Source of the DNA: Candidatus Tepidiaquacella proteinivora | GTDB lineage: Bacteria > Bacteroidota > Ignavibacteria > Tepidaquicellales > Tepidaquicellaceae | Direction of reading: 5' to 3' | NCBI GenBank assembly: GCA_013348845.1 | Contig: CP054675.1 | Coordinates: 496,001-560,000, forward strand | Length of the DNA stretch: 64,000 bases | Shown here: one piece after another, positions 1 to 64,000 of the stretch | How positions within the stretch are numbered: the stretch's first letter is position 1 | How the letters are laid out: each line of letters opens with the position of its first letter | Program-made: the position numbers and the translations under genes | Notes under the pieces: generated by a model | Database searches by the model: none | Told to the model about the DNA's origin: nothing | Seen by the model: only the letters and a program-made list of their open reading frames with translations

Positions 1-63
1 TATGCAATCTTCAGGTAATATATCAAGAGTTCCTGTTGGCTTTTTTATTAATTCCTTTTTCAT
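1..63 (-). CDS. hisS: Probable histidyl-tRNA synthetase, N-terminal fragment (runs off window)
   Basis: Only the first 21 codons are inside the window. Read on the minus strand from the ATG at 61-63 they give a short basic N-terminus followed by PTGTLDILPED, which resembles the [RK]GTxDxLP entry motif of class II histidyl-tRNA synthetases. The related HisZ subunit has a similar start and cannot be excluded. The gene is divergent from gcvP, with a 139-nt A+T-rich gap holding the control signals of both. Identification rests on one motif only. Confidence 0.55.
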   Translation of the reverse strand, partial: MKKELIKKPTGTLDILPEDCI

Positions 64-202
64 AAATTATTTTAAAAATAATCATTTAGGTTAATAGTTG
101 AAAGCCAAAAGAAATGTGATATGTGGGATAATTTTTTGAATTTAGATTACTATATATTAATTTTATATTTAAGTTTTACTTAATTAATTTAAAATAGTTA
201 TT

Positions 203-3052
203 ATGAGTAAATTTGAATTTCACGACAAGTTCATTGACCGCCACATTGGTCCCGGAGAAGCAGAAATTAACGAAATGTTAAAAACGGTTGGAGTAAGTTC
301 TCTTGATGAATTGATTGAACAAACAATTCCAAAGGAGATAAGATTAGATAATAAACTGGAATTACCAGAAGCTTTAAGCGAATTTGAGTATCTGGAAAAA
401 ATAAAAGAAATTGCTTCTAAAAATAAAATTTTTAAGTCTTATCAAGGACTTGGATATTATCCTACGATATTACCTAAAGCAATTCAAAGGAATATATTGG
501 AAAATCCCGGCTGGTATACACAATACACACCATATCAGGCGGAAATATCACAGGGTAGGTTGGAAGCATTAATCAACTTTCAAACAATGATTATAGACCT
601 TACCGGACTTCCAATAGCAAATGCTTCGCTTTTAGATGAAGGAACAGCAGCAGCTGAAGCAATGATTATGTGTTACAATACACGAAAAAATAAAAATGCA
701 AAAAAGTTTTTTGTATCCGAAAAATGTTTTCCACAAACTATTGATGTTATTCTAACCAGGGCAGAACCTTTAAACATAATTGTAGATATTGGTGATGTAG
801 ATAAAATTGCTTTAAATGAAGAGTATTTTGCAATCATTGTTCAATATCCGAATTCAGATGGAGAAGTTCCTGATTATAGAGAATTATTTGAAAATGCTCA
901 CAGTAAAGGTTTATATACTATTACAATTGCAGATATAATGTCTCTTGTTTTATTAACACCTCCGGGTGAATTTGGTTCTGATGTTGCAATTGGAAGTACA
1001 CAAAGGTTTGGAGTTCCAATGATGTTTGGAGGACCACATGCGGCATATTTTTCAGCTAAAGAAGAATTTAAAAGATTTTTACCCGGCAGAATAATAGGTG
1101 TTTCTATAGATAAATTTAATAATATTGCCTATAGAATGGCTTTACAAACAAGAGAGCAACATATAAAAAGAGAGAAAGCAACAAGTAATATTTGTACTTC
1201 ACAGGTCTTATTAGCTATAATATCTGCAATGTATGCAATATATCATGGACCATGCGGATTAAGGGCTATTGCTGAAAGAATTCATAAACTTACGGTAATT
1301 TTAAATAACAGATTATCAAAATTTGAATTTAAACAATTAAATAAAATATTTTTTGATACTTTGGCATTTGAATTTGAAGATAAAAGTATTATAGAAAAAA
1401 TCAGAAAACGGGCAGAAGAAAAGAGAGTAAATTTTAGATATAATGATAATAAAATTGGTATTAGTCTTAATGAACAAACAAGATTATGTGATATTAATGA
1501 GATTATAGAAATCTTCACAGGAGAAAAATTCAGAGATAGTCTTGAAGAAGAATATCTCAGGTCTTCAAGCGAATATCCGGAAACATATAAAAGAAAATCA
1601 GCATTTCTGACTCATCCTGTTTTCAATAGATATTATTCTGAAATGGAATTTATGCGATATGTCAAATCACTTGAAAATAAAGATTTATCTTTAACCGGCT
1701 CGATGATCCCGCTTGGTTCATGTACAATGAAATTAAATGCAGCAGTTGAGATGGTTGCTGTTACTTATCCTGAGTTTACAGAAATTCATCCATTTGCCTC
1801 TGAGGACCAGGTAAAAGGTTATAAACAATTAATTACCGAACTTGGTGAATATTTATGCAAAATTACAGGTTTCGCTGGTATCACTTTTCAACCAAATTCA
1901 GGAGCTCAGGGAGAATATACAGGACTTATGATAATTAGAAAATATCATATTTCAAGAGGGGAAGGAAACAGAAATATTGTTCTAATTCCACATTCCGCTC
2001 ATGGAACAAATCCGGCAAGTGCAGTTATGGCAGGTATGCATGTAGTAGTTGTAGAGTGTGATGAAGGTGGAAATATTGATATTGAAGATTTAGAAAAAAA
2101 AGCATCAGAAAATAAAGATAATCTTGCTGCATTGATGGTAACATACCCTTCCACACATGGAGTTTTTGAAGAAGAAATTGTTGAAGTTTGCAAGATAGTT
2201 CATAAATATGGTGGACAGGTATATATGGATGGTGCGAATATGAATGCCCAGGTAGGATTAACTTCACCTGCAAAAATTGGTGCGGATTGTTGTCATTTGA
2301 ATTTGCATAAAACTTTCGCTATTCCTCATGGTGGTGGTGGTCCGGGTGAAGGGCCAGTCGCTGTTGCTAAACATTTAGTTGAGTTCTTACCAGGTCATTT
2401 CACAGAATGTAAAAATAGTAAATTAAAAGCTGTATCATCAGCTCCATACGGTAGTGCTGGAATACTTTCAATTTCTTATGCATACATTTTATTATCCGGT
2501 TCTGATGGTCTAACGAAAGCAACTAAAGTATCAATTCTGAATGCTAATTATATAAAAAACAGATTAGAAAAATATTATAAGGTTCTTTATACAGGGAAAC
2601 GTGGAAGGGTTGGACATGAATTGATTTTTGATTTGAGAGATTTCAAACATAAAGTAAAGGTAGATGCAATTGATGTCGCTAAAAGACTAATGGACTATGG
2701 CTTTCATGCACCGACAGTTTCATTTCCCGTTCCGGGGACATTAATGGTTGAACCAACGGAAAGTGAATCCAAATATGAACTGGATAGATTTTGCGAAGCA
2801 ATGATTTGTATCAGAGAAGAAATAAAAGAAATTGAGGAAGGGAAAGTAAGTGAATCAGATAATTTATTAAAGAATGCTCCACATACAGCAAAGGAAGTTT
2901 GTTCAGATAAATGGGAACATTCTTATTCAAGGATGAAAGCAGCATATCCAGTTAAAGGATTGTTAAAAAATAAATTCTGGCCCTCAGTTGGAAGAATTAA
3001 TGATGCTTATGGTGATAGAAATTTGATATGTACCGCTCCAGCTGATAAATAA
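203..3052 (+). CDS. gcvP: Glycine dehydrogenase (aminomethyl-transferring), P protein of glycine cleavage
   Basis: This is the single-chain P protein (949 aa, usual size for the fused alpha/beta form). It decarboxylates glycine with pyridoxal phosphate and passes the aminomethyl group to lipoylated GcvH. The N-terminal DRHIGP motif (about residues 11-16), the N-terminal half with [17 protein letters not shown], and the C-terminal PLP site [17 protein letters not shown] with Lys703 are all present. No other gcv gene (T or H) is in the window, so the system is dispersed. The ATG at 203 follows an A+T-rich leader with no clear Shine-Dalgarno and no glycine riboswitch that I can recognise. Confidence 0.97.
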
Positions 3053-3087
3053 ACAATAGACCTACTTAAAAATTAAATATTTAGAAA

Positions 3088-4608
3088 ATCAATAACAGAA
3101 AATTTTTTCTGATAATATTTATTTTATTTATTTTATCTAATGTCATTCTATTATCTTTTTTAAGATTATTTCCATTCATAGATTTACCATTCAGATTAAC
3201 AGCAGCAACAATCTTTAAATATCTGGACAATCCTGAATACCCATTCTATAAATTTTATTATATCCCAACTTTACTAAAATCTAATATATTACATACATTA
3301 TTTGTTAATATACCAATCTTTAAGGATGTTGAGATTGGGAATAAAATTTTCTATATAATATATGTAATAATATTTCCATTATCTGTTTATTTCTTAATAA
3401 AACAACTCAATGGTAATATATGGTATTCTCTCTTATCATTTTTTTATATTTATAACAGCAATTGCCATTGGGGATTTTCAGAATATACATTATCAATTCC
3501 TTTCTTTATTTTCTTTTTGATTTTACTTATAAAACAATTAACTAATCAAAGATTGATTTATCATTTGATAATCTTTTTTTCTTTGCTGATAATATTATTC
3601 ATTCATTTACAAACGGCTTTATTTTCTTTAGTTATTTATATTTTAGTCTCTTTTTTTTACTTAGATAAAAATTATAAACATCAAATTCCAAAATTAATCA
3701 TAATATTTATATTTATCGTTTTAATATATGTAATTTATAGTTTAGACTCTTCGAATTTGAATCTAACTCAATATTTAATAAATTATTATACAACTAAATA
3801 TTTCAAATTATCTAACCTTCTTTCAAGATTACAAATTATTTCCATTAATGATAATTATCATTGGGGGGAAGAACCAATAGGGACAATAATATCGATTATA
3901 ATAAATTTAATTTTATTTTTACCTTTAATCATAATAATATTCATCAGAAAGAAATTAAAAATAAGATTGAATAAAAATGATTTCGGAGGTTCTGTTATAA
4001 AGATTTCAATATTATTTTCATTAATATTATATTTTTTACTTCCATCTGATATACCAGAACAGAATTTTATTTTTCAAAGATTTACGATTTTCATATGGCT
4101 CGGATTAATTGCATTATTTAGTAGATTTATTTTTGATATTAAATATTTTTCTAAATATAAGATAATATTAATATTTTCATTAATTCTTTTTCAGATAATG
4201 GTATTTGAATATTTTATATCATTTCAAAAGGAATGTAAGAATTTTACCCCTGATTTTTTCAAAGAAATAAAACAATCTGAAAGAGTCTATGGACTTTTTT
4301 TTGATTCTGAATACAGAGGAAGACCTATTTTTATACATTTTCACAATTATTTTACTATCTGGAATAAGGGAATTTCTGGCGGCATTGTAGATTATAGATT
4401 TAGCTTAATAAAACGAAAGACAGATATAAATAAACTACCTGCATATAATCCATGGGCTGGAAATTTAGAGCAATACAACAATGAATACTCAGATGTGGAA
4501 TATATATTATCGAGAAATGAAGATTGCAAGCAAATAGACAACTTTATTATATCAAAAAAAGATAATAAATGGATATTATATAAAAATTCAAAAATGAATA
4601 ATAAATGA
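3088..4608 (+). CDS. Polytopic membrane protein, possible GT-C-like glycosyltransferase, non-canonical start
   Basis: The open frame begins after the TAG at 3082-3084 and stays open to 4608, about 506 codons, yet contains no ATG, GTG or TTG before the TTG at 3517. Codons 3088 onward (ATC, then N-N-R-K-F-F-L-I-I-F) look like a normal membrane-protein N-terminus, and residues before 3517 read as convincing protein (a helix, a soluble loop with DLPFRLTAATIF, then further helices). I place the start at the ATC at 3088; CTG at 3109 is the other candidate. About ten hydrophobic helices are followed by a C-terminal soluble part of roughly 130 residues. The family is not recognised with certainty. 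The next gene is a DUF2723 GT-C-like protein, so a role in lipid-linked sugar transfer is an inference. Confidence 0.6.
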   Translation: MNNRKFFLIIFILFILSNVILLSFLRLFPFIDLPFRLTAATIFKYLDNPEYPFYKFYYIPTLLKSNILHTLFVNIPIFKDVEIGNKIFYIIYVIIFPLSVYFLIKQLNGNIWYSLLSFFYIYNSNCHWGFSEYTLSIPFFIFFLILLIKQLTNQRLIYHLIIFFSLLIILFIHLQTALFSLVIYILVSFFYLDKNYKHQIPKLIIIFIFIVLIYVIYSLDSSNLNLTQYLINYYTTKYFKLSNLLSRLQIISINDNYHWGEEPIGTIISIIINLILFLPLIIIIFIRKKLKIRLNKNDFGGSVIKISILFSLILYFLLPSDIPEQNFIFQRFTIFIWLGLIALFSRFIFDIKYFSKYKIILIFSLILFQIMVFEYFISFQKECKNFTPDFFKEIKQSERVYGLFFDSEYRGRPIFIHFHNYFTIWNKGISGGIVDYRFSLIKRKTDINKLPAYNPWAGNLEQYNNEYSDVEYILSRNEDCKQIDNFIISKKDNKWILYKNSKMNNK

Positions 4609-4651
4609 TACATTTTTTTTGTAAATTAATTTTCTGTAATAAATAAATTTA

Positions 4652-6622
4652 ATGAAGTTAGTAAATAATAAATATTTTTGGTTTTTATTAAGTTTTGCTA
4701 TACCATTTATTGCATATATGAAGACGCTTGCTCCGGATGTATTTTTTGTTGATTCAGGTGAATTAGCAACCGTTTGTGTGAAATTAGGTATTGCACATCC
4801 TACAGGTTATCCATTATTTACAATCATTGGTAGAACTTTTAGTTTACTTCCTTTTAATAATGAAATATATATACTAAATGTACTTGCTGCATTTTTAACG
4901 GCGATTTCAATTGCAATTTTTTTCCTTTTTGCAGTATTCCTCATTAAATTATATATTTATTTCTGGAATACTGAAAGAAAATCATCATTAAAAATCAGTT
5001 TAGATAAGTTCCAGATATATTTCATAGCTTTTATTTCCGCATTAATATTAGGTTTTTCTAAAACCTGGTGGGATACAGCAACATCTATTGAGGTTTATAG
5101 CCTTCACAAAGTTTTTTTGGTGCTTATTATTTTTATATTATATAAAGCAATATTTAATCAATTTTTGTATCCCGCGGAAAAAGATAAAAAGGAAAAGTTC
5201 TGGTTATTATTTGCATTTTTACTTGGTTTAAGCTTCGGTAATCATTTATCAACATTATTTTTATCAATTGGTGTAATATATCTGTATTTCTCTTATAACG
5301 GTTTTAATAAAACTTCATTAATAAGAATTTTAATTTTATCAATTCCTTTTATCTTTGGTTTGACTATATATTTCTATCTTTTCATACGGGCTGAAAATGC
5401 TCCAATTTCCTGGGGGTATCCACACAATTTAGAGAATTTTATCAGACATGTAAGCGGAAAGCAATTTAGTGTATGGATGTTTAAGTCAATTGAAACTATG
5501 AAAAAACAATTTATGCACTTCATAAGCATTTACCCTGTTGAATTTTCTATACCAGTTTTTTTACTAATAATTATAGGATTAATAAAATCATTCATAATAA
5601 ATTACAAGTTATTCTTCTTTCAATTTCTTTTATTTGCTTTTTCTATTATCTATGGTATAAATTATGATATCTATGATATTGATTCATATTTCTTACTCGC
5701 ATTTTTAGTATCATCGATGTGGATTTTATATGCTATTTTCTATATAATAGAATTAATTAAAAAATTTAAGTTAAATTTTTCATATATATACTTAATTTCA
5801 GTATTGCCTTTAATTGTTTTAATTACAAATTACAATGATAGTGACGAGAGTAGGAATTATTATGTAAAAGAGTATATGAATAATGTATTTAATTCAGCAA
5901 AGACTAATTCTATTATAATGTCAACTCAATGGGATTTCTGGGTATCAGCTTCGTGGTATTATCAATATGTTAAAGGAGTAAGACCAGATGTTATAATTAT
6001 TGATAAAGAATTATGTAGAAGAATGTGGTATTTGAGGCATATTAAATTACATTTTCCTGAAATTTATCAAAGGACTAAAAAAGAATTTGATGCATACGAA
6101 AATGAATTAATCAAATTTGAAAAATATACAGATAGATATCTATATCCAAAGACAGATTTTGACTTAAAAGAATTAGATAAAATACGAGCTGCTTTTCTTA
6201 CATTTTTAAATTCATTAGTCGATAATTTCCAGGATAAAAATTTTTATACTACCTATGATATTGAAGATGTAGAAGCACCTTTTGAAAAATTCGGGAAAGA
6301 ATACTTCAAAATTCCGGAAGGTCTTTTAGTAAGATATAGCAAGCAAAAAGAATGTGATACTAATTATAACGATCCTGATTATGTGATAAAAATTACAAAT
6401 AGAAAAGAATACTATTATGAATTTCTTATGAGAAATTATTATCGAGCCTTAATTTACAGAATCAATTATTTAATGAATTGTGAACAGTACGACAAAGCTG
6501 AAAAAATGTTAAATATTGCAATAGAAATTGAGAGGGGATCACCAAATAATATAAAACCTCAGGAAAGAAGAACCCAATTCATACAAAATAAGATAAAAGA
6601 ATTAAAAGAACTCAAACAATAG
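4652..6622 (+). CDS. DUF2723-family membrane protein (PMT/GT-C-like)
   Basis: The protein (656 aa) begins with a helix and the signature TLAPDVFFVDSGE at about residues 25-37, followed by a LGIAHPTGYPLF stretch. This is the hallmark of DUF2723, a family related to protein O-mannosyltransferases, in which an acidic pair in the first external loop is thought to be catalytic (here Asp34 and Glu37). Around ten membrane segments reach to about residue 400. A soluble C-terminal region follows, its end (NCEQYDKAEKMLNIAIE) resembling a single TPR. It probably sits in the inner membrane and glycosylates exported substrates, which is inferred from the family. It lies 43 nt after another membrane protein and 5 nt before the Omp85-like gene. 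Confidence 0.8.
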   Translation: MKLVNNKYFWFLLSFAIPFIAYMKTLAPDVFFVDSGELATVCVKLGIAHPTGYPLFTIIGRTFSLLPFNNEIYILNVLAAFLTAISIAIFFLFAVFLIKLYIYFWNTERKSSLKISLDKFQIYFIAFISALILGFSKTWWDTATSIEVYSLHKVFLVLIIFILYKAIFNQFLYPAEKDKKEKFWLLFAFLLGLSFGNHLSTLFLSIGVIYLYFSYNGFNKTSLIRILILSIPFIFGLTIYFYLFIRAENAPISWGYPHNLENFIRHVSGKQFSVWMFKSIETMKKQFMHFISIYPVEFSIPVFLLIIIGLIKSFIINYKLFFFQFLLFAFSIIYGINYDIYDIDSYFLLAFLVSSMWILYAIFYIIELIKKFKLNFSYIYLISVLPLIVLITNYNDSDESRNYYVKEYMNNVFNSAKTNSIIMSTQWDFWVSASWYYQYVKGVRPDVIIIDKELCRRMWYLRHIKLHFPEIYQRTKKEFDAYENELIKFEKYTDRYLYPKTDFDLKELDKIRAAFLTFLNSLVDNFQDKNFYTTYDIEDVEAPFEKFGKEYFKIPEGLLVRYSKQKECDTNYNDPDYVIKITNRKEYYYEFLMRNYYRALIYRINYLMNCEQYDKAEKMLNIAIEIERGSPNNIKPQERRTQFIQNKIKELKELKQ

Positions 6623-6627
6623 AATTA

Positions 6628-8019
6628 GTGCGATATTATTCATTTATAATACTTAATCTATTAATTGTAACTATATTAAAATCAAGTGAGTTAGATACAA
6701 TTAATGAAGTAAATTCTATGTATTATAATGATTATTTAATAAAAAATGTATTAATAAAGGGGAATAAGATAACAAAAGATGAAGTAATAATAAGAGAATT
6801 AAATCTAAAAGTAGGGGATAAATTCGATTCATTACTATATAAAGAAGATATCGAAAATTTAAATAAACTGGACATTTTCAATCGGGTTAACATTTCTATT
6901 GATCCTTATAACGAGCTTAAAAAAATTGATTATATTGTTGAATTGGAAGAATCACCAAATGTTCTACCTATTCCACAAGGAGGAATGAAAGAAGGCAGTT
7001 TGAAAAAGATTTGGGTAGGATTAAATTTTCAATGGAAAAACTTCAGAGGATATAATGAAACGATATCAGTAAATTTCGGTATAGGATATGAACCTTTTGT
7101 CTCACTTTCTTACTTTAATCCCTGGATCGGAAATAAGGAACATTTTTTTGGCTCAGTTAATTTAGCTTTTTCAAAAAATGTAATGAAAGTCATTCCTGAT
7201 TCAACAATGAGTGCGAACAAAGATAATGCATTTACATATGATGTTTTCAAATATTCTGTTGGATTTTCTATAGGGAAGTATATATACAAAAACTTCAAAA
7301 TATTTTCCAATATTTCATATAATTTTACCGACATAACTTCATTTCCGGCTACTAATGAATTATATAGAATAAAAGAAGATAATTATACTAAATTTTCTAT
7401 ATCATTAAATTACGATAAAAGAAATAATAACGAATATACTACTTTTGGAACATATATAGATTTTACTTATAATCGATACGGAATCCTATCAGAAAATAAT
7501 CAATTTAACAAAATAGAGATAAACTTAAAAAAATTTATTCCGATTAGAATAATAAGAGACTATTTTATTTCTTATTGTATTTGGTTAAGAAGTGCTAACA
7601 TTTTTACCGGTACTCCAAAAGATTACCTTATGGAAGTATATGGATATGATGTGTATATCAGAGGTTGGAAAGATTATTTGTTTAAAGGTGAGAATTCACT
7701 TGGTATATTTTCAGAATTCAGAATTCCGATTGTAAAACCATTTTATGTTAATGGAAAAGACCATATAATTATCAAGAAAATTCCATTTTTTAATAATTTC
7801 AGTTATCAGTACGGATTATACTTAACAACATTCTTTGATATTGGAACAGTTTATAATAGGGGAGTGAAAGTTTCAGATTTACTTTTTAAGAAAGGTTACG
7901 GGTTAGGAATAAATTTGCTACTTCCTTTCAATTTTATTGTCAGAGTAGATATCGCATTAAATAAAGAAATAGATAAATTCAAATCAAGATTTTCATTTGA
8001 CTTAAATTCTTATTTCTAA
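6628..8019 (+). CDS. Omp85/BamA-like outer-membrane protein with one POTRA domain
   Basis: A GTG start gives a hydrophobic signal sequence (about 20 residues). One POTRA-like module follows, beginning IKNVLIKGNKITKDEVIIREL and continuing through LDIFNRVNISIDP to about residue 110. The remainder alternates polar and aromatic residues as a surface-antigen beta-barrel and ends near the usual C-terminal FDLNSYF with a terminal Phe. At 463 aa with a single POTRA it is shorter than BamA (usually five POTRAs, about 800 aa), so it is more likely a small Omp85 relative than the essential assembly factor. It starts 5 nt after the DUF2723 gene and ends 1 nt before rsmE. Confidence 0.75.
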   Translation: MRYYSFIILNLLIVTILKSSELDTINEVNSMYYNDYLIKNVLIKGNKITKDEVIIRELNLKVGDKFDSLLYKEDIENLNKLDIFNRVNISIDPYNELKKIDYIVELEESPNVLPIPQGGMKEGSLKKIWVGLNFQWKNFRGYNETISVNFGIGYEPFVSLSYFNPWIGNKEHFFGSVNLAFSKNVMKVIPDSTMSANKDNAFTYDVFKYSVGFSIGKYIYKNFKIFSNISYNFTDITSFPATNELYRIKEDNYTKFSISLNYDKRNNNEYTTFGTYIDFTYNRYGILSENNQFNKIEINLKKFIPIRIIRDYFISYCIWLRSANIFTGTPKDYLMEVYGYDVYIRGWKDYLFKGENSLGIFSEFRIPIVKPFYVNGKDHIIIKKIPFFNNFSYQYGLYLTTFFDIGTVYNRGVKVSDLLFKKGYGLGINLLLPFNFIVRVDIALNKEIDKFKSRFSFDLNSYF

Positions 8020-8020
8020 T

Positions 8021-8749
8021 ATGGAGTATTACATATATGAAAAAATATCGGTTGTTAAAGATACATTAACTATCGAAAAAGATCCTCTGAGAAAACATCT
8101 TTCAACAGTATTAAGGAAAAAAGTTGGAGAAAATCTTGAATTATGTGATGGTAAAGGGAACCTTTTTCGTTGCAAAATACTTTATATAAGTAAAAATATA
8201 ATTAAACTTGAAGTTATAGAACGAAAAAAAATTGAATATGATACGAAAGTTAAAGTGACTTTATTTTTATCTCATTTAAGAAATATGTCAAGATTTGAGT
8301 TTGCTATTGAAAAATGTGTTGAGTTAGGTGTTATAAAAATAATACCTGTAATAACAGATAATACAGTTAATAAGAGTCCTTTATCAAAACATAAATTATT
8401 AAGATTAAAAAATATAATAAAATCAGCTACAGGTCAATCACAAAGATGTTATTTGACAGAATTATCAGAATCTATTTATTTAAAAGATATAAATAAATTT
8501 ACGGGTAATGGTGAAAAGATAGTAATGTACGAATTTGCTGATTACAATAAGAATTTTGAATTGAATTTTAATAATTATAATATAAATTTACTAATAGGTC
8601 CTGAAGGAGGATTTAATGAAAATGAGGTTTCGTTTTTAATTGAAAATGGTTGGAAAACATATTCATTAGGAAATAGAAAATTAAGAGCCGAAACAGCAGC
8701 AATTGTATCAGTCTATGAATTAATTAACCATTCAATAATTAAAAAATAA
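8021..8749 (+). CDS. rsmE: 16S rRNA (uracil(1498)-N3)-methyltransferase
   Basis: This SPOUT-family enzyme methylates U1498 of 16S rRNA using S-adenosylmethionine. The C-terminal trefoil knot shows LLIGPEGGF at about residues 190-198 and LGNRKLRAETAA at about 216-227, both diagnostic for RsmE. The N-terminal PUA-like region carries HLSTVLRKKVGE. Length (242 aa) is normal. ATG at 8021 comes one base after the stop of the barrel gene, so translation is probably coupled. The product is cytosolic. Confidence 0.95.
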   Translation: MEYYIYEKISVVKDTLTIEKDPLRKHLSTVLRKKVGENLELCDGKGNLFRCKILYISKNIIKLEVIERKKIEYDTKVKVTLFLSHLRNMSRFEFAIEKCVELGVIKIIPVITDNTVNKSPLSKHKLLRLKNIIKSATGQSQRCYLTELSESIYLKDINKFTGNGEKIVMYEFADYNKNFELNFNNYNINLLIGPEGGFNENEVSFLIENGWKTYSLGNRKLRAETAAIVSVYELINHSIIKK

Positions 8750-8754
8750 AACTT

Positions 8755-9681
8755 ATGAAAAAGAAATTACTTTTTTTATTAATGATCTTAGTAATTCCTT
8801 TTGTTAGTGCCAATTCTCAGTTTGATAATTGGTCTTTTCAAATAGGACTTGGGATAACTCAACCGATGAATGAACTTAAAGGAGATTCACCTTTTGCTTA
8901 CGTTCCCAAATGGACAGGATATTTTCTGAATTACAATTATAATCCTCCAATTGTTGATAGCACTATTTTATACAATATAATTCTTACTGATTCTAATTTT
9001 ATGAAAGAAAATTATGGCGTCAGTACAGGGTTTACTCTAAACGGTGCTGCGAAAGTCAACATAGATAAATACAATACATTGAGAGGTATTATTACTATGG
9101 GTTTCAGTACTTTTAATACCTTTGCTTCAGATAAATCGGGTTCATCTCCATTTCCGGTGCAAAATGGTTATCAAACTGTTTCTGTAACATATTCAAACTC
9201 GTTTACAGCATTTGGAATAGGACTTGGTTTAGAAGTTGCTCCTACATCATTTACAAACATTTTTACACCATATTTTGGTGCGACATTTAATTTCAATTTC
9301 CTCAGCGCCAATTTAACAAGGTCTTATGGCAGGGATAGTTTAAAAGCAGATATAGGACCTGAATTCAGAATTGGGGCGGCAATTCACGGAGGATTAGAAT
9401 TAAGAGTTTCAAAGGGTATAGATATAGTTGCAGGAGCAAAATATGATTTTGGAAACTTATTGTTAAAAACAACCCGTTCAGGACAGCAAGACTTTATAAC
9501 CTATGGTAAGACTAATATGTCATTAAATGACGATGAAGGCTATTATTGGTCAAATTTAAATGACCCAAATGGTGTAAGCAAAATGTATAAAACAAAAAGT
9601 AAATCAATAAATTGGTTATCATTCTTTATCGGTGTTAATATTTACCCAAACATATTATCCCCTAAAGAAAAGAAAAAATAA
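8755..9681 (+). CDS. Predicted outer-membrane beta-barrel protein
   Basis: A clear signal peptide (basic start, LLFLLMILVIPFVSA, cleavage near residue 20) precedes about 290 residues rich in Gly, Asn, Phe and Tyr with alternating hydrophobicity, such as FGIGLGLEVAP and YFGATFNFNF. This pattern fits a small outer-membrane barrel with a porin- or OmpA-like fold. The end is short and basic rather than a T9SS sorting domain. I do not recognise a specific family. It closes the operon that starts upstream and is followed by a strong hairpin terminator. Confidence 0.6.
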   Translation: MKKKLLFLLMILVIPFVSANSQFDNWSFQIGLGITQPMNELKGDSPFAYVPKWTGYFLNYNYNPPIVDSTILYNIILTDSNFMKENYGVSTGFTLNGAAKVNIDKYNTLRGIITMGFSTFNTFASDKSGSSPFPVQNGYQTVSVTYSNSFTAFGIGLGLEVAPTSFTNIFTPYFGATFNFNFLSANLTRSYGRDSLKADIGPEFRIGAAIHGGLELRVSKGIDIVAGAKYDFGNLLLKTTRSGQQDFITYGKTNMSLNDDEGYYWSNLNDPNGVSKMYKTKSKSINWLSFFIGVNIYPNILSPKEKKK

Positions 9682-9733
9682 ATTGTTTGTTATATAACGC
9701 GATATCGGAAAAAACTATAAATTAAAATTTATA

Positions 9734-9767
9734 AAAAAAATTCCCCAATGTAGGGGAATTTTTTTAT
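9734..9767. terminator. Bidirectional intrinsic terminator
   Basis: A-rich run, then TTCCCC, six-base loop AATGTA, GGGGAA and a T run. Counting the flanking A and T tracts the stem is about 13 bp. It works in both directions and sits between the barrel gene on the plus strand and nuoL on the minus strand. Confidence 0.9.
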
Positions 9768-9822
9768 TAGCGATAATTATTATTTAATTTAGTTGTAAAT
9801 TATAAGATATAAATATTATAAT

Positions 9823-11742
9823 TTATTTTAGCAATAAATACAAAATTATCAACACTAATCCAGCAATTGATAAAATAGCGTAATCTTGCAATATTCCAGT
9901 CTGGATTTTCCGCCATAAAGATGATAGATAGCCGAAATATTTTGCTACGAAGTTAACAAATCCATCTATAATTTTTATATCAATAATTTTCCAAAGGAAA
10001 TTTTCAGATGTTTTATATACAGGTTGAACTATAGTTTGGTCATAAAATTCATCAATGTAATATTTGTTTTCAAGAACTTTTTCAAAGTTTTTTCCTTCTT
10101 CAAAAGTTTCCTTCTTTACATATTTTTTATAGGACAAAACAATCGCAATTACTGAAACTACAACTGATATTACAATAATAATAACTTCTGCAATAGTACT
10201 AATTTCAGGAGTAGCCATACGTGCTTCTTTCATATAGAGTGTTCTTTCAAATACAGGTTTTAAAAATTCTTCAAGAAAATTAGTTAAACCAGTATAATGC
10301 GGTAATGCTATAATGCCTCCAAATACAGATAAGAGAGCAAGAATTATTAGGGGAATAGTCATTACAGGAGGTGCTTCATGAGGATGGATTTTATCTGAAT
10401 CATAACGAGGTTTCCCATAAAAAGTTAAAGTAAATAGTCTAAACATATAAAATGCTGTCAGAGCAGCAGCAAATAAAACAAGTAAGAAATAAATCAAACC
10501 CTGATTTAAAAATATATTTAATAATATTTCATCTTTACTGAAAAAACCTGATAGGGGAGGGATTCCAGAAATCGTTAATGTACCTATTAGAAAAGTTAGA
10601 AATGTAATTTTTAAATAAGGTTTTAGACCGCCCATTTTTCTTATATCCTGTTCTTCTAAGAGCGCATGAATAATACATCCACTTCCGAGAAACAGTAACG
10701 CTTTAAAAAATGCATGTGTAATTAAGTGAAATAAACCTGATACGTATGAATAAGTACCCAAAGCAATAAACATAAAACCAAGTTGCGATATTGTAGAATA
10801 TGCGAGAATCTTTTTAATATCATTTTGTCTTAATGCAATCGATGCAGCAAGTAAAGCAGTCAGAATTCCAATTACAAGAACTATTCCTGATGCAGTAGGG
10901 GACATAACATATAATAATGAAACCCTTGATATTAAATAAACACCGGCAGTAACCATTGTAGCAGCATGAATTAGTGCCGATACAGGAGTTGGACCAGCCA
11001 TTGCATCAGGTAACCAAACGAAAAGCGGTATTTGAGCAGATTTTCCAACAGCACCGAGTAATAACAATAAAGCAATTATTGTATAAGTAGGAGTGTCAAA
11101 ATTAATGCCAAAACTTAAAAGAGTATTATTAAAGTTAGTTATACTTAAACTTCTAAAATTTGCAAAGATTAATAACATAGCAAGAATGAATCCAAAGTCA
11201 CCGATTCTATTAACGATAAATGCTTTTTTAGCAGCATCCCCGGTAAATTTTTTCTCATACCAGAATCCAATTAATAAATAAGAACATAATCCAACACCTT
11301 CCCAGCCTAAAAATAATAATAGAAAACTCTCTGCTAAAACAAGAATCAGCATTGCAAATATAAATAAATTCATATATGCAAAGAATAAGCCATAATTTTC
11401 ATCATTATGCATATAACCAATAGAATAAATGTGTATTAAAAAGCCAACCCCTGTAACAACTAACATCATTACTGAAGATAACGGATCTATAAGAAAGGAT
11501 ACTTTTATATCGAAAAAACCTGTCTTTATCCAATCAAAATATGAAATAATAATTTTTCTTGAATCTACAGGTAATTGGAGCAACTCAATTAATGCTACTA
11601 ATGAAATAATAAATGATATTAATACTAAAGATGAAGAAAAGTAACCTATTATTTTTTCAGATTTTATTTTCTTATTGAATAAGGAATTCAAAATAAAACC
11701 TGCCAATGGCAATAAAAAGATAAAATAAAAATAATCTACCAT
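9823..11742 (-). CDS. nuoL: NADH-quinone oxidoreductase subunit L
   Basis: NuoL is the distal antiporter-like proton-pumping subunit of respiratory complex I. At 639 aa the length is normal. About 14-16 membrane helices are visible, with the family motifs [16 protein letters not shown] (about residue 145), FVNRIGDFG, the proton-channel segment [23 protein letters not shown] and a long C-terminal amphipathic region ending in a last helix. It overlaps nuoK by 7 nt. NuoM and NuoN, which usually follow, are absent: the next gene is unrelated and convergent. Confidence 0.97.
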
Positions 11743-12038
11743 TTTAATATATTGATTTCATCAATATTTACAGTGTCTTTATTACGATATAAAGCAATTA
11801 TTATTGCAAGGCCAACAGCGGCTTCTGCAGCAGCTACTGCCATTATAAAAAATACTAAAATTTGCCCCTCATATTTTCCAAGAAATGATGAAAATGCAAT
11901 CAATGATAAATTTACCGAATTAAGCATTAATTCAATAGACATAAAAATAATTAATGCATTTCTTCTAACTAAAACCCCGATGACACCAATACAAAATAAA
12001 ATTACACTTAATAATAAATAATGATTTATCTCTACCAT
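11736..12038 (-). CDS. nuoK: NADH-quinone oxidoreductase subunit K
   Basis: NuoK is a small three-helix subunit of complex I (100 aa, normal). Helix 2 carries [14 protein letters not shown] with the conserved membrane Glu used in proton transfer, and helix 3 contains the [13 protein letters not shown] motif with the second Glu in AAAEAAVG. The ATG at 12038 is only about 5 nt from a minus-strand TAnnTTTG box (12043-12050), so a very short or absent leader is possible. It forms a two-gene unit with nuoL. Confidence 0.96.
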
Positions 12039-12042
12039 ATAG

Positions 12043-12050
12043 CAAAAATA
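12043..12050 (-). promoter_or_regulatory. Possible Bacteroidota -7 box for nuoKL
   Basis: The minus strand reads TATTTTTG, matching TAnnTTTG. A -33 TTG is not evident at the expected distance, and in such A+T-rich DNA a chance match is plausible. If real, the transcript would begin at or beside the nuoK start codon. Confidence 0.3.
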
Positions 12051-12240
12051 TACAAACTATAAATAAAAATAAATCATTTTTAAAATAAATATTGTTAATA
12101 ACTTTCTTGATAAATATGTTATATAATATATATTATGTAAAGTAATAAATGTATAAAATTGTGAATAACTTTTTAATATTATCACTTCCCTACAACCCTT
12201 AATATATTTTTATCAATTAATAATATCATTATTTTTAAAT

Positions 12241-13353
12241 GTGAAAATTTTGGACCGATATATATTGAAACATTTTACTTTAAATTTTTTATTTGGAATA
12301 TTGTGTTTTATAATTATTTTTGTTTTAGTGGATTTATTTGAAAATCTTGATAAATTCATTGATAATAATTTATCAATACCACAGGTTATATACTATTATT
12401 ATTTATTTCTTCCGGAAATTATAAAACTAATAACTCCATTATCTATATTACTTGCCTCGCTTTTTACAATTAGCAGATTCATAAATTTTTCAGAATATAC
12501 GGCAATGAAATCTGCAGGAATTAGTATTTACAGATATCTATTACCTATATTAATATTCGGGATAATATTAACAGGATTTTCTATATATTTTAATGGCTGG
12601 ATAGTCCCGAGAAGCAATACAAAAAAATTCGATTTTGAACGGAATTATCTTAAAAGAAATATAATCACTAATCAGGTTATGAATTTACATTTTCAGGATA
12701 AGCAAAACAGAATAATAAGTATTGGACAATATGATAAATTAACACAGTCCTGTTATAACGTTACAATTGCAGAATTTAATCCGGATACATTAATTCAACT
12801 TATGTTCAGAATTGATGCAAAGCAAATGATTTGGGATAATGCTAAAAAGGATTGGCAATTGGTTTCTGTATTTCAAAGATTATTTGATAATAAATCGGAT
12901 AAAGAAAAAATAATATTCAGCTCATCTACATATGCCAATCAATTAGATTATTTAAAGAAAATAAATATAACTCCGGATTTGATAACTAAACGGCAATTAA
13001 GACCAGAAGAGTTAAATCTTCAGGAATTCAAGACTTTTATTAATAATTTAAAATTGAGCGGATTAGATGCAACAAAAAGTGAAGTTGATTATTATTCAAC
13101 AATTTCTTTTCCATTTTCTATTTTAGTAACAATAATCTTTGGTGTTTCTGTATCATCAAACACAAGAAGAGGTGGTGCAGCATTACAATTTGGAATAAGT
13201 ATAATTGTTTGTTTTATATATCTTGGATTTGTAAAAATTTCCCAATCTTTTGGATATAATGGAGATATTAGCCCGATACTAACAGCCTGGCTGGCAAATA
13301 TTACGTTTTCTATAGTATCAATAATAAATTTTTATCGACTACACAGGTACTAA
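12241..13353 (+). CDS. LptF/LptG-family lipopolysaccharide export permease
   Basis: This inner-membrane protein belongs to the YjgP/YjgQ family, which with LptB and LptC extracts LPS from the membrane. The start MKILDRYILKHF and the LVDLFENLDKFI region are typical. Helices lie near residues 15-35, 55-80 and 98-118, then a periplasmic beta-jellyroll region (about 120-270) and three C-terminal helices with FGVSVSSNTRRGG. The start codon is GTG at 12241. Which of LptF or LptG it is cannot be decided here. Its stop codon overlaps that of the convergent DUF3467 gene by 4 nt. Confidence 0.9.
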   Translation: MKILDRYILKHFTLNFLFGILCFIIIFVLVDLFENLDKFIDNNLSIPQVIYYYYLFLPEIIKLITPLSILLASLFTISRFINFSEYTAMKSAGISIYRYLLPILIFGIILTGFSIYFNGWIVPRSNTKKFDFERNYLKRNIITNQVMNLHFQDKQNRIISIGQYDKLTQSCYNVTIAEFNPDTLIQLMFRIDAKQMIWDNAKKDWQLVSVFQRLFDNKSDKEKIIFSSSTYANQLDYLKKINITPDLITKRQLRPEELNLQEFKTFINNLKLSGLDATKSEVDYYSTISFPFSILVTIIFGVSVSSNTRRGGAALQFGISIIVCFIYLGFVKISQSFGYNGDISPILTAWLANITFSIVSIINFYRLHRY

Positions 13354-13679
13354 TTAATTTTCTTATCTTCAGGTTTATTTGGAATCTGAAAACCAAACCC
13401 ACCTTGATTTAATTGTGGATTCATATTTATTTCACCAAACTGTTTTTCAAATCTTTCGATATTTTCTTTTAACGCCGAAAGAAACATTTTTGCGTGTTGT
13501 GGTGTCATAATAATTCTTGAATGTACCTTTGCTTTTGGTATTCCCGGTAACACCCGTGTAAAGTCAATTATGAATTCCGCAGGCGAATGAGAAATAATTG
13601 CAAAATTTGAATAGTTACCTTCTGCTTCCTTTTCTCCTAATTCGATGTTGATTTGTTGTGGTGGTTGTTGCTGGTTCAT
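13350..13679 (-). CDS. DUF3467 family protein
   Basis: A short soluble protein (109 aa) with the family pattern YSNFAIISHSPAEFIIDF, a Pro-Gly-containing segment with KVHSRIIMTPQHAKMFLSAL, and a helical ENIERFEKQFG. DUF3467 is widespread in Bacteroidota and Chlorobiota with no established function. The tail is Gln/Asn/Gly-rich. It is transcribed alone on the minus strand, divergent from the PfkB kinase gene and convergent with the LptF/G gene. Confidence 0.85.
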   Translation of the reverse strand: MNQQQPPQQINIELGEKEAEGNYSNFAIISHSPAEFIIDFTRVLPGIPKAKVHSRIIMTPQHAKMFLSALKENIERFEKQFGEINMNPQLNQGGFGFQIPNKPEDKKIN

Positions 13680-13749
13680 ATTTTAATATTTTTATAATAA
13701 TATAACGCAAATTTATTTATTTTTCAAATTTAAACAAAATTTTAAAATC

Positions 13750-13780
13750 TTGATTAAATTGTTCATATTAAATAACTTTG
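13750..13780 (+). promoter_or_regulatory. Bacteroidota-type promoter for the PfkB-recO-htrA unit
   Basis: TTG at 13750-13752 and TAACTTTG at 13773-13780 are separated by 20 nt, matching the TTG / TAnnTTTG arrangement known for Bacteroidota primary sigma factor. Transcription would start near 13785, leaving a leader of only about 10 nt before the ATG at 13796. Confidence 0.6.
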
Positions 13781-13795
13781 TATAAAAATATTAAT

Positions 13796-14719
13796 ATGAG
13801 TTTACTTGTAGTCGGTTCTATTGCATTAGATACTATCGAAACTCCATTTGGTAAAAGAGAATACATACTTGGAGGTTCTGCTTCATTCATCAGTCTTACA
13901 TCCAGTTATTTTACAAATGATATTAGAATGGTCGGTATAGTTGGATATGACTTTCCGAAAGAAGAACTGAAATTCTTTCAGTCTAAAGGTATAGATACAT
14001 CAGGAATAGAAATCTCCCCTACTCTGAAAACTTTTCACTGGTATGGTAAATACCATTTAGATATGAACACAAGGGACTCGATAGTTACTGATTTAAACGC
14101 TTTTGAACACTTCGACCCAAAAATACCTGAAAAATTCAAAGATAGTGAATATATTTGCATCGGAAATGTTGACCCAAGAATTCAGAAAAGTGTTATTTTA
14201 CAGATTAATAGTCCCCAAATAATTATGATGGATACTATGAATTTCTGGATAGAAGGTAAACTTGCTGAACTATTAGAGACTTTGAAATATGCGACAATAT
14301 TAGTTATCAATGATTCTGAAGTTAAGTTACTAACTAATGATAATAATATAATATCCGGTGGATTAAAGATACTTGAATTAGGTCCTGAAATACTAATAAT
14401 AAAAAAAGGTGAACACGGAGCAATATTAATGACAAAGAAGGATATGTTCTCACTGCCTGCTATCCCGTTGGAAAAAATTGTTGATCCAACAGGAGCTGGC
14501 GATACTTTTGCAGGTGGTTTAATGGGTTGGTTGCATAGAACAAACGATTATTCTTTTGAAAATTTGAAGATTGCCGTTGTCATTGGTACTGTAATGGCTT
14601 CAATTGCAGTAGAAGATTACTCAATAGATAATCTTAGAAACGTGGATAAAAATCTGATTAATAAAAGGATAGATAAACTACATAAAATCAGTAATTTTAA
14701 GAATATAGTTGTGGAATAA
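13796..14719 (+). CDS. PfkB-family carbohydrate kinase
   Basis: A ribokinase/PfkB-fold kinase of about 307 aa. The N-terminus MSLLVVGSIALDTIETPFG and GGSASFISLTSSYF correspond to PfkB signature 1, and DPTGAGDTFAGGLMGW near residue 235 is signature 2 with the catalytic Asp and anion hole. The substrate is not determined by sequence. ATG at 13796 is preferred over the upstream TTG at 13778 because that TTG is part of the promoter -7 box. Its stop overlaps the recO start by one base. Confidence 0.9.
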   Translation: MSLLVVGSIALDTIETPFGKREYILGGSASFISLTSSYFTNDIRMVGIVGYDFPKEELKFFQSKGIDTSGIEISPTLKTFHWYGKYHLDMNTRDSIVTDLNAFEHFDPKIPEKFKDSEYICIGNVDPRIQKSVILQINSPQIIMMDTMNFWIEGKLAELLETLKYATILVINDSEVKLLTNDNNIISGGLKILELGPEILIIKKGEHGAILMTKKDMFSLPAIPLEKIVDPTGAGDTFAGGLMGWLHRTNDYSFENLKIAVVIGTVMASIAVEDYSIDNLRNVDKNLINKRIDKLHKISNFKNIVVE

Positions 14720-15441
14720 TGGCTTACTCCGAAACAGAAGCGATTGTTCTAAAGAAATTCAGGTACGGAGACACAAGCCTGATTGCTACTTTATTTACAA
14801 AAGATTTTGGTAAATTTAACACTGTCATAAAAGGAGCCAGAAGCTTAAAATCTAAATACAGAGGAATATTTGAAACCACGAACCATATTAAAATTATTTT
14901 CAACAAAAAGGAAAACCGGGAATTGCAGACAATATCTAAATCTGAATTATTAAATAGTTTTCCAAAAATTAAAAATGAAATTGAAAAATTATTAATATCA
15001 TTTAGATTAGTTGAACTTGTTAACAAATTGTTTTATCAATATGATAAAAATGAGAACACATTTATTTTATTAAAAGATACATTAAACTCTCTGGCGAACT
15101 TTTCAAAAGAGCCATCGATTATTCTACTTTATTTTCAGGTAAAAATAGCAAAGAATATTGGAATACATTTTGTAGACAAAGAAGATAAAGAAAATTTAAT
15201 AAAAGATGAAACTTTTAGCACTGTACATACGTTAAAATTAGATAGAAATGAGTTTTTTTATATACAAAACCTGTATAATCAGGAGTTTAAGTCACTTAAC
15301 AAGTTTCAAATCACTACAAATTTGCTATATAAATTAATTGATTTTATGGATGTTCATTTATTAAGTAATTACTACTCAATTCATTCATTACCTTCAAAGC
15401 GTTCAATATTTCAAATGGAAAATTTTAAAATTAATAAATAA
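14719..15441 (+). CDS. recO: DNA repair protein RecO
   Basis: RecO works with RecR in loading RecA at gaps coated by SSB. The N-terminal OB fold shows ETEAIVLKKFRYGDTSLIATLFT and GKFNTVIKGARSLKSKYRG, characteristic of the family, and the helical C-terminal part completes 240 aa. The C-terminal zinc-binding cysteines found in some RecO proteins are missing: I find no Cys in the protein. It begins in the stop codon of the PfkB gene (TAATG) and is followed after 6 nt by the HtrA gene. Confidence 0.9.
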   Translation: MAYSETEAIVLKKFRYGDTSLIATLFTKDFGKFNTVIKGARSLKSKYRGIFETTNHIKIIFNKKENRELQTISKSELLNSFPKIKNEIEKLLISFRLVELVNKLFYQYDKNENTFILLKDTLNSLANFSKEPSIILLYFQVKIAKNIGIHFVDKEDKENLIKDETFSTVHTLKLDRNEFFYIQNLYNQEFKSLNKFQITTNLLYKLIDFMDVHLLSNYYSIHSLPSKRSIFQMENFKINK

Positions 15442-15447
15442 CTAAAT

Positions 15448-16935
15448 ATGAAGAAGAAAACATTAATCGCAGGAGCACTATTATTAATTTTCACACTTGC
15501 ATTTTCTGTCTTTCTTGTAGCAAGTCTAAGTGGATTAAAACTAAGTGCCAATCCACAAATAGATTTTAAGACTACTCCCCCAATAGAAAATGTAAATCCC
15601 AATATTAAGGGTCTTAATGAAGCATTTGTAGAAATTGCTGAAAAAGTAACGCCTTCCGTTGTTTATATAGAAGTTACGGGAACAGCAAAGAAAGAAGATA
15701 AAAACCCATGGGAATTTTTCTTTGGACCTGATTTCAGATTTGAACAACCACCAATGCATGGTACAGGTTCAGGTGTAATAATAAGTTCTGATGGATATAT
15801 CGTTACAAATAATCATGTAGTAAAAGATGCTTCTGAGAAAGGAATAAAAGTAATCTTAACAGATAAAAGAGAATTCCCTGCAAAATTAATTGGAACCGAT
15901 CCGAATACTGATGTAGCGGTAATAAAAATTGAAGCAGATAATTTAACTGTTGCATCAATTGGAAATTCGGATGATGTAAAAGTCGGACAATGGGTACTTG
16001 CAATTGGAAATCCGCTTGGTTTAACAAATACAGTAACAGCGGGAATAGTTTCTGCAATTGGTAGAAATGTTCAGATTAATATGGATAGTTATGCAATAAA
16101 TAATTTTATACAAACTGATGCTGCAATTAATCCTGGTAATAGTGGGGGTGCACTTGTTGATATAAACGGATATGTTATCGGAATAAATTCAGCAATTCAA
16201 ACAAATACTGGCTACTATCAGGGATATGGATTTGCAATCCCAAGCAACATAGTAAAAAATGTTGCACAGGAATTAATAAAATATGGAAAAATTGAAAGAG
16301 GTTATATCGGTGTTGCAATTAAAGATGTTGATAGTAAAGAAGCAAAAGGTCTTGGATTAGATAAAGCAAAAGGAGTTCTAATACAAAATGTGATTAAAGG
16401 TAGTGCTGGTGATGAAGCCGGCTTAAAGGTAGGAGATGTTATTTTAGCAGTAGATGGAAAAGAAGTTAATGCAGCTAATCAGTTGCAAACGATTATAGGT
16501 TCAAAACATCCGGGAGATGAAGTTACTTTAACAATATTCAGAGATGGTGCTACTATGGAAAAGAAAGTCAAGTTAAAACCAAAAATGGAAAGTGATGCAG
16601 GAAAAGATATAAACAGAAACCAATATGAAGAAGGAGAAACTCAGACTAAAAAATATGATAATATTGGTATAACAGTGACAGATATTAGTGAAAAAATTAA
16701 GAATAACTATGGTATAGAGGGTGGAGTCTATATACAAAATGTTGTCCCGTATTCTGAAGGATTCAACAGAGGATTAAGGGCAGGACTTATTATTATAGAA
16801 GTTAACAAGGAAAAAGTATATTCTGTAAGCGACTTTGATAAAATTATAAAGGATAAAAAAGAAGGCGATGTTGTTGTACTGAAAGTAATGACTCAAAATA
16901 AAGAGATTAGATTAATAGCAATTGAAATTCAATAA
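15448..16935 (+). CDS. HtrA/DegP-like periplasmic serine protease with two PDZ domains
   Basis: The protein (495 aa) has an N-terminal membrane anchor or signal (residues 5-30) and a trypsin-like domain with triad His123 (TNNHVV), Asp155 (DPNTDVAV) and Ser232 (GNSGGAL). PDZ1 spans about 285-375 (GYIGVAI) and PDZ2 about 405-490 (GGVYIQNV). It should degrade or refold damaged envelope proteins. The order PfkB-recO-htrA looks like one transcript, ended by the perfect hairpin just downstream. Confidence 0.95.
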   Translation: MKKKTLIAGALLLIFTLAFSVFLVASLSGLKLSANPQIDFKTTPPIENVNPNIKGLNEAFVEIAEKVTPSVVYIEVTGTAKKEDKNPWEFFFGPDFRFEQPPMHGTGSGVIISSDGYIVTNNHVVKDASEKGIKVILTDKREFPAKLIGTDPNTDVAVIKIEADNLTVASIGNSDDVKVGQWVLAIGNPLGLTNTVTAGIVSAIGRNVQINMDSYAINNFIQTDAAINPGNSGGALVDINGYVIGINSAIQTNTGYYQGYGFAIPSNIVKNVAQELIKYGKIERGYIGVAIKDVDSKEAKGLGLDKAKGVLIQNVIKGSAGDEAGLKVGDVILAVDGKEVNAANQLQTIIGSKHPGDEVTLTIFRDGATMEKKVKLKPKMESDAGKDINRNQYEEGETQTKKYDNIGITVTDISEKIKNNYGIEGGVYIQNVVPYSEGFNRGLRAGLIIIEVNKEKVYSVSDFDKIIKDKKEGDVVVLKVMTQNKEIRLIAIEIQ

Positions 16936-16947
16936 TTCTGATAAAAT

Positions 16948-16976
16948 GCCTTCCCTGAAATTTTTTCAGGGAAGGC
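16948..16976 (+). terminator. Perfect 13-bp hairpin after htrA
   Basis: GCCTTCCCTGAAA pairs fully with TTTCAGGGAAGGC around a three-base loop. On the plus strand it is followed by A residues rather than a T run, so it is not a textbook intrinsic terminator in that direction. It may instead protect the 3' end of the transcript or act with Rho. Confidence 0.6.
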
Positions 16977-17024
16977 AAAAAAAATTTGCTTGTAATTATA
17001 TTTTAGTTTTATTATTTTATTAAT

Positions 17025-17426
17025 ATGAAAAAGTATGTTCTAATCTGGTTAATAACAGGGCTATTCATAGTTAGCGTTTTATATGCTCAAGACGATAACA
17101 ATCAATATCTCTCTTATGAAACCAGTAAAATAGAATCGGCGGGAAAATCTACTGGTCCTTCTGATGATTATAAGTTATATCAGAATTATCCTAACCCGTT
17201 TAATCCAACCACTAAGATTTCCTATAAAATCAGGAAGGAAGGAAATGTTTATCTTAGTGTCTTTAATCTTGTAGGAAAAGAAATCAGTGTTCTTGTAAAT
17301 GAATATCAGCAACCCGGTGAATATGAGGTTGAGTTCAATGCATCTGACCTTCCAAGTGGGATTTATCTTTATAAATTAGAGATTAATGGATATGTGTCCG
17401 TTAAAAGGATGACACTTCTGAGATAA
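17025..17426 (+). CDS. Very short T9SS cargo: signal peptide plus sorting domain
   Basis: A signal peptide (to about residue 22, ending LYAQ) is followed by only about 35 polar residues, then a complete type A T9SS C-terminal sorting domain: YQNYPNPFNPTTKISYKI, FNLVGKEISVLV and LPSGIYLYKLE, ending KRMTLLR. The T9SS would carry it across the outer membrane and cleave or anchor it at the sorting domain. Total length is 133 aa, so almost no passenger exists. It could be a remnant of a larger cargo gene or a true mini-cargo. The next gene encodes a longer cargo with a related sorting domain. Confidence 0.85.
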   Translation: MKKYVLIWLITGLFIVSVLYAQDDNNQYLSYETSKIESAGKSTGPSDDYKLYQNYPNPFNPTTKISYKIRKEGNVYLSVFNLVGKEISVLVNEYQQPGEYEVEFNASDLPSGIYLYKLEINGYVSVKRMTLLR

Positions 17427-17456
17427 TTTTATCATTAGTTAAAATTATTTTTCAAT

Positions 17457-18353
17457 ATGAGAATAAGAGTTTTTATTACCTTTTTAATAGTATTATTAAT
17501 ATTTTTATTTTCGCCTTTAGAAGCACAGGTAAATATATACGATAAATTTGATGATGTATCTTTACCGGGGTGGTCATCAGAACAACTTAAAATCAAGTAT
17601 TCCCTATCAGAAAGTAACGATACAAACGGTTATATTATTATTTATAGCACAGAGACTATCAAAAAGAATTCTTACATAGGTTCAGTTACAAAAGTAAAAC
17701 CATTTACCTTTTCAGATTCTTGTATAATAAATTTAATGGTAGAAGGTATCTCCAATGATGTTACTTTTACCGTTGGTATAATTTATGATATAGATAAGAA
17801 TAATACTTATAATGAAGATGAAGATATATTGGTAGTTTCAAAACCTATTTCACTTAATTTTAAAGGCTGGAAACAAATAAAAGTAAAATTAACAGAGGAA
17901 AACTTCCGATTGGTTTCTAATTATAATGATAACTTTTCTGTCGTTCAATCAGAAAGTTTCGGAATGCGGTTTGATTTTCAGACCGGAAAGGATTTTAAAG
18001 AATCGAAAATTGAAACTGGAATAGCTTTAATAACTGAAATAATAAATCGTGGAATAGTCTACGATAGAAACAAGAAAAACAAAGAAGAAGAATCTTATTT
18101 TAATGCCAAGAATTATCCAAATCCATTTAATTCCTCTACAACTATAATGTATACTTTGAATGAATCTACAAATGTAAGAATTACAGTTTATGACAGATTA
18201 GGTAGAGAAATTGCGACACTTGTTGATGAAATGCAATCAGCCGGAACACACACTGTAATTTTTAATGCATCTGATTTACCAAGCGGTACATATTTCTATA
18301 GAATAAAAACAAATTCTTATACAGAAGTTAAAAAAATGGTTTTGGAAAAATAA
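17457..18353 (+). CDS. T9SS-sorted secreted protein
   Basis: The protein (298 aa) has a signal peptide (to about residue 23, LEAQ) and a beta-rich passenger (residues 25-205) with an acidic Asp-rich segment YDIDKNNTYNEDED near 117-130 that could bind calcium. A type A sorting domain follows: NYPNPFNSSTTIMYTL, YDRLGREIATLV, LPSGTYFYRI, ending KKMVLEK. The passenger family is not recognised. It is 30 nt downstream of the mini-cargo gene, likely in one transcript. Confidence 0.85.
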   Translation: MRIRVFITFLIVLLIFLFSPLEAQVNIYDKFDDVSLPGWSSEQLKIKYSLSESNDTNGYIIIYSTETIKKNSYIGSVTKVKPFTFSDSCIINLMVEGISNDVTFTVGIIYDIDKNNTYNEDEDILVVSKPISLNFKGWKQIKVKLTEENFRLVSNYNDNFSVVQSESFGMRFDFQTGKDFKESKIETGIALITEIINRGIVYDRNKKNKEEESYFNAKNYPNPFNSSTTIMYTLNESTNVRITVYDRLGREIATLVDEMQSAGTHTVIFNASDLPSGTYFYRIKTNSYTEVKKMVLEK

Positions 18354-18448
18354 CCCCTTCCCCTACCCTTCTAAAATTTACATTTTTAAATAGAATACCG
18401 TATCAGATATTTTACATTTTTCCTGTCCATAAGACAGATAATATTATT

Positions 18449-18472
18449 TTATCATTATAATAATAATGATAA
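18449..18472. repeat. Inverted repeat upstream of the cDPG synthetase-like gene
   Basis: TTATCATTAT and ATAATGATAA form a perfect 10-bp inverted repeat with a four-base spacer. It lies about 40 nt upstream of the candidate -7 box at 18513. It may be an operator or a weak hairpin after the preceding cargo gene. Confidence 0.35.
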
Positions 18473-18512
18473 GTATCTTAATTTTTAGCCTTAATTTTAA
18501 GAAAAAATTTAG

Positions 18513-18520
18513 TATATTTG
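18513..18520 (+). promoter_or_regulatory. Candidate -7 box for the cDPG synthetase-like gene
   Basis: TATATTTG matches TAnnTTTG. The -33 region shows only TTA at the expected distance. Transcription would start near 18525, giving a leader of about 28 nt. Confidence 0.4.
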
Positions 18521-18552
18521 TATTATTTTAAACTATTAAATAATAATAATTT

Positions 18553-19884
18553 ATGAAGAGAAGTAGAGTAATTATTATGGGTGCTGCTGGTAGGGATTTT
18601 CACAATTTTAATCTTTATTATAAAGACAATCCAAAGTATGAAGTAGTAGCTTTTACTGCTACACAAATTCCGTATATAGACGATAGAAAATATCCAGCAG
18701 AGTTGAGTGGGAAACTATATCCTAAAGGAATTCCGATTTATCCTGAATCAGAAATAGAAAATCTAATTAAAAAATATGAAATTGATGAAGTTGTCTTTTC
18801 ATACTCGGATGTCTCATTTAATTATGTAATGTCACTTGGTGCAAAAGTAAATGCTGCTGGCGCAACTTTTAAAATGTTAGGATACAATCAAACATTTATA
18901 AAATCAAAAAAGCCTGTAATCGCAGTTGTTGCAGCAAGAACAGGTTGTGGAAAAAGTCAGACATCCCGTAAGGTAATAGAAATTCTTATGCAGATGGATA
19001 AAAAAGTCGTTGCAATACGACATCCAATGCCATACGGTAATTTAGTTAAACAAAAAGTTCAGAGATTTGCTACTTTAGAAGATTTAAAGAAACACAAATG
19101 CACAATTGAAGAAATGGAGGAATATGAACCACATATTACCCGTGGAAATGTAATTTATTCAGGTGTTGATTATGAGGAAATCGTTCGTCAAGCAGAAAAA
19201 GAAGCAGACATAATAGTATGGGATGGTGGAAATAATGATATCTCTTTTTTAAAAGCAGATTTATATATAACTGTAGTTGATCCACATAGACCAGGACACG
19301 AACTGGAATATTATCCCGGTATGACTAATTTATTTCTTGCAGATGTTATTATATTAAATAAAATAGATTCAGCTTCACCGGAAAATATTCAAATAGTTAG
19401 AGAAAATATTTATAAAGTAAATCCATCTGCGACTTTAATTGAAGCAGCATCTCCAATATCATTAGAAAAATCAGCAGACATCAAGCTAATAAAAAATAAG
19501 AAAGTACTTGTTGTAGAAGACGGTCCGACATTAACTCATGGTGAGATGAAGTTTGGCGCTGGTATTTTAGCAGCAAAGAAATACGGTGCAAAAGAAATTA
19601 TCGACCCGAGAGAATATGCAGTTGGAAGTATTAAAGATACTTATAAGAAATATCCAAACACAGGAACATTACTTCCCGCTATGGGGTATGCACCAAATCA
19701 GATAAAAGATTTAGAACAGACAATAAATAAAGTCCCATGTGATACAGTAATAATTGGAACCCCAATTGATTTAAGACGAATTATTGATATTAAGAAACCA
19801 GCAGTAAGAGTAACATACGAATTACAGGAAATAGGAAAGCCAGATTTAAAAGATTTGTTGAAAGATTTTATAAGATTAGCGTAA
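18553..19884 (+). CDS. Cyclic 2,3-diphosphoglycerate synthetase-like P-loop protein
   Basis: The protein (443 aa) has an N-terminal nucleotide-binding-like fold (RVIIMGAAGRDFHNF) and a central P-loop with GCGKS at residues 131-135. Further on are WDGGNND and an LNKID guanine-specificity-like motif. The overall pattern matches the family annotated as cyclic 2,3-diphosphoglycerate synthetase, known from thermophilic methanogens, which closes the ring of 2,3-bisphosphoglycerate using ATP. Members in bacteria are uncharacterised as far as I know, so the reaction here is not established. It stands alone with its own promoter and is convergent with valS. Confidence 0.75.
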   Translation: MKRSRVIIMGAAGRDFHNFNLYYKDNPKYEVVAFTATQIPYIDDRKYPAELSGKLYPKGIPIYPESEIENLIKKYEIDEVVFSYSDVSFNYVMSLGAKVNAAGATFKMLGYNQTFIKSKKPVIAVVAARTGCGKSQTSRKVIEILMQMDKKVVAIRHPMPYGNLVKQKVQRFATLEDLKKHKCTIEEMEEYEPHITRGNVIYSGVDYEEIVRQAEKEADIIVWDGGNNDISFLKADLYITVVDPHRPGHELEYYPGMTNLFLADVIILNKIDSASPENIQIVRENIYKVNPSATLIEAASPISLEKSADIKLIKNKKVLVVEDGPTLTHGEMKFGAGILAAKKYGAKEIIDPREYAVGSIKDTYKKYPNTGTLLPAMGYAPNQIKDLEQTINKVPCDTVIIGTPIDLRRIIDIKKPAVRVTYELQEIGKPDLKDLLKDFIRLA

Positions 19885-20023
19885 AAAGATAGCGGAAATT
19901 ACTTTATTATATATAACTATTATTTTAGGTTATAATTATAATCATAAATTTCATTTATTCAGCATAAAGAATTATCAGGATTTATTTATTATTTTACTAT
20001 TAAAGTGGGATTTTTATATTTAT

Positions 20024-20048
20024 AATTAATCCCTTTAAGGGATTAATT
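20024..20048. terminator. Palindromic hairpin between cDPGS-like gene and valS
   Basis: AATTAATCCC and GGGATTAATT pair around TTTAA (10-bp stem). It overlaps the last codons of valS on the minus strand. A short T-rich stretch lies on one side only, so terminator activity is a modest-confidence call. Confidence 0.4.
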
Positions 20049-22686
20049 CTTTCAATTTATTAATCTTTTTTATAGTCTCTTCACGCTTTTGTTTTTCTCT
20101 TTCAACTACTTCTCTGGAAGCTTTTTCAAGGAATTCTTTATTTGAAAGTTTTTTATCTAAACCATTTAAATAATTTTCAAGTTTTTCTAACTCTTGTTTG
20201 TACTTATTGATAAGGGCATTATTAGTTTCGTTATCGAGATTCGAACTAAGATGAAGTTCATAATTACTTAAAACTCTTGTAATATATTTTACGGATTTCA
20301 GGTTTTGTTTATCGATTATATATGAATTTACCTTACATAAAGAATTAATAAATATGCTTAATTCCGACATTAATTTATTCCTTAATTCATCACTTGCTAT
20401 TATATATAAATCACAAATATGCTTATTAGGAATCATACTTTCAATTTTCATATTTCTAACTGCATTAACAATTTCTTTAAATTCCTCAAACATTTCTTCT
20501 ATATCTAAATTAATATTTACCTCATTAAACTGCGGGAAATCTGATTTTGAAATAGACAAATCATCTCTTCCCTCTTGAATTAAATGCCATAATTCTTCAG
20601 TAACAAAAGGAATAGCAGGATGAAGCATTTTTAAAATCTGCTCATATATTTCTATTGCTGAATCTATAATACTTTTACTATACTCTTTATTTAAATTTAT
20701 TTTTACTTTAAGACATTCAATATACCAATCACAAAAATCACTCCAAACAAAGTTATATAAAGCTTTTGTATATTCGTTTAATCTGAATTCATTTAAATTC
20801 GTTGTAATTTCATTGAGTGTATGATTTAATCTACTAATAATCCATCTATCAATTAAATCCTGATTTAGTGTATCTTCAGACAGGTTTTTCATTGAATAAA
20901 TATTCTTCTTATTCATCATTAAGAATCTGCCGGCATTCCATAATTTTGTAATGAAATTTCTGCCTATTTCGGTTTTTTCTACATCGTATAAAACATCATT
21001 TCCAATTGGTGCAAGATAGATTAAAGTAAATCTTAGAGCATCGGTTCCATAATTTTCCATAACTTCAAGAGGATCAGGAGAATTCCCAAGAGTTTTAGAC
21101 ATTTTTCTCCCTTTACCATCTCTGATTATGGAATGAAAATATACATCCTTGAAAGGAATTTTCCCCATATATTCTAAACCTGCCATAATCATCCGCGCAA
21201 CCCATAGAAAAATGATATCTGCAGCAGTAGAGAGAAAATCAGTGGGATAATAATAATTTAATTCCTCATTGTTCTTATTTTTTTCCTCATCATTTTCCCA
21301 GTTAAAAACGCTAAAGGGCCAAAGCCATGAAGAAAACCAGGTGTCGAGTACATCTTCATCCTGAATCCAGTTTTCAGGGTTTTCAGGTGGATTTATATCA
21401 CAATACATCTCCCCTGTTTTTTTATTATACCAGATTGGAATCTGATGCCCCCACCACAACTGTCTTGAAATACACCAATCTCTTATGTTCTCCATCCAAT
21501 GGTTGTACACTTTAACATATCTTTCAGGATGAAATTTTATCAATCCTTTGTTAACAACTTCGATAGCGGGTTTAGCTAACTTATCCATCTTAACAAACCA
21601 CTGGTCAGAAATAATTGGTTCTATAACCGCTTGAGACCTGTCTGCTATGGCAATATTATGATTATAAGGTTCTTCTTTTTCTAAAAGTTTAAGTGATTTT
21701 AATTTTTTTACAACTCTTGTTCGTGCAGTATTGACATCTAATCCTTGAAATTCTCCGGCAATTTCATTTAAATGAGCATCCTCAGTCAGTATATTTATTA
21801 TTTCAAGATTATGTCGCTGTCCTACATCAAAATCATTCATATCGTGTCCCGGAGTAATTTTAAGTGCGCCTGTACCAAATTCCATATCAACATAAGAATC
21901 GCCTATTATTGGAACAACTCTATTTACCAGAGGAACTATAATTTTTTTACCGATGTATGATTTATATCTTTCATCATCAGGATTAACCGCAACTGCAGTA
22001 TCTCCGAACATTGTTTCAGGCCTTGTTGTAGCAATTACCAGGAATTCATCTTCATGTTTAAATAGCGGATATTTAATATAATACAATTTGTCCTTAACTT
22101 CCTTATAAGAGATTTCATCATCACTTAAAGCTGTTTTTGTAACGGGATCCCAATTAATTATTCTTTTCCCTCTATATATTAAACCTTTCTTATAAAGGTC
22201 AACAAAAACCTGTTTTACTGCTTTTGAAAGACCTTCATCAAGAGTAAATCTTTCCTTCGACCAATCAACAGAGACACCAAGTTTTCTTAATTGTTTCAGA
22301 ATAATTCCGCCGTGTTTTTCTTTCCAATCCCAGACAAATTTTAAAAATTCTTCTCTGGTAAAGTCTTTTCTTGATTTACCTTGTTGAGCAAGACTTTTCT
22401 CAACCATAATTTGTGTAGAAATTCCGGCATGGTCCATTCCGGGAACCCAACATACCTCATAACCGAGCATTCTTTTCCATCTGCAATAAATATCCTGAAT
22501 TGTATTGTTAAGAATATGTCCGATATGAAGAATCCCGGTTACATTAGGTGGAGGAATAACAACGCTGAATTTCTGTTTTTCCTTATTTACTTTAGAGTGA
22601 TAAATTTTTCTTTCTTCCCAAAAATTACGCCATTTATCTTCTATGGTTTTATAGTCATATTTCGGAGGGATTTCTTTCATAATCAT
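20035..22686 (-). CDS. valS: Valyl-tRNA synthetase
   Basis: A class Ia synthetase of 883 aa. The HIGH box is at residues 54-57 (GILHIGH), the KMSKS equivalent reads GRKMSKTLGN, and an editing domain (TTRPETMFGDTAVAV) lies between. The C-terminal coiled coil typical of ValRS is present (LENYLNGLDKKLSN onward). The start ATG at 22686 overlaps the parA stop as ATGA, so translation is likely coupled. The alternative ATG at 22680 would remove two residues. Confidence 0.98.
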   Translation of the reverse strand: MIMKEIPPKYDYKTIEDKWRNFWEERKIYHSKVNKEKQKFSVVIPPPNVTGILHIGHILNNTIQDIYCRWKRMLGYEVCWVPGMDHAGISTQIMVEKSLAQQGKSRKDFTREEFLKFVWDWKEKHGGIILKQLRKLGVSVDWSKERFTLDEGLSKAVKQVFVDLYKKGLIYRGKRIINWDPVTKTALSDDEISYKEVKDKLYYIKYPLFKHEDEFLVIATTRPETMFGDTAVAVNPDDERYKSYIGKKIIVPLVNRVVPIIGDSYVDMEFGTGALKITPGHDMNDFDVGQRHNLEIINILTEDAHLNEIAGEFQGLDVNTARTRVVKKLKSLKLLEKEEPYNHNIAIADRSQAVIEPIISDQWFVKMDKLAKPAIEVVNKGLIKFHPERYVKVYNHWMENIRDWCISRQLWWGHQIPIWYNKKTGEMYCDINPPENPENWIQDEDVLDTWFSSWLWPFSVFNWENDEEKNKNNEELNYYYPTDFLSTAADIIFLWVARMIMAGLEYMGKIPFKDVYFHSIIRDGKGRKMSKTLGNSPDPLEVMENYGTDALRFTLIYLAPIGNDVLYDVEKTEIGRNFITKLWNAGRFLMMNKKNIYSMKNLSEDTLNQDLIDRWIISRLNHTLNEITTNLNEFRLNEYTKALYNFVWSDFCDWYIECLKVKINLNKEYSKSIIDSAIEIYEQILKMLHPAIPFVTEELWHLIQEGRDDLSISKSDFPQFNEVNINLDIEEMFEEFKEIVNAVRNMKIESMIPNKHICDLYIIASDELRNKLMSELSIFINSLCKVNSYIIDKQNLKSVKYITRVLSNYELHLSSNLDNETNNALINKYKQELEKLENYLNGLDKKLSNKEFLEKASREVVEREKQKREETIKKINKLKELIP

Positions 22687-23456
22687 AATATATTTTCATT
22701 TTTACAAATAATTTCATAAGCAAGATCTAAAAATGCAATCGCACCAACGGAATTAATTCTATATAAACATAAGGGTTTTCCGTAAAATGTTGCTTCATTA
22801 AGTAAATTTGAAACTGGTATTACAGTATTTAAAATGTAATTTTTATATTTAAGTTTTAATTCTTTTTCAGAAATTTCAGTTACTTTAGAGTATTTTTCAT
22901 ACATATTAAATACTATACCCTCAATTTCAAGAACGGGATTTGTTGTATCTTTTATCCAATTAACAAATTGAATTAACTTATCAACTGCTTCAAGTGATAA
23001 GTGACCACTTCTGATTGGAATAAGTATCGAATTAGATGAATTAAGTGCATTAGTAGTAATTCCTGTTAAAATGGGTGGACAATCTATAATTATATAATCA
23101 TATTGATTTCTTATAGACTTTAATGATTTTTTCAGAACCGAACGGTCATTCGTAGATTTGGAAAATTTTTCATCAAGTCGTATTGAATTAATGTTTGCCG
23201 GGATAAAATGTAGATACTTTAATTCAGTGTTGTGAATAGTGAACTGAATTGATTTTGAAAGATTGAAAATATCGGAAATTCCGGCTTTAATTTTATTCTG
23301 TGTAAACCCAAGGGCAATAGCTGAAGCACCGAACGGGTCTGCATCTATTAGTAAAGTTTTTCTTTCCGCAACTGCTAATGAAGCCGCCAAATTAACAGCA
23401 ATGGTTGTTTTACCAACCCCTCCTTTAGGAATACAAACTGAAATAATTTTACTCAT
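22683..23456 (-). CDS. ParA/MinD-like ATPase (orphan)
   Basis: A deviant Walker A motif KGGVGKTT (residues 11-18), the signature Asp in LLIDADPFG and IIIDCPP (Walker B) identify a ParA-type ATPase of 257 aa. Such proteins position DNA, chemoreceptors or other cargo on the nucleoid. There is no ParB gene and no obvious parS-like repeat nearby, so the cargo is unknown. It precedes valS with an ATGA overlap. Confidence 0.85.
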   Translation of the reverse strand: MSKIISVCIPKGGVGKTTIAVNLAASLAVAERKTLLIDADPFGASAIALGFTQNKIKAGISDIFNLSKSIQFTIHNTELKYLHFIPANINSIRLDEKFSKSTNDRSVLKKSLKSIRNQYDYIIIDCPPILTGITTNALNSSNSILIPIRSGHLSLEAVDKLIQFVNWIKDTTNPVLEIEGIVFNMYEKYSKVTEISEKELKLKYKNYILNTVIPVSNLLNEATFYGKPLCLYRINSVGAIAFLDLAYEIICKNENIL

Positions 23457-23510
23457 TAATTCATTTAAAAAATTATAATCATAAAAAATATGATATTAAA
23501 ATTTCTTATT

Positions 23511-23518
23511 CAAACCTA
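23511..23518 (-). promoter_or_regulatory. Candidate -7 box for parA-valS
   Basis: The minus strand reads TAGGTTTG, matching TAnnTTTG, about 55 nt upstream of the parA ATG. A -33 TTG is not clear. Confidence 0.35.
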
Positions 23519-23552
23519 AAAGATATAGATAAAATTTATTGAAAATATATGG

Positions 23553-24833
23553 CTATAAATTAGAAAAAAAGATGTTGTTATTATTTATAACTGCAAAAGG
23601 CTTACACTGAACTAAAAAATTATTAAAGGGGGTATTTTTACTTTTGGAATAAAATTTTTCCTTATTTATTTTATAGCTAATATTTGTATCAAGTATTGTA
23701 AGATTGGCAGATTCACCTTCCCTGATATTTATTTGTTTTAGTCCTAAAATTTTTCTTGGGTTTATAGAAAGCATTTCTATCATTCTTTCAAAAGATATAA
23801 TATTATTTTTTACCAAATAAGTATATGTTAAACTTATCGTAGTTTCTAATCCTATTATTCCGAAAGGTGCAATACTCAAAGGCAATAACTTTTCATCATC
23901 TGAATGAGGAGCGTGGTCAGAACATATTACATCAATAATATTTTCAGATATTGCTTTTAAAATAGATTCTCTATCTTGTTTAGTTCTGAGTGGAGGGTTC
24001 ATCTTCGCATTTGTTCCGTATTTTAAGCAGTCGTCTTCTTCAAGTATAAAATGATGCGGGCAAACTTCGCAAGTTATGTTTAAACCTTCTTTTTTAGCAT
24101 CTCTTATTATATTTATAGATTTTTCACTTGATATATGCTGTATGTGATATCGTGAATCTATATTTTGTTTTACAAGTAAAATATCAGCTGAAATTACTGA
24201 AGATTCACTTTCAGCCGGAATGCCTTCAAGATTTAGTAATTTAGATATTTTTCCTTCATTTAAAACACCATTTTTATGGAGTTTGGAATTTTCTGCATGC
24301 TGAAGAAAAGGAAATTTAAATTTAGCGGATAATTCTAAACCTTTATTAAGCAATTCTGAATTAAGAACGGGACTTCCATCATCTGTAAAAGCAATCGCTC
24401 CTGCTTTCAGGCAACCTTCAATATCTGACAAGTGCTTACCATTTCTTTCTTTGGTCAGACAAGCAGTTGTAAATATATCAATAATGTTTCCCTTTGATTT
24501 TTCTTTAATATAATTTATAATTTCGGGGTTGTCAACAGGAGGAGTTGTATTAGGCATTAATAGCACACCTGTAAATCCACCATTTGCGGCAGATTGTGAA
24601 CCTGTAAAAATATCTTCCTTATGAGTTTGACCGGGTTCTCTGAAATGGACATGCATATCAAAAAAACCTGGTACAGCTGTCTTATCCGATAAATCAAGTT
24701 GTTGAATGCCGTTTATATTAATAGCTTCGGTTGTAATTTTTTCAAATTTACCGTTCCGAATTAAAATGTTAAGAACCTGATTTAAATTATCTATAGGTGA
24801 GACGACATTAACATTTTTAAGGATTATATCCAT
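23553..24833 (-). CDS. pyrC: Dihydroorotase
   Basis: An amidohydrolase of 426 aa that cyclises carbamoyl-aspartate to dihydroorotate in pyrimidine synthesis. Metal ligands His61 and His63 and substrate-binding Arg65 are in DMHVHFREPG; other family marks are LLMPNTTPPVDN, IQHISS and CSDHAPHSDDEK. This is the class I type. The ATG at 24831-24833 is only 3 nt from the 3' end of the tRNA-Val gene on the same strand, leaving no space for a leader if the tRNA is cut out. No other internal Met fits the N-terminal strand, so the start is secure. Confidence 0.96.
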   Translation of the reverse strand: MDIILKNVNVVSPIDNLNQVLNILIRNGKFEKITTEAININGIQQLDLSDKTAVPGFFDMHVHFREPGQTHKEDIFTGSQSAANGGFTGVLLMPNTTPPVDNPEIINYIKEKSKGNIIDIFTTACLTKERNGKHLSDIEGCLKAGAIAFTDDGSPVLNSELLNKGLELSAKFKFPFLQHAENSKLHKNGVLNEGKISKLLNLEGIPAESESSVISADILLVKQNIDSRYHIQHISSEKSINIIRDAKKEGLNITCEVCPHHFILEEDDCLKYGTNAKMNPPLRTKQDRESILKAISENIIDVICSDHAPHSDDEKLLPLSIAPFGIIGLETTISLTYTYLVKNNIISFERMIEMLSINPRKILGLKQINIREGESANLTILDTNISYKINKEKFYSKSKNTPFNNFLVQCKPFAVINNNNIFFSNL

Positions 24834-24836
24834 CTG

Positions 24837-24910
24837 TGGGCAATACAGGATTCGAACCTGTGACCTCTTCCGTGTGAAGGAAGCGCGCTAACCAACTGCG
24901 CCAATTGCCC
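24837..24910 (-). tRNA. tRNA-Val (anticodon CAC)
   Basis: The minus strand folds as a complete cloverleaf of 74 nt: acceptor GGGCAAT/ATTGCCC plus discriminator A, D arm GCGC/GCGC, anticodon stem CTTCC/GGAAG with loop TTCACAC (anticodon CAC, reading GUG), and T arm ACAGG-TTCGAAT-CCTGT. The CCA end is not encoded. It sits exactly between mlaE (stop 3 nt upstream) and pyrC (ATG 3 nt downstream), all on the same strand, so it is likely processed from their common transcript. Confidence 0.96.
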
Positions 24911-24913
24911 AGA

Positions 24914-25696
24914 TTAGCCACCAATAAGGAAATTCCACAATAATGAATCAAGAATTAAAATCACAGCAGCAGAAATAACGAAAGATTTAATTGTAGAAAG
25001 TCCGACGCCTTGAGCACCTTCAGTCGTTTTAAAACCATAAAAGCAACCAATAGAAGAAACAGAAACGCCAAAGAACAGAGCTTTAATAATAGCAGCAACA
25101 ACGTCTTTCACAAGAAAATTATTCCGAAATCCATTCATAAAAGAAGTAGGTGGAACTTCAAGAAAAACCACAGCTGCAAGATAAGAACCAAAAATTGCAA
25201 CAGCACTTGCATAAATAACAAGAATGGGCATCATAAGTGTTGTTGCAACAACTCTTGGCATTGCAAGATATCTTACAGGATTTATTGCCATAGATTCAAG
25301 AGCGTCTATTTGTTCTGTAACTTTCATAGTTCCAATTTCCGCTGATATAGAAGCACCTACTCTACCAGCAAGAACAATAGCAGAAAGGACGGGACCGAGT
25401 TCAAGAATAATTGCTTTGGAAGTAGCGGAACCAAGAAAATTTTTCGAGATTAAATCCCCTATCTGATATGATGCTTGCCAGGAAGCAACCACACCAGTGA
25501 AAAATCCTATAATTGAAACAAGTAAAAGAGAATTAACCCCAATATGAACCATCTGGTCAATAATAAGTTTCCTATCTTTAAAAACTCTATGTAAAGTTGA
25601 CAAAATACCGACAAAGAGAATTGAAAAATTCCCAATGTCAGTAAAAAAATTTATAAATCTTTCATACAATATATTTATAAATTTTTTTGTGTACAT
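24914..25696 (-). CDS. mlaE: MlaE-family ABC transporter permease
   Basis: A five- to six-helix permease (260 aa) of the phospholipid/lipid-asymmetry MlaFEDB type. Family hallmarks are ELGPVLSAIVLAGRVGASISAEIGTM, VTEQIDALESMAINPVRYLAMPR and a C-terminal GAQGVGLSTIKSFVISAA. No MlaF ATPase or MlaD is adjacent, so partners are elsewhere. The gene is 6 nt after the CorC-like gene and its stop is 3 nt from the tRNA. Confidence 0.93.
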   Translation of the reverse strand: MYTKKFINILYERFINFFTDIGNFSILFVGILSTLHRVFKDRKLIIDQMVHIGVNSLLLVSIIGFFTGVVASWQASYQIGDLISKNFLGSATSKAIILELGPVLSAIVLAGRVGASISAEIGTMKVTEQIDALESMAINPVRYLAMPRVVATTLMMPILVIYASAVAIFGSYLAAVVFLEVPPTSFMNGFRNNFLVKDVVAAIIKALFFGVSVSSIGCFYGFKTTEGAQGVGLSTIKSFVISAAVILILDSLLWNFLIGG

Positions 25697-25702
25697 AATA
25701 TT

Positions 25703-27013
25703 TTATAAAACTTTTTTCTGAATTTTTACTTGTAATAATTTATTTCCAGCTTTCTTAGTAATGATAAAAATCAATCCTTTGTAATCAATTCTTTCATAAA
25801 TCTCCGGAATATGTCCAGTAACATACTGTAAGAAACCACTTAATGTCTGATATTCATCAGGATTTTCCGGGATATCGCAATTAAAATACTTATTAAATTC
25901 TTTAATTTCAATATTCGGATTTATCAAGTAAATTCCCAATTTATCTTTTTGAATTTTTGAAGTTTCTACATCATATTCGTCTTCAATTTCTCCGACAATT
26001 TCTTCAATAATATCTTCCAGAGTAACCAGTCCTTCGACACCTCCGTGTTCATTAACTACAATTCCCATATGGATCCTTTTCCTCTGGAAGTCTTTTAATA
26101 TTTCACCAATCCTTTTCGTTTCAGGTACAAAAGTGGCAGTCCTGAGAATATCATTTAATACAATAAGATCCCTATGTTCAGCAGCGCTAATTAAATCTTT
26201 TGAATATAAAATTCCGATTATATTATCTATTGTTTCTTTATAAACCGGTATTCTTGAAAATCCCTGTTCTATAATTGTTTCGATAATTTTATCTCTTGGA
26301 GAATCTATATCAATTGCGACAATATTGTTTCTCGGTACCATAATATCTTTTGCCATTTTATCATTAAATTCAAAAATCTTTTCAATTAACTGATGTTCTG
26401 TAGAATCAATTACACCAGATTTTACTCCTTCATCAATAATAAACCTGATTTCTTCTTCAGAACTAATTTTATCCATTTTTGAAATTGGTTCGACTCTTAT
26501 TAACTTTAGAACAAAATTACCTGTCTTTTCTATAATAAAAATAAAAGGTCTGAAAATTTTATAGAAAAGTTTCATAAAAGAATCTAACCAGAAAGAAACA
26601 CTCATTGATTTTCTGATAGCAACTACTTTAGGAACAAGTTCACCAAGTACAATTGTTGTAAATGTTATAAGTGATATTCCAATTACCACTGTCAATGTAC
26701 CCGATATTTTATCATGTAAGCCAAAAAGAGTAAATAATGGATAAAATATTTTATGCATCACACCTTCTCCAAACCATCCTAAAATTAAATTGACAAGAGT
26801 TATTCCTAATTGAGTAGCTGAGATATATTTTTCTATGTTAGCTTTAGTATTACTAACTAAAAGAGCTTTCTTATTCCCCTTTCGGATTAAAGTAGCAAGT
26901 TCTGAGTCACGAATTCTGATGAGTGAATACTCGAATGCAACGAATGCCCCGTTAATAAAAATCAGGGCAAATATAACAAGTACTTCAAACAGCAGCGATT
27001 CAATATTTTCCAT
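25703..27013 (-). CDS. CNNM/CorC-type hemolysin-family membrane protein
   Basis: The protein (436 aa) has a DUF21/CNNM domain of about four helices (residues 1-190, with YISATQLGITLVNLILGWFGEG), two CBS domains (about 205-340, MVPRNNIVAI and GGVEGLVTLEDIIEEIVGEI), and a CorC_HlyC C-terminal domain (about 355-432). Family members export magnesium or cobalt or protect against their excess. The name hemolysin is historical. It is in a minus-strand operon between nuoI and mlaE. Confidence 0.92.
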   Translation of the reverse strand: MENIESLLFEVLVIFALIFINGAFVAFEYSLIRIRDSELATLIRKGNKKALLVSNTKANIEKYISATQLGITLVNLILGWFGEGVMHKIFYPLFTLFGLHDKISGTLTVVIGISLITFTTIVLGELVPKVVAIRKSMSVSFWLDSFMKLFYKIFRPFIFIIEKTGNFVLKLIRVEPISKMDKISSEEEIRFIIDEGVKSGVIDSTEHQLIEKIFEFNDKMAKDIMVPRNNIVAIDIDSPRDKIIETIIEQGFSRIPVYKETIDNIIGILYSKDLISAAEHRDLIVLNDILRTATFVPETKRIGEILKDFQRKRIHMGIVVNEHGGVEGLVTLEDIIEEIVGEIEDEYDVETSKIQKDKLGIYLINPNIEIKEFNKYFNCDIPENPDEYQTLSGFLQYVTGHIPEIYERIDYKGLIFIITKKAGNKLLQVKIQKKVL

Positions 27014-27069
27014 CTATAAATTTAAATTCAAAAATAAAAATCCCAACCTTTTATATACACACGTAATTA

Positions 27070-27561
27070 TCAATGATACTTTTTTAAGAATTCAAGACGC
27101 TTTTTAAGTTTCTCTTTAGGAACGAGCAATTTATCTTTACCAAAAATTGCTTCTTCCTGAGAATTAAAGACAAGTTCAAATTCATCACTCATTACAATAG
27201 CTTCCTCAGGACATACTTCTTCACAAAATCCACAGAAAATACATCTGACCATATTAATTTCAAATTTTTCCGGGTATCTTTCCTTTTCTAATTCCGTTTC
27301 TGCTGCCTGAACTTCAATTGCAAGAGCCGGGCATACTCTTGAACATAAACCACATGCAACACACCTTTCCCTTCCATCATCTTCCATAACAAGAACCGGT
27401 CTTCCTCTAAAAGATGGTGGTGGTTGCCATTTAACTTCAGGATACTGTCTTGTAAATTTGGGTTTAAATATTTCCTTAAAAGTAAGTGCTAAACCTTTTA
27501 ATATTTGCGGGATGTTAGTCTTTTCGAAAAAAGTTAAATCTTTTTCCTTAACAATTGCCAT
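27070..27561 (-). CDS. nuoI: NADH-quinone oxidoreductase subunit I
   Basis: The peripheral-arm subunit carrying two [4Fe-4S] clusters (N6a/N6b) of complex I. Two motifs [12 protein letters not shown] and [12 protein letters not shown] are spaced as in NuoI, preceded by the family-specific [20 protein letters not shown] and FRGRPVLVM. At 163 aa it is normal. It is not beside any other nuo gene: nuoKL lie about 15 kb away and no further subunits occur in the window. It is 11 nt after a T9SS cargo gene. Confidence 0.95.
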
Positions 27562-27572
27562 AAGAAGAATAA

Positions 27573-28319
27573 TTATTTTGTTAACACCATTTTCTTTGAG
27601 TCTCTATAATTTTCAGTTATCAAAGCATAAAAATACAAACCACTTGATAAATTAAATCTTGATGCATTAAAATCAATAGAATAAGAACCAGCTTTCAATA
27701 ACTGATTGTCAATTAACCTTGCTACTTCATTACCTAAAACATTATAAATAACCAAACTAACATAATTATTTTGAGGAATTGAGAATTCAATTAATGTTGA
27801 TGGATTAAATGGATTTGGGAAGTTTTGTTTTAAATTATAATCCTGAACAATTTCATTTTTATATTTAACAATACTTGGATAATTTAATTGTACTCTGAAT
27901 GTATCCATCTGATAAATTGCAGGATTTGTAAAAAGATATGCTTTAATAACAATAGTTCCTATACCAGCAACTAATCCCATAACATCAATAGTAATTGTAT
28001 CAATTTGATTTGGTTGTAAAACTATAGGCGGAAACGGAGCAGGTGGCAAAGTATCAGTTTCCGGTGAGAAGCAATAACCTCCGGCACATAATTGAGAAAT
28101 CCAGGTGGGAGGTAGGTCATTTAATACTCTTACATATTTGAATGATAATGCTGTGGAAGATGTATTTTTCAAAATACCCTTTGTTACTGTAGGTGTAAAG
28201 CTTGAAGTATCACCTTGAACTATAGGAGGTGAAATCCTATAAAATTCAAAGGATTGAGCGTAACTATTTATATTAATTAAAAAGAATAAAAGTACCGCAA
28301 TAAAGATTATTTTTTTCAT
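27573..28319 (-). CDS. T9SS-sorted secreted protein with CAGGYC motif
   Basis: I place the start at the ATG at 28319 ([12 protein letters not shown]), which gives a clean signal peptide ending SYAQ; the longer reading adds 12 residues before it. The passenger (about 150 residues) looks like an Ig-like beta domain with a Cys pair in [14 protein letters not shown], probably a disulfide. The type A sorting domain has [28 protein letters not shown] and [10 protein letters not shown] and ends KKMVLTK. It opens the operon with nuoI, an odd partner. Confidence 0.85.
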
Positions 28320-28425
28320 ATTTGAATAATAATATTTTAATTTTAAAAATATCATAATTATTTTCAGAAATATAACTTAAATAAAAATGACATAAAATGT
28401 AATTTTTTATGAAAATAACAAAAGT

Positions 28426-28433
28426 TATCTTTG
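28426..28433 (+). promoter_or_regulatory. Candidate -7 box for the nucleoside phosphorylase-tatD unit
   Basis: TATCTTTG matches TAnnTTTG and lies 9 nt before the ATG at 28443, so the transcript would have a leader of only a few nt. The -33 element is weak. Confidence 0.45.
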
Positions 28434-28442
28434 TATAATTAT

Positions 28443-29150
28443 ATGAAAACAATAGGAATTATTTTAGGATCGGGTATCAATTTAAAGTCTTATGATAAAT
28501 ATGTTTATGATTTAAAACATATTAAATCCAAAGGAATACATAAAAAATCCATTAAAGAATTAATTATAGAAAATAAAAAACTAATCGTATTTCAGGGCAG
28601 AACGCACTTATATGAATCAAACAATTTTGAAGAAATTTTTTATAATGTAAACTATGCAAAGAATAATAATGTTGAACTTTTAATTATAACTAATGCAGCT
28701 GGTGCTTTAAATCCTAATTTTAAGGAATCAGACCTAATGTTAATGACTTCTCATATCAATTTTATGGGGAAATTAATCAGGGACTGGGGCTACTTTCCTT
28801 ATTACAATTCAGAATTAGTAAATAAAATATATAATAGTGCTGTAAATCAATCACTAAAAATCCGGAAAGGGGTCTATTGTGCATTGACTGGACCATGCTA
28901 TGAAACAAAAGCTGAAATTAAATTTTTACAAAAAATTGGCATAGATTCAGTTGGTATGTCAACAATACCGGAAATTTATTTATGTTCTCGGTACGGCATA
29001 AAAACATTAGGAATATCAATAATAACAAATGTAATAAAAGAACTATCTACAGAGTTGATAAATCATGATAATGTTGTAAAATCTGCATTAAGATCTTCCA
29101 GTAAATTGGAGAAATTATTAGAAATTATATTAAGAGTATATGATAGTTGA
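28443..29150 (+). CDS. Purine nucleoside phosphorylase (trimeric, PNP/MTAP family)
   Basis: This phosphorolytic enzyme splits purine nucleosides to base and ribose-1-phosphate. Seen are the phosphate loop GSGINLK, QGRTHLYE, TNAAGALNPNF, the base-binding ETKAE (conserved Glu) with SVGMSTIPE, and ITNVIKE with the Asn that marks purine nucleoside phosphorylases rather than MTA phosphorylases. Length is 235 aa, slightly short for the family. ATG at 28443 is chosen; an upstream TTG overlaps the -7 box. It overlaps tatD by 11 nt. Confidence 0.85.
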   Translation: MKTIGIILGSGINLKSYDKYVYDLKHIKSKGIHKKSIKELIIENKKLIVFQGRTHLYESNNFEEIFYNVNYAKNNNVELLIITNAAGALNPNFKESDLMLMTSHINFMGKLIRDWGYFPYYNSELVNKIYNSAVNQSLKIRKGVYCALTGPCYETKAEIKFLQKIGIDSVGMSTIPEIYLCSRYGIKTLGISIITNVIKELSTELINHDNVVKSALRSSSKLEKLLEIILRVYDS

Positions 29151-29934
29151 CACACATTCCCACCTATACTATCCAGAACTGAAATCAAATCTTGATGAGA
29201 TTTTAAAGAGAGCTCAAGATATTGGGATAGAAAAAATAATAATACCATCGGTAAACATAGAAACAATAAAAGAAATCATAGATATTTCAGATAAATATGA
29301 AATAATCTATACGGCTGTAGGGATACACCCAACAGATGTAAAAAATTCTCAGCGGAAACATATAAAATTAATAGAAGAATATTTACAACATCCCAAAGTA
29401 GTTGCAATCGGAGAAATAGGTTTAGATTTTTATTGGGATAAAAGTAATATAGATGAACAGAAATATTTCTTTGAAGAACAAATAAATATAGCAATAGAAT
29501 ATGATTTGCCAATTATTATACACACAAGAAATTCAATCGAGGATACAATAGAATTGTTAAATAAGGAAGCATATATTAAAATTAAAGGTCAGTTTCATTG
29601 CTTTAGTGGTAATAAGGAGAATTTAGAGAAGATATTATCAAATGATAACTTTTTTATATCGTTTTGCGGAAATATCACATATAAAAACTACAAAAAAACA
29701 GAAATTATAAAATCAATTCCGCCACAAAAACTTTTATTTGAAACAGACAGTCCGTTTATGACGCCAATTCCAATTAAAAACAAAATTAACGAACCCGCAA
29801 ATATAATATATACAATAATAAGATTATCAGAAATATTAAATATAGAATTTGACGCATTAGTTGAGATTGTATATAATAATTCCTATAAGTTATTCAAAAA
29901 ACTTAAAGGGGAAAATAAAAATAATATAATTTAA
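29140..29934 (+). CDS. tatD: TatD-family metal-dependent DNase
   Basis: A TIM-barrel metallohydrolase of 264 aa. Metal ligands are His6 and His8 (DTHSHLYY), Glu in GEIGLDFYW, His in IIIHTRNS, His in GQFHCFSG and Asp in FETDSPFM. TatD and its relatives are 3'-5' exonucleases active on DNA and RNA; some relatives act on D-aminoacyl-tRNA, so the physiological substrate is not fixed. It starts inside the end of the nucleoside phosphorylase gene. Confidence 0.93.
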   Translation: MIVDTHSHLYYPELKSNLDEILKRAQDIGIEKIIIPSVNIETIKEIIDISDKYEIIYTAVGIHPTDVKNSQRKHIKLIEEYLQHPKVVAIGEIGLDFYWDKSNIDEQKYFFEEQINIAIEYDLPIIIHTRNSIEDTIELLNKEAYIKIKGQFHCFSGNKENLEKILSNDNFFISFCGNITYKNYKKTEIIKSIPPQKLLFETDSPFMTPIPIKNKINEPANIIYTIIRLSEILNIEFDALVEIVYNNSYKLFKKLKGENKNNII

Positions 29935-30063
29935 ATAAGGCGGGTAATTATTAATATTTTATGCAAATTATATGTTTTATATTAATAATTACATTAAATT
30001 AATAAGTTAAATATATATATTGACAAAAGGATAAAAAATATATATATTTAAAAAAATAAAATT

Positions 30064-30504
30064 ATGAGAAAAAATTTCGCAATGCAAAAATTATATTACT
30101 CTATCAGTGAAGTTAGTAAAATCACTGATTTAGAGCAATATGTGTTAAGATACTGGGAAACAGAGTTTGAACAGCTTAAACCAGCAAAAAATCTTGCAGG
30201 AAACAGAATATATACAAATAAAGACATTAAACTAATACTTTTAATAAAGAAATTATTAAGAGATGAGAAATATACAATTGAAGGAGCAAAAAAGATTTTA
30301 AAATCTTACCTGCAAAAAGAAGATAAAAAATCCGGAATCTCATTGTATAGAGAAGGAGAAAATGTTAGTCAGGCAAATAAATCAGGAGAATTGAAATTAT
30401 TTAAGAGTGATGAAATGGAAAAAGATAATAAAAAGGATAAATTAAAAAATGATCTTAAAGAATTGAGGAATTTTCTTTCTAACTTACTTGAGGAATTAGA
30501 GTAA
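30064..30504 (+). CDS. MerR-family transcriptional regulator
   Basis: A winged-helix MerR DNA-binding domain occupies residues 8-75 (YYSISEVSKITDLEQYVLRYWETEF, with NRIYTNKDIKLILLIKKLL). The remainder is charged and coiled-coil-like, lacking a metal-binding Cys site. Total 146 aa. ATG at 30064 or 30082 (beginning MQKLYYS) are both possible. Proteins of this type are common singletons in Bacteroidota; no target is evident. The flanking DNA is extremely A+T-rich. Confidence 0.85.
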   Translation: MRKNFAMQKLYYSISEVSKITDLEQYVLRYWETEFEQLKPAKNLAGNRIYTNKDIKLILLIKKLLRDEKYTIEGAKKILKSYLQKEDKKSGISLYREGENVSQANKSGELKLFKSDEMEKDNKKDKLKNDLKELRNFLSNLLEELE

Positions 30505-30557
30505 ACATATATATAATTATAATAGTTATATAAAATATTTAATGTTATACATTAGTA

Positions 30558-32039
30558 ATGAATATTGTTATAATTGGTAGTGGCTTTGGGGGATTAGCAG
30601 TAGCATTAAGATGTTTATCAAAAGGTCATAAAGTAACAATATTTGAAAAATTAAAAATTCCGGGTGGTAAAGCTTCATGGTTTGAAAAAGATGGATATAT
30701 TTTTGATTTCGTACCATCAATAATAACTGCTCCTTGGTTATTGGAAGAATTATTTAAACTGTTCAATAAAAACACCTCCGGATATTATGAGTTAGTTAAA
30801 CTAGAGCAATTATTTAAATTATATTTCAATAACAGAAATATATTCACATATAGTGAAGAAAATATATTGAGAGAAATAAAGAAATTTAATTTAAATGATA
30901 TAAATGGATATAAACTATTTAATAAAATAACCGATAGAATATTTTTAGAAACATTCTCATTTCTTGATAACCCATTTTTAACACCTGGAAGTATTCTAAA
31001 GACATTACCAAAATATTTAAAGTTAAAAGCTTATAAACCGATTTATAAATTTGTATCAGAATTCTTTCAGAATGAATATTTAAGAATAGCATTCACTATT
31101 CAACCATTATATCTGCTGGGAGCAAATCCTTTTAGAGCTTCCTGTATTTATACTTTTCTCTATCAACTTGAAAAGAAATGGGGTGCCTGGTACGCAAAAG
31201 GTGGTACTAATACTATTATTAAAGGACTTTGTAAACTATTTCAGGAAAATGGTGGGAAAATATATTATAATTCTGAAGTAACAAAAATTTTATGTAAAAA
31301 GAAAAAAGGAAAACCTAAAGCAATAGGTATCAAAATTAATAACAAAGAGAAAATTGAAGCAGATGTTGTTATTTGTAATTCAGATATATCTTATACATAC
31401 AGGAATTTAATAAATAAAGAATACAGAAAAAAATATTCTGATTTAAAAATAAATTCTTTTAAATACGGTAATTCTTTTTTTATAATCTATTTAGGATTAA
31501 AGAGAAAATACGATAATATTCCACAGCATGCAATAATATTTAATAGATTATACCATCAATTTTTTGAAGATGTTTTTATTCATTACAAAGTTCCGGAAGA
31601 ATTTATTTTATATATACACAGACCTACCGCTATTGGTGAAACAGTAGCACCGCCTAATAAAGATTGTATGTATATTTTATCTCCTGTTCCAAATCTCAAA
31701 AGTCAAACTGACTGGAGTAATTTTGGTGAGAGATATAAAAATCTGATTTTAGAATTTCTTGAATATTCATATATGCCAGAATTGAGAGAAAATATAGAAA
31801 CCGAATTCTTTATCACACCGGAAGATTTTAAAGATAAACATAATTCATTTTTAGGAAGTGCATTTTTATATGAGTGTACATTGTTTAAATCAATTTATTT
31901 TCGCCCGCATAATAAAAGTGAAGATATTGAAAATTTATATTTTGTTGGCGCTGGTACACATCCAGGAGCTGGCATTCCTATGGTGATTAGTTCTGCAAAA
32001 ATAGTTGATAGATTGATAGAGAAAGATTTCAAAAAATAA
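30558..32039 (+). CDS. CrtI-like phytoene desaturase family oxidoreductase
   Basis: FAD-dependent amine-oxidase-fold protein of 493 aa. The dinucleotide site is IIGSGFGGLAVALR near the N-terminus, followed by GGKASWFEKDGYIFDFVPS. The C-terminal FAD motif reads YFVGAGTHPGAGIPMVISSAKI. These are typical of carotenoid desaturases (CrtI, CrtN, CrtD) and related saturases. No phytoene synthase or cyclase is nearby, so the substrate is open. A paralogue lies at 58773-60266. It begins about 50 nt after the MerR gene. Confidence 0.85.
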   Translation: MNIVIIGSGFGGLAVALRCLSKGHKVTIFEKLKIPGGKASWFEKDGYIFDFVPSIITAPWLLEELFKLFNKNTSGYYELVKLEQLFKLYFNNRNIFTYSEENILREIKKFNLNDINGYKLFNKITDRIFLETFSFLDNPFLTPGSILKTLPKYLKLKAYKPIYKFVSEFFQNEYLRIAFTIQPLYLLGANPFRASCIYTFLYQLEKKWGAWYAKGGTNTIIKGLCKLFQENGGKIYYNSEVTKILCKKKKGKPKAIGIKINNKEKIEADVVICNSDISYTYRNLINKEYRKKYSDLKINSFKYGNSFFIIYLGLKRKYDNIPQHAIIFNRLYHQFFEDVFIHYKVPEEFILYIHRPTAIGETVAPPNKDCMYILSPVPNLKSQTDWSNFGERYKNLILEFLEYSYMPELRENIETEFFITPEDFKDKHNSFLGSAFLYECTLFKSIYFRPHNKSEDIENLYFVGAGTHPGAGIPMVISSAKIVDRLIEKDFKK

Positions 32040-32050
32040 ATTTAAAGTTA

Positions 32051-32755
32051 TTGAATATTAATTTTAAAGAAATATTTACCCCATTTGTTGATTTCATTTT
32101 TCCAAAGATATGTATTGTTACAGGAGAAAGAATAAAAGATACAAATTCAAATAATTTTGTCAAAGATGAAGTAATAAACAATTTAGAGAAAACTACATTA
32201 TTTGATATCAGTAAACTGAAAGAAAAAACAAAAAAAAATAATTGTTTTAGTTTATACAAATACAGAGAAAACTCAGACATCCAGATTATTATACATCATA
32301 TTAAATATAACGGATTTAAAAATTTAGGTATTTATATTGGTGAATTAATAGCAAAAGAATTGACTGAAGCAAATACTGATTTACAAAATTATGATTTGAT
32401 TATACCGATTCCTCTGCATAAAAGTAAATTAAGAGAACGTGGCTATAATCAGAGTGATTACATTTCTAAGGGCATAAATAAGCATTTAAAAATTAATTTT
32501 AATAATTATAGTTTTATCAGAAAGAAAAACACTAAATCACAAACAAAATTAACAATTGAAGAAAGATATAAAAATATGAAAGATGCTTTTATGGTAATCC
32601 CTGATTATAGAAAATTAATAAAAGATAAAAAGATTATTTTGGTAGATGATGTAATAACAACCGGTGCGACAATAAGTGAAGCATGTAAAACATTATATAA
32701 AGCACACGCATCAGAGATTTTTATTATAAGTGCAGCATTTACAGTTTTTGATTAG
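32051..32755 (+). CDS. ComF-family amidophosphoribosyltransferase-like protein
   Basis: The C-terminal half has the phosphoribosyltransferase fold with the PRPP-binding motif ILVDDVITTGAT at about residues 198-210 and PIPLHKSKLRERGYNQS, which is specific to ComF. The N-terminal zinc-binding Cys pairs common in ComF are missing (only ICIVTGER remains in the usual place). ComF helps take up DNA in competent bacteria, but relatives occur widely in non-competent ones. Start is TTG at 32051. Its stop overlaps that of the convergent lytic transglycosylase gene. Confidence 0.85.
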   Translation: MNINFKEIFTPFVDFIFPKICIVTGERIKDTNSNNFVKDEVINNLEKTTLFDISKLKEKTKKNNCFSLYKYRENSDIQIIIHHIKYNGFKNLGIYIGELIAKELTEANTDLQNYDLIIPIPLHKSKLRERGYNQSDYISKGINKHLKINFNNYSFIRKKNTKSQTKLTIEERYKNMKDAFMVIPDYRKLIKDKKIILVDDVITTGATISEACKTLYKAHASEIFIISAAFTVFD

Positions 32756-33738
32756 TGTTTCTTTTTCTTCTGTTTCCCCTTTTGTTTCTCTTTGGTCTGT
32801 TTTTCCTTTAAATTACTCTGGAAAATATCTTTATATCTTTCATAATAATAGTAAACATATTCAACGTACAAATAAGGTTCTCTCCAGTTATTTAAATATT
32901 GAGACCTTTGTCTTCCCATAATTTTAAATGCATTTCTATAAACAGTATCATATTTTGCTGCAAGAAATGGCAGATATTCTTTAACTTCATTCCATTTCTT
33001 ATAATTCTTTTCTTCATACGCAGCCAAAGTCATTACATCTACTACCCTGCCAAAACCTGCGTTATAAGCAGCAAGAGCAAATTTATACTTATCTTCACCA
33101 ACGCTCTCAAACGAATTTACCAAAGTTGCAAAATAATATATTCCAGCAATTAAATTATTCTTTGCTGATTTAAAATCTTCAAGGTTTAATTGATTCTGCA
33201 AACCGAGACCAGTTCTTGGCATAAGTTGCATAAGTCCATATGCTCCGGCTCTTGAAACTGCATTTGAATCAAAATATGATTCCTGATGAATTATTGCTAA
33301 AATTAATCGCCAATCGAGTTTATATTCATTACAATACTCAATAATTATATCACCAAAATTCTTTATAATTCCTTCAATATTACCTTTGGAAAATCTTACT
33401 TTAATCTTAGGAAATTTAATTTTTCCACTCTCATCAATTTCAAAATCTTCTTCAAAACTAACATATTTGTTTTTATTTAGATTTAAATAAAATATATCAA
33501 AAATTTTATTCCAATTTACAATAAGGTTTTGAAGGTAGCTTTTTAAATTTAAATCGTTAACTTTAAATTCTTCATACTTTAATATAGTATTCTGAGATTT
33601 AAGAATTTCATTTATTTTATTACTATCTTTTATATTATCATTGTGATTACTATTCTCAAACAACATTAAAACAATAGTTAGTAATATTAAAACTGAAGGT
33701 AATATTATGTAATATTTTTTATACAATTTCTTCATCAT
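32752..33738 (-). CDS. Lytic transglycosylase (SLT domain), membrane-anchored
   Basis: Start is placed at the ATG at 33738 (MMKKLYKK), giving a signal anchor; ATG at 33759 and TTG at 33771 are upstream alternatives. The SLT domain follows (about residues 140-270) with catalytic Glu153 in IHQESYFDSNAVS, then AYGLMQLMPRTG and AAYNAGFGRV. It cleaves peptidoglycan glycan strands with formation of anhydro-muramic ends. The C-terminus is lysine-rich (KQKGKQKKKKH). It is a single-gene unit, divergent from the AbgT transporter gene. Confidence 0.9.
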   Translation of the reverse strand: MMKKLYKKYYIILPSVLILLTIVLMLFENSNHNDNIKDSNKINEILKSQNTILKYEEFKVNDLNLKSYLQNLIVNWNKIFDIFYLNLNKNKYVSFEEDFEIDESGKIKFPKIKVRFSKGNIEGIIKNFGDIIIEYCNEYKLDWRLILAIIHQESYFDSNAVSRAGAYGLMQLMPRTGLGLQNQLNLEDFKSAKNNLIAGIYYFATLVNSFESVGEDKYKFALAAYNAGFGRVVDVMTLAAYEEKNYKKWNEVKEYLPFLAAKYDTVYRNAFKIMGRQRSQYLNNWREPYLYVEYVYYYYERYKDIFQSNLKEKQTKEKQKGKQKKKKH

Positions 33739-33956
33739 TAATAAAATCCACCGATTCATAAAAAAAATCAATTCAAAAATCTATATTTTAAAATATATTA
33801 GGATAAATTAACCTGAGTCATAAATGATTTTTCAAAATTATTATAAAACGCGATTCAAAAAATAAAATTTATTAAAAAGACTTTGAAATAGTGAAGCGTA
33901 TTTTAAATAAATCAAAAAAATTATATCTTTAAAAATTAAATTCATTTGAAAATTAT

Positions 33957-35501
33957 ATGCAAAAGTCGAAAGCTATAAATAGAAATTTATTTACACGATT
34001 TCTCGATAAAGTAGAATACATTGGTAATAAATTACCACACCCGGCTATTTTATTTCTTATACTTGCTGTAATTGTTGTATTTATTTCCTCTATAGCACAT
34101 TATTTCGATTATACTGCAATTCACCCAGTAAGTAATGAAGTTATTCATCCAAAAAATTTACTAAGCTCAGATGGAATCAGATGGATATATACAAATATTG
34201 TAAAAAATTTTGTAAACTTTCCACCACTTGGGCTTGTATTAGCTGTTATGATTGGACTTGGGGTAGCAGAGGGCTCAGGCTTATTTACTGTATTGATAAG
34301 AGCGCTTGTTTTAAACACTCCTAAAAGATTAATAACTGCTTCACTTGTCTTTGCCGGAATTTTATCCCATTTAGCTTCAGAAGCAGGATATGTTATTTTA
34401 ATACCACTCGGAGCGATAATTTTTCATTCACTCGGACGACATCCAATGGCTGGCCTTGCGGCTGCATTTGCTGGTGTAAGTGGTGGTTTTGGTGCAAACT
34501 TTTTAATTGGTTCAGTTGATCCAATTCTTGCCGGACTTTCAACTACATCTGCCCAGATAATTGTTCCTGATATGGTAATTAACCCAGCTGTCAATTTCTA
34601 TTTTATGTTTCTTTCAGCAATTGTTATCGTAATTCTCGGAACAATTGTAACTGAAAAAATAGTGGAGCCCCGTCTTGGTTCATACGAAGGTCCGGCAGAA
34701 AAATTACAAATAGAACAACTAACAACCACAGAAAAAAAAGGACTAAAATGGGCAGGTCTATCAATGATATTTGTTGTTATTCTGCTCGCATTAACTGTCA
34801 TACCCGAAAATGGTATTTTTAGAAATCCTGAAAATAAATCTATTCTTCACTCCCCTTTCTTTGATGGTATTATTATTGGGATTTTAATTTTCTTTCTTGT
34901 CCCCGGTCTTGTTTTTGGAATTATTGTGAAAACTATCAGAAATGATAAAGATTTTGTGAAACATATTACAAAATCGATGAGCAGTCTCGCAGGCTATATT
35001 GTTCTCGTTTTCTTTGCAGCACAATTTGTTTATTTCTTCAATTATAGTAATCTCGGTATTATAGTAGCAGTTAAAGGTGCAATCGGACTTAAGAGTATTG
35101 GCCTAACAGGAATTCCACTGATAGTAGCGTTTGTTATCCTATCTGCATTTATCAACATGTTTATGGGTAGTGCTTCGGCTAAATGGGCTATTATGGCTCC
35201 TGTCTTTATTCCTATGTTTATGTTAATTGGTTATCATCCTGCTTTAACCCAAGCAGCATTCAGAATTGGAGATTCTGTTACTAATCTAATAACACCTATG
35301 ATGAGTTATTTTGCACTTATCGTAACTTATGCACAAAAGTACAGTGAGAAATATGGTATCGGCACAATAATCTCCACTATGCTGCCATATACCATAATTT
35401 TCACGATTGTATGGATAATTTTACTTATCTTATGGATTCTGCTTGGTATCCCACTTGGTCCAGATGGTCCTCTTTACTTTGAAAATCCGCATGAGAATTA
35501 A
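33957..35501 (+). CDS. AbgT-family transporter
   Basis: A polytopic inner-membrane protein of 514 aa with the AbgT/MtrF pattern: N-terminal LDKVEYIGNKLPHPAILF, EGSGLFTVLIRAL, and repeated re-entrant elements GVSGGFGANFLIGSVDP and NMFMGSASAKWAIMAPVFIPM, ending in GPDGPLYF. Family members take up p-aminobenzoyl-glutamate or export sulfonamides. The substrate cannot be read from the sequence. The gene is on its own, with 171 nt before the sigma factor gene. Confidence 0.93.
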   Translation: MQKSKAINRNLFTRFLDKVEYIGNKLPHPAILFLILAVIVVFISSIAHYFDYTAIHPVSNEVIHPKNLLSSDGIRWIYTNIVKNFVNFPPLGLVLAVMIGLGVAEGSGLFTVLIRALVLNTPKRLITASLVFAGILSHLASEAGYVILIPLGAIIFHSLGRHPMAGLAAAFAGVSGGFGANFLIGSVDPILAGLSTTSAQIIVPDMVINPAVNFYFMFLSAIVIVILGTIVTEKIVEPRLGSYEGPAEKLQIEQLTTTEKKGLKWAGLSMIFVVILLALTVIPENGIFRNPENKSILHSPFFDGIIIGILIFFLVPGLVFGIIVKTIRNDKDFVKHITKSMSSLAGYIVLVFFAAQFVYFFNYSNLGIIVAVKGAIGLKSIGLTGIPLIVAFVILSAFINMFMGSASAKWAIMAPVFIPMFMLIGYHPALTQAAFRIGDSVTNLITPMMSYFALIVTYAQKYSEKYGIGTIISTMLPYTIIFTIVWIILLILWILLGIPLGPDGPLYFENPHEN

Positions 35502-35672
35502 TTTACTGTGTAACTTTTCAAAAAGATATATATCTTAAATTTTTATTCTTTTTGATAACTAATTTATAAATATAAATTAACTACATTTAGAATATTTATG
35601 AATATTTCTATATCATTAATTATAGAGCATTAAACCTATAGAAAAAATAAATTGTCTAAAATTTGAAATTAA

Positions 35673-36251
35673 ATGAATGATGTATCCAAAAAACTTGTGA
35701 AAGATGAAGATTTAGAATTAATCGAAAAATTCAAATCTGGCGACAGAAAATCTTTTAATTTATTAGTTTTAAAATATCAAAAAATGGTTTATAATGTAAG
35801 CCGTAAAATATTGATTAATCATGATGATGCAGATGAAATTACTCAAAATGTATTTATTAATTTATATAAAAAAATTAATCAATTCAGAGGCGAATCAAAA
35901 TTGTCAACATATCTTTACAGGATTTCAGTTAATTTAAGTTTGAATTATTTATACAATAAAAATAAAAATCTAAAAAAAATAAATGATGGAGTAGATGTTG
36001 AAGAATACTCAGATAATAATAATGCATTAAAAAGAATTGAATTTGATGAAGAAACGAACATTATCCGAAAATCAATAGAGAGTTTACCCCCACAACAGAG
36101 AGCTGTATTTATATTGAGATTTTATGAAAATTTGAGTTATGAAGAGATATCCGAAATTTTAGGTACTTCAATAGGAGGATTGAAGGCAAACTACTTTCAT
36201 GCAATAAAAAACTTAAAATCATTTTATAAATTAAATAATATAAAAGATTAG
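35673..36251 (+). CDS. ECF-type RNA polymerase sigma factor
   Basis: Region 2 is at about residues 24-92 (FNLLVLKYQKMVYNV, DEITQNVFINLYKKI, FRGESKLSTYLYRISVNL) and region 4 at about 133-185 (LPPQQRAVFILRFYENLSYEEISEILG). No sigma 1.1 or region 3 is present, so it is group 4. At 192 aa the size is normal. The next gene, 4 nt later, encodes a single-pass membrane protein suited to be its anti-sigma factor, and the third gene encodes a Spy-like periplasmic protein. Confidence 0.93.
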   Translation: MNDVSKKLVKDEDLELIEKFKSGDRKSFNLLVLKYQKMVYNVSRKILINHDDADEITQNVFINLYKKINQFRGESKLSTYLYRISVNLSLNYLYNKNKNLKKINDGVDVEEYSDNNNALKRIEFDEETNIIRKSIESLPPQQRAVFILRFYENLSYEEISEILGTSIGGLKANYFHAIKNLKSFYKLNNIKD

Positions 36252-36255
36252 AACA

Positions 36256-36918
36256 ATGTCAGGAGAGCTGAAATATTTAAATGAATTACCTGATTATATA
36301 AAAGGCAATATTAAGGATACGAAGTTAAAGAAAGAAATCGAAAAAGAATTAAAAGTTAATGATGAATTGAATAATGAATATTTAAAATTAAAGTTGATTT
36401 TTTCAAAATTGGAAAATACAGAAATATTTAATGCGCCTGATAATTATTTCAATAATTTTTTACCAAAATTAAATGAAAGATTAGATAATCGTTTATTTAT
36501 TAGATTAAGAAAAATAATTTTCAATTGGAAATTTGCAATTTCTTTAGCGGTAATTGCATTAGTATTCATTTTATATAAACCAATTGCCAACTACTTCGTA
36601 AAAGAAGAAATAATGGTAAAACTTAGTGATTCGACCTTTATATCAAGTAATGATTTATTTTTAGATACAACAATTAATAAAACTGAAACGAAAACAGAGG
36701 AGTTTGACCAGGGAATAAAAATTAAACAAACATATAAATATCCTTCAAACGAAACGAAATTTATTGAAACTAATAATGGAAACGGAGTTATTGAATTTTT
36801 TGAAGACGATGAAATTGAAATATATCAGGAATATTTTGATATTGAAGAAGAATTCGAAAAATTACCTCCGGAAGAACAAAAATTATTTTTAGAAAATTTT
36901 GAAAAAATTAAAATATAA
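36256..36918 (+). CDS. Putative membrane-bound anti-sigma factor
   Basis: A 220-aa protein with an N-terminal cytoplasmic helical region of about 88 residues, one membrane helix (about residues 91-108, KFAISLAVIALVFILYKP) and an acidic C-terminal region rich in Glu/Asp. No zinc anti-sigma HxxxCxxC motif is visible. Family not recognised by sequence; the role is inferred from topology and from lying 4 nt after the sigma factor gene. The next gene begins 4 nt after its stop. Confidence 0.6.
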   Translation: MSGELKYLNELPDYIKGNIKDTKLKKEIEKELKVNDELNNEYLKLKLIFSKLENTEIFNAPDNYFNNFLPKLNERLDNRLFIRLRKIIFNWKFAISLAVIALVFILYKPIANYFVKEEIMVKLSDSTFISSNDLFLDTTINKTETKTEEFDQGIKIKQTYKYPSNETKFIETNNGNGVIEFFEDDEIEIYQEYFDIEEEFEKLPPEEQKLFLENFEKIKI

Positions 36919-36922
36919 AAAA

Positions 36923-37381
36923 ATGAGAACAACAAAACTTGCAATTACAATTGTCGTTTTGCTTTTTACAACATCACTATGTTTGGCACAAATTGACACA
37001 TCAGGAAAGACAGCAAAATTTCGTTCTGCAATTAAGAAGAAATTAGTAGAACAAGTAGGTTTGAGTGAACAAACAGCAGATAAATTTTTAGACATATCAA
37101 CAGAACATCGTCAGAAAATGAAGGACATAGCGCAAAAAAGGAAGCAATTAATGGAATATATTGAAAAAAATCCGGAAGCATCAGATATCGGGAAAAAACT
37201 TGATGAACTATTCTCCCTTGATGATGAAGCTTATAAGAACCGAAAAAATTATATTGAATCCATTAAAGCAATTTTAACCCCAGAACAGATTGCTAAAACG
37301 ATGATACTAAGAAAAGAGACCCGAAAAGTAATTAAAGAGAAAATGAAAGATAAAAAAGAGAAAAAGAAGAAAAATGATTAA
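36923..37381 (+). CDS. Spy/CpxP-like periplasmic protein
   Basis: Starting at the ATG at 36923 (MRTTKLAI) there is a signal peptide ending CLAQ, then an all-helical, charged protein of about 130 residues with a Spy-like pattern: helices around VEQVGLSEQTADKFLDIS, a middle QKMKDIAQKRKQLMEYI, and ILTPEQIAKTMILRKE corresponding to the LTPEQ motif. The C-terminus is lysine-rich. Spy/CpxP proteins are chaperone-like sensors induced by envelope or metal stress. With the sigma factor and membrane protein upstream it forms a three-gene stress module. Confidence 0.7.
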   Translation: MRTTKLAITIVVLLFTTSLCLAQIDTSGKTAKFRSAIKKKLVEQVGLSEQTADKFLDISTEHRQKMKDIAQKRKQLMEYIEKNPEASDIGKKLDELFSLDDEAYKNRKNYIESIKAILTPEQIAKTMILRKETRKVIKEKMKDKKEKKKKND

Positions 37382-37411
37382 CTTAATTTTTTAAAAAAGA
37401 ATATCACTATT

Positions 37412-37446
37412 AAAAGGGCTGTAATTATACAGCCCTTTATTTTTTG
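37412..37446 (+). terminator. Intrinsic terminator after the sigma factor module
   Basis: AAAGGGCTGTA pairs with TACAGCCCTTT around ATTA, followed by ATTTTTT. This is a strong terminator ending the sigma/anti-sigma/Spy-like unit. Confidence 0.92.
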
Positions 37447-37692
37447 GTTTAATTTTACAGAATACCTTCGGTTTGTTTCTAACATATAAAATTTCTCTCC
37501 TTTAATAATATTAACTTAATGCTGCTAAATTACAATAAATCAATAAATTAATCTTATCTGCGTTTAGTTGGTGTTATAAGTGCATTTTTTTATTTTTTAA
37601 ATAAATTATATAAAATAGTTGCTTAAAAAATCAATCTCTTATCATTGATATTTAAGAAACAAATTTATATTTTAACAATTTATTTTTTGCTT
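37447..37692. other. Non-coding stretch before ileS
   Basis: Together with the terminator this makes an approximately 310-nt gap. It is very A+T-rich. I see no T-box, small ORF or repeat. TATTTTTTG at about 37680 is one base too long for the TAnnTTTG box, so the ileS promoter is not pinned down. Confidence 0.5.
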
Positions 37693-40600
37693 ATGTATAA
37701 TTCATTACCAGATAAAGTTAGTCTTCCGGATTTAGAAAAAGAAGTATTGGAATTCTGGAAAAAGGATAATACTTTTATAAAAAGTATCGAAACGAAAAAT
37801 CCAGAAAAATACTTTACTTTTTACGAAGGACCACCTACTGCTAATGGTATGCCGGGTATCCATCATGTAATATCCAGAACAGTTAAGGACATTATCTGCA
37901 GATATAAAACAATGAAGGGTTATAGAGTAGAAAGAATAGCTGGTTGGGATACTCACGGTTTACCCGTAGAAGTAGAAGTAGAAAAAACATTGGGGATTCA
38001 TTCCAAAAAGGAAATCTTAGAATACGGACCTGAAAAATTTAATAAAGCATGCAAGGAATCTATTTTTAAGTATTTGTACGAATGGGAATTACTTACTGAA
38101 AGAATGGGATACTGGATAGACTTATCAAGAGCATACATAACATTTCATAATGAATATATAGAATCGGTCTGGTGGGCATTAAAGCAATTTTTTGATGCTG
38201 GTATAATGTATAAGGGATTTAAGATACAACCTTTCTGTCCAAAATGTGAATCTCCGCTTTCATCTCACGAAGTTGCCTTAGGCTATAAAGAAGTTAAGGA
38301 CCCATCAATATATATAAAATTTTCAATTTTAAATGATGAACTTAAAGATACTGACTTTCTTGTCTGGACAACTACCCCCTGGACTTTACTCTCGAATGTT
38401 GCACTCGCCGTAAATCCTGAATCTGTCTATGTTTTAATTAAATTAGAAAACGGGAATAAATTCATTCTCGCAAAGGATAGATTGGTTGTTGTAAAGGAAA
38501 AATATGAAATCCAAAAAGAGTTTTATGGAAAAGATTTAGAAAAGGTAAAGTATGAACCTTTGTTTAAGTTTCTGAAACCTGATAAAGAAGCATATTATGT
38601 AACGACAGGAGATTTTGTTACTATGGAAGATGGTACCGGAATTGTTCATATAGCCCCCGCTTATGGTGAAGATGATTACAATATCGGTTTGAAATATTGC
38701 TTACCAATACTAATGGCTGTTGGTAAAGACGGTAATGTAATTCAGGAGGTTGATAAATATGCAGGGATGAATTTTAAGAATGCTGATCCACTACTAATAG
38801 ATAATTTAAAAGAAAATGGTAGATTATATAAAAAAGAAATTTATGAACACCAATATCCTTTCTGCTGGCGTCATAAAACTCCTTTGATATATTATGCGAC
38901 TGATTCATGGTTTATAAAAACCACAGAGTATAAGGATAGAATGATATCATTAAATAAAGAAATTAACTGGAATCCACCTGATATAGGAGAAGGAAGATTT
39001 GGAAATTGGCTTGAGGAAAATAAAGACTGGGCATTATCGAGAAACCGATTCTGGGGAACTCCCCTACCAATCTGGTATTATACAGATGATAATGGGAAAG
39101 AGATATATGAAATTATCGGAAGTATAGAAGAATTGAAACAAAGAGCAATTAATTTTAAAGATGTATTTCCTGATAAGATAGACTTACATAAACCATATAT
39201 AGACGATATTAAAATTATGTCTAAAGATGGTAAAAATGTTATGACTCGCGTTCCTGAAGTAATTGACTGTTGGTTTGATAGTGGCTCTATGCCATTTGCA
39301 CAATTTCACTATCCGTTTGAAAATAAGGAAAAATTCGAGAAAAATTATCCTGCGGATTTTATTGCAGAAGGATTAGACCAGACAAGGGGTTGGTTTTATT
39401 CGCTACATGCAATAGGTACATTTTTATTTAACAAACCCGCATATAAAAATCTTATAGTAAATGGTTTGATTCTCGATAAAGAGAGGAAGAAGATGAGTAA
39501 ATCAATTGGAAATGTTGTTGATCCGCTTGAAGTACTGGAAACATTTGGGGCTGATTTATTAAGATGGTATCTTGTTTATTCTTCCCCTGTATGGAAATCA
39601 AAACCATTTAATGATGAAGATTTAGTTGATATAAGAAATAAACTGTTTGATACATTAATAAATACATTTAAGTTTTTTGTAATCTATTCCAATCTCGCTG
39701 GTTTTGAATATGATGAAAATAATAAGTTAAATTATGATGAGAGAAAGCCAATTGATAAGTGGTTATTGTCGAGAATTAATTCTGTTAAGAAAGAATATTT
39801 TGAATCATTAGATTCTTATGATATAACAAGTGCATCACGAATTTTATTTGATTTTACAATAGATGAATTATCAAACTGGTATATAAGAAGAAATAGAAAA
39901 AGATTCAGAACTCCTGAAAATGAAAAAGATAAAATTTCTTGTTATCAAACATTATATGAAGTATTAATTGAACTGATGCTAATGCTTGCGCCCATAATTC
40001 CATTTCTTCCTGAAATAATATACTCTAAATTAACAAAGAAAACCACTTCAATTCACCTGGAAGAGTTCACTCCGGTTAATGAAGAAATTATTGATAAAAC
40101 CGCTGAGGAAGAAATGCGATTAGCACAATTGGTTGTGTATATTGTAAGAGCAATAAGAGTAAGAAATAATTTAAAAGTTCGTCAACCATTACAACAGATT
40201 CTAATACCTGTTTTATCTCAGCAAGAGAAAGAGACACTATTAAAAGTAAAAGATATCATTCTTGAAGAAGTAAATGTAAAAGAATTAAATATAATCGAAG
40301 GTAATTCTGATATAATTACAAAGAAAGCAAAACCTTTATTCAAAGTGATTGGTCCTAAGTATGGAAAACAAGTTAAAGAATTGCAAAAAATAATTAATGA
40401 GTTAACCTCGGAAGAAATAACTAAAATAGAAATCGAAGGGAAAATCGAGAAAAATGGCTTCACAATAACAAATGAAGACATAGAAATCATTACAGAGAAT
40501 ATAGAAGGATGGGTAGTGGAACGAGAAAAGAATCTTACAGTTGCATTAGATACGAGACTAACAAAAGAACTGATAGAAGAAGGACATGTCAGAGAATTTA

Positions 40601-40836
40601 TTAATCGGATGCAAAACTACAGAAAAATGAACAACTATAATGTTAATGATAAAATAAATATATATTTAAATACATCAGAAGAAATAAAAAATGCAATAAA
40701 TAATTATTTAGAAAAAATTAAAAATGAAGTGTATTGTGAAAATATAATAATGACTGATGAAAACAGCGATGAATATTATGAAACAGATGTTAATGATATA
40801 ACCTGCTTCTTTAAAATTGAAAAATTAGAAAGCTGA
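37693..40836 (+). CDS. ileS: Isoleucyl-tRNA synthetase
   Basis: Class Ia synthetase of about 1047 aa. The HIGH box equivalent is PTANGMPGIHHV (HH in place of HIGH is common here), editing-domain motif WTTTPWTLLSN, and the KMSKS loop RKKMSKSIGN. The long C-terminal part without Cys-rich zinc finger marks the type 2 (eukaryote-like, ileS2) form, often associated with mupirocin resistance. ATG at 37693 (MYNSLPDK) is favoured over a TTG-type start 16 codons upstream, because the added residues are hydrophobic and not part of the fold. It is followed after 11 nt by the DksA-like gene. Confidence 0.95.
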   Translation: MYNSLPDKVSLPDLEKEVLEFWKKDNTFIKSIETKNPEKYFTFYEGPPTANGMPGIHHVISRTVKDIICRYKTMKGYRVERIAGWDTHGLPVEVEVEKTLGIHSKKEILEYGPEKFNKACKESIFKYLYEWELLTERMGYWIDLSRAYITFHNEYIESVWWALKQFFDAGIMYKGFKIQPFCPKCESPLSSHEVALGYKEVKDPSIYIKFSILNDELKDTDFLVWTTTPWTLLSNVALAVNPESVYVLIKLENGNKFILAKDRLVVVKEKYEIQKEFYGKDLEKVKYEPLFKFLKPDKEAYYVTTGDFVTMEDGTGIVHIAPAYGEDDYNIGLKYCLPILMAVGKDGNVIQEVDKYAGMNFKNADPLLIDNLKENGRLYKKEIYEHQYPFCWRHKTPLIYYATDSWFIKTTEYKDRMISLNKEINWNPPDIGEGRFGNWLEENKDWALSRNRFWGTPLPIWYYTDDNGKEIYEIIGSIEELKQRAINFKDVFPDKIDLHKPYIDDIKIMSKDGKNVMTRVPEVIDCWFDSGSMPFAQFHYPFENKEKFEKNYPADFIAEGLDQTRGWFYSLHAIGTFLFNKPAYKNLIVNGLILDKERKKMSKSIGNVVDPLEVLETFGADLLRWYLVYSSPVWKSKPFNDEDLVDIRNKLFDTLINTFKFFVIYSNLAGFEYDENNKLNYDERKPIDKWLLSRINSVKKEYFESLDSYDITSASRILFDFTIDELSNWYIRRNRKRFRTPENEKDKISCYQTLYEVLIELMLMLAPIIPFLPEIIYSKLTKKTTSIHLEEFTPVNEEIIDKTAEEEMRLAQLVVYIVRAIRVRNNLKVRQPLQQILIPVLSQQEKETLLKVKDIILEEVNVKELNIIEGNSDIITKKAKPLFKVIGPKYGKQVKELQKIINELTSEEITKIEIEGKIEKNGFTITNEDIEIITENIEGWVVEREKNLTVALDTRLTKELIEEGHVREFINRMQNYRKMNNYNVNDKINIYLNTSEEIKNAINNYLEKIKNEVYCENIIMTDENSDEYYETDVNDITCFFKIEKLES

Positions 40837-40847
40837 AAGGAGATAAA

Positions 40848-41483
40848 ATGAAAGCTAAAAAAAAGTTAAAACCCAAAGCCAAAAAGAAAACTGGTAAGAT
40901 AAAAAAGACAAAGGAACTGACGCAAAAAAAGAAATCTTTAAAGAATGTAAAAAAGATTAGACAAATTAAATTATCGAAATCAAAAAAATCTATAAAGAAG
41001 AAAAGTAGCCAGAAACCGAAAGCAAAAAGAATAGCAAAGAAGATTTCTAAAACTGCAAAAGTCAAACCCAAGAACAGAAAAACAAGATATACAGCAAAAG
41101 AACTTGAACATTTCAGAAAGATATTGTTAGAAGAAAGAGAGAAGATTTTAGAAAATGCAAAAGCAAATATGAGATCACTTGTTGATATAGAATCGGGAGA
41201 ATATGTTGGAGATAACTCGACTTATGCCTCACATATGGCAGAACAAGGCACGGATGAAATGGAAAGAGAAAAGAACTATTTATTCGTACAACGCGATGAA
41301 AAATATTTAGGATATATACAAGAAGCACTAACAAGAATAGACCAGGGTATATATGGAGTTTGTATAGATTGTCTTGAAGAGCCAAAAAACTTATGTGATA
41401 CCTGTCCTTTAATTCCAAAAGAAAGGTTAGAATTGGTACCTATAACACAGCATTGTATCGAATGTAAAAAATTAAGAGGTTAA
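40848..41483 (+). CDS. DksA/TraR-type zinc-finger protein with lysine-rich N-terminal tail
   Basis: Residues 1-80 are almost only Lys, Arg, Ser, Ala, Gln and Thr, resembling a histone H1 tail. Residues 83-165 form the coiled coil and 170-211 the zinc finger (Cys172, Cys175, Cys203, Cys206), with an additional Cys183-x2-Cys186. DksA-type proteins bind the RNA polymerase secondary channel. The coiled-coil tip here does not show the DxxDxA of canonical DksA. The ATG at 40848 has a good Shine-Dalgarno (AAAGGAG) that overlaps the ileS stop. The tail may bind DNA or RNA, which is an inference. Confidence 0.88.
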   Translation: MKAKKKLKPKAKKKTGKIKKTKELTQKKKSLKNVKKIRQIKLSKSKKSIKKKSSQKPKAKRIAKKISKTAKVKPKNRKTRYTAKELEHFRKILLEEREKILENAKANMRSLVDIESGEYVGDNSTYASHMAEQGTDEMEREKNYLFVQRDEKYLGYIQEALTRIDQGIYGVCIDCLEEPKNLCDTCPLIPKERLELVPITQHCIECKKLRG

Positions 41484-41491
41484 TATATAAA

Positions 41492-42109
41492 TTGCGGATA
41501 TTATACATTACATTGATTTTAGTTTTTGGGGACCAAATAACAAAATTTCTGGTAAAAGGAATTAATCTTAATATTCTGGGATTTAGTTTGAATTTTACCG
41601 GTATGGGATATGGTACAAGTATTCCAATAATTGATAATTTGTTTTTAATAACATTTATCGAAAATCCGGGGATGGCTTTCGGAATGGAATTTGGAGGACG
41701 ATTGGGAAGGTCTCTCTTTACAATCGTTGCTTCAATATTGATTATTTATTTCATATATATAAACAGAAAAGAAAGTTATTATTTAAGACTTTCACTTTCA
41801 TTTATACTTGCGGGTGCTTTGGGGAATTTATTAGATAGAACATTCTATGGTATAATCTATGATTATGCTCCGCTATTTCAAGGAAAGGTAGTTGATTTTT
41901 TACAAATAAATATTCCTGATGTAACAATATTGGGACGGACATTTACCTCATGGCCCATATTCAATTTAGCAGATATGTATGTTACTGTTGGTTTTCTGAT
42001 GATTATCTTTGGATACAAAAAAGTTTTTCACAAAAAAGTTAAAGAGCAAATCGTAGAAGAAGATAATATTAATAAAATAAGTAAAGAAGAAGAAAAATAC
42101 TTTCAATAA
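41492..42109 (+). CDS. lspA: Lipoprotein signal peptidase (signal peptidase II)
   Basis: A four-helix membrane aspartyl protease that removes prolipoprotein signal peptides. Seen are DQITKFLVKG, ENPGMAFGMEFGG, GALGNLLDR, and the catalytic pair in VVDFLQ and FNLADMYVTVG. At 205 aa it is longer than E. coli LspA (164 aa) because of an inserted loop after the first helix and a charged C-terminal tail. TTG start at 41492, 8 nt after the DksA-like gene; order ileS-dksA-lspA is conserved-looking. Confidence 0.95.
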   Translation: MRILYITLILVFGDQITKFLVKGINLNILGFSLNFTGMGYGTSIPIIDNLFLITFIENPGMAFGMEFGGRLGRSLFTIVASILIIYFIYINRKESYYLRLSLSFILAGALGNLLDRTFYGIIYDYAPLFQGKVVDFLQINIPDVTILGRTFTSWPIFNLADMYVTVGFLMIIFGYKKVFHKKVKEQIVEEDNINKISKEEEKYFQ

Positions 42110-42196
42110 AAGTATATATAATACTATTACAAACTTACACGCTTATTTATTGGTGTAATAAAGCTTTAAAATTCTCCCAAAAATCAATAAAATTTA

Positions 42197-42529
42197 TTAC
42201 CTTCCAATATTGTCTAAATGCTCTTTCTTTTTTAGTAAAGTTTCTTTATCCTCTTCGTGTTCAGGGTCCGGGATACAGCAATCAACAGGGCAGACTTCTG
42301 CGCATTGTGGTTTATCATAAAATCCGATACATTCAGTACATTTATCAGGCACAACATAATAAAAATCCTGTGAAAAGAAACCAGTAGCACCAGATGGAGC
42401 AAGATTGCTTGTTCCGTAATTAATTCCACCAAGGGACCACTCCGCACCACCTTCATAAATAGCATTGTTAGGACATTCGGGTAAACAAGCACCACAGTTA
42501 ATACAATCAGATGTAATTTTTATCGCCAT
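42197..42529 (-). CDS. 2[4Fe-4S] ferredoxin, Chlorobium/Allochromatium type
   Basis: A 110-aa ferredoxin with cluster I ligands Cys9, Cys12, Cys15 and Cys19, and cluster II ligands Cys64, Cys67, Cys76 and Cys80, with an 8-residue insertion between Cys67 and Cys76 (IGFYDKPQ). The loop insertion and the C-terminal helix are features of the ferredoxins that feed reductive carboxylases in green sulfur bacteria. A long stretch (about residues 25-60, Gly- and Ser-rich) between the cluster motifs is unusual. The ATG at 42529 has a strong Shine-Dalgarno on the minus strand (AAAGGAG). Confidence 0.92.
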   Translation of the reverse strand: MAIKITSDCINCGACLPECPNNAIYEGGAEWSLGGINYGTSNLAPSGATGFFSQDFYYVVPDKCTECIGFYDKPQCAEVCPVDCCIPDPEHEEDKETLLKKKEHLDNIGR

Positions 42530-42553
42530 ATAATAACTCCTTTGTTTTTTATT

Positions 42554-43813
42554 TTAGTTTATTCTTTTAATAACAACTAAAGTTTTATCATCACAATACT
42601 TTCCACCAGCGTTGAACTTCTGAACATCTTCAACGATTAATTCACAAATTTCTTTTGCACTTAAATCTTTGTATTTTTCTAACTGACTTTTAAGTCTTTC
42701 TTCGGTATAAAATTCAAAATTCTCATTTGCAGCTTCAGTAATTCCATCTGTATATAAAAGTAGGATATCTTTTTCTTCAAGATTAATACTATCAGTTCTA
42801 TAGTTTTGGTTTGAAGAAGGTCCAAGAACAGGTCCTGTTGGCAATAGAGGCTCAATCTTATTAAGTTTATAATTTAAATGAAGCGGAGAATTATGACCCG
42901 CATTTGCATATAGGCAAAGACCTTTCCTATCTTTATACAACTCACAATAAAATAAAGTGACAAATCTTTCATTTGGAAATGTGTTGTACACTAAATCATT
43001 TATTCTTTTAATAAGAGATGTAATTGATACATCATAGAACACACCCATTTTCAAAGCTCCGGAGACATACAAGGCTTGTGCAGCAGCGGATATGCCCTTA
43101 GATGCAGCATCAGCGATAACAACGGAAATTTTATAATCCTCATCAATAATAAGATAATCAAAGAAATCGCCTCCAACAATTTTATCTGGAATTGAAATTC
43201 CGAAAATTTCATAATTACCGAATTTAAGTTCGTGTTCAGGTAAAATACTTTTTTGTATTTCGCTTGCCTTTTCAAGTTCTTCAAATTCTTCCTTCGCTTT
43301 TGTCTCAAGCTTTTTTGCTCTGAGAACAGAACTTAACGTTACACTGATGATATTTAATGTATTTAAAAAATCATCATCCTGTTCCTTACCATTTAAAGCA
43401 ATCAAATACTGATATAAGTAGTAATAATCCGGGAATAAAGAACCTTTAACTTTAATTTTATATCTCTCCCCTACCCCTGTTGCAGAATAATGATAAATAC
43501 CCTTTTTTAAAAGGTATTCATCAGTCTCTTTTGCGAGATATGCTCTTTTATGTTTAAATTGTCTGAATATCGGATAATCTTTTATTTTGAGTTTAAAATT
43601 TTTGTCAATATGAGCAACATCCCCTATTTGACTTACAAGGACATACGCATCTTTATTTTTATTTAATTTCCAAAGCCTTCCACCTAATATTTCAACATTT
43701 TCCATTTCTATAATCTTGCTAATTACATGCGTTAAAAATTTTTCATTAGAGTCGAAATTAGGTGCTTCCCGAATAATACTTTCAATTGTCTTATAGAGTT
43801 TTCTTTGTTCCAT
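42554..43813 (-). CDS. PP2C-type (RsbU/SpoIIE) serine phosphatase with N-terminal sensor region
   Basis: The C-terminal 230 residues are a SpoIIE/PP2C phosphatase: SIPDKIVGGDFFDYL (metal Asp), VVIADAASKGISAAA, YANAGHNSPL and LLLYTDGITEAAN, with a further metal Asp in KYCDDKTLVV. The first ~170 residues look like a GAF-like sensor and a coiled linker ending in EFEELEKASEIQKSILP. Such proteins control partner-switching sigma pathways by dephosphorylating an STAS antagonist. No STAS or HPK partner is adjacent. It is 3 nt after the YihY gene. Confidence 0.9.
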   Translation of the reverse strand: MEQRKLYKTIESIIREAPNFDSNEKFLTHVISKIIEMENVEILGGRLWKLNKNKDAYVLVSQIGDVAHIDKNFKLKIKDYPIFRQFKHKRAYLAKETDEYLLKKGIYHYSATGVGERYKIKVKGSLFPDYYYLYQYLIALNGKEQDDDFLNTLNIISVTLSSVLRAKKLETKAKEEFEELEKASEIQKSILPEHELKFGNYEIFGISIPDKIVGGDFFDYLIIDEDYKISVVIADAASKGISAAAQALYVSGALKMGVFYDVSITSLIKRINDLVYNTFPNERFVTLFYCELYKDRKGLCLYANAGHNSPLHLNYKLNKIEPLLPTGPVLGPSSNQNYRTDSINLEEKDILLLYTDGITEAANENFEFYTEERLKSQLEKYKDLSAKEICELIVEDVQKFNAGGKYCDDKTLVVIKRIN

Positions 43814-43816
43814 ACT

Positions 43817-44698
43817 TTATCTTAAAATAATTTTAATGTTATTTTTCTTTAAATAAATTTCTCCTAAAGCCGCAGAAAAAGTATATATAGCACAAATAAA
43901 ATATATCCATAAAAAAGTTAACACAAAGGCGGTAAAAGCACCATAAATCATAGTATAGTTGGAGATTTTTAAAATATAGAATGTAAATAAATATTTAAAT
44001 ATTTCAAAGAAAAAAGCAGCCCAAAAAGACATAAATCTTAATGCTTTCCAGGGGATTTTAAAATGAGGAATATTTCCGTATAATATCAAGAACATAACGT
44101 AAGTTATAACGAAGCCAATTAAAAGACTTATTATACTATCAAAAGAACTTAAATCAAAATCATAATCAAATAAAGAAATCTTAAAATAAGTAAATATCTG
44201 GACAAGCGATGTAATACTGAAAGACAAAAGCAACATAATCACAGATATAATAACAAAAATTAAATCTTTTAATTTTGCATATATAAAACTTTTATTATCT
44301 TTCACACAGTAAATTTTATGTAAAACATCTCTCATTGAAGAGAATAAACTGCTTGTAGTCCACATAAATCCTGCAACACCAATAATCCCTGTAATGAAAG
44401 TATTAGAAGTTAATTCATTTACACGAGCAATAACAGCGTTTAAAAATTTTTCTTTAGTTCCTTCCGGTAGTAATATATAATCATTAATATGCGTATTTAT
44501 TAAAGAAACTACCTCATATTTATCAAGAATAATTCCAACCATTGTTAACAATAAAAGAAAAAAAGGGATTAAACTTAAAATAAAATTAAAAGCAATACCT
44601 GCAGATAAAGTCCATAAGATATCATCAATAACTTTTAGATAAAGTTTTTTGATATAATAGGAAATATTCGAAATATATAATTTAAGCCTCTTTACCAA
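43817..44698 (-). CDS. YihY/UPF0761 family membrane protein
   Basis: The protein (293 aa) has about six membrane helices and the YihY/BrkB pattern: DDILWTLSAGIAFNFILSLIPF near residues 24-45, FITGIIGVAGFMWTTSSLFSSM, and GAFTAFVLTFLWIYFICAIYTFSAALGE. The family is widespread in bacteria; the old annotation as ribonuclease BN is wrong and the function is not established. It is cotranscribed with the phosphatase downstream. Confidence 0.9.
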   Translation of the reverse strand: MVKRLKLYISNISYYIKKLYLKVIDDILWTLSAGIAFNFILSLIPFFLLLLTMVGIILDKYEVVSLINTHINDYILLPEGTKEKFLNAVIARVNELTSNTFITGIIGVAGFMWTTSSLFSSMRDVLHKIYCVKDNKSFIYAKLKDLIFVIISVIMLLLSFSITSLVQIFTYFKISLFDYDFDLSSFDSIISLLIGFVITYVMFLILYGNIPHFKIPWKALRFMSFWAAFFFEIFKYLFTFYILKISNYTMIYGAFTAFVLTFLWIYFICAIYTFSAALGEIYLKKNNIKIILR

Positions 44699-44830
44699 TT
44701 AAGAAAAATAAATATTCATATATAAAATAATAAAAAATTTATGATAAATTAATTGAATAATTCATCAATTAACTGGATATCAGGAAGTAATTAGAAAAGT
44801 GGATAATTGGAATATAATATGAAGCTAAAA

Positions 44831-45328
44831 TTATTTTCTTCTCTCTTCCAGCATTCTCTTTCTGGTATAAGGAATTAAGCCACCAGCATCGATAATTGCT
44901 TGTCTTGTTTTAGGAAAAGGAATTATCGGGAAACTTTTCCCTGTTGTTAAATTAAGAATTTGAGTATCCTTAATTTCTATTTCATCATTTACATTAACCT
45001 CAATTTCCGGACAAGTAATGACATTCAACCCAAGATTTATAGCATTTTGTAGAAATATTCTTGCAAAGTTTTTCGCTATAACAATAAGATTATGACCTTT
45101 TAAGCATGAGGCAGCCTGTTCTCTTGATGACCCACATCCAAAATTATCACCCGCTACGATTGCAAAATTTTCAGAAGATGATTTTTCTTTTAATAACTTA
45201 TTTAAATCAGGAATGTCTGCAAATGCATATTGCGGAGTTTCTGTTGGTAAAACAGTTGCCATATATCTACCCGGATAGATTATATCGGTTGAAATATCAT
45301 TCCCAAGTATATAAATTACTTTAGCCAT
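44831..45328 (-). CDS. Aconitase-type hydro-lyase, small subunit (LeuD/HacB-like)
   Basis: A 165-aa swivelling domain of the isopropylmalate/homoaconitate isomerase type. Family marks are GNDISTDIIYPGRYM (residues 9-23) and DNFGCGSSREQA. The loop that separates homoaconitase (YLRT) from isopropylmalate isomerase (YLVY) in archaea reads YMAT here (residues 22-25), matching neither. It pairs with the large subunit 14 nt upstream. The ATG has a strong Shine-Dalgarno (AAAGGAG). The short form of both subunits is the archaeal-like type, not the E. coli LeuCD type. Confidence 0.9.
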   Translation of the reverse strand: MAKVIYILGNDISTDIIYPGRYMATVLPTETPQYAFADIPDLNKLLKEKSSSENFAIVAGDNFGCGSSREQAASCLKGHNLIVIAKNFARIFLQNAINLGLNVITCPEIEVNVNDEIEIKDTQILNLTTGKSFPIIPFPKTRQAIIDAGGLIPYTRKRMLEERRK

Positions 45329-45342
45329 AATAAAACTCCTTT

Positions 45343-46623
45343 CTAAAATGGTTTTGAAATTTCTCCCTTAATTGAGCTGAAAGCAGCAATAGCAGGAGAG
45401 CAAAGATATACTTCAGCATTTGGATTACCCATTCTACCTTTGAAATTTCTATTAGTTGTTGATAAAGCAATTTCACCATCACCCAATGCACCCTGATGAA
45501 CTCCAAGACAGCAACCACAACCCGGATTCATTATCACTGCCCCGGCATCAGAAAGAATTTCTAAGTAACCCAATTTCATAGCATCTTTATAAATCCTCCA
45601 GCTTGCAGGAAAAACAAGCATTCTTACACCACGCGCAATTTTATTTCCTTTCAGTATTTTTGCAGCAATTTCTATATCATCTAATCTGCCATTAGTGCAG
45701 GATCCAATAACTATTTGATTAATTTTTATACCTGTAACTTCACTAATAGGTTTAACATTGTCAACTGTATGCGGACAAGCAATCTGCGGTTCGAGATTAT
45801 CTGTTTCAATAACTATCGTGTTAATATACTTTGCATCATCATCTGGTTTGATAAAAACTACTTCTTCATTGACTCCGGCAATTTCCCTCAAATATTTAAC
45901 AGTTTCATTATCAGCTGGGACAATTCCGGAAGTAGCCCCAGCTTCAACTGACATATTACATAAAACTAACCTACCAGAAATAGCCATAGTTTCAATTGTA
46001 CTACCGTGAAATTCAAGGACTTTAAAATTTGCACCTTGTGCAGAAATCTTTCCAATAATATATAAAATTATATCTTTCGGGGAGATATAATTATCTAATT
46101 TCCCATTGATAATAATCTTAATAGTTTCCGGGACTTCAACATTTAAAACTCTACCTAATGTCCATACACTTGCCATTTCAGTAGCACCTATTCCAAACGC
46201 AAAGGAACCAAAAGCGCCGTGACTCGTGGTATGGCTGTCAGTACCAACAACCACATAACCCGGCCTAACATAACCATATTCAGCAAGAATCTGATGACAA
46301 ATACCACCTTCATCTGCCCTTATATCGTGAAATTTTCTTATGTTATTTTTATATACAAATTCACGTATTTTCTTTTGATTGGTAGCAGTTTTTGAACTTT
46401 CAGCTGGAACACGATGGTCAAATATGATTGCGATTTTTTCCGGGTCCCATACTTTCGGTTCAATTCCTGTATCTTTGAAAATATCATAAAATTGGTTTAT
46501 TACCAATGCTGCGTTTTCATGAGACATAGCTAAATCCACCAACGGCTCAACTACATCACCGCTTTTTACAATATTATTACCTGAAGCTTTAGCGAGAATT
46601 TTTTCAACTATAGTCATTCCCAT
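45343..46623 (-). CDS. Aconitase-type hydro-lyase, large subunit (LeuC/HacA-like)
   Basis: A 426-aa subunit with the [4Fe-4S] cluster ligands in GSCTNGR and NPGCGCCLG. Other marks are FDHRVPAESSKTA, GICHQILAEYG, VVGTDSHTTSHGAFG and the C-terminal TTNRNFKGRMGNP. These residues carry out reversible dehydration/hydration of a malate-type acid. Substrate could be isopropylmalate, citramalate, citrate or a homologue. No leuA homologue is in the window, so a role other than leucine synthesis is plausible. AGGAG precedes the ATG. It follows the CoA-transferase gene by 20 nt. Confidence 0.92.
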   Translation of the reverse strand: MGMTIVEKILAKASGNNIVKSGDVVEPLVDLAMSHENAALVINQFYDIFKDTGIEPKVWDPEKIAIIFDHRVPAESSKTATNQKKIREFVYKNNIRKFHDIRADEGGICHQILAEYGYVRPGYVVVGTDSHTTSHGAFGSFAFGIGATEMASVWTLGRVLNVEVPETIKIIINGKLDNYISPKDIILYIIGKISAQGANFKVLEFHGSTIETMAISGRLVLCNMSVEAGATSGIVPADNETVKYLREIAGVNEEVVFIKPDDDAKYINTIVIETDNLEPQIACPHTVDNVKPISEVTGIKINQIVIGSCTNGRLDDIEIAAKILKGNKIARGVRMLVFPASWRIYKDAMKLGYLEILSDAGAVIMNPGCGCCLGVHQGALGDGEIALSTTNRNFKGRMGNPNAEVYLCSPAIAAFSSIKGEISKPF

Positions 46624-46643
46624 AATAATTTCTCCTATTAAAT

Positions 46644-47840
46644 TTAAATAATATTTTTTTCTTTGAATTCCTTTATATCAGACTCAGAATATCCGAGTTC
46701 TTTAAGTATTTCTTCAGTATGTTGAGAGAGTAAAGGCGGAGGAGAATCGATTTCTCCGGAAGTTTTATCAAACTTAGCGGTTAGATTAAAAACTTTAATT
46801 TCACCGACAGAAGGAGTTTCAATTGTCTTAATTGTATTCCTGTGTTTTATTTGAGGTTGATTTAGTGCATCTTCAAGACTTAAAATCTCTCCGCTTGGAA
46901 TTCCCTTTTCATTTAATTTCTCAACCCAATATGCTGTATTGTTAGTTTTTAGTTTTTCTTCTAATAAAGGAGTCAATAATTTTCTGTTTGCTTTTCTTGT
47001 ATCCCGTTCTTTAAATCTTTCATCTTCTTTTAATTCAGGAACACCAAGAACATCGCATAAATCTTCCCACTGTTCTTGTTTATTCGCTGCAATATTAATA
47101 TATCCGTCTTTAGTTACAAAAGTCCCTGATGGAGCCGCTGTAAAATTATCGTTCCCCATTAAAACAGGTTGCTGACCACCAATCAACAGATTAGCTGCAA
47201 CCCAACCCATTAAAGGCATAATAGAATCCAGCATAGCAACATCAATAAATTGTCCCAATCCGGTTTTTTCTCTATAATACAAAGCAACAAGAGTAGCAAA
47301 AGCTGCATTCAAACCTCCTACAGTATCACAAACAGGAAACCCACATCTTAAGGGATTGAGTCTTTCATCTCCATTTATTGCCATAACACCACTTAAACCT
47401 TGAATAATCTGGTCATAAGCAGGTTTAAAAGCATCAGGACCAGTTTGTCCAAAACCAGAGATTGCACAGTAAATAATTCTTGGATTTATTTCTGATAAAA
47501 CTTTATATGAGAGCCCTAACCTTTCCATTACACCAGGTCTAAAATTCTCAACAATAACATCAGCAGTTGAAGTCAACTTTTTGAATATTTCTTTTCCAAT
47601 ATCTTCCTTAAGATTCAGTGTTAGTGATTTTTTATTTGAATTTTGAGCAAGAAAACTTGTTCCCATTAATTTTTTATTTAACTCAGGAACATTACCAAGT
47701 TTTCTTGCTAAATCACCTGAACCAGGGGTTTCGATTTTTATAACTTCTGCACCACTAAGTGCAAGATGAAGCGTGGCAAAAGGACCAGCTAAAACATTAG
47801 TTAAATCTAATACTCTTATTCCTTCTAATGCTTTTTTCAT
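46644..47840 (-). CDS. Class III (CaiB/BaiF) CoA-transferase
   Basis: A 398-aa family III acyl-CoA transferase. Seen are the start LEGIRVLDLTNVLAGPFAT, the ENFRPGVMERLGLSY segment, ISGFGQTGPDAFKPAYD, and the candidate catalytic Asp172 in FPVCDTVGG. The enzyme moves CoA between carboxylic acids through an acyl-Asp intermediate. Its partner acids are not readable from sequence; the neighbours suggest a dicarboxylic or tricarboxylic hydroxy acid. It sits between the HMG-CoA lyase-like and aconitase-type genes, 11 nt and 20 nt away. Confidence 0.93.
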   Translation of the reverse strand: MKKALEGIRVLDLTNVLAGPFATLHLALSGAEVIKIETPGSGDLARKLGNVPELNKKLMGTSFLAQNSNKKSLTLNLKEDIGKEIFKKLTSTADVIVENFRPGVMERLGLSYKVLSEINPRIIYCAISGFGQTGPDAFKPAYDQIIQGLSGVMAINGDERLNPLRCGFPVCDTVGGLNAAFATLVALYYREKTGLGQFIDVAMLDSIMPLMGWVAANLLIGGQQPVLMGNDNFTAAPSGTFVTKDGYINIAANKQEQWEDLCDVLGVPELKEDERFKERDTRKANRKLLTPLLEEKLKTNNTAYWVEKLNEKGIPSGEILSLEDALNQPQIKHRNTIKTIETPSVGEIKVFNLTAKFDKTSGEIDSPPPLLSQHTEEILKELGYSESDIKEFKEKNII

Positions 47841-47851
47841 ATTTAATTAAT

Positions 47852-48772
47852 TTAATTTTGTTGAATAATTTCTGGTATTGGACCAGTTTTATAAATAACA
47901 CCTGGTAATTCTCTTTTAAAAAATTCTGAAGCCTTTTTGGAAATCTCAATAACTTTATCTAAATCGATATCTTTCCTGAGTCCCATTTTGTTAAACATAT
48001 GGATTAAATCCTCAGTCGCAACATTACCACTTGCTATAGCGGTAAAGGGACAACCACCAAGACCAGCAAATGATGATTCAAAAGAAACAACTCCAACCTT
48101 GAATGCAGCATAGACATTTGTAATCCCAAAGCCATAAGTATTATGGAAATGACAAGCAAGATTAATATCTTTATCAAGTTCTTTTATTTTTCCGAATAAA
48201 TTCTCAACCTGGTTAGGGATTGCATGACCAGCTGTATCTGCTAAACTAATATTTCTTATTTCAGCATCGAGATATTTTTTTACTATATTCATAACTTTTT
48301 CTTCCGGAATTTTCCCTTCATAACCACAACCGAAAGCAGATTGAACAGAAACTTGAACTTTTTTATTATTTGATAAAGCTGATTTAGCAATATTTATTAT
48401 CTTTTCAAGAGCCTCTTCTGTGGACATTCCGGTATTATTCTTACTATGCGTGTTGCTTGCTGAAACACCCATACAGAACATATCAACTCCACATTCCATT
48501 CCTCGTTCAAATCCTTTATCATTTAAGACAAGACCTGATAGTATGACTTTGTCATTTTTGTTTTCAGGCAGATTGAAGAACCTAAAAATTTCGTCAGTAT
48601 CTGCCATTTGAGGAACTCTCTTAGGATTAACAAAAGAACCAACCTGTATAATATCAATTCCCGAAGAAATTAGTTCTTTAATCCATTCTATTTTTGTTTG
48701 AGTTGGAACAATTTCTTTCTCAACTTGCAATCCATCTCTTGGTCCAACTTCGTGAATGATAATAGAATTCAT
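47852..48772 (-). CDS. HMG-CoA lyase-like aldol lyase
   Basis: A 306-aa TIM-barrel of the HMGL-like family. Arg12 and Asp13 (GPRDGLQ), His208 and His210 (CHFHNTYG) and the loop Cys241 in GLGGCPF with ASGNVATED match the catalytic set of HMG-CoA lyase. The conserved Glu seen in human HMG-CoA lyase (Glu72, in IETTSFV) is Gln43 here (IQVGSFV), and the HCHDTYG Asp is Asn. The enzyme therefore may cleave another 3-hydroxy-3-alkyl acyl-CoA to acetyl-CoA plus a keto acid. It lies 54 nt after the dehydrogenase gene. Confidence 0.85.
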   Translation of the reverse strand: MNSIIIHEVGPRDGLQVEKEIVPTQTKIEWIKELISSGIDIIQVGSFVNPKRVPQMADTDEIFRFFNLPENKNDKVILSGLVLNDKGFERGMECGVDMFCMGVSASNTHSKNNTGMSTEEALEKIINIAKSALSNNKKVQVSVQSAFGCGYEGKIPEEKVMNIVKKYLDAEIRNISLADTAGHAIPNQVENLFGKIKELDKDINLACHFHNTYGFGITNVYAAFKVGVVSFESSFAGLGGCPFTAIASGNVATEDLIHMFNKMGLRKDIDLDKVIEISKKASEFFKRELPGVIYKTGPIPEIIQQN

Positions 48773-48825
48773 AATTGCTCATTAATATTAATAGAAAATG
48801 AAATATCTATAAAGAGAAATAAAAT

Positions 48826-49944
48826 TTATATTTTTGAAGCTATCTCCTCAGCCATTTCGATAGTAGAACTATTGCCACCCATATCATAAGTCCTCACTTT
48901 TCCTTCTGCAATAACTTTAGCAACAGCATTTTCTATAATTACTGCTTTTTCATTTTCACCTAACCAATCTAACATCATCTTCGTAGAAAGGATAGTAGCA
49001 ATAGGATTAACTTTATACATACCTGAATATTTCGGTGCAGAACCATGAGTTGGTTCAAATACTGCAAGTTTCTCGCCGATATTTCCTGAACAACCAAAGC
49101 CAAGCCCTCCTACCATTTGAGCACATAAATCTGATATAATATCACCATACAAATTCGGAGCAACCAGAACATCATAATTAAATGGATTCTTCAATAGCCA
49201 CATAGTCATAGCATCAATATTAGCATCATCCAAGTGTATATCAGGAAAATCTTTTGCAACTTCCTTTGCTGTTTCAAGGAAAAGCCCATCAGTTGCCCGT
49301 ACTACATTTGCTTTATGAACAACAGTTACTTTTTTTCTATTAAATTTTTTTGCAAAATCGAAAGCAGCTCTGATAATTCTTTCTGAACCCTTTTTTGTAT
49401 TAATCTTACAGGAAATTGCATAATCATTTAAAGGAACATCTTTAAAAGATGAAAAAGGTTTTGATAAATCTGATAAAGTTTTCGCTAATTTTTCTGGGAC
49501 AGGATTAAATTCCACACCGGAATATAAATCTTCGGTATTTTCTCTGAAAACTACAATGTCAATACCTTCCTTATAATTCAGGGGATTTCCTTTGTACGCT
49601 TTGCAAGGTCTGAGACAGATATACAAATCAAAAAGTTGTCTCATTCTGACTATGGGTGACCTGTAAGTCAGCCCTTTATTTTGAAGTTCAGGTATTAACT
49701 CTGCTGCTGCAGCTTTCACTGGTTTTGAAGTAATTGCTCCGAACAATGCAGCATCTACATTATTTAGTAAATTAATAGTTCTTTCAGGTAAAGCATCCCC
49801 TTCTGTACACCAATAATTCCAACCAATATCACCGTGAATATATTCGGCATCAAGATTAATCTTATCAAGAATAATTCGGGCAGCTTCTAATACTTCTACA
49901 CCAACCCCATCTCCGGGTAACCAAGCAATTTTATATTTAGCCAT
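48826..49944 (-). CDS. Isocitrate/isopropylmalate dehydrogenase family oxidoreductase
   Basis: A 372-aa beta-decarboxylating dehydrogenase. The substrate loop RSPIVRMRQLFDLYICLRP aligns without gaps on the E. coli isocitrate dehydrogenase segment: Ser96, Arg102 and Arg112 fit Ser113, Arg119 and Arg129, while the Asn115 position is Ile98. VFRENTEDLYSGVEF has the next Arg and the catalytic Tyr141. In HGSAPKYSG the Lys-Tyr pair matches the NADP-type E. coli enzyme. It is much shorter than E. coli Icd (416 aa). It could oxidise isocitrate, an alkylmalate, or run in the carboxylating direction. It is first in the five-gene minus-strand unit. Confidence 0.9.
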   Translation of the reverse strand: MAKYKIAWLPGDGVGVEVLEAARIILDKINLDAEYIHGDIGWNYWCTEGDALPERTINLLNNVDAALFGAITSKPVKAAAAELIPELQNKGLTYRSPIVRMRQLFDLYICLRPCKAYKGNPLNYKEGIDIVVFRENTEDLYSGVEFNPVPEKLAKTLSDLSKPFSSFKDVPLNDYAISCKINTKKGSERIIRAAFDFAKKFNRKKVTVVHKANVVRATDGLFLETAKEVAKDFPDIHLDDANIDAMTMWLLKNPFNYDVLVAPNLYGDIISDLCAQMVGGLGFGCSGNIGEKLAVFEPTHGSAPKYSGMYKVNPIATILSTKMMLDWLGENEKAVIIENAVAKVIAEGKVRTYDMGGNSSTIEMAEEIASKI

Positions 49945-50254
49945 AATGTTTTTTTTAAAAAAATTACCTAACTTATTTTAAAAATTCAATATAAATAGGA
50001 ACGGTTTATATATTGTACGAAATTTATAGTTTTAAATAAACTTTTTATTTAATAATATATTGTATTTTATAAAATTACAGTTTGTTTTTAAAACTAAAAT
50101 AACTAATATAAACAAATCTAAAGAACATTTAGAATTTTCCAAGAAAATATTGTTTAATATTTTAAGACAAATGTATAATCTATTTAAAATTATTGATTTA
50201 ATATCAATAGCTTGTATTATATATTTGTGATATATATATTGAAATTTAAATATT
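49945..50254. other. Divergent non-coding region between the dehydrogenase and hemW genes
   Basis: About 310 nt, nearly pure A/T. A minus-strand open frame across it (80 codons, 50032-50274) has no family features and runs into hemW, so I do not call a gene. TATATTTG at 50220-50227 is a likely hemW -7 box. No promoter for the minus-strand unit was recognised. Confidence 0.5.
50220..50227 (+). promoter_or_regulatory. Candidate -7 box for hemW
   Basis: TATATTTG matches TAnnTTTG, 27 nt before the ATG. A TTG at 50193-50195 is 24 nt upstream, slightly longer than the usual spacing. Confidence 0.4.
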
Positions 50255-51409
50255 ATGAAGTTAAAGAATAACAAAGATAGTCATAAAGCCGGTATATATA
50301 TACATATTCCATTTTGCAGAAAGAAATGCGGATATTGCGATTTCTATTCGATTACAAATCTTAATATTGTTGATAAATTTTCAAATAGCATTAAAAAAGA
50401 AATAAAGATTTATAACCAATTATATAATACTTTTTTATTTGACACAATTTATTTTGGAGGCGGAACCCCTTCATTATTGGAGATAAAAGTAATTGAGAAA
50501 ATTTTAAATTGCCTATATAAGAATTTCAAAATTGATACAAATACAGAAATAACTTTTGAAGTAAATCCTGAAGATATAATTGAAAAAAAAGATCTAATTA
50601 ATAACCTGAAAAAACTGGGTATTAATAGAATCAGTTTTGGAATGCAAAGCTTACAAAAAAGACATCTGAATTTTTTAAACAGATTTAATAATATTGAAAA
50701 AATAAAATTTGCACTTGAAAAAGTTTTGAAATATATCATTAATGTAAATGTTGATATAATTCACTCAATACCAGGGATGAACCTGAAAGATATTTCAAAT
50801 ACATTGAAATACTTAATAAAATTAAATATCCCTCATATATCAAGTTATTCATTGATCTATGAAGAGGAGACCCCATTATTTTTAAAAATAGAACAAAAGA
50901 AAGTAAAACCATTAGATAGCGATGAAGAATATGAACAGTATAATTTCATAAAAGAAATACTTGAATCAAATAATTATATTCATTATGAAATATCAAATTT
51001 CGCTAAAAAAGGTTATGAATCAAAACATAATTTAAAATACTGGAATTTTCAAAACTATTTAGGATTAGGTCCATCATCACATTCTATGATGAATTTAGTG
51101 AGGTGGAATAACTATAGAAACATTATTAAGTATAATATTCTTTTAAATAATAACAGATTACCTATTGAAAATGAATACAAATTATCAAAATCACATATAG
51201 AGACTGAATTAATATATCTTGGTTTAAGAAGTTCCGGGGTAGATGTGCAAAAGATAAAATATTACACCGGCATTAATTTTAAAGAAAAATACAGAAAATC
51301 AATTGAATTATTGACTAAAAACGGATTTGCAAAACTTTTTAAAAATAAGTTTAAATTAACAAAAGAAGGATTCTTTTTAGCTGATGAAATAATGGTGAGA
51401 TACTTTTAA
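50255..51409 (+). CDS. hemW: HemW-like radical SAM heme chaperone
   Basis: A radical SAM protein (384 aa) with Cys21-x3-Cys25-x2-Cys28 followed by Asp-Phe, the HemW pattern (true HemN has CxxxCxxCxC). GGGTPSLL, NPEDI, RISFGMQS and the C-terminal HemN-like domain (GLGPSSHS, LIYLGLRSSGVD) follow. HemW inserts heme into haem proteins, and is often misnamed coproporphyrinogen oxidase. Its stop codon overlaps that of the convergent YraN gene by 4 nt. Confidence 0.92.
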   Translation: MKLKNNKDSHKAGIYIHIPFCRKKCGYCDFYSITNLNIVDKFSNSIKKEIKIYNQLYNTFLFDTIYFGGGTPSLLEIKVIEKILNCLYKNFKIDTNTEITFEVNPEDIIEKKDLINNLKKLGINRISFGMQSLQKRHLNFLNRFNNIEKIKFALEKVLKYIINVNVDIIHSIPGMNLKDISNTLKYLIKLNIPHISSYSLIYEEETPLFLKIEQKKVKPLDSDEEYEQYNFIKEILESNNYIHYEISNFAKKGYESKHNLKYWNFQNYLGLGPSSHSMMNLVRWNNYRNIIKYNILLNNNRLPIENEYKLSKSHIETELIYLGLRSSGVDVQKIKYYTGINFKEKYRKSIELLTKNGFAKLFKNKFKLTKEGFFLADEIMVRYF

Positions 51410-51780
51410 TAAGTTTGGTTAATTCCTTCTATATGATTAATAAAAGTTTTTCCCTCCTTAATTACAATTCCAACAGAATCTATGCGAATTTCATAATCAG
51501 AATATTTAGGATTTTTAAGCAGAAACCCATTTATTGCAAAAAGATATTTTTTTATTTTATTTAATGTAATATTATCTTCAGGTAAAGTAAAAGAATCATC
51601 TAAGCGTGTTTTAACTTCAACAAATATCAAGATCTTATTTTTTACATCCTCAAAAATCAGATCAATTTCTTTCTTCTTGTAGATGAAATTGCTTGTTATA
51701 AACTTCAACTTTTTCCGCTTTAGATATTTCTTTGCGATTTTTTCCCCTTTTTTTCCAATATTTGATTTTGTAAGTAACAT
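51406..51780 (-). CDS. YraN/UPF0102 family endonuclease-like protein
   Basis: A 124-aa protein with the restriction-endonuclease-like fold of UPF0102: GKKGEKIAKKYLKRKK, NFIYKKKEIDLIFED (catalytic Glu-Asp region) and ILIFVEVKTRLDDSF (Glu-x-Lys core). Family function is uncertain, though a nuclease role is suggested by the fold. It follows rnhB directly (stop of rnhB and start of yraN are adjacent), the conserved rnhB-yraN order seen in many bacteria. Confidence 0.9.
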   Translation of the reverse strand: MLLTKSNIGKKGEKIAKKYLKRKKLKFITSNFIYKKKEIDLIFEDVKNKILIFVEVKTRLDDSFTLPEDNITLNKIKKYLFAINGFLLKNPKYSDYEIRIDSVGIVIKEGKTFINHIEGINQTY

Positions 51781-52347
51781 TTATAAATATTTTTTGCAAA
51801 AAGAAATTCTATGAATGGGGGTTAGACCATACTTTTTTATTTTATTTATATGTTCCCGTGTGGGGTAACCATTATTACATATAAAATTATATTGAGGATA
51901 TAATTTATTTAGTTCTCGCATTATTCTATCTCTCTCAACTTTTGCTATTATTGAAGCAGCAGAAATCACAAAAATTTTCTCATCACCTTTAACGACTTTC
52001 TCAAAGTTATATTTCAGATGCCTATCGTTTTCGAATTTAAAATAATTTCCATCAACAAATATTTTTGAAGGTTTATTTGATAAATTAAGTAGGCAATTTT
52101 CCATTGCTAACATAGTAGCTTTTAAAATGTTTATCTTATCTATTATGTGATTATCAATTACAGATATTTTGTATTCTACTGAAGATTGTACTATTTCTTT
52201 ATAAAGAATTTCCCTGGTTTTTCTGCTAATTTGTTTTGAATCCCTGACTCCCGTGATAATTTTATTACTTTTAAAAACAACTGCCGCTGCTACTACCGGA
52301 CCAGCTAAAGGTCCCCTACCTGCTTCATCTATTCCACAAATTAACAT
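51781..52347 (-). CDS. rnhB: Ribonuclease HII
   Basis: A 188-aa RNase H type 2 that removes ribonucleotides from DNA. Asp7-Glu8 in CGIDEAGRGPLAGPVVAA, the VDGNYFKF Asp, and SAASIIAKVERDRIM with the fourth acidic site are present. C-terminal NGYPTREHINKIKKYGLTPIHR completes the family pattern. It begins near a terminator hairpin for the upstream LysM gene and abuts yraN. Confidence 0.97.
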   Translation of the reverse strand: MLICGIDEAGRGPLAGPVVAAAVVFKSNKIITGVRDSKQISRKTREILYKEIVQSSVEYKISVIDNHIIDKINILKATMLAMENCLLNLSNKPSKIFVDGNYFKFENDRHLKYNFEKVVKGDEKIFVISAASIIAKVERDRIMRELNKLYPQYNFICNNGYPTREHINKIKKYGLTPIHRISFCKKYL

Positions 52348-52359
52348 AAGCTAATATTT

Positions 52360-52402
52360 AATAAAAATGCCATTTCCAATATAACTATGGGAAATGGCAT
52401 TA
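52360..52402 (-). terminator. Intrinsic terminator after the LysM gene
   Basis: AATGCCATTTCC and GGAAATGGCATT form a 12-bp stem around a 12-base loop. On the minus strand it is followed by TTTTTAT. It separates the LysM gene from rnhB. Confidence 0.88.
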
Positions 52403-52422
52403 AAAATAAAAAAACTAATGAA

Positions 52423-52854
52423 CTAATTTTTCTTTTCTTCTTTCTTTACTGGTTCATCTTTTGGCTTTTCAGTCGTTTCTTCTTTCTTAGGTTTCCATGG
52501 ATGCATTTTTCTCCAATATTTCTTTGCTTCTTTGTATGCATCCTTCAATTCAGCTTGAGATAACTTTAAAGTTTTTGGAATTCTAAGAATTTGTGTAGGA
52601 TAAATTAGATTCGGGTTTTTAATGGTTTTATGTTTCTCTTTGTCAAACTTATCCTTATTAACCACACCATCTTTATTAAGGGCCCAAATCTCTGGCCATA
52701 ATTTACCGTCTTTCAACTCTTTTTTTGAAATCTTCCACAAACAATCACCCTTTACAACTTCATAAGTATCTTGTTGTGCGAAAGAAGTAACAGGTGTAAA
52801 TAAAAATGCAAACAATACACAAAAAATAATCAAGAAGAATAATTTGTTTCTCAT
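52423..52854 (-). CDS. LysM-domain secreted protein
   Basis: A signal peptide (LFFLIIFCVLFAFLFTPVTSFAQ, cleaved near residue 27) is followed by one LysM-like domain: DTYEVVKGDCLWKISKKEL through IYPTQILRIPKTLKL (about residues 29-97). The loop between the two LysM strands is long and charged. The C-terminal 45 residues are Lys/Glu/Pro-rich. It may bind peptidoglycan in the periplasm. It has its own terminator and is divergent from ffh. Confidence 0.85.
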   Translation of the reverse strand: MRNKLFFLIIFCVLFAFLFTPVTSFAQQDTYEVVKGDCLWKISKKELKDGKLWPEIWALNKDGVVNKDKFDKEKHKTIKNPNLIYPTQILRIPKTLKLSQAELKDAYKEAKKYWRKMHPWKPKKEETTEKPKDEPVKKEEKKN

Positions 52855-53046
52855 AAATGTTCCTTTCTTTTAATAATTAATTTTATATAAATTTATTTTT
52901 GTAGATTAAAATTAAATTATAATAAATTTATTGTCAAGATAAAATTTTTTCATAAAGGATTAAAGAATTTAACTGTTTTTACAATTACCTTGAAAAAAAC
53001 TTAAGTGATTAGTAAATTACATATTTTTAATTTAGAGATTTTTCTG

Positions 53047-54390
53047 ATGTTTGAAGAATTGACAAATAAACTTGAAAATGTTCTGCGAGTTATTCGAGGA
53101 CAAGGTAAAATCAATGAAAAAAATATTGAAGAACCCCTCCGAGAAATCAGAAGAATTTTTTTTGATGCAGATGTCAATTATAAAGTAGTCAATAATTTTA
53201 TTACTGAAGTTAAAAAGAAGTCACTCGGACAAAATGTTATCAATAGTATAACGCCCGGCCAATTAATTATCAAAATTATTAATGATGAGTTAGTCAAACT
53301 TTTAGGTTCAGAAAAATCTGATGTCATAGTTTCTAATATTATTCCCTCAATAATACTTGTAGTAGGGTTACAAGGTTCTGGTAAAACAACATTTTCAGCC
53401 AAATTAGCAAGGTATCTGAAAAATAAAGGTTATAGTCCTACCCTTGCTGCTTGTGATATTTATAGACCTGCAGCAATCGAACAATTAAAAATATTAGGGT
53501 CTCAATGCTCTATTCCCGTATATGCGGATGAACAGAATAAAGATGTAATCAAAATTGCAAAAGATGCAGTACAATATTGTAAGTTGAATGCAAGGGATAT
53601 TTTAATAATAGATACAGCTGGAAGATTATCAATTGATGAAAAGATGATGTCAGAAGTTGCAGAACTGAAAAAAAGCCTGATTCCATCAGAAATTCTTTTT
53701 GTAGTAGATTCTATGACGGGTCAGGATGCTGTCAACACTGCAAAAATTTTCAATGAAAAACTTGAATATACCGGAGTTGTTCTTACAAAACTTGATGGTG
53801 ACACTAAAGGTGGTGCTGCACTTTCAATCCGTTCAATAGTAAATAAACCAATTAAATTCGTAAGTGTCGGAGAAAAACTGGACGCTATTGAATTGTTCCA
53901 TCCGGAAAGAATGGCTTCAAGGATTCTTGGAATGGGAGACATAGTCAGTTTTGTTGAGAAAGCTCAACAAACATTTGATATAGAACAAGCAGCAAAATTA
54001 GAAGAAAAGTACAGGAAAAATACATTTGATTTTAATGATTATCTGCTTCAATTGAGACAAATAAAAAAAATGGGACCTTTATCAAGTGTAATTTCTATGA
54101 TTCCGGGTTTAGGTAGCAAATTATCAGAAGCTAAAATCGATGATAAAATCTTCAATAAATTTGAGGCTATTATTTTATCAATGACGGAAAAAGAAAGAGA
54201 AAATCCTTCAATATTAAATGGTTCAAGAAGAAGAAGAATTGCAAACGGTAGCGGAACGAAAATTCAAGATGTCAACAATTTAATTAAACAATATGAAGGG
54301 ATGAAAAAGATTATGAAAGGTTTTACTAAAGGCAAAATTCGAGGACTAATAAAAGGGATGAATTTACCAAAAGATATTTTAAACTACTGA
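53047..54390 (+). CDS. ffh: Signal recognition particle protein Ffh
   Basis: The SRP54 GTPase (448 aa) delivers membrane-protein ribosomes to FtsY. ATG at 53047 ([12 protein letters not shown]) is chosen over a GTG-type start 14 codons upstream, which does not fit the family N-terminus. N domain is about 1-95, G domain with GLQGSGKTT (107-115), [13 protein letters not shown] and [10 protein letters not shown], and the M domain (about 300-448) with [12 protein letters not shown], the SRP-RNA-binding part. It leads the ffh-rpsP-khpA-rimM-trmD-rplS unit. Confidence 0.97.
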
Positions 54391-54413
54391 AAATAAAATT
54401 AAGGAGATATAAA

Positions 54414-54839
54414 TTGGTTAAAATCAGATTAAAAAGGACCGGTAAAAAAAAGAAACCAGTATATAAAATCGTGATAGCAGATTCCCGTTCACCACGAGAT
54501 GGCAGAGCAATTGAAGAGTTAGGATATTACGATCCTAATTTTGATCCGATAAGATTTAAAATAAAAATCGAAAGATTAAAATACTGGTTAAATAACGGAG
54601 CAATTCCTACAGAAACAGTGAATTCATTACTTAAGAAGGAAGGAATTAAATACAGAATTTACCTTGAGAAAAAAGGTAAAACAGCAGAAGAAATAGAAGA
54701 AGCTTTACAAAAATTCAAATTGGCTAAGGAATACAGAGAGAAGAAAATAAGAGAGAAAAAGAAAAAATTATCTGAAAAGAAAAGGAAAGAGAAGAAAAGT
54801 AAAGAAGAATCAGCACCTAAAGAAGAAAAACAAACTTAA
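54414..54839 (+). CDS. rpsP: 30S ribosomal protein S16
   Basis: Starts at TTG 54414 behind a good Shine-Dalgarno (AAGGAGAT). [24 protein letters not shown] and [12 protein letters not shown] are diagnostic. The core ends around residue 85; a Lys/Glu-rich tail extends it to 141 aa, longer than E. coli S16 (82 aa), as is usual in Bacteroidota relatives. Confidence 0.97.
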
Positions 54840-54879
54840 CTAATATTGTTTAACTAAATACCCAACAGGAGGTCAACCA

Positions 54880-55131
54880 ATGCGGGAATTCATAGAATTT
54901 ATTGCTAAGAATCTCGTTGATAAACCAGAGGATGTAAAAGTCGAAGAAGTAGTCGAAAACGATAGATTAATCTTCAAACTTTATGTAAATGATTCTGAAA
55001 CAGGAAAAGTAATAGGTAAATCTGGAAAGACAGCAACAGCAATGAGAACACTACTTACTGCAGTAGGCGCAAAGTCAGGTAAAAAGTGTTCATTAGAAAT
55101 TCCGGATAAAAATGCTGCACAGAAGAAATAA
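54880..55131 (+). CDS. khpA: KH-domain RNA-binding protein KhpA
   Basis: An 83-aa single KH domain. IEFIAKNLVDKPEDVKVEE and the GKVIGKSGKTATAMRTLL loop (GKSG in the GxxG position) identify it. KhpA with KhpB affects RNA processing and cell division in Gram-positive bacteria. The ATG at 54880 has a strong AGGAGG Shine-Dalgarno; its stop is followed immediately by the rimM start. Confidence 0.95.
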   Translation: MREFIEFIAKNLVDKPEDVKVEEVVENDRLIFKLYVNDSETGKVIGKSGKTATAMRTLLTAVGAKSGKKCSLEIPDKNAAQKK

Positions 55132-55665
55132 TTGCTACAAGACTATATATTCATAGGAAAAATATTAAAAGCTTCCGGAAAAAAAGGGAAATTTAAAATT
55201 TACCCTTTAACAGATTTTCGAGATAGATTTAAAGATATCGAATATGTATATATATATGACGATACGAAAAAAGAATTTATTAAGGAAGATAATGAGATTA
55301 AAAAATTTATAATTAAGGATACAAATACATCCGGTAAATATATATATATTATATTCGATAACGTTCGAGATGATGAATTAAAAATACAAAGCGATTTCTA
55401 TATTTGTATTGAGGAATCGAAAAGAGTAAAACTTACAGAAGGAAATTATTATTACTACGAATTAATTGATTGTAAGGTTTACTTAAAGGATAGATTTATC
55501 GGATGTGTGAATGCTATTGAAAATTACGGCTCAGATGATTTACTTGTTGTAATAAGTGATAATAAAAAGAAATATTACATTCCGATGAGAGAGCAATTCA
55601 TTGATAAAATTGAATTGAAAAATAAAAACATTTTCATAAAGAATGTAGAAGGTTTAATTGATTAG
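55132..55665 (+). CDS. rimM: Ribosome maturation factor RimM
   Basis: A 177-aa protein. IFIGKILKASGKKGKFKIYPLTDF is the N-terminal RimM domain and the C-terminal PRC-barrel runs from about residue 100 (YYYYELIDCKVY) with KKKYYIPMREQFI. It assists assembly of the 30S head region and works beside S19. TTG at 55132 begins directly after the khpA stop, and the end overlaps or closely precedes trmD. Confidence 0.92.
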   Translation: MLQDYIFIGKILKASGKKGKFKIYPLTDFRDRFKDIEYVYIYDDTKKEFIKEDNEIKKFIIKDTNTSGKYIYIIFDNVRDDELKIQSDFYICIEESKRVKLTEGNYYYYELIDCKVYLKDRFIGCVNAIENYGSDDLLVVISDNKKKYYIPMREQFIDKIELKNKNIFIKNVEGLID

Positions 55666-55669
55666 TTTT

Positions 55670-56383
55670 ATGAGGTTTGATATTATAAGTGCGAATCCTG
55701 ATATTCTTAATAGCCCTTTAAATTATGGACTAATATCAAGGGCAAAAGACAAAGGATATATAGAAATTTTTGTTCATAATTTACGGGATTATGCAACCGG
55801 GAATTATAAGCAGATAGATGATGAACCTTATGGAGGCGGTGCAGGAATGATACTCAAAGCTGAACCTTTTTTCAAAGTTATCAATATACTTAAACAACAG
55901 AGAGATTACGATGAAATAATTCATTTTACAGCACAAGGTGAGTTATTAAATCAAAGAATGGCAAATCAATTTTCTTTAAAAAATAATTTTTTATTACTTT
56001 GCGGACACTATAAAGGCATTGATGAACGGGTAATAGAAAAATTTGTAACTAAGGAAATTTCTATTGGTGAATATGTTTTATCATGTGGTGATTTACCGGC
56101 ATTGATTTTTATAGATTCTATTTCAAGACTTATTCCGGGTGTTTTGCATGATAGCGAATCTGCAATTACAGATACATTTCAAACGGAAGAAATATTTGAC
56201 TGTGCATATTACACAAGGCCTGAAATTATCGATAATATGAAAGTTCCGGAAGTTTTACTAAGTGGTAATCACTCGGAAATAGAAAAATGGCGTAAAGATT
56301 CTTCAAGAAAAAAACTTGAAAGGTATCTTGAATTAAATAAGAAAAAATTCTTAATTTCTCAATATAAAAAGAATAAGGAGTAA
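55670..56383 (+). CDS. trmD: tRNA (guanine-N1)-methyltransferase
   Basis: A trefoil-knot SPOUT enzyme making m1G37. ATG at 55670 ([13 protein letters not shown]) is chosen; a TTG 12 nt upstream would overlap rim[29 protein letters not shown] and [14 protein letters not shown] are the family motifs, the last two in the knot. Total 237 aa. Confidence 0.97.
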
Positions 56384-56390
56384 ATATAAA

Positions 56391-56810
56391 ATGAATAAAA
56401 AAATCGATTTAGTTACAGCATCACAAATAAGAACAGACTTACCGAAATTTTACCCGGGAGATACAGTTTCGGTATATGTCAAAGTAATCGAAGGAGATAA
56501 GGAAAGAATACAACAATTCAAAGGGATTGTAATGGGTATTAAAGGTTCCGGAATTAGTAAAACATTCAGAGTAAGAAAAATTTCTAACGGAATAGGTGTT
56601 GAAAGAATATTCCCTTTAAATTCTCCTCGTATAGCAAAAATTGAAATATTAAAGCACGGTAATGTAAGAAGAGCAAAGCTTTATTATCTCAGAAAACTTA
56701 CAGGAAAAGCGGCAACAAAAATTAAAGAGAAGAAAAGAAAATTAGAAGTTGTAGAAGAAACAACAGAAAAACCAACACAGGAAAACATACAAGAGACCCA
56801 AAATACATAG
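56391..56810 (+). CDS. rplS: 50S ribosomal protein L19
   Basis: The L19 core (residues 1-115) shows [51 protein letters not shown]-like [15 protein letters not shown] and [17 protein letters not shown] Glu/Thr/Gln-rich tail extends it to 139 aa. It sits at the 30S-50S interface. It lies 7 nt after trmD and 3 nt before the deoxynucleoside kinase gene. Confidence 0.97.
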
Positions 56811-56813
56811 TCA

Positions 56814-57437
56814 ATGGACAATAATAAAAAATATTTTGTCTCTGTTGCTGGTAATATAGGTTCAGGTAAATCATCATTAACGAAGTTAATATCCGAAAAA
56901 TTCGATTGGCTACCATATTATGAATCGGTAAGTGATAATCCATACCTACAGGATTTTTATTCAAATATGAAAAGGTGGTCATTTAATCTGCAGATATATT
57001 TTTTAGCACATAGATTCAATATACATAAAGAAATTTTAAACCAGAAAAAGTCAGTAATTCAGGATAGAAGTATATATGAAGATGTTTATATCTTCGCAAA
57101 AAACTTACACGACATGGGAAGAATGGATGACAGAGATTATGATACATATACAAAATTATTTAATGAGATGGTTTCATATTTAAAACCGCCGGATCTGCTT
57201 ATATACCTTAAATCGAATTTAGAATGTTTATTGAAAAAAATACACCTCAGAGGAAGAGATTTTGAAAAAAATATAGAAACAGATTACCTTAACAATTTGA
57301 ATAAAAGTTATGATGAATGGATAAAATCTTATAATTTAGGAAAGTGTTTAATTATTGAATCGGATTGTATCGATTTCGTAAAATCAAAAGAAGACTTCGA
57401 AAACATAGTCGAATTGATTAAAGAAAATTTAGACTAA
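56814..57437 (+). CDS. Deoxynucleoside kinase (dGK/dAK/dNK family)
   Basis: A 207-aa kinase phosphorylating deoxynucleosides in salvage. P-loop GNIGSGKS is at residues 13-20, followed by YYESVSDNPYLQDFY (catalytic Glu), the DRSIYEDVYIF motif (dNK DRS) and the LID HLRGRDFEKNI. Specificity (dGuo, dAdo, dCyd) cannot be told. It ends the ribosomal-gene transcript, and its stop overlaps that of the convergent response regulator by 4 nt. Confidence 0.93.
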   Translation: MDNNKKYFVSVAGNIGSGKSSLTKLISEKFDWLPYYESVSDNPYLQDFYSNMKRWSFNLQIYFLAHRFNIHKEILNQKKSVIQDRSIYEDVYIFAKNLHDMGRMDDRDYDTYTKLFNEMVSYLKPPDLLIYLKSNLECLLKKIHLRGRDFEKNIETDYLNNLNKSYDEWIKSYNLGKCLIIESDCIDFVKSKEDFENIVELIKENLD

Positions 57438-58795
57438 TCATTTTCTGCCTTTTTAGAGGGGAGCGGTATTTGGTACTTGTTCATTAATTTATATAAATGA
57501 CTTCTTTGAATTTTTAAAGCATCAGCTGTTTGCTTTATATTATATTTATAATCGTTAAGCATTTTAAGTAAAAATATTTTTTCTGATTCATTTTGAAATT
57601 CATTTAATGTCATATTTTTATTAAGAAGTTCAGAAAAATATTTTGTATGCCTCGTATCAGGTATGGAAATATCATCAGCATCAATCACACTTTTTTCAAC
57701 AGTGAACATAAGTCTTTCAATTAAATTTTTTAGTTCTCTAACATTTCCTGGGAATCTGAATCCTATTAATTTTTCAAGGGCGTTGTTTGTCAGAGTTTTC
57801 TCTCTAATATTATAAAGAATCGAAACCTGTTTTATAAAATACTCCGTAAGAGGAGGAATATCTTCTGTCCTTTCTCTTAATGGAGGAATGTTTATTGATA
57901 ATACATTTATCCTATGGAATAAATCCGCACGGAATTGATTTTCCTCAATTAATGCTTCAATATCCTGATTTGTAGAAAAAATAAACCTTGATTTCAAGTC
58001 TATTTCTGAAGATAATCCCGCAGTATTGAATTTTCTTTCTTCTATAACTTTTAGTAATTTTGACTGAACCTCAACAGATAAATTACTTATTTCATCAAAT
58101 AAAACACTCCCCTCTTCCGCATCATGTAATTTACCTTTTGAAATTAATCGGTTGTTTTCATAAACGCCAAATAATTCTTTATCAACATTTTTATCGTCAA
58201 GAATTGCGCAATTTATTGTAATAAAAGGAAAATCACTTCTTGTAGATTTTAAGTGTATTTGTTTTGCAACAAGCATTTTACCTGTTCCACTTTCACCTGT
58301 AATTAAAACATTGAAATCGAGATTTGAATATTTTTGTATTAATTCTCTGACTTTATTAATTTGCTGACTAACACCAATAATCTCTATAGATTGAAGGACT
58401 TCCTCTTTTAATTTCTTAAAAGCATCTTTTGATTTTTTATATTTAAGAGCATTTTTAATTTTAATATCAAGTTCATCAAGACCGAATGGTTTTTGAAGAA
58501 AATCGTAAGCTCCTTTTTTAGTTGATTCCACAGCGGTTTCAATGGTAGCATGACCTGATATCATAATTACAATTAAATCTTTATTAAACTCCATAATTTT
58601 TTCCAACACTTCTATACCATCCATTTTAGGCATTTTTATATCAAGAAATATCAAATCATAATCTTTCTGCCGAATTTTTTTTAAAGCATCCAAGCCATCA
58701 TAACTTGTATCTATTTCAAAATCTTTATCGTTTAGAACCATATTAAATGATTCCACAATATTGATTTCATCATCAACAACTAAAATTCTTTCCAT
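57434..58795 (-). CDS. NtrC-family response regulator lacking the GAFTGA loop
   Basis: A receiver (residues 1-115, phospho-Asp52 in IFLDIKMPKMDG), an AAA+ domain (about 138-360) and a Fis-type helix-turn-helix (IKQTADALKIQRSHLYKLM). ATG at 58795 (MERILVVDD) is preferred; a TTG 12 nt upstream is possible. Walker A GESGTGK is at 167-173 and Walker B LFDE at 232-235. After ELFG (207-210) the normal GAFTGA sigma-54 contact loop is replaced by VYENNRLISK and the stretch is about four residues shorter. It therefore likely does not activate sigma-54 RNA polymerase. No histidine kinase gene is adjacent. The start lies 23 nt inside the upstream desaturase gene. Confidence 0.88.
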   Translation of the reverse strand: MERILVVDDEINIVESFNMVLNDKDFEIDTSYDGLDALKKIRQKDYDLIFLDIKMPKMDGIEVLEKIMEFNKDLIVIMISGHATIETAVESTKKGAYDFLQKPFGLDELDIKIKNALKYKKSKDAFKKLKEEVLQSIEIIGVSQQINKVRELIQKYSNLDFNVLITGESGTGKMLVAKQIHLKSTRSDFPFITINCAILDDKNVDKELFGVYENNRLISKGKLHDAEEGSVLFDEISNLSVEVQSKLLKVIEERKFNTAGLSSEIDLKSRFIFSTNQDIEALIEENQFRADLFHRINVLSINIPPLRERTEDIPPLTEYFIKQVSILYNIREKTLTNNALEKLIGFRFPGNVRELKNLIERLMFTVEKSVIDADDISIPDTRHTKYFSELLNKNMTLNEFQNESEKIFLLKMLNDYKYNIKQTADALKIQRSHLYKLMNKYQIPLPSKKAEND

Positions 58796-60266
58796 ATTTT
58801 TTTGCAATTAATTTAGTAATAATTTTAGCAGATAAAAAGCATAAAGGAATACCACCGCCAGGATGTACATTTCCACCAGTAAAAAATAAATTTTCATAAA
58901 GAGATGATTTATTACCTGGCCTTAAAAATACTGACTTTAATGAATTTGGTGCTATACCATAAATGGAGCCATATTCCGAATTATATTTATTGAGAAAATC
59001 TTCCGGAGTAAAGAATTTGTAAAATAAAATTCTATTCTTAATCTTTATACCATATTTCTCGATACGATCTAAAATAATATTTTTAAATGTTTCAGAAAAT
59101 AAATCAGACCATTTTGTAGTTCCTTCAAGTGTCGGTACATTTACCAGAACAACCCAGTTTTCATATCCAAAAGGAGCGTCTTCAGTATTATTCTTACAAC
59201 TTATAGATATGTATATAGTCATCTCATTTGTTGGAATTTTCTTATTAAAAAGATAATCATATTCTTTATATTCATTCTTTGGAAATAAAACATTATGATG
59301 CTCTAATGTTTCAGTTTTTCCTTTTACTCCCAGAAATAGAAGAAAACGGGAAAGAGACCAATTAAAATCAGTTTCTGAATATAAATATTTAGGGAATAGT
59401 TCCTCGTTATTTGTAAAGTTTGAAACCACAGCTTCAAAATTACTAACCTTATAAGATTCTCTGCTTATGTTATTCTTAAAATATAAATTTACTATTTTGT
59501 TTTTATAATGGTCAATATGAACAAATTCCTGTCCGTAATTAATTTTAATACCCCTTTCATTGCATTCATTATTCAGAAATTCAATCAATCGGTATATTCC
59601 GCCTTTAATAAACCATCCTCCAAAGTTTAAAAACATATAAGGTAAAATAATATAAAACTTTGGAGTTAGAAACGGAGAAGAGCCACTGTATAAAGTAAAT
59701 CTATCTAATACCTGAATTAGTTTGGGTTCTCTTATATATTTTGTAATGAAAGAATGATAGTATTCATTGGTAAAGATTCTTTTAAAATTCCTCAAGCTTG
59801 TCGGGGTGAAATAATTTATCAACTTAAACTCTGTTGATAAAAACTTTTCAAAAACAGTCTTAAATAATTTTTCGGAATATTTATATAATCTCAGGAAATT
59901 TTTATATTCTTTCTCACCAAATTTACTTTCTATTTCATATCCAAGTAATTTTTTATTATTGAAAATTGTGAAATTTGAACCATCTAACCAAAAATATTTA
60001 CATATAATCGGAATAGGAAATAATTCTATATACTCATTAATATTATAATCAATACACTTGAAAAATTTCTCGATTATAAAAGGCATTGTTAATAAAGTTG
60101 CTCCTGTATCAAATCTGAATCCATCTTTTTTAAATTCATTTATTTTTCCTCCTGTTTGTAAATTTTTCTCAAATACCTCCACATCAAAATTTAGTTTAGA
60201 TAATAGAATAGCACTGGATAAACCGCCTAATCCTGCACCTAATATAATTATTCTGTTTGTATTCAT
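58773..60266 (-). CDS. Second CrtI-like phytoene desaturase family oxidoreductase
   Basis: 497 aa. N-terminal FAD site ILGAGLGGLSSAILLS, then GGKINEFKKDGFRFDTGATLLTMP, and a C-terminal FFTGGNVHPGGGIPLCFLSAKI. These mark the carotenoid desaturase family; FDTG-LLTMP resembles CrtD-like members. It overlaps mutS2 by 4 nt and the response regulator by 23 nt, so it is cotranscribed with a DNA-repair gene and a regulator. The paralogue at 30558-32039 is of similar length, but the two differ widely in sequence. Confidence 0.85.
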   Translation of the reverse strand: MNTNRIIILGAGLGGLSSAILLSKLNFDVEVFEKNLQTGGKINEFKKDGFRFDTGATLLTMPFIIEKFFKCIDYNINEYIELFPIPIICKYFWLDGSNFTIFNNKKLLGYEIESKFGEKEYKNFLRLYKYSEKLFKTVFEKFLSTEFKLINYFTPTSLRNFKRIFTNEYYHSFITKYIREPKLIQVLDRFTLYSGSSPFLTPKFYIILPYMFLNFGGWFIKGGIYRLIEFLNNECNERGIKINYGQEFVHIDHYKNKIVNLYFKNNISRESYKVSNFEAVVSNFTNNEELFPKYLYSETDFNWSLSRFLLFLGVKGKTETLEHHNVLFPKNEYKEYDYLFNKKIPTNEMTIYISISCKNNTEDAPFGYENWVVLVNVPTLEGTTKWSDLFSETFKNIILDRIEKYGIKIKNRILFYKFFTPEDFLNKYNSEYGSIYGIAPNSLKSVFLRPGNKSSLYENLFFTGGNVHPGGGIPLCFLSAKIITKLIAKKYGKNFSC

Positions 60267-62632
60267 TGCAGTTCTATAATAGTTATACCTGAATCACCTT
60301 CATTCCAGTTTCCAAATCTAAACGATTTCACATTCTTAGATTTTCTTAATATTTCGTGAACTTTATTTCTTAATTTCCCTGTACCTTTCCCGTGAATGAT
60401 ACGTACTTCCGGTAGATTATGGATTATTGCGTCATTTAAAAACTCTTCAATTTTATTTTCAACTTCATAAGAATACATACCTCTTATATCAAGCTCCATA
60501 TTTACATTACTCAAGAAGCTATAATCAGTAGTACTTACTGAAGGTCTGCTTTTTATGGGTGACTCATCCTTTATCTTTTCTAACTCGGATAGTTTTACTT
60601 TCAATATTAAACCATTTATATCAACTTTAGCATATTCTTTTTCAATTTCTGTAATCACACCTTTTGAGTTAGTATTTTTAATAATTACTTTATCATTTAT
60701 ATTAAAAACTTCATTGCTCCTTTTTTCTTCTGGAATGATATCAGGTACCTGATTAAGAATTTTATTTACCTCTTCTGAAAACTCAGTTTTAATTTTTTTT
60801 ACATTTAATTTCTCTGATTCTTTTATCTCCTTTATTGTATTTTCAATAAGTTTATTTGCATTATTTATTAATTCGTTTGCTTTTTCCTGTGCTTTTTTTA
60901 ATTCCTCTTTTTCCCTTTTCTTTAATTCGTTTATTTTATCTTCATAAAGTTTTATCAAGCCTTCTACTTTTGTATTATTAATATCATATTTTGTTCTCAA
61001 TTTATTATACAATTGTTTTTCCCTTTCAAGATCAAGAATAATGTCATCAAGTTTTATCTGCTCATCTCCGACCAAACTTTTAGCCTTTGTTATTATTTCA
61101 TCGGGAATTTTGTATTTTTTTGCTATCTCAAATGTGAAACTATGACCGGGTACACCCATTACAAAATGGTAATTCGGTGATATCGTTGATACATCAAATT
61201 CAAGTGAAGAATTTTTAATTCTTTGATTTTTCTGCGCTAACACTTTCAATTCCCCAATATGTGTTGTAACAATAGTAAGAGTGTTCTTTTGAGATAAATA
61301 TTCAATTATAGATTCAGCTAATGCACTTCCGGATTTTGGATCAGTACCAGCACAAATCTCATCAATGAGCACAAGAGTATTTTGGTCTGCTTCCTCTAAA
61401 ATTTCCTTTATATGAATTAAATGCGAACTGAAAGAACTAAGATTATGTTCTATTGACTGTTCATCACCTATACTAATAAAAATTTTATTAAAAATTTTAA
61501 ATTTACTATGAGCTTCACAAGGCACAAAAATAGCTTTTTGTAACATAAGTTGAAGAATTCCTACTGTCTTTAGAGCAACTGTTTTCCCACCAGCATTCGG
61601 ACCAGTAATAATAATTGTATTAACATTTTTATCAATCTGAAAATTTAAAGGGACAACATTGTTAATTTTTAATTGTTCAAGAAGTAGTGGATGATATGCA
61701 TTTATTAAATTAATTTCATTATTTGAGAATTCAGGTTTAACAGCATTAATTTCTATAGCATATTTAGCTTTTGCATAAAGAAAATCCAATTCCGATATTA
61801 TTTTCTCATTATTAACAAGGTTAATATAATATTCTGATAATTTACGGGTTAATTCCCTCAAAATTCTTTCTACTTCCCTCTTCTCTTCATATTGTAATTC
61901 AGTTAATTCATTATTCATTTCAATAGTCTCACCGGGTTCTATAAATACAGTAACTCCGGAAGCAGATGTGCTATGTATAATTCCCGGAACTTTTCTTTTA
62001 TTCTCAATTTTAACCGGAATTACTAATCTGCCATCACGAAGAGAAATTATATCATCTCTCACTAAATCCTGGTCAGATACCTGATTTAGAATTCTGTTTA
62101 AGGTTTTTCTTAAATGTTCAGATTTTTTATTTATTTCATTTCTTATTCTTTTCAGATTTACGGAGGCTGAGTCTTTTACCAAGCCATTATCATCTACTGT
62201 AGATTCGATATGATACTCAATAGACTTTTCGTAGAATAATTCATTGGTTAATTTAAATAATAAATTATATCTCTCTTTATTTTCTTTATATGCTGAATAT
62301 ATTTTATTTTTAACATTTTTCACAATTTTTAAAAAATCCAGAACCCATAACAGTTTTTCAGCTGGTATATAATAACCTTCAACATTCATACTACTTAAAA
62401 TCTTTCTTATATCCTTTAAACCCGTAAAATCAATTCCACCTTCAATTAAAATCAAATCTTTCATTTCCTGAACCTTATTCAATTCATAATTCAAATCAGT
62501 TAAATCAGTATAAAAAGGTATTTTATCGCATAAATCTTTCGCAGAATCAGAGTAGCAGAAAGATTTAATTTTATCAAGAATCTTATTAATCTCAAGTTTA
62601 TCTGAAAGATTTTTTAATTGATTATCATTCAT
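60263..62632 (-). CDS. mutS2: Endonuclease MutS2
   Basis: 789 aa. Lacks the mismatch-recognition domain of MutS. The core and clamp region (1-300) precede the ATPase with ITGPNAGGKTVALKTVG, SSFSSHL and LIDEICAGTDP. A coiled linker (Lys/Glu-rich, about 500-640) leads to a C-terminal Smr domain (about 710-789) with LDIRGMYSYE and IIHGKGTGKLR. MutS2 suppresses recombination or senses collided ribosomes. Overlaps with cvpA and the CrtI-like gene suggest translational coupling. Confidence 0.96.
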   Translation of the reverse strand: MNDNQLKNLSDKLEINKILDKIKSFCYSDSAKDLCDKIPFYTDLTDLNYELNKVQEMKDLILIEGGIDFTGLKDIRKILSSMNVEGYYIPAEKLLWVLDFLKIVKNVKNKIYSAYKENKERYNLLFKLTNELFYEKSIEYHIESTVDDNGLVKDSASVNLKRIRNEINKKSEHLRKTLNRILNQVSDQDLVRDDIISLRDGRLVIPVKIENKRKVPGIIHSTSASGVTVFIEPGETIEMNNELTELQYEEKREVERILRELTRKLSEYYINLVNNEKIISELDFLYAKAKYAIEINAVKPEFSNNEINLINAYHPLLLEQLKINNVVPLNFQIDKNVNTIIITGPNAGGKTVALKTVGILQLMLQKAIFVPCEAHSKFKIFNKIFISIGDEQSIEHNLSSFSSHLIHIKEILEEADQNTLVLIDEICAGTDPKSGSALAESIIEYLSQKNTLTIVTTHIGELKVLAQKNQRIKNSSLEFDVSTISPNYHFVMGVPGHSFTFEIAKKYKIPDEIITKAKSLVGDEQIKLDDIILDLEREKQLYNKLRTKYDINNTKVEGLIKLYEDKINELKKREKEELKKAQEKANELINNANKLIENTIKEIKESEKLNVKKIKTEFSEEVNKILNQVPDIIPEEKRSNEVFNINDKVIIKNTNSKGVITEIEKEYAKVDINGLILKVKLSELEKIKDESPIKSRPSVSTTDYSFLSNVNMELDIRGMYSYEVENKIEEFLNDAIIHNLPEVRIIHGKGTGKLRNKVHEILRKSKNVKSFRFGNWNEGDSGITIIELQ

Positions 62633-63159
62633 TTATTAATATTTAAATCCGGAAAGAAAAAATTATTTAAATCCATAAATGACTTTTCTGAACCTGTTAT
62701 ATATACTCTAATTGTTTCATAAACTTTAGGAGCAACATTCACTACATACGGATATGTTATGGATTTATCTTTATCTTGTTGAGTTAATATTTTTGCTGAA
62801 TTTGCAAGTAGAAGCAATATACTTGCAATTAATAGACCTTTTAAAACTCCGAAAGCAAAGCCACCAACTTTATCAACAAATTTTGTAATGAAGTTAAGGT
62901 TAGATATTTTTGAAGCAAAATATAAAGCAATGAGATAAATAATAATAATGATAGCACAAAAGGTAATAATGCTTAAAACTCTTTCATCGTAGTAAAATTT
63001 CTTCAAAGCATATACTAAACCCTGATGAAATCGTGTTGCAATATATAAACCAACAATAATAGCACCTAAAGAGAATATGGATTTTAATAATCCTCTTTTT
63101 AAATTAAGTAGTGCAGGAATCAAAATTAAAATAATTATTATAAAGTCTAAGTAATTCAA
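62629..63159 (-). CDS. CvpA-family membrane protein
   Basis: A 176-aa protein with four membrane helices; the pattern YLDFIIIILILIPALLNLKRG at the N-terminus and KFVDKVGGFAFGVLKGLL in the third helix region are typical of CvpA. Family members are linked to colicin V production in E. coli and to envelope stress tolerance. The gene is directly upstream of mutS2 (4-nt ATGA overlap), the common cvpA-mutS2 order. Confidence 0.9.
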   Translation of the reverse strand: MNYLDFIIIILILIPALLNLKRGLLKSIFSLGAIIVGLYIATRFHQGLVYALKKFYYDERVLSIITFCAIIIIIYLIALYFASKISNLNFITKFVDKVGGFAFGVLKGLLIASILLLLANSAKILTQQDKDKSITYPYVVNVAPKVYETIRVYITGSEKSFMDLNNFFFPDLNINK

Positions 63160-63193
63160 ATTAAAAAGATGTATCTGTATAAAAAATTGTCAT

Positions 63194-63652
63194 TTAATTC
63201 TGTGTTGGTTGAATTTTAGACTTAACGATATCCTGAACTATTTTCCCATCAATTTTCCCTTTAAGTTCTTTCATTGCAAGCCCCATTATTTTCCCGAAAT
63301 CCTTAGGGGTTATTTCCGAAAAACCCGAAATAATATTATCTATAATTTTTTCAGCTTCCTGCACAGACAACTGTTCCGGCAAGTATCTCAAAATAATTTC
63401 TAATTGTTTTTTTTCTCTTTCAACCAAATCATTCCGCCCTGCTTGTTCAAACATTTCAATAGCTTCTTTTCTCATTTTTACCTGTTTGTTAAGAAGCTGA
63501 ATTTCTTCTTCCGGGTTCATTTCCCTGTTCATCCCGGATTTATCCATCTTTAATATTTCGGCACGAATTGAACGCAACGTTTCAGTCAATACAGCATCCT
63601 GTGCCTTCATTGCTTCTCTTAAGTCGTTATTAATTTTTTCCTTTAAGCTCAT
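63194..63652 (-). CDS. GatB/YqeY domain-containing protein
   Basis: A 152-aa all-helical protein of the YqeY family, related to the tRNA-binding tail of GatB. SLKEKINNDLREAMKAQDAVLTETLRSI, KMRKEAIEMFEQAGRNDLVEREK, LPEQLSVQEAEKII and ITPKDFGKIMGLAMKELKGKIDGK are the family landmarks. Function is uncertain, possibly tRNA-related. It is 6 nt after the TPR gene and before cvpA. Confidence 0.93.
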   Translation of the reverse strand: MSLKEKINNDLREAMKAQDAVLTETLRSIRAEILKMDKSGMNREMNPEEEIQLLNKQVKMRKEAIEMFEQAGRNDLVEREKKQLEIILRYLPEQLSVQEAEKIIDNIISGFSEITPKDFGKIMGLAMKELKGKIDGKIVQDIVKSKIQPTQN

Positions 63653-63658
63653 ATTAAA

Positions 63659-64000
63659 TTATTTTGGTGGTGAATATCTTTCAAGTTGACCTAAATATTT
63701 CGATTTAGGAAATTCAGTCTTGAACTCTTCTATCAGCTTTTTTGTACCTTCATAATCTTTAGCAAGATATAAATTTTTAATAGCATTAAACAGATATTCA
63801 TCTGAATTTAATTGTTCTTTATTTACTTTGTAGGCTTTTTCAAATTCCTTTGCAGCATTTGTATAATCCCCTTTTGCTTCATAAACCGAACCTAATCCGG
63901 AATGTGAAGCAGCTTTAAGATATTCAACCCTACCGGAATAATCCTTATAATAATATTCTGCTTTGTCATAATCTTTAAGAGCCATAAAGGAATTAGCAAG
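63659..64000 (-). CDS. TPR-repeat protein, 5' end beyond the window
   Basis: The visible part is tetratricopeptide repeats: LANSFMALKDYDKAEYYYKDY (reading past 63985 to the window edge), LGSVYEAKGDYTNAAKEFEKAY, and YLAKDYEGTKKLIEEFKTEFPKSKY. The ATG at 63983-63985 is internal, because the preceding codons continue the repeat pattern, so the gene extends beyond 64000. Its C-terminus ends ERYSPPK. Likely a periplasmic or cytoplasmic scaffolding protein, or a YbgF-like factor. Confidence 0.85.
   Translation of the reverse strand, partial: LANSFMALKDYDKAEYYYKDYSGRVEYLKAASHSGLGSVYEAKGDYTNAAKEFEKAYKVNKEQLNSDEYLFNAIKNLYLAKDYEGTKKLIEEFKTEFPKSKYLGQLERYSPPK

Follow-up and report, generated by a model that had tools for sequence, protein, structure and literature searches.

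A valine tRNA gene three nucleotides from each of its neighbors, and how the pyrC message of Candidatus Tepidiaquacella proteinivora may begin

Background

How is a protein gene translated when its start codon lies 3 nt beyond the end of a tRNA gene on the same strand? The question is raised by pyrC, an essential pyrimidine-making gene, in the genome of Candidatus Tepidiaquacella proteinivora (G000; 2,403,876 bases, one contig). The stretch of DNA analyzed here, called the window, is 64 kb long, and coordinates refer to positions within it. The gene for tRNA-Val(CAC) lies between mlaE and pyrC with almost no spacer on either side. The reading favored here, held with about even confidence, is that this tRNA belongs to a compact mlaE-tRNA-pyrC unit and that its excision releases a near-leaderless pyrC mRNA. 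Cotranscription and near-leaderless release are favored because of the anatomy of the locus and the missing promoter.

Organization of the locus

The tRNA and both of its neighbors lie on the minus strand. Features are given below from the upstream to the downstream end of that strand, each with its basis in parentheses.

25703..27013, minus strand: CNNM/CorC-like (GldE-like) membrane protein, on the upstream side of mlaE and separated from it by 6 nt (profile match)
25880..25911, minus strand: best upstream promoter-like site, TTGAAA-N17-TATTTTAAT, scoring 15.5 bits and lying within the CNNM gene (consensus score only)
24914..25696, minus strand: mlaE-type ABC transporter permease (Pfam PF02405)
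24916-24914, minus strand: mlaE stop codon, TAA (sequence)
24911..24913, minus strand: TCT spacer from the mlaE stop to the tRNA 5' end (sequence)
24837..24910, minus strand: tRNA-Val(CAC), N1 to discriminator A73 (A at 24837), CCA not encoded (sequence, ARAGORN, Rfam)
24834..24836, minus strand: CAG spacer from the discriminator to the pyrC ATG (sequence)
24836, minus strand: C74, first base of the CAG spacer, which may remain on the mature tRNA (tRNA gene comparison)
24833-24831, minus strand: pyrC ATG (sequence)
23553..24833, minus strand: pyrC, dihydroorotase, class I (TIGR00857)
23482..23513, minus strand: promoter-like site, TTGAAT-N17-TATTTTTTA, 15.3 bits, between pyrC and parA (consensus score only)
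22683..23456, minus strand: ParA/MinD-like ATPase, downstream of pyrC (profile match)
20035..22686, minus strand: valS, valine--tRNA ligase, which charges tRNA-Val; overlaps the end of parA (profile match)

A first-pass annotation of the DNA had placed the tRNA 3 nt from the mlaE stop and 3 nt from the pyrC ATG and had described it as lacking an encoded CCA end. Both gaps and the missing CCA are confirmed by the sequence, and the tRNA is called by ARAGORN (tRNA-Val(CAC), 24836-24910) and by Rfam (RF00005 at 24837-24910; 72.7 bits vs a gathering score of 29). The pyrC product scores 393.9 bits against TIGR00857, over the family cut-off, and the MlaE permease 241.5 bits against PF02405. A single copy of pyrC was found in the genome at E <= 1e-20. 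The same-strand spacing leading up to pyrC is operon-like (CNNM gene, 6 nt, mlaE, 3 nt, tRNA, 3 nt, pyrC).

The pyrC start codon

The ATG at 24833-24831 is the only workable pyrC start because the next in-frame ATG, GTG, or TTG is codon 60 and the frame upstream runs into a TAG inside the tRNA before any such codon. The 20 nt 5' of the start are tRNA acceptor and T-arm sequence, the bases at -3 and -6 are both C, and no space is left for a Shine-Dalgarno (SD) sequence. A pyrC start without an SD sequence is normal for the window, since SD-like motifs are not enriched there (before 2/39 long ORFs, with 1.0 expected by shuffling). Passages of a study of F. johnsoniae describe initiation that is favored by an A at positions -3 and -6 and by a lack of pairing from -20 to +20 (PMC6847099). 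By that measure, the pyrC start, with its two C residues and the tRNA stem upstream, is predicted to be a poor initiation site while the tRNA remains attached. The same study describes mostly leadered transcripts, the leader exceeding 10 nt in 87% of the transcripts for which a promoter is probable (PMC6847099), which counts against a processing model that ends in a near-leaderless message.

Proposed processing of the transcript

The favored reading, put together from DNA, proceeds as follows. Transcription would begin inside the CNNM-mlaE genes or ahead of them. The transcript would be cut by RNase P 3 nt past the mlaE stop and by a 3' endonuclease at the discriminator or one base beyond. The released pyrC mRNA would then start 2-3 nt before the AUG and be translated near-leaderless. 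On uncut RNA, the folded tRNA would occupy the place of the 30S subunit at the pyrC start. Excision is expected to be necessary for efficient pyrC translation because the folded tRNA would fill this site.

Close spacing in the genome and in the family

A tRNA ahead of a protein gene is common in this genome, and pyrC is the extreme case. Counted from N73, with the case of the 60-aa secE added by eye, a same-strand CDS starts within about 32 nt of 8/42 tRNAs; the distances are 3 nt for pyrC and then 18, 18, 21, 21, 24, 27, and 32 nt. Profiles name six of the seven other genes (nuoM, xseA, clpX, thrS, secE, and a branched-chain amino-acid permease-like gene whose match is under its curated cut-off). 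Only tRNA-Val(CAC), one of the 42 tRNAs, comes this near to a downstream CDS, so the genome is not generally organized by tRNA punctuation. All three tRNA-Val genes closely precede a protein gene, tRNA-Val(GAC) (L161, G000:C1:1168383-1171456) lying 21 nt before thrS and tRNA-Val(TAC) (L173) 18 nt before the permease-like gene.

Among the 29 genomes of the family, 14 carry a tRNA-Val directly upstream of pyrC, 13 of them as a clean CAC gene and one as a gapped copy. The 13 clean genes occur once per genome and always just upstream of pyrC. In one genome (G006; L006, G006:C364), the tRNA-Val has Ns inside and a 3' half that reads GAC; this CAC/GAC hybrid is probably an assembly join. No tRNA-Val(CAC) was found in the remaining 15/29 genomes searched. 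From N73 to pyrC, the 14 distances are 3 nt in the window's genome, 3 nt and 2 nt in the two other members of its genus, g1 (G002 and G001), and 9, 9, 12, 13, 15, 15, 22, 23, 28, 32, and 134 nt elsewhere. Of the conservation that the first-pass annotation left to be checked, the adjacency of tRNA and pyrC extends to 14/29 genomes, and the gap of 2-3 nt is limited to one genus (3/3 genomes, with 9-134 nt in the others). The spacer reads CAG in the window's genome, CTG in G002, and CA in G001, and PyrC identity to the window's protein in the two other members is 75% and 58%.

The gap between the mlaE stop and the tRNA is 3 nt in the window's genome, 4 nt in G002, and 7-124 nt in ten other readable genomes, with G026 left out as its locus is cut by a contig end. 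In G001, no mlaE match occurs in the 304 nt upstream that the contig holds, and the 2-nt gap before pyrC is kept. Most relatives that lack the tRNA have, ahead of pyrC, a gene whose end we take to be the C-terminus of pyrB; in the window's genome, pyrB is about 55 kb from pyrC. A single clean gain of the tRNA was considered with a PyrC tree of 33 rows, the deep forks of which are open; on this tree the tRNA label needs two changes, a number that 0/500 shuffles came down to.

The closest rival to the favored reading is ordinary compaction, which we regard as somewhat unlikely. Ribosomes would start on uncut RNA in the fraction of transcripts whose tRNA is unfolded or has yet to fold, and the tRNA and PyrC would come from different molecules, unregulated. 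The 8/42 tRNAs that lie near downstream genes speak for it, 3 nt being one genus's extreme where the family spans 2-134 nt. The failure to find tRNA-Val(CAC) in 15 other genomes of the family points the same way, as the cell may be able to do without this tRNA and the amount made may be of little consequence. Against compaction stand the tRNA stem sequence in the 20 nt before the ATG, with its C at -3 and -6, and a gap that stays at 2-3 nt across three diverged species. The latter supports the processing reading, the gap having been held despite PyrC divergence to 75% and 58% identity.

The downstream genes show an order of their own. The tRNA lies two genes upstream of valS, and the order pyrC-parA-valS goes far back in this family; pyrC and valS share a contig in 26/29 family genomes, including genomes without tRNA-Val(CAC), and are on different contigs in three. 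A regulatory operon pair of tRNA-Val and valS was considered and is retained as no more than an aside, since the order also occurs in tRNA-less genomes and the promoter-like site at 23482..23513 separates pyrC from parA-valS, which may be transcribed separately from pyrC.

Predicted folding around the start codon

Predicted folds do not help the processing reading. When 101 nt are folded, the cut pyrC mRNA is predicted to be mostly paired at its 5' end, with an unpaired probability of about 0.2 over the leader and the AU of the AUG. In the minimum-energy fold of the uncut context, the tail of mlaE pairs with the start region and the acceptor stem is not closed. When everything up to acceptor base 7 is forced to be unpaired, the unpaired probability rises from 0.14 to 0.80 for the A of the AUG and from 0.15 to 0.95 for the U.

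This last result bears on a coupled switch, in which a ribosome ending mlaE opens the acceptor stem and each transcript gives either PyrC or the tRNA. A ribosome at the mlaE TAA would shield roughly 7 nt at the 5' end of the tRNA, and the position of that stop, 3 nt before the tRNA, agrees with such a switch, as does the predicted opening of the A and U. The G of the AUG, however, remains paired in the opened fold (unpaired probability 0.05), and G001 has its 2-nt gap without an mlaE match in the upstream sequence on its contig. We consider a switch quite improbable and retain excision from a common transcript as the favored reading.

Search for a promoter

Promoters were sought with a two-block model trained on the 36 other tRNAs of the window's genome and judged by leave-one-out (95% null level, 8.8). 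The tRNA promoter motif of this genome is TTGAAA-N17-TATtTTtgA, mostly 5-18 nt from the tRNA. The model is weak, with 25/36 tRNAs over the 95% null level and 11/36 under it. In the 70 nt ahead of tRNA-Val(CAC), the highest-scoring site reaches 3.5 (P 0.43; rank 33/37), and the G002 ortholog also scores 3.5. Promoter-like sites lie just upstream of the tRNA in G010 (11.9), G022 (12.7), and G001 (11.3), all with P of 0.01 or less. Seven other scored orthologs reach 0.6 to 8.3, all under 8.8, and a recognizable tRNA promoter is therefore not general in the family.

The first-pass annotation had set a separate pyrC promoter inside or downstream of the tRNA against its own account. The model found no site above 0 bits inside tRNA-Val or at the pyrC start, and no promoter-like site just before the tRNA. 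Cotranscription from upstream is the simplest reading because the tRNA and its G002 ortholog are without a promoter-like site and none lies inside the tRNA. On that reading, the tRNA would have no promoter of its own in the window's genome and in G002, where the mlaE-tRNA spacer would have shrunk to 3-4 nt, and the site at 25880..25911 is a candidate promoter for an mlaE-tRNA-pyrC transcript. A hidden promoter over the tRNA or the end of mlaE, giving a primary pyrC transcript that is leaderless or carries the tRNA, appears distinctly improbable: the model does miss sites (the 11/36 above) and three relatives have a promoter-like site before the tRNA, but the best upstream score at this locus is 3.5 (P 0.43) and sites inside the tRNA or at the ATG fall below 0.

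The 3' end of the tRNA

The cut at the 3' side of the tRNA raises the question of which enzyme would make it. CCA is not encoded in 37/42 tRNAs of the genome, and tRNA-Val, CCA-less and with a 3' extension, has the form of an RNase Z substrate. Canonical RNase Z (TIGR02651) reaches at best 46.7 bits in this genome vs a cut-off of 293, and none of 59 genomes searched among the relatives, the window's genome included, is above the cut-off, the nearest being G048 with 269 bits. In a sample of the phylum, an RNase Z match at E <= 1e-30 is present in 1/15 genomes of the class and in 29/45 others. The 16/45 sampled genomes outside the class without a match belong to families f19, f21, and f23, with 13 in f21.

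The window's genome has eight HxHxDH motif sites; all were read by eye, and neither RNase Z nor RNase J was recognized among them. A 256-aa protein comes closest, but its relatives in the PDB are PhnP and beta-lactamase-like proteins without a name rather than RNase Z. RNase PH is above its cut-off in 0/12 genomes tested, among them the window's genome. That neither enzyme exceeds its cut-off counts against the processing model.

The base after the discriminator is unusually regular. Each of the 37 CCA-less tRNAs in the window's genome encodes C74. Across nine Bacteroidota genomes (the full tRNA set of the window's genome plus ten regions from each of eight others), 148/149 CCA-less tRNAs encode it, whereas C at 75 is rare. 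At other loci of the family, 28/28 well-paired CCA-less tRNAs have it. The idea that C74 is kept because RNase Z is missing was rejected, as C74 is equally regular in genomes with RNase Z (in the regions read, 14/14 in G081, 17/17 in G108, 14/14 in G060, and 12/12 in G048); it may serve throughout the phylum as a signal for processing or for RNase P.

Because all 37 CCA-less tRNAs encode C74, the tRNA-free spacer before pyrC is possibly just 2 nt. The 3' cut may fall after C74, and the pyrC leader would therefore be 2 nt. The leader of 3 nt or less proposed in the first-pass annotation would accordingly be 3 nt if the cut falls at the discriminator and 2 nt if the tRNA retains C74. A bolder version of the processing reading, in which an RNase Z-independent nuclease makes the near-leaderless pyrC mRNA, tRNA maturation gates PyrC synthesis, and a new 3' route is at work, is unlikely. 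Were it true, bacterial tRNA punctuation would be exposed together with a new route of tRNA 3' maturation. If processing makes the pyrC 5' end, nature would have supplied in this locus a reporter for how CCA-less tRNAs get their 3' ends where the usual enzyme was not found, and it would test whether ribosomes of an SD-ignoring phylum accept near-leaderless processed messages.

Comparison with known systems

Parts of the proposed route have counterparts elsewhere. In Streptococcus oligofermentans, passages of one study describe RNase Z as an essential enzyme that processes CCA-less pre-tRNAs cotranscribed with other genes (PMC8549757). The locus described here likewise has a CCA-less tRNA with a long 3' extension that needs removal just past the discriminator, whereas no member of the RNase Z family passes the cut-off here. 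For S. coelicolor and mycobacteria, parts of two studies describe leaderless mRNAs that come from promoters at the AUG (PMC4681348, PMC4633059). The pyrC message would resemble these in its AUG start, its lack of an SD sequence, and an expected 5' end a few nucleotides from the AUG. In those bacteria, however, the 5' end is the transcription start, and here processing would make it, leaving another kind of 5' phosphate. Open-licence PMC yielded no paper on a bacterial tRNA a few nucleotides from a start codon and none on RNase Z in Ignavibacteria, which is no proof of absence in either case.

The E. coli secG-leuU operon, which Mohanty and Kushner are said to have described in 2008, is a mixed tRNA-protein operon with the tRNA after the protein gene. 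Both loci hold tRNA and protein genes close together on one strand, with a tRNA that needs release by processing; unlike leuU, the tRNA here also precedes a protein gene, by 3 nt.

In animal mitochondria, the excision of tRNAs from transcripts sets the ends of mRNAs (tRNA punctuation). As in mitochondria, the tRNA stands between same-strand genes with almost no spacer (3 + 3 nt; 4 + 3 nt in G002), and excision would set both the 3' end of the mlaE mRNA and the near-leaderless 5' end of the pyrC mRNA. In contrast to mitochondria, the arrangement is one locus in a 2.4-Mb bacterial genome, with 1/42 tRNAs involved and no canonical RNase Z found. Because the genome is organized otherwise and the locus is known from DNA alone, it is not a member of the mitochondrial system. 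If processing does make the pyrC 5' end, this bacterium would, like mitochondria, use a tRNA as a boundary between mRNAs, and its locus would work like mitochondrial tRNA punctuation in the form of a local compaction.

Follow-up and report, generated by a model that had tools for sequence, protein, structure and literature searches.

What does a response regulator of the NtrC family do once the loop through which its relatives contact sigma-54 has gone? The question is raised by a gene at 57434..58795 on the minus strand of the window, that is, the whole stretch of 64,000 nucleotides analyzed here. It encodes an NtrX/NtrC-type response regulator of 453 amino acids without GAFTGA, with an ATG start at 58795, a stop codon ending at 57434, and an alternative TTG start at 58807, 12 bases upstream of the ATG. 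The first-pass annotation had placed the gene at these coordinates and had described an NtrC-like protein in which the receiver, Walker A, Walker B, and Fis-like domain are intact and the sigma-54 contact loop is replaced by a segment about four residues too short, a description that holds in every part.

The domain architecture, all of it on the minus strand, begins with a receiver domain (PF00072, 58457..58786, Pfam 3.5e-29) carrying the response-regulator set of acidic pair, phospho-Asp, Ser/Thr, and Lys as D8, D9, D52, S80, and K102. It continues with an AAA+ core (PF00158 Sigma54_activat, 57893..58381, 2.8e-44) and a lid domain (PF25601, 1.2e-19) and closes with a Fis-type HTH (PF02954) that scores 19.9 bits, slightly below the cut-off of 22, yet it is the best conserved domain across the orthologues. 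The AAA+ core residues of bEBPs (Walker A, Walker B, sensors, and Arg fingers) are present, and from sequence and alignment Walker A reads GESGTGK (residues 167-173, 58277..58297) and Walker B reads VLFDE (residues 231-235, 58091..58105). The departure lies in L1, where the alignment reveals that ELFG (residues 207-210) is directly followed by VYENNRLISK (residues 211-220, 58136..58165) in place of the GAFTGA loop, with 23 intervening residues up to the Walker-B Asp rather than the canonical 27. In the C-terminal HTH, IQRSHLYKLM (residues 429-438, 57482..57511) is conserved in the alignment, and its Arg is invariant in the window's family (27/27), the sister family (15/15), and the class-level orthologues (9/9). 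Taking GAFTGA or G[AS]F[TS].A in L1 as the criterion for a sigma-54-dependent bEBP, we found the motif in 0/27 members of the window's family and 0/15 of the sister family, and the regulator thus fits the bEBP architecture without the canonical L1. Against the NtrX profile NCBIfam NF051870, it reaches 348.3 bits, below the curated cut-off of 600 and the best score among the 25 families listed.

The first-pass annotation had advised aligning the loop in relatives, a check that comes out in its favor, and had named a sequence correction restoring the loop as a possible refutation. An orthologue (E <= 1e-95) was found in 42 of the 44 genomes of the order searched, the two without a match being G003 (97% complete) and G004 (77% complete), and none of the 42 has G[AS]F[TS].A in its loop. 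All 27 orthologues of the window's family carry a deletion of 4-5 residues in L1, with an ELFG-to-Walker-B distance of 23 in 17 and of 22 in 10; a same-genus orthologue 80% identical to the regulator has the shortened loop as well. A sequencing error or frameshift is ruled out by this shared deletion. In the sister family, the canonical distance of 27 is retained and the loop is substituted at full length in 15/15 orthologues, its sequence being mostly CVEGYLSFSPGKR. Outside the order, a G[AS]F[TS].A-type loop at a distance of 27 is present in 9/9 class-level orthologues, which share the architecture and the HTH core IQRSHLY with the regulator and differ from it in keeping this loop at normal length, and the loop motif at the same distance is found in 77/77 Bacteroidota-type relatives. 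The nine class-level orthologues counted (L154-L157, L160, L167, L170, L171, and L173, out of 15 class-level rows) were chosen after their loops had been seen and concurrently with the tree, which groups exactly those nine with the orthologues. The other six class-level rows and three "par" rows were not counted as orthologues; in the tree, these six, all of which show GAFTGA, fall with the paralogues. Among the Bacteroidota-type relatives (L016-L092), 72/77 have Ser for Gly at position 5, GAFTSA or GSFTSA rather than canonical GAFTGA (37 HEKGAFTSA, 34 HEKGSFTSA, and 1 YEKGAFTSA).

In the phylogenetic analysis, the 42 orthologues form one clade (support 97/92) and each family is supported at 100/100, with Brucella NtrX outside the clade and the class-level and Bacteroidota rows likewise beside it, in a tree that took 17 of the 77 Bacteroidota-type rows and was rooted by midpoint only. 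Since the loop is near-universal outside the clade, it was lost and not gained. The loss of the sigma-54 contact loop is real, old, and clade-wide. It would date to the order's ancestor, and the orphan state probably preceded it, given that class-level loci also show, by eye, no adjacent kinase. The loss is recorded in two states, a substituted full-length loop in the sister family and a deletion in the window's family. A deletion inherited in common with Brucella NtrX is disfavored by the tree and because the sister family has a loop of full length, a judgment tempered by a Brucella branch that is long and deviates in composition. As Brucella NtrX lies outside the order's clade, on this long branch of unsure placement, its own loop loss was probably independent.

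The loss cannot be explained by the disappearance of sigma-54. The genome (2.40 Mb, a single contig) has one rpoN, which the first-pass annotation had suggested looking for, and the product carries its activator-interacting, core-binding, and DNA-binding domains. Loop loss following rpoN loss is ruled out by the presence of rpoN in 59/59 genomes of relatives. There are 11 Sigma54_activat matches in the genome, including six strong bEBPs, of which the regulator is the lowest scoring; the other five keep the loop as GAFTGA (three), GSFTGA (one), and GAFTDA (one). Sigma-54 itself was thus not lost, considering both rpoN in the relatives and the five loop-bearing activators. The closest paralogue in the genome is 38% identical to the regulator.

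The regulator is also an orphan, its kinase presumably encoded elsewhere. A ntrY kinase gene is expected in the same locus as ntrX, and in Caulobacter, as passages of PMC10274813 describe, the kinase gene indeed lies in the ntrX locus. A search of the genome for histidine-kinase ATPase domains (HATPase_c) gave 30 matches and placed the one nearest to the regulator 74 kb away; such a domain lies less than 1 kb from 3/5 of the other bEBPs. Separately, some genomes of the family contain a second NtrC-type regulator (L158, L159, and L161) that keeps GAFTGA; upstream of it lies a histidine kinase with a CxxCH (heme-type) motif in its sensor part.

Examination of the gene neighborhood revealed a recurring setting. 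Immediately upstream on the minus strand, an FAD oxidoreductase gene (PF01593/PF13450, 58773..60266; Amino_oxidase/NAD_binding_8, by eye phytoene-desaturase-like) overlaps the regulator by 23 bases, followed further upstream by a mutS2-type gene (60263..62632, MutS_V and Smr domain matches) and a cvpA-type gene (62629..63159, PF02674 domain match), both on the same strand. The mutS2-type gene lies upstream of the regulator on the same strand in 21/21 family loci examined (of 27), and the oxidoreductase stands between the two in 8/21 and is absent at that spot in the rest. In the sister family, a cvpA-type gene is directly upstream in 9/11 loci examined (of 15), the other two beginning at a contig end. 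Many loci of both families have an rlmB-like methyltransferase gene, named by eye, a short way downstream, and such a gene also adjoins four class-level loci (L154, L156, L157, and L171). No dedicated partner gene adjoins the regulator in the loci examined, and the Bacteroidota-type neighborhoods have no single shared partner. In sister-family loci L143-L153, between one and three genes in tandem come after the regulator; they encode a secreted-looking protein whose C-terminal tail is of the sorting type, a possible target of the regulator.

Operators were sought in two ways. When the region ahead of the operon's first gene was searched for dyads in 19 loci of the window's family and 9 of the sister family, only AT-rich words near the shuffle maximum came up. 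GCAn9TGC, proposed as the NtrX binding site in PMC7240162, is not enriched in the window (5 versus 3.84 expected) or in the genome (170 versus 188 for the n10 spacing). With a spacer of n8, 633 matches occur in the genome, an excess attributed to a putative codon-phase effect.

To what extent the remaining parts of the protein are maintained is revealed by conservation. Not one of the 42 orthologues departs from D9, D52, K102, the Walker A Gly/Lys, the Walker B Asp-Glu, the sensor I Asn, the second Arg finger, the sensor II Arg, or the HTH Arg. At the D8 position, all 15 sister-family rows have Glu, and exceptions in the window's family comprise Thr for S80 (2/27), Ser for T275 (10/27), Ser at the switch Asn (3/27), and Ile at the first Arg finger (1/27), the last two of which suggest that ATP turnover may differ between members. 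Overall, the alignment shows that the phosphorylation site and the ATP site are intact and the HTH is conserved, with a short segment that varies freely in place of L1.

The distribution of constraint is inverted, in that the AAA+ core is less conserved than the receiver in the loop-less families and more conserved in loop-bearing relatives. Mean identities in the window's family are 0.78 for the HTH, 0.64 for the receiver, 0.56 for the AAA+ core, and 0.23 for L1, compared with 0.61, 0.51, 0.71, and 0.73, respectively, among the nine class-level orthologues. With L1 excluded, the AAA+ core exceeds the receiver in identity in 56/351 pairs of the window's family and 8/105 of the sister family, versus 36/36 class-level, 21/21 loop-bearing paralogue, and 133/136 full-length Bacteroidota-type pairs, counts that are not independent since the pairs share ancestry. 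In the Bacteroidota-type rows, HTH identity is 0.33, many rows ending before the HTH, and 0.62 with the 17 rows over 440 amino acids. The substituted loop of the sister family is itself conserved, at an identity of 0.77 equal to that of its AAA+ core, and some contact may therefore persist there. Across nine species pairs, pN/pS was 0.045 for the HTH, 0.10 for the receiver, 0.13 for the AAA+ core, 0.15 for the lid, and 0.22 for L1, values that are only relative because synonymous sites are near saturation. With the HTH most conserved and L1 least, the gene is maintained, most strongly at its DNA-binding end and least at the former sigma-54 finger.

An AlphaFold2 model built on 21 aligned sequences (mean pLDDT 87.2, pTM 0.60) places two strands, 210-213 and 216-220, where L1 would be (blocks with pLDDT 90 and 86), so that the shortened segment is modeled as a short beta-hairpin. 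Among PDB structures, the three Brucella NtrX entries match the model best (Foldseek 1.7e-44), followed by sigma-54 activators of the NtrC1/NtrC4 kind. Superposition with Brucella NtrX gave a Z score of 36.5 and an rmsd of 10.2 over 431 residues, and we take the high rmsd to reflect domain arrangement.

With sigma-54 contact lost and with signal input, ATP site, and DNA-binding end kept, the protein has probably been rewired to another form of gene control. The reading we favor, and hold to be rather likely, is that of an orphan NtrX-like response regulator that does not remodel sigma-54 RNA polymerase and that would serve as a phosphorylation- and ATP-switched, predicted DNA-binding regulator at promoters of another sigma factor. 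D52 would be phosphorylated by a kinase encoded elsewhere, altering the ATP-dependent oligomeric state of the AAA+ domain, and this change would in turn switch cooperative binding of the HTH at operators. The bound regulator may then repress or activate promoters read by a sigma factor other than sigma-54, the housekeeping sigma factor being the likeliest, acting by position or contact and not by threading sigma-54. The first-pass interpretation is supported in part, in that the loop is indeed lost; action at housekeeping-sigma promoters is something that we infer from known loop-less relatives. Weighing against the favored reading, our searches turned up no target promoter, kinase, or operator, the sister family's substituted loop is conserved, and the switch Asn and first Arg finger vary in a few members of the window's family.

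An alternative, which we consider improbable, is that only the receiver and HTH matter at non-sigma-54 promoters, with the AAA+ domain serving as a passive dimerization or spacer unit without an ATP cycle. The lower conservation of the AAA+ core relative to the receiver and HTH would fit this view, as would the report, in portions of PMC10274813, that some loop-less bEBPs act without ATP hydrolysis; however, the Walker A Lys, Walker B Asp-Glu, sensor I Asn, second Arg finger, and sensor II Arg, none of which a spacer would need, are unchanged in every one of the order's orthologues. It is quite unlikely that the protein still belongs to the sigma-54 system, either as a loop-less subunit of mixed rings with a GAFTGA paralogue or by competing for shared enhancer sites, and in this way modulates or blocks sigma-54 activation. 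The genome does keep rpoN and five loop-bearing bEBPs, and nearly all orthologues retain the ATPase residues and both Arg fingers, but at 38% identity even the closest paralogue is distant, no dedicated partner adjoins the gene in the loci examined, and the domain that has relaxed is the AAA+ core, the very site of ring contacts.

We regard as very unlikely a protein that remains a sigma-54 activator by way of a different contact surface, such as loop L2 or the new hairpin. An intact AAA+ fold and ATP site, together with the conserved normal-length loop of the sister family, would be expected under it; against this, the replacement segment is the least conserved part of the protein in the window's family, and PMC3162934 reports that activity is lowered or largely abolished when the F and T of GAFTGA are changed. 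That the gene is decaying or a sequencing artefact may be suggested by a loop that appears damaged when the gene is viewed alone, a reading to which we give almost no credence, as the gene is kept in 42/44 genomes of the order, loop-less in all 42, under purifying selection outside L1.

Returning to the favored regulator of non-sigma-54 promoters, we also put forward, tentatively and as a possibility that may well prove wrong, a stepwise conversion within the order, in which a conserved orphan regulator would have passed from remodeling sigma-54 to regulating another form of RNA polymerase. The sister family's loop would have been re-specified at full length and then conserved, and that of the window's family cut to a short hairpin, and the ATP cycle would have been retained to serve another end, for example to switch cooperative binding to DNA or to make contact with the housekeeping sigma factor. 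One orthologous gene can be traced in three states, with the loop present across the class, rewritten in one family, and deleted in the other. Along this series, constraint moves measurably away from the AAA+ core and toward the receiver and HTH, and the series offers a natural setting in which to ask what role is left to the AAA+ ATP cycle when sigma-54 is no longer remodeled. Moreover, it carries a warning for annotation, as Pfam labels the domain "Sigma-54 interaction domain" at 2.8e-44 despite the missing loop. Our literature searches on GAFTGA loss, NtrX, Ignavibacteria, and Bacteroidetes found no account of the order's loop-less clade or of stepwise loss, and these findings extend the loss of sigma-54 contact beyond the proteobacterial and Bacillus examples in the literature surveyed.

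Comparison with known systems places the regulator among established company. The closest is Brucella abortus NtrX (PDB 5m7n/5m7o/5m7p), the best PDB sequence match (6.9e-82), which has the same receiver-AAA+-HTH order, likewise lacks GAFTGA, and likewise has 23 residues from ELFG to the Walker-B Asp, counted in the alignment; the two are about 35% identical, and the regulator differs in falling below the NtrX cut-off and in having no adjacent kinase gene. Caulobacter NtrX also lacks GAFTGA, as stated in passages of PMC10274813, and in R. sphaeroides, according to PMC7240162, NtrX has binding sites upstream of operons for the cell envelope and may be an activator or a repressor; PMC5892882, on NtrX phosphorylation, leaves GAFTGA unmentioned. 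The first-pass statement that GAFTGA loss is known in NtrC-family proteins working with sigma-70 is supported by R. capsulatus and Caulobacter NtrC, which, in the same passages of PMC10274813, lack GAFTGA and regulate sigma-70-type promoters. Like the regulator, they are NtrC-family proteins with a deletion over GAFTGA, whereas their deletions are of other sizes (eight residues in Caulobacter) and their genes pair with NtrB, compared with a four-residue deletion in an NtrX-like orphan here. More distant parallels are described in excerpts of PMC3162934, which list TyrR, DhaR, HupR, VpsR, and YplP as bEBP homologues with defective GAFTGA, the first three being sigma-70 dependent, among GAFTGA deviations in around 110 homologues recovered there. 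These five belong to other families or lineages or have other sensory domains than the regulator, and VpsR chains match it at 3.1e-41 only, over the AAA+ part only. Given the alphaproteobacterial NtrX, the R. capsulatus and Caulobacter NtrC, HupR, and TyrR, a loop-less kind of bEBP was already known, and the regulator is a real, clade-wide member of that kind rather than a new one.
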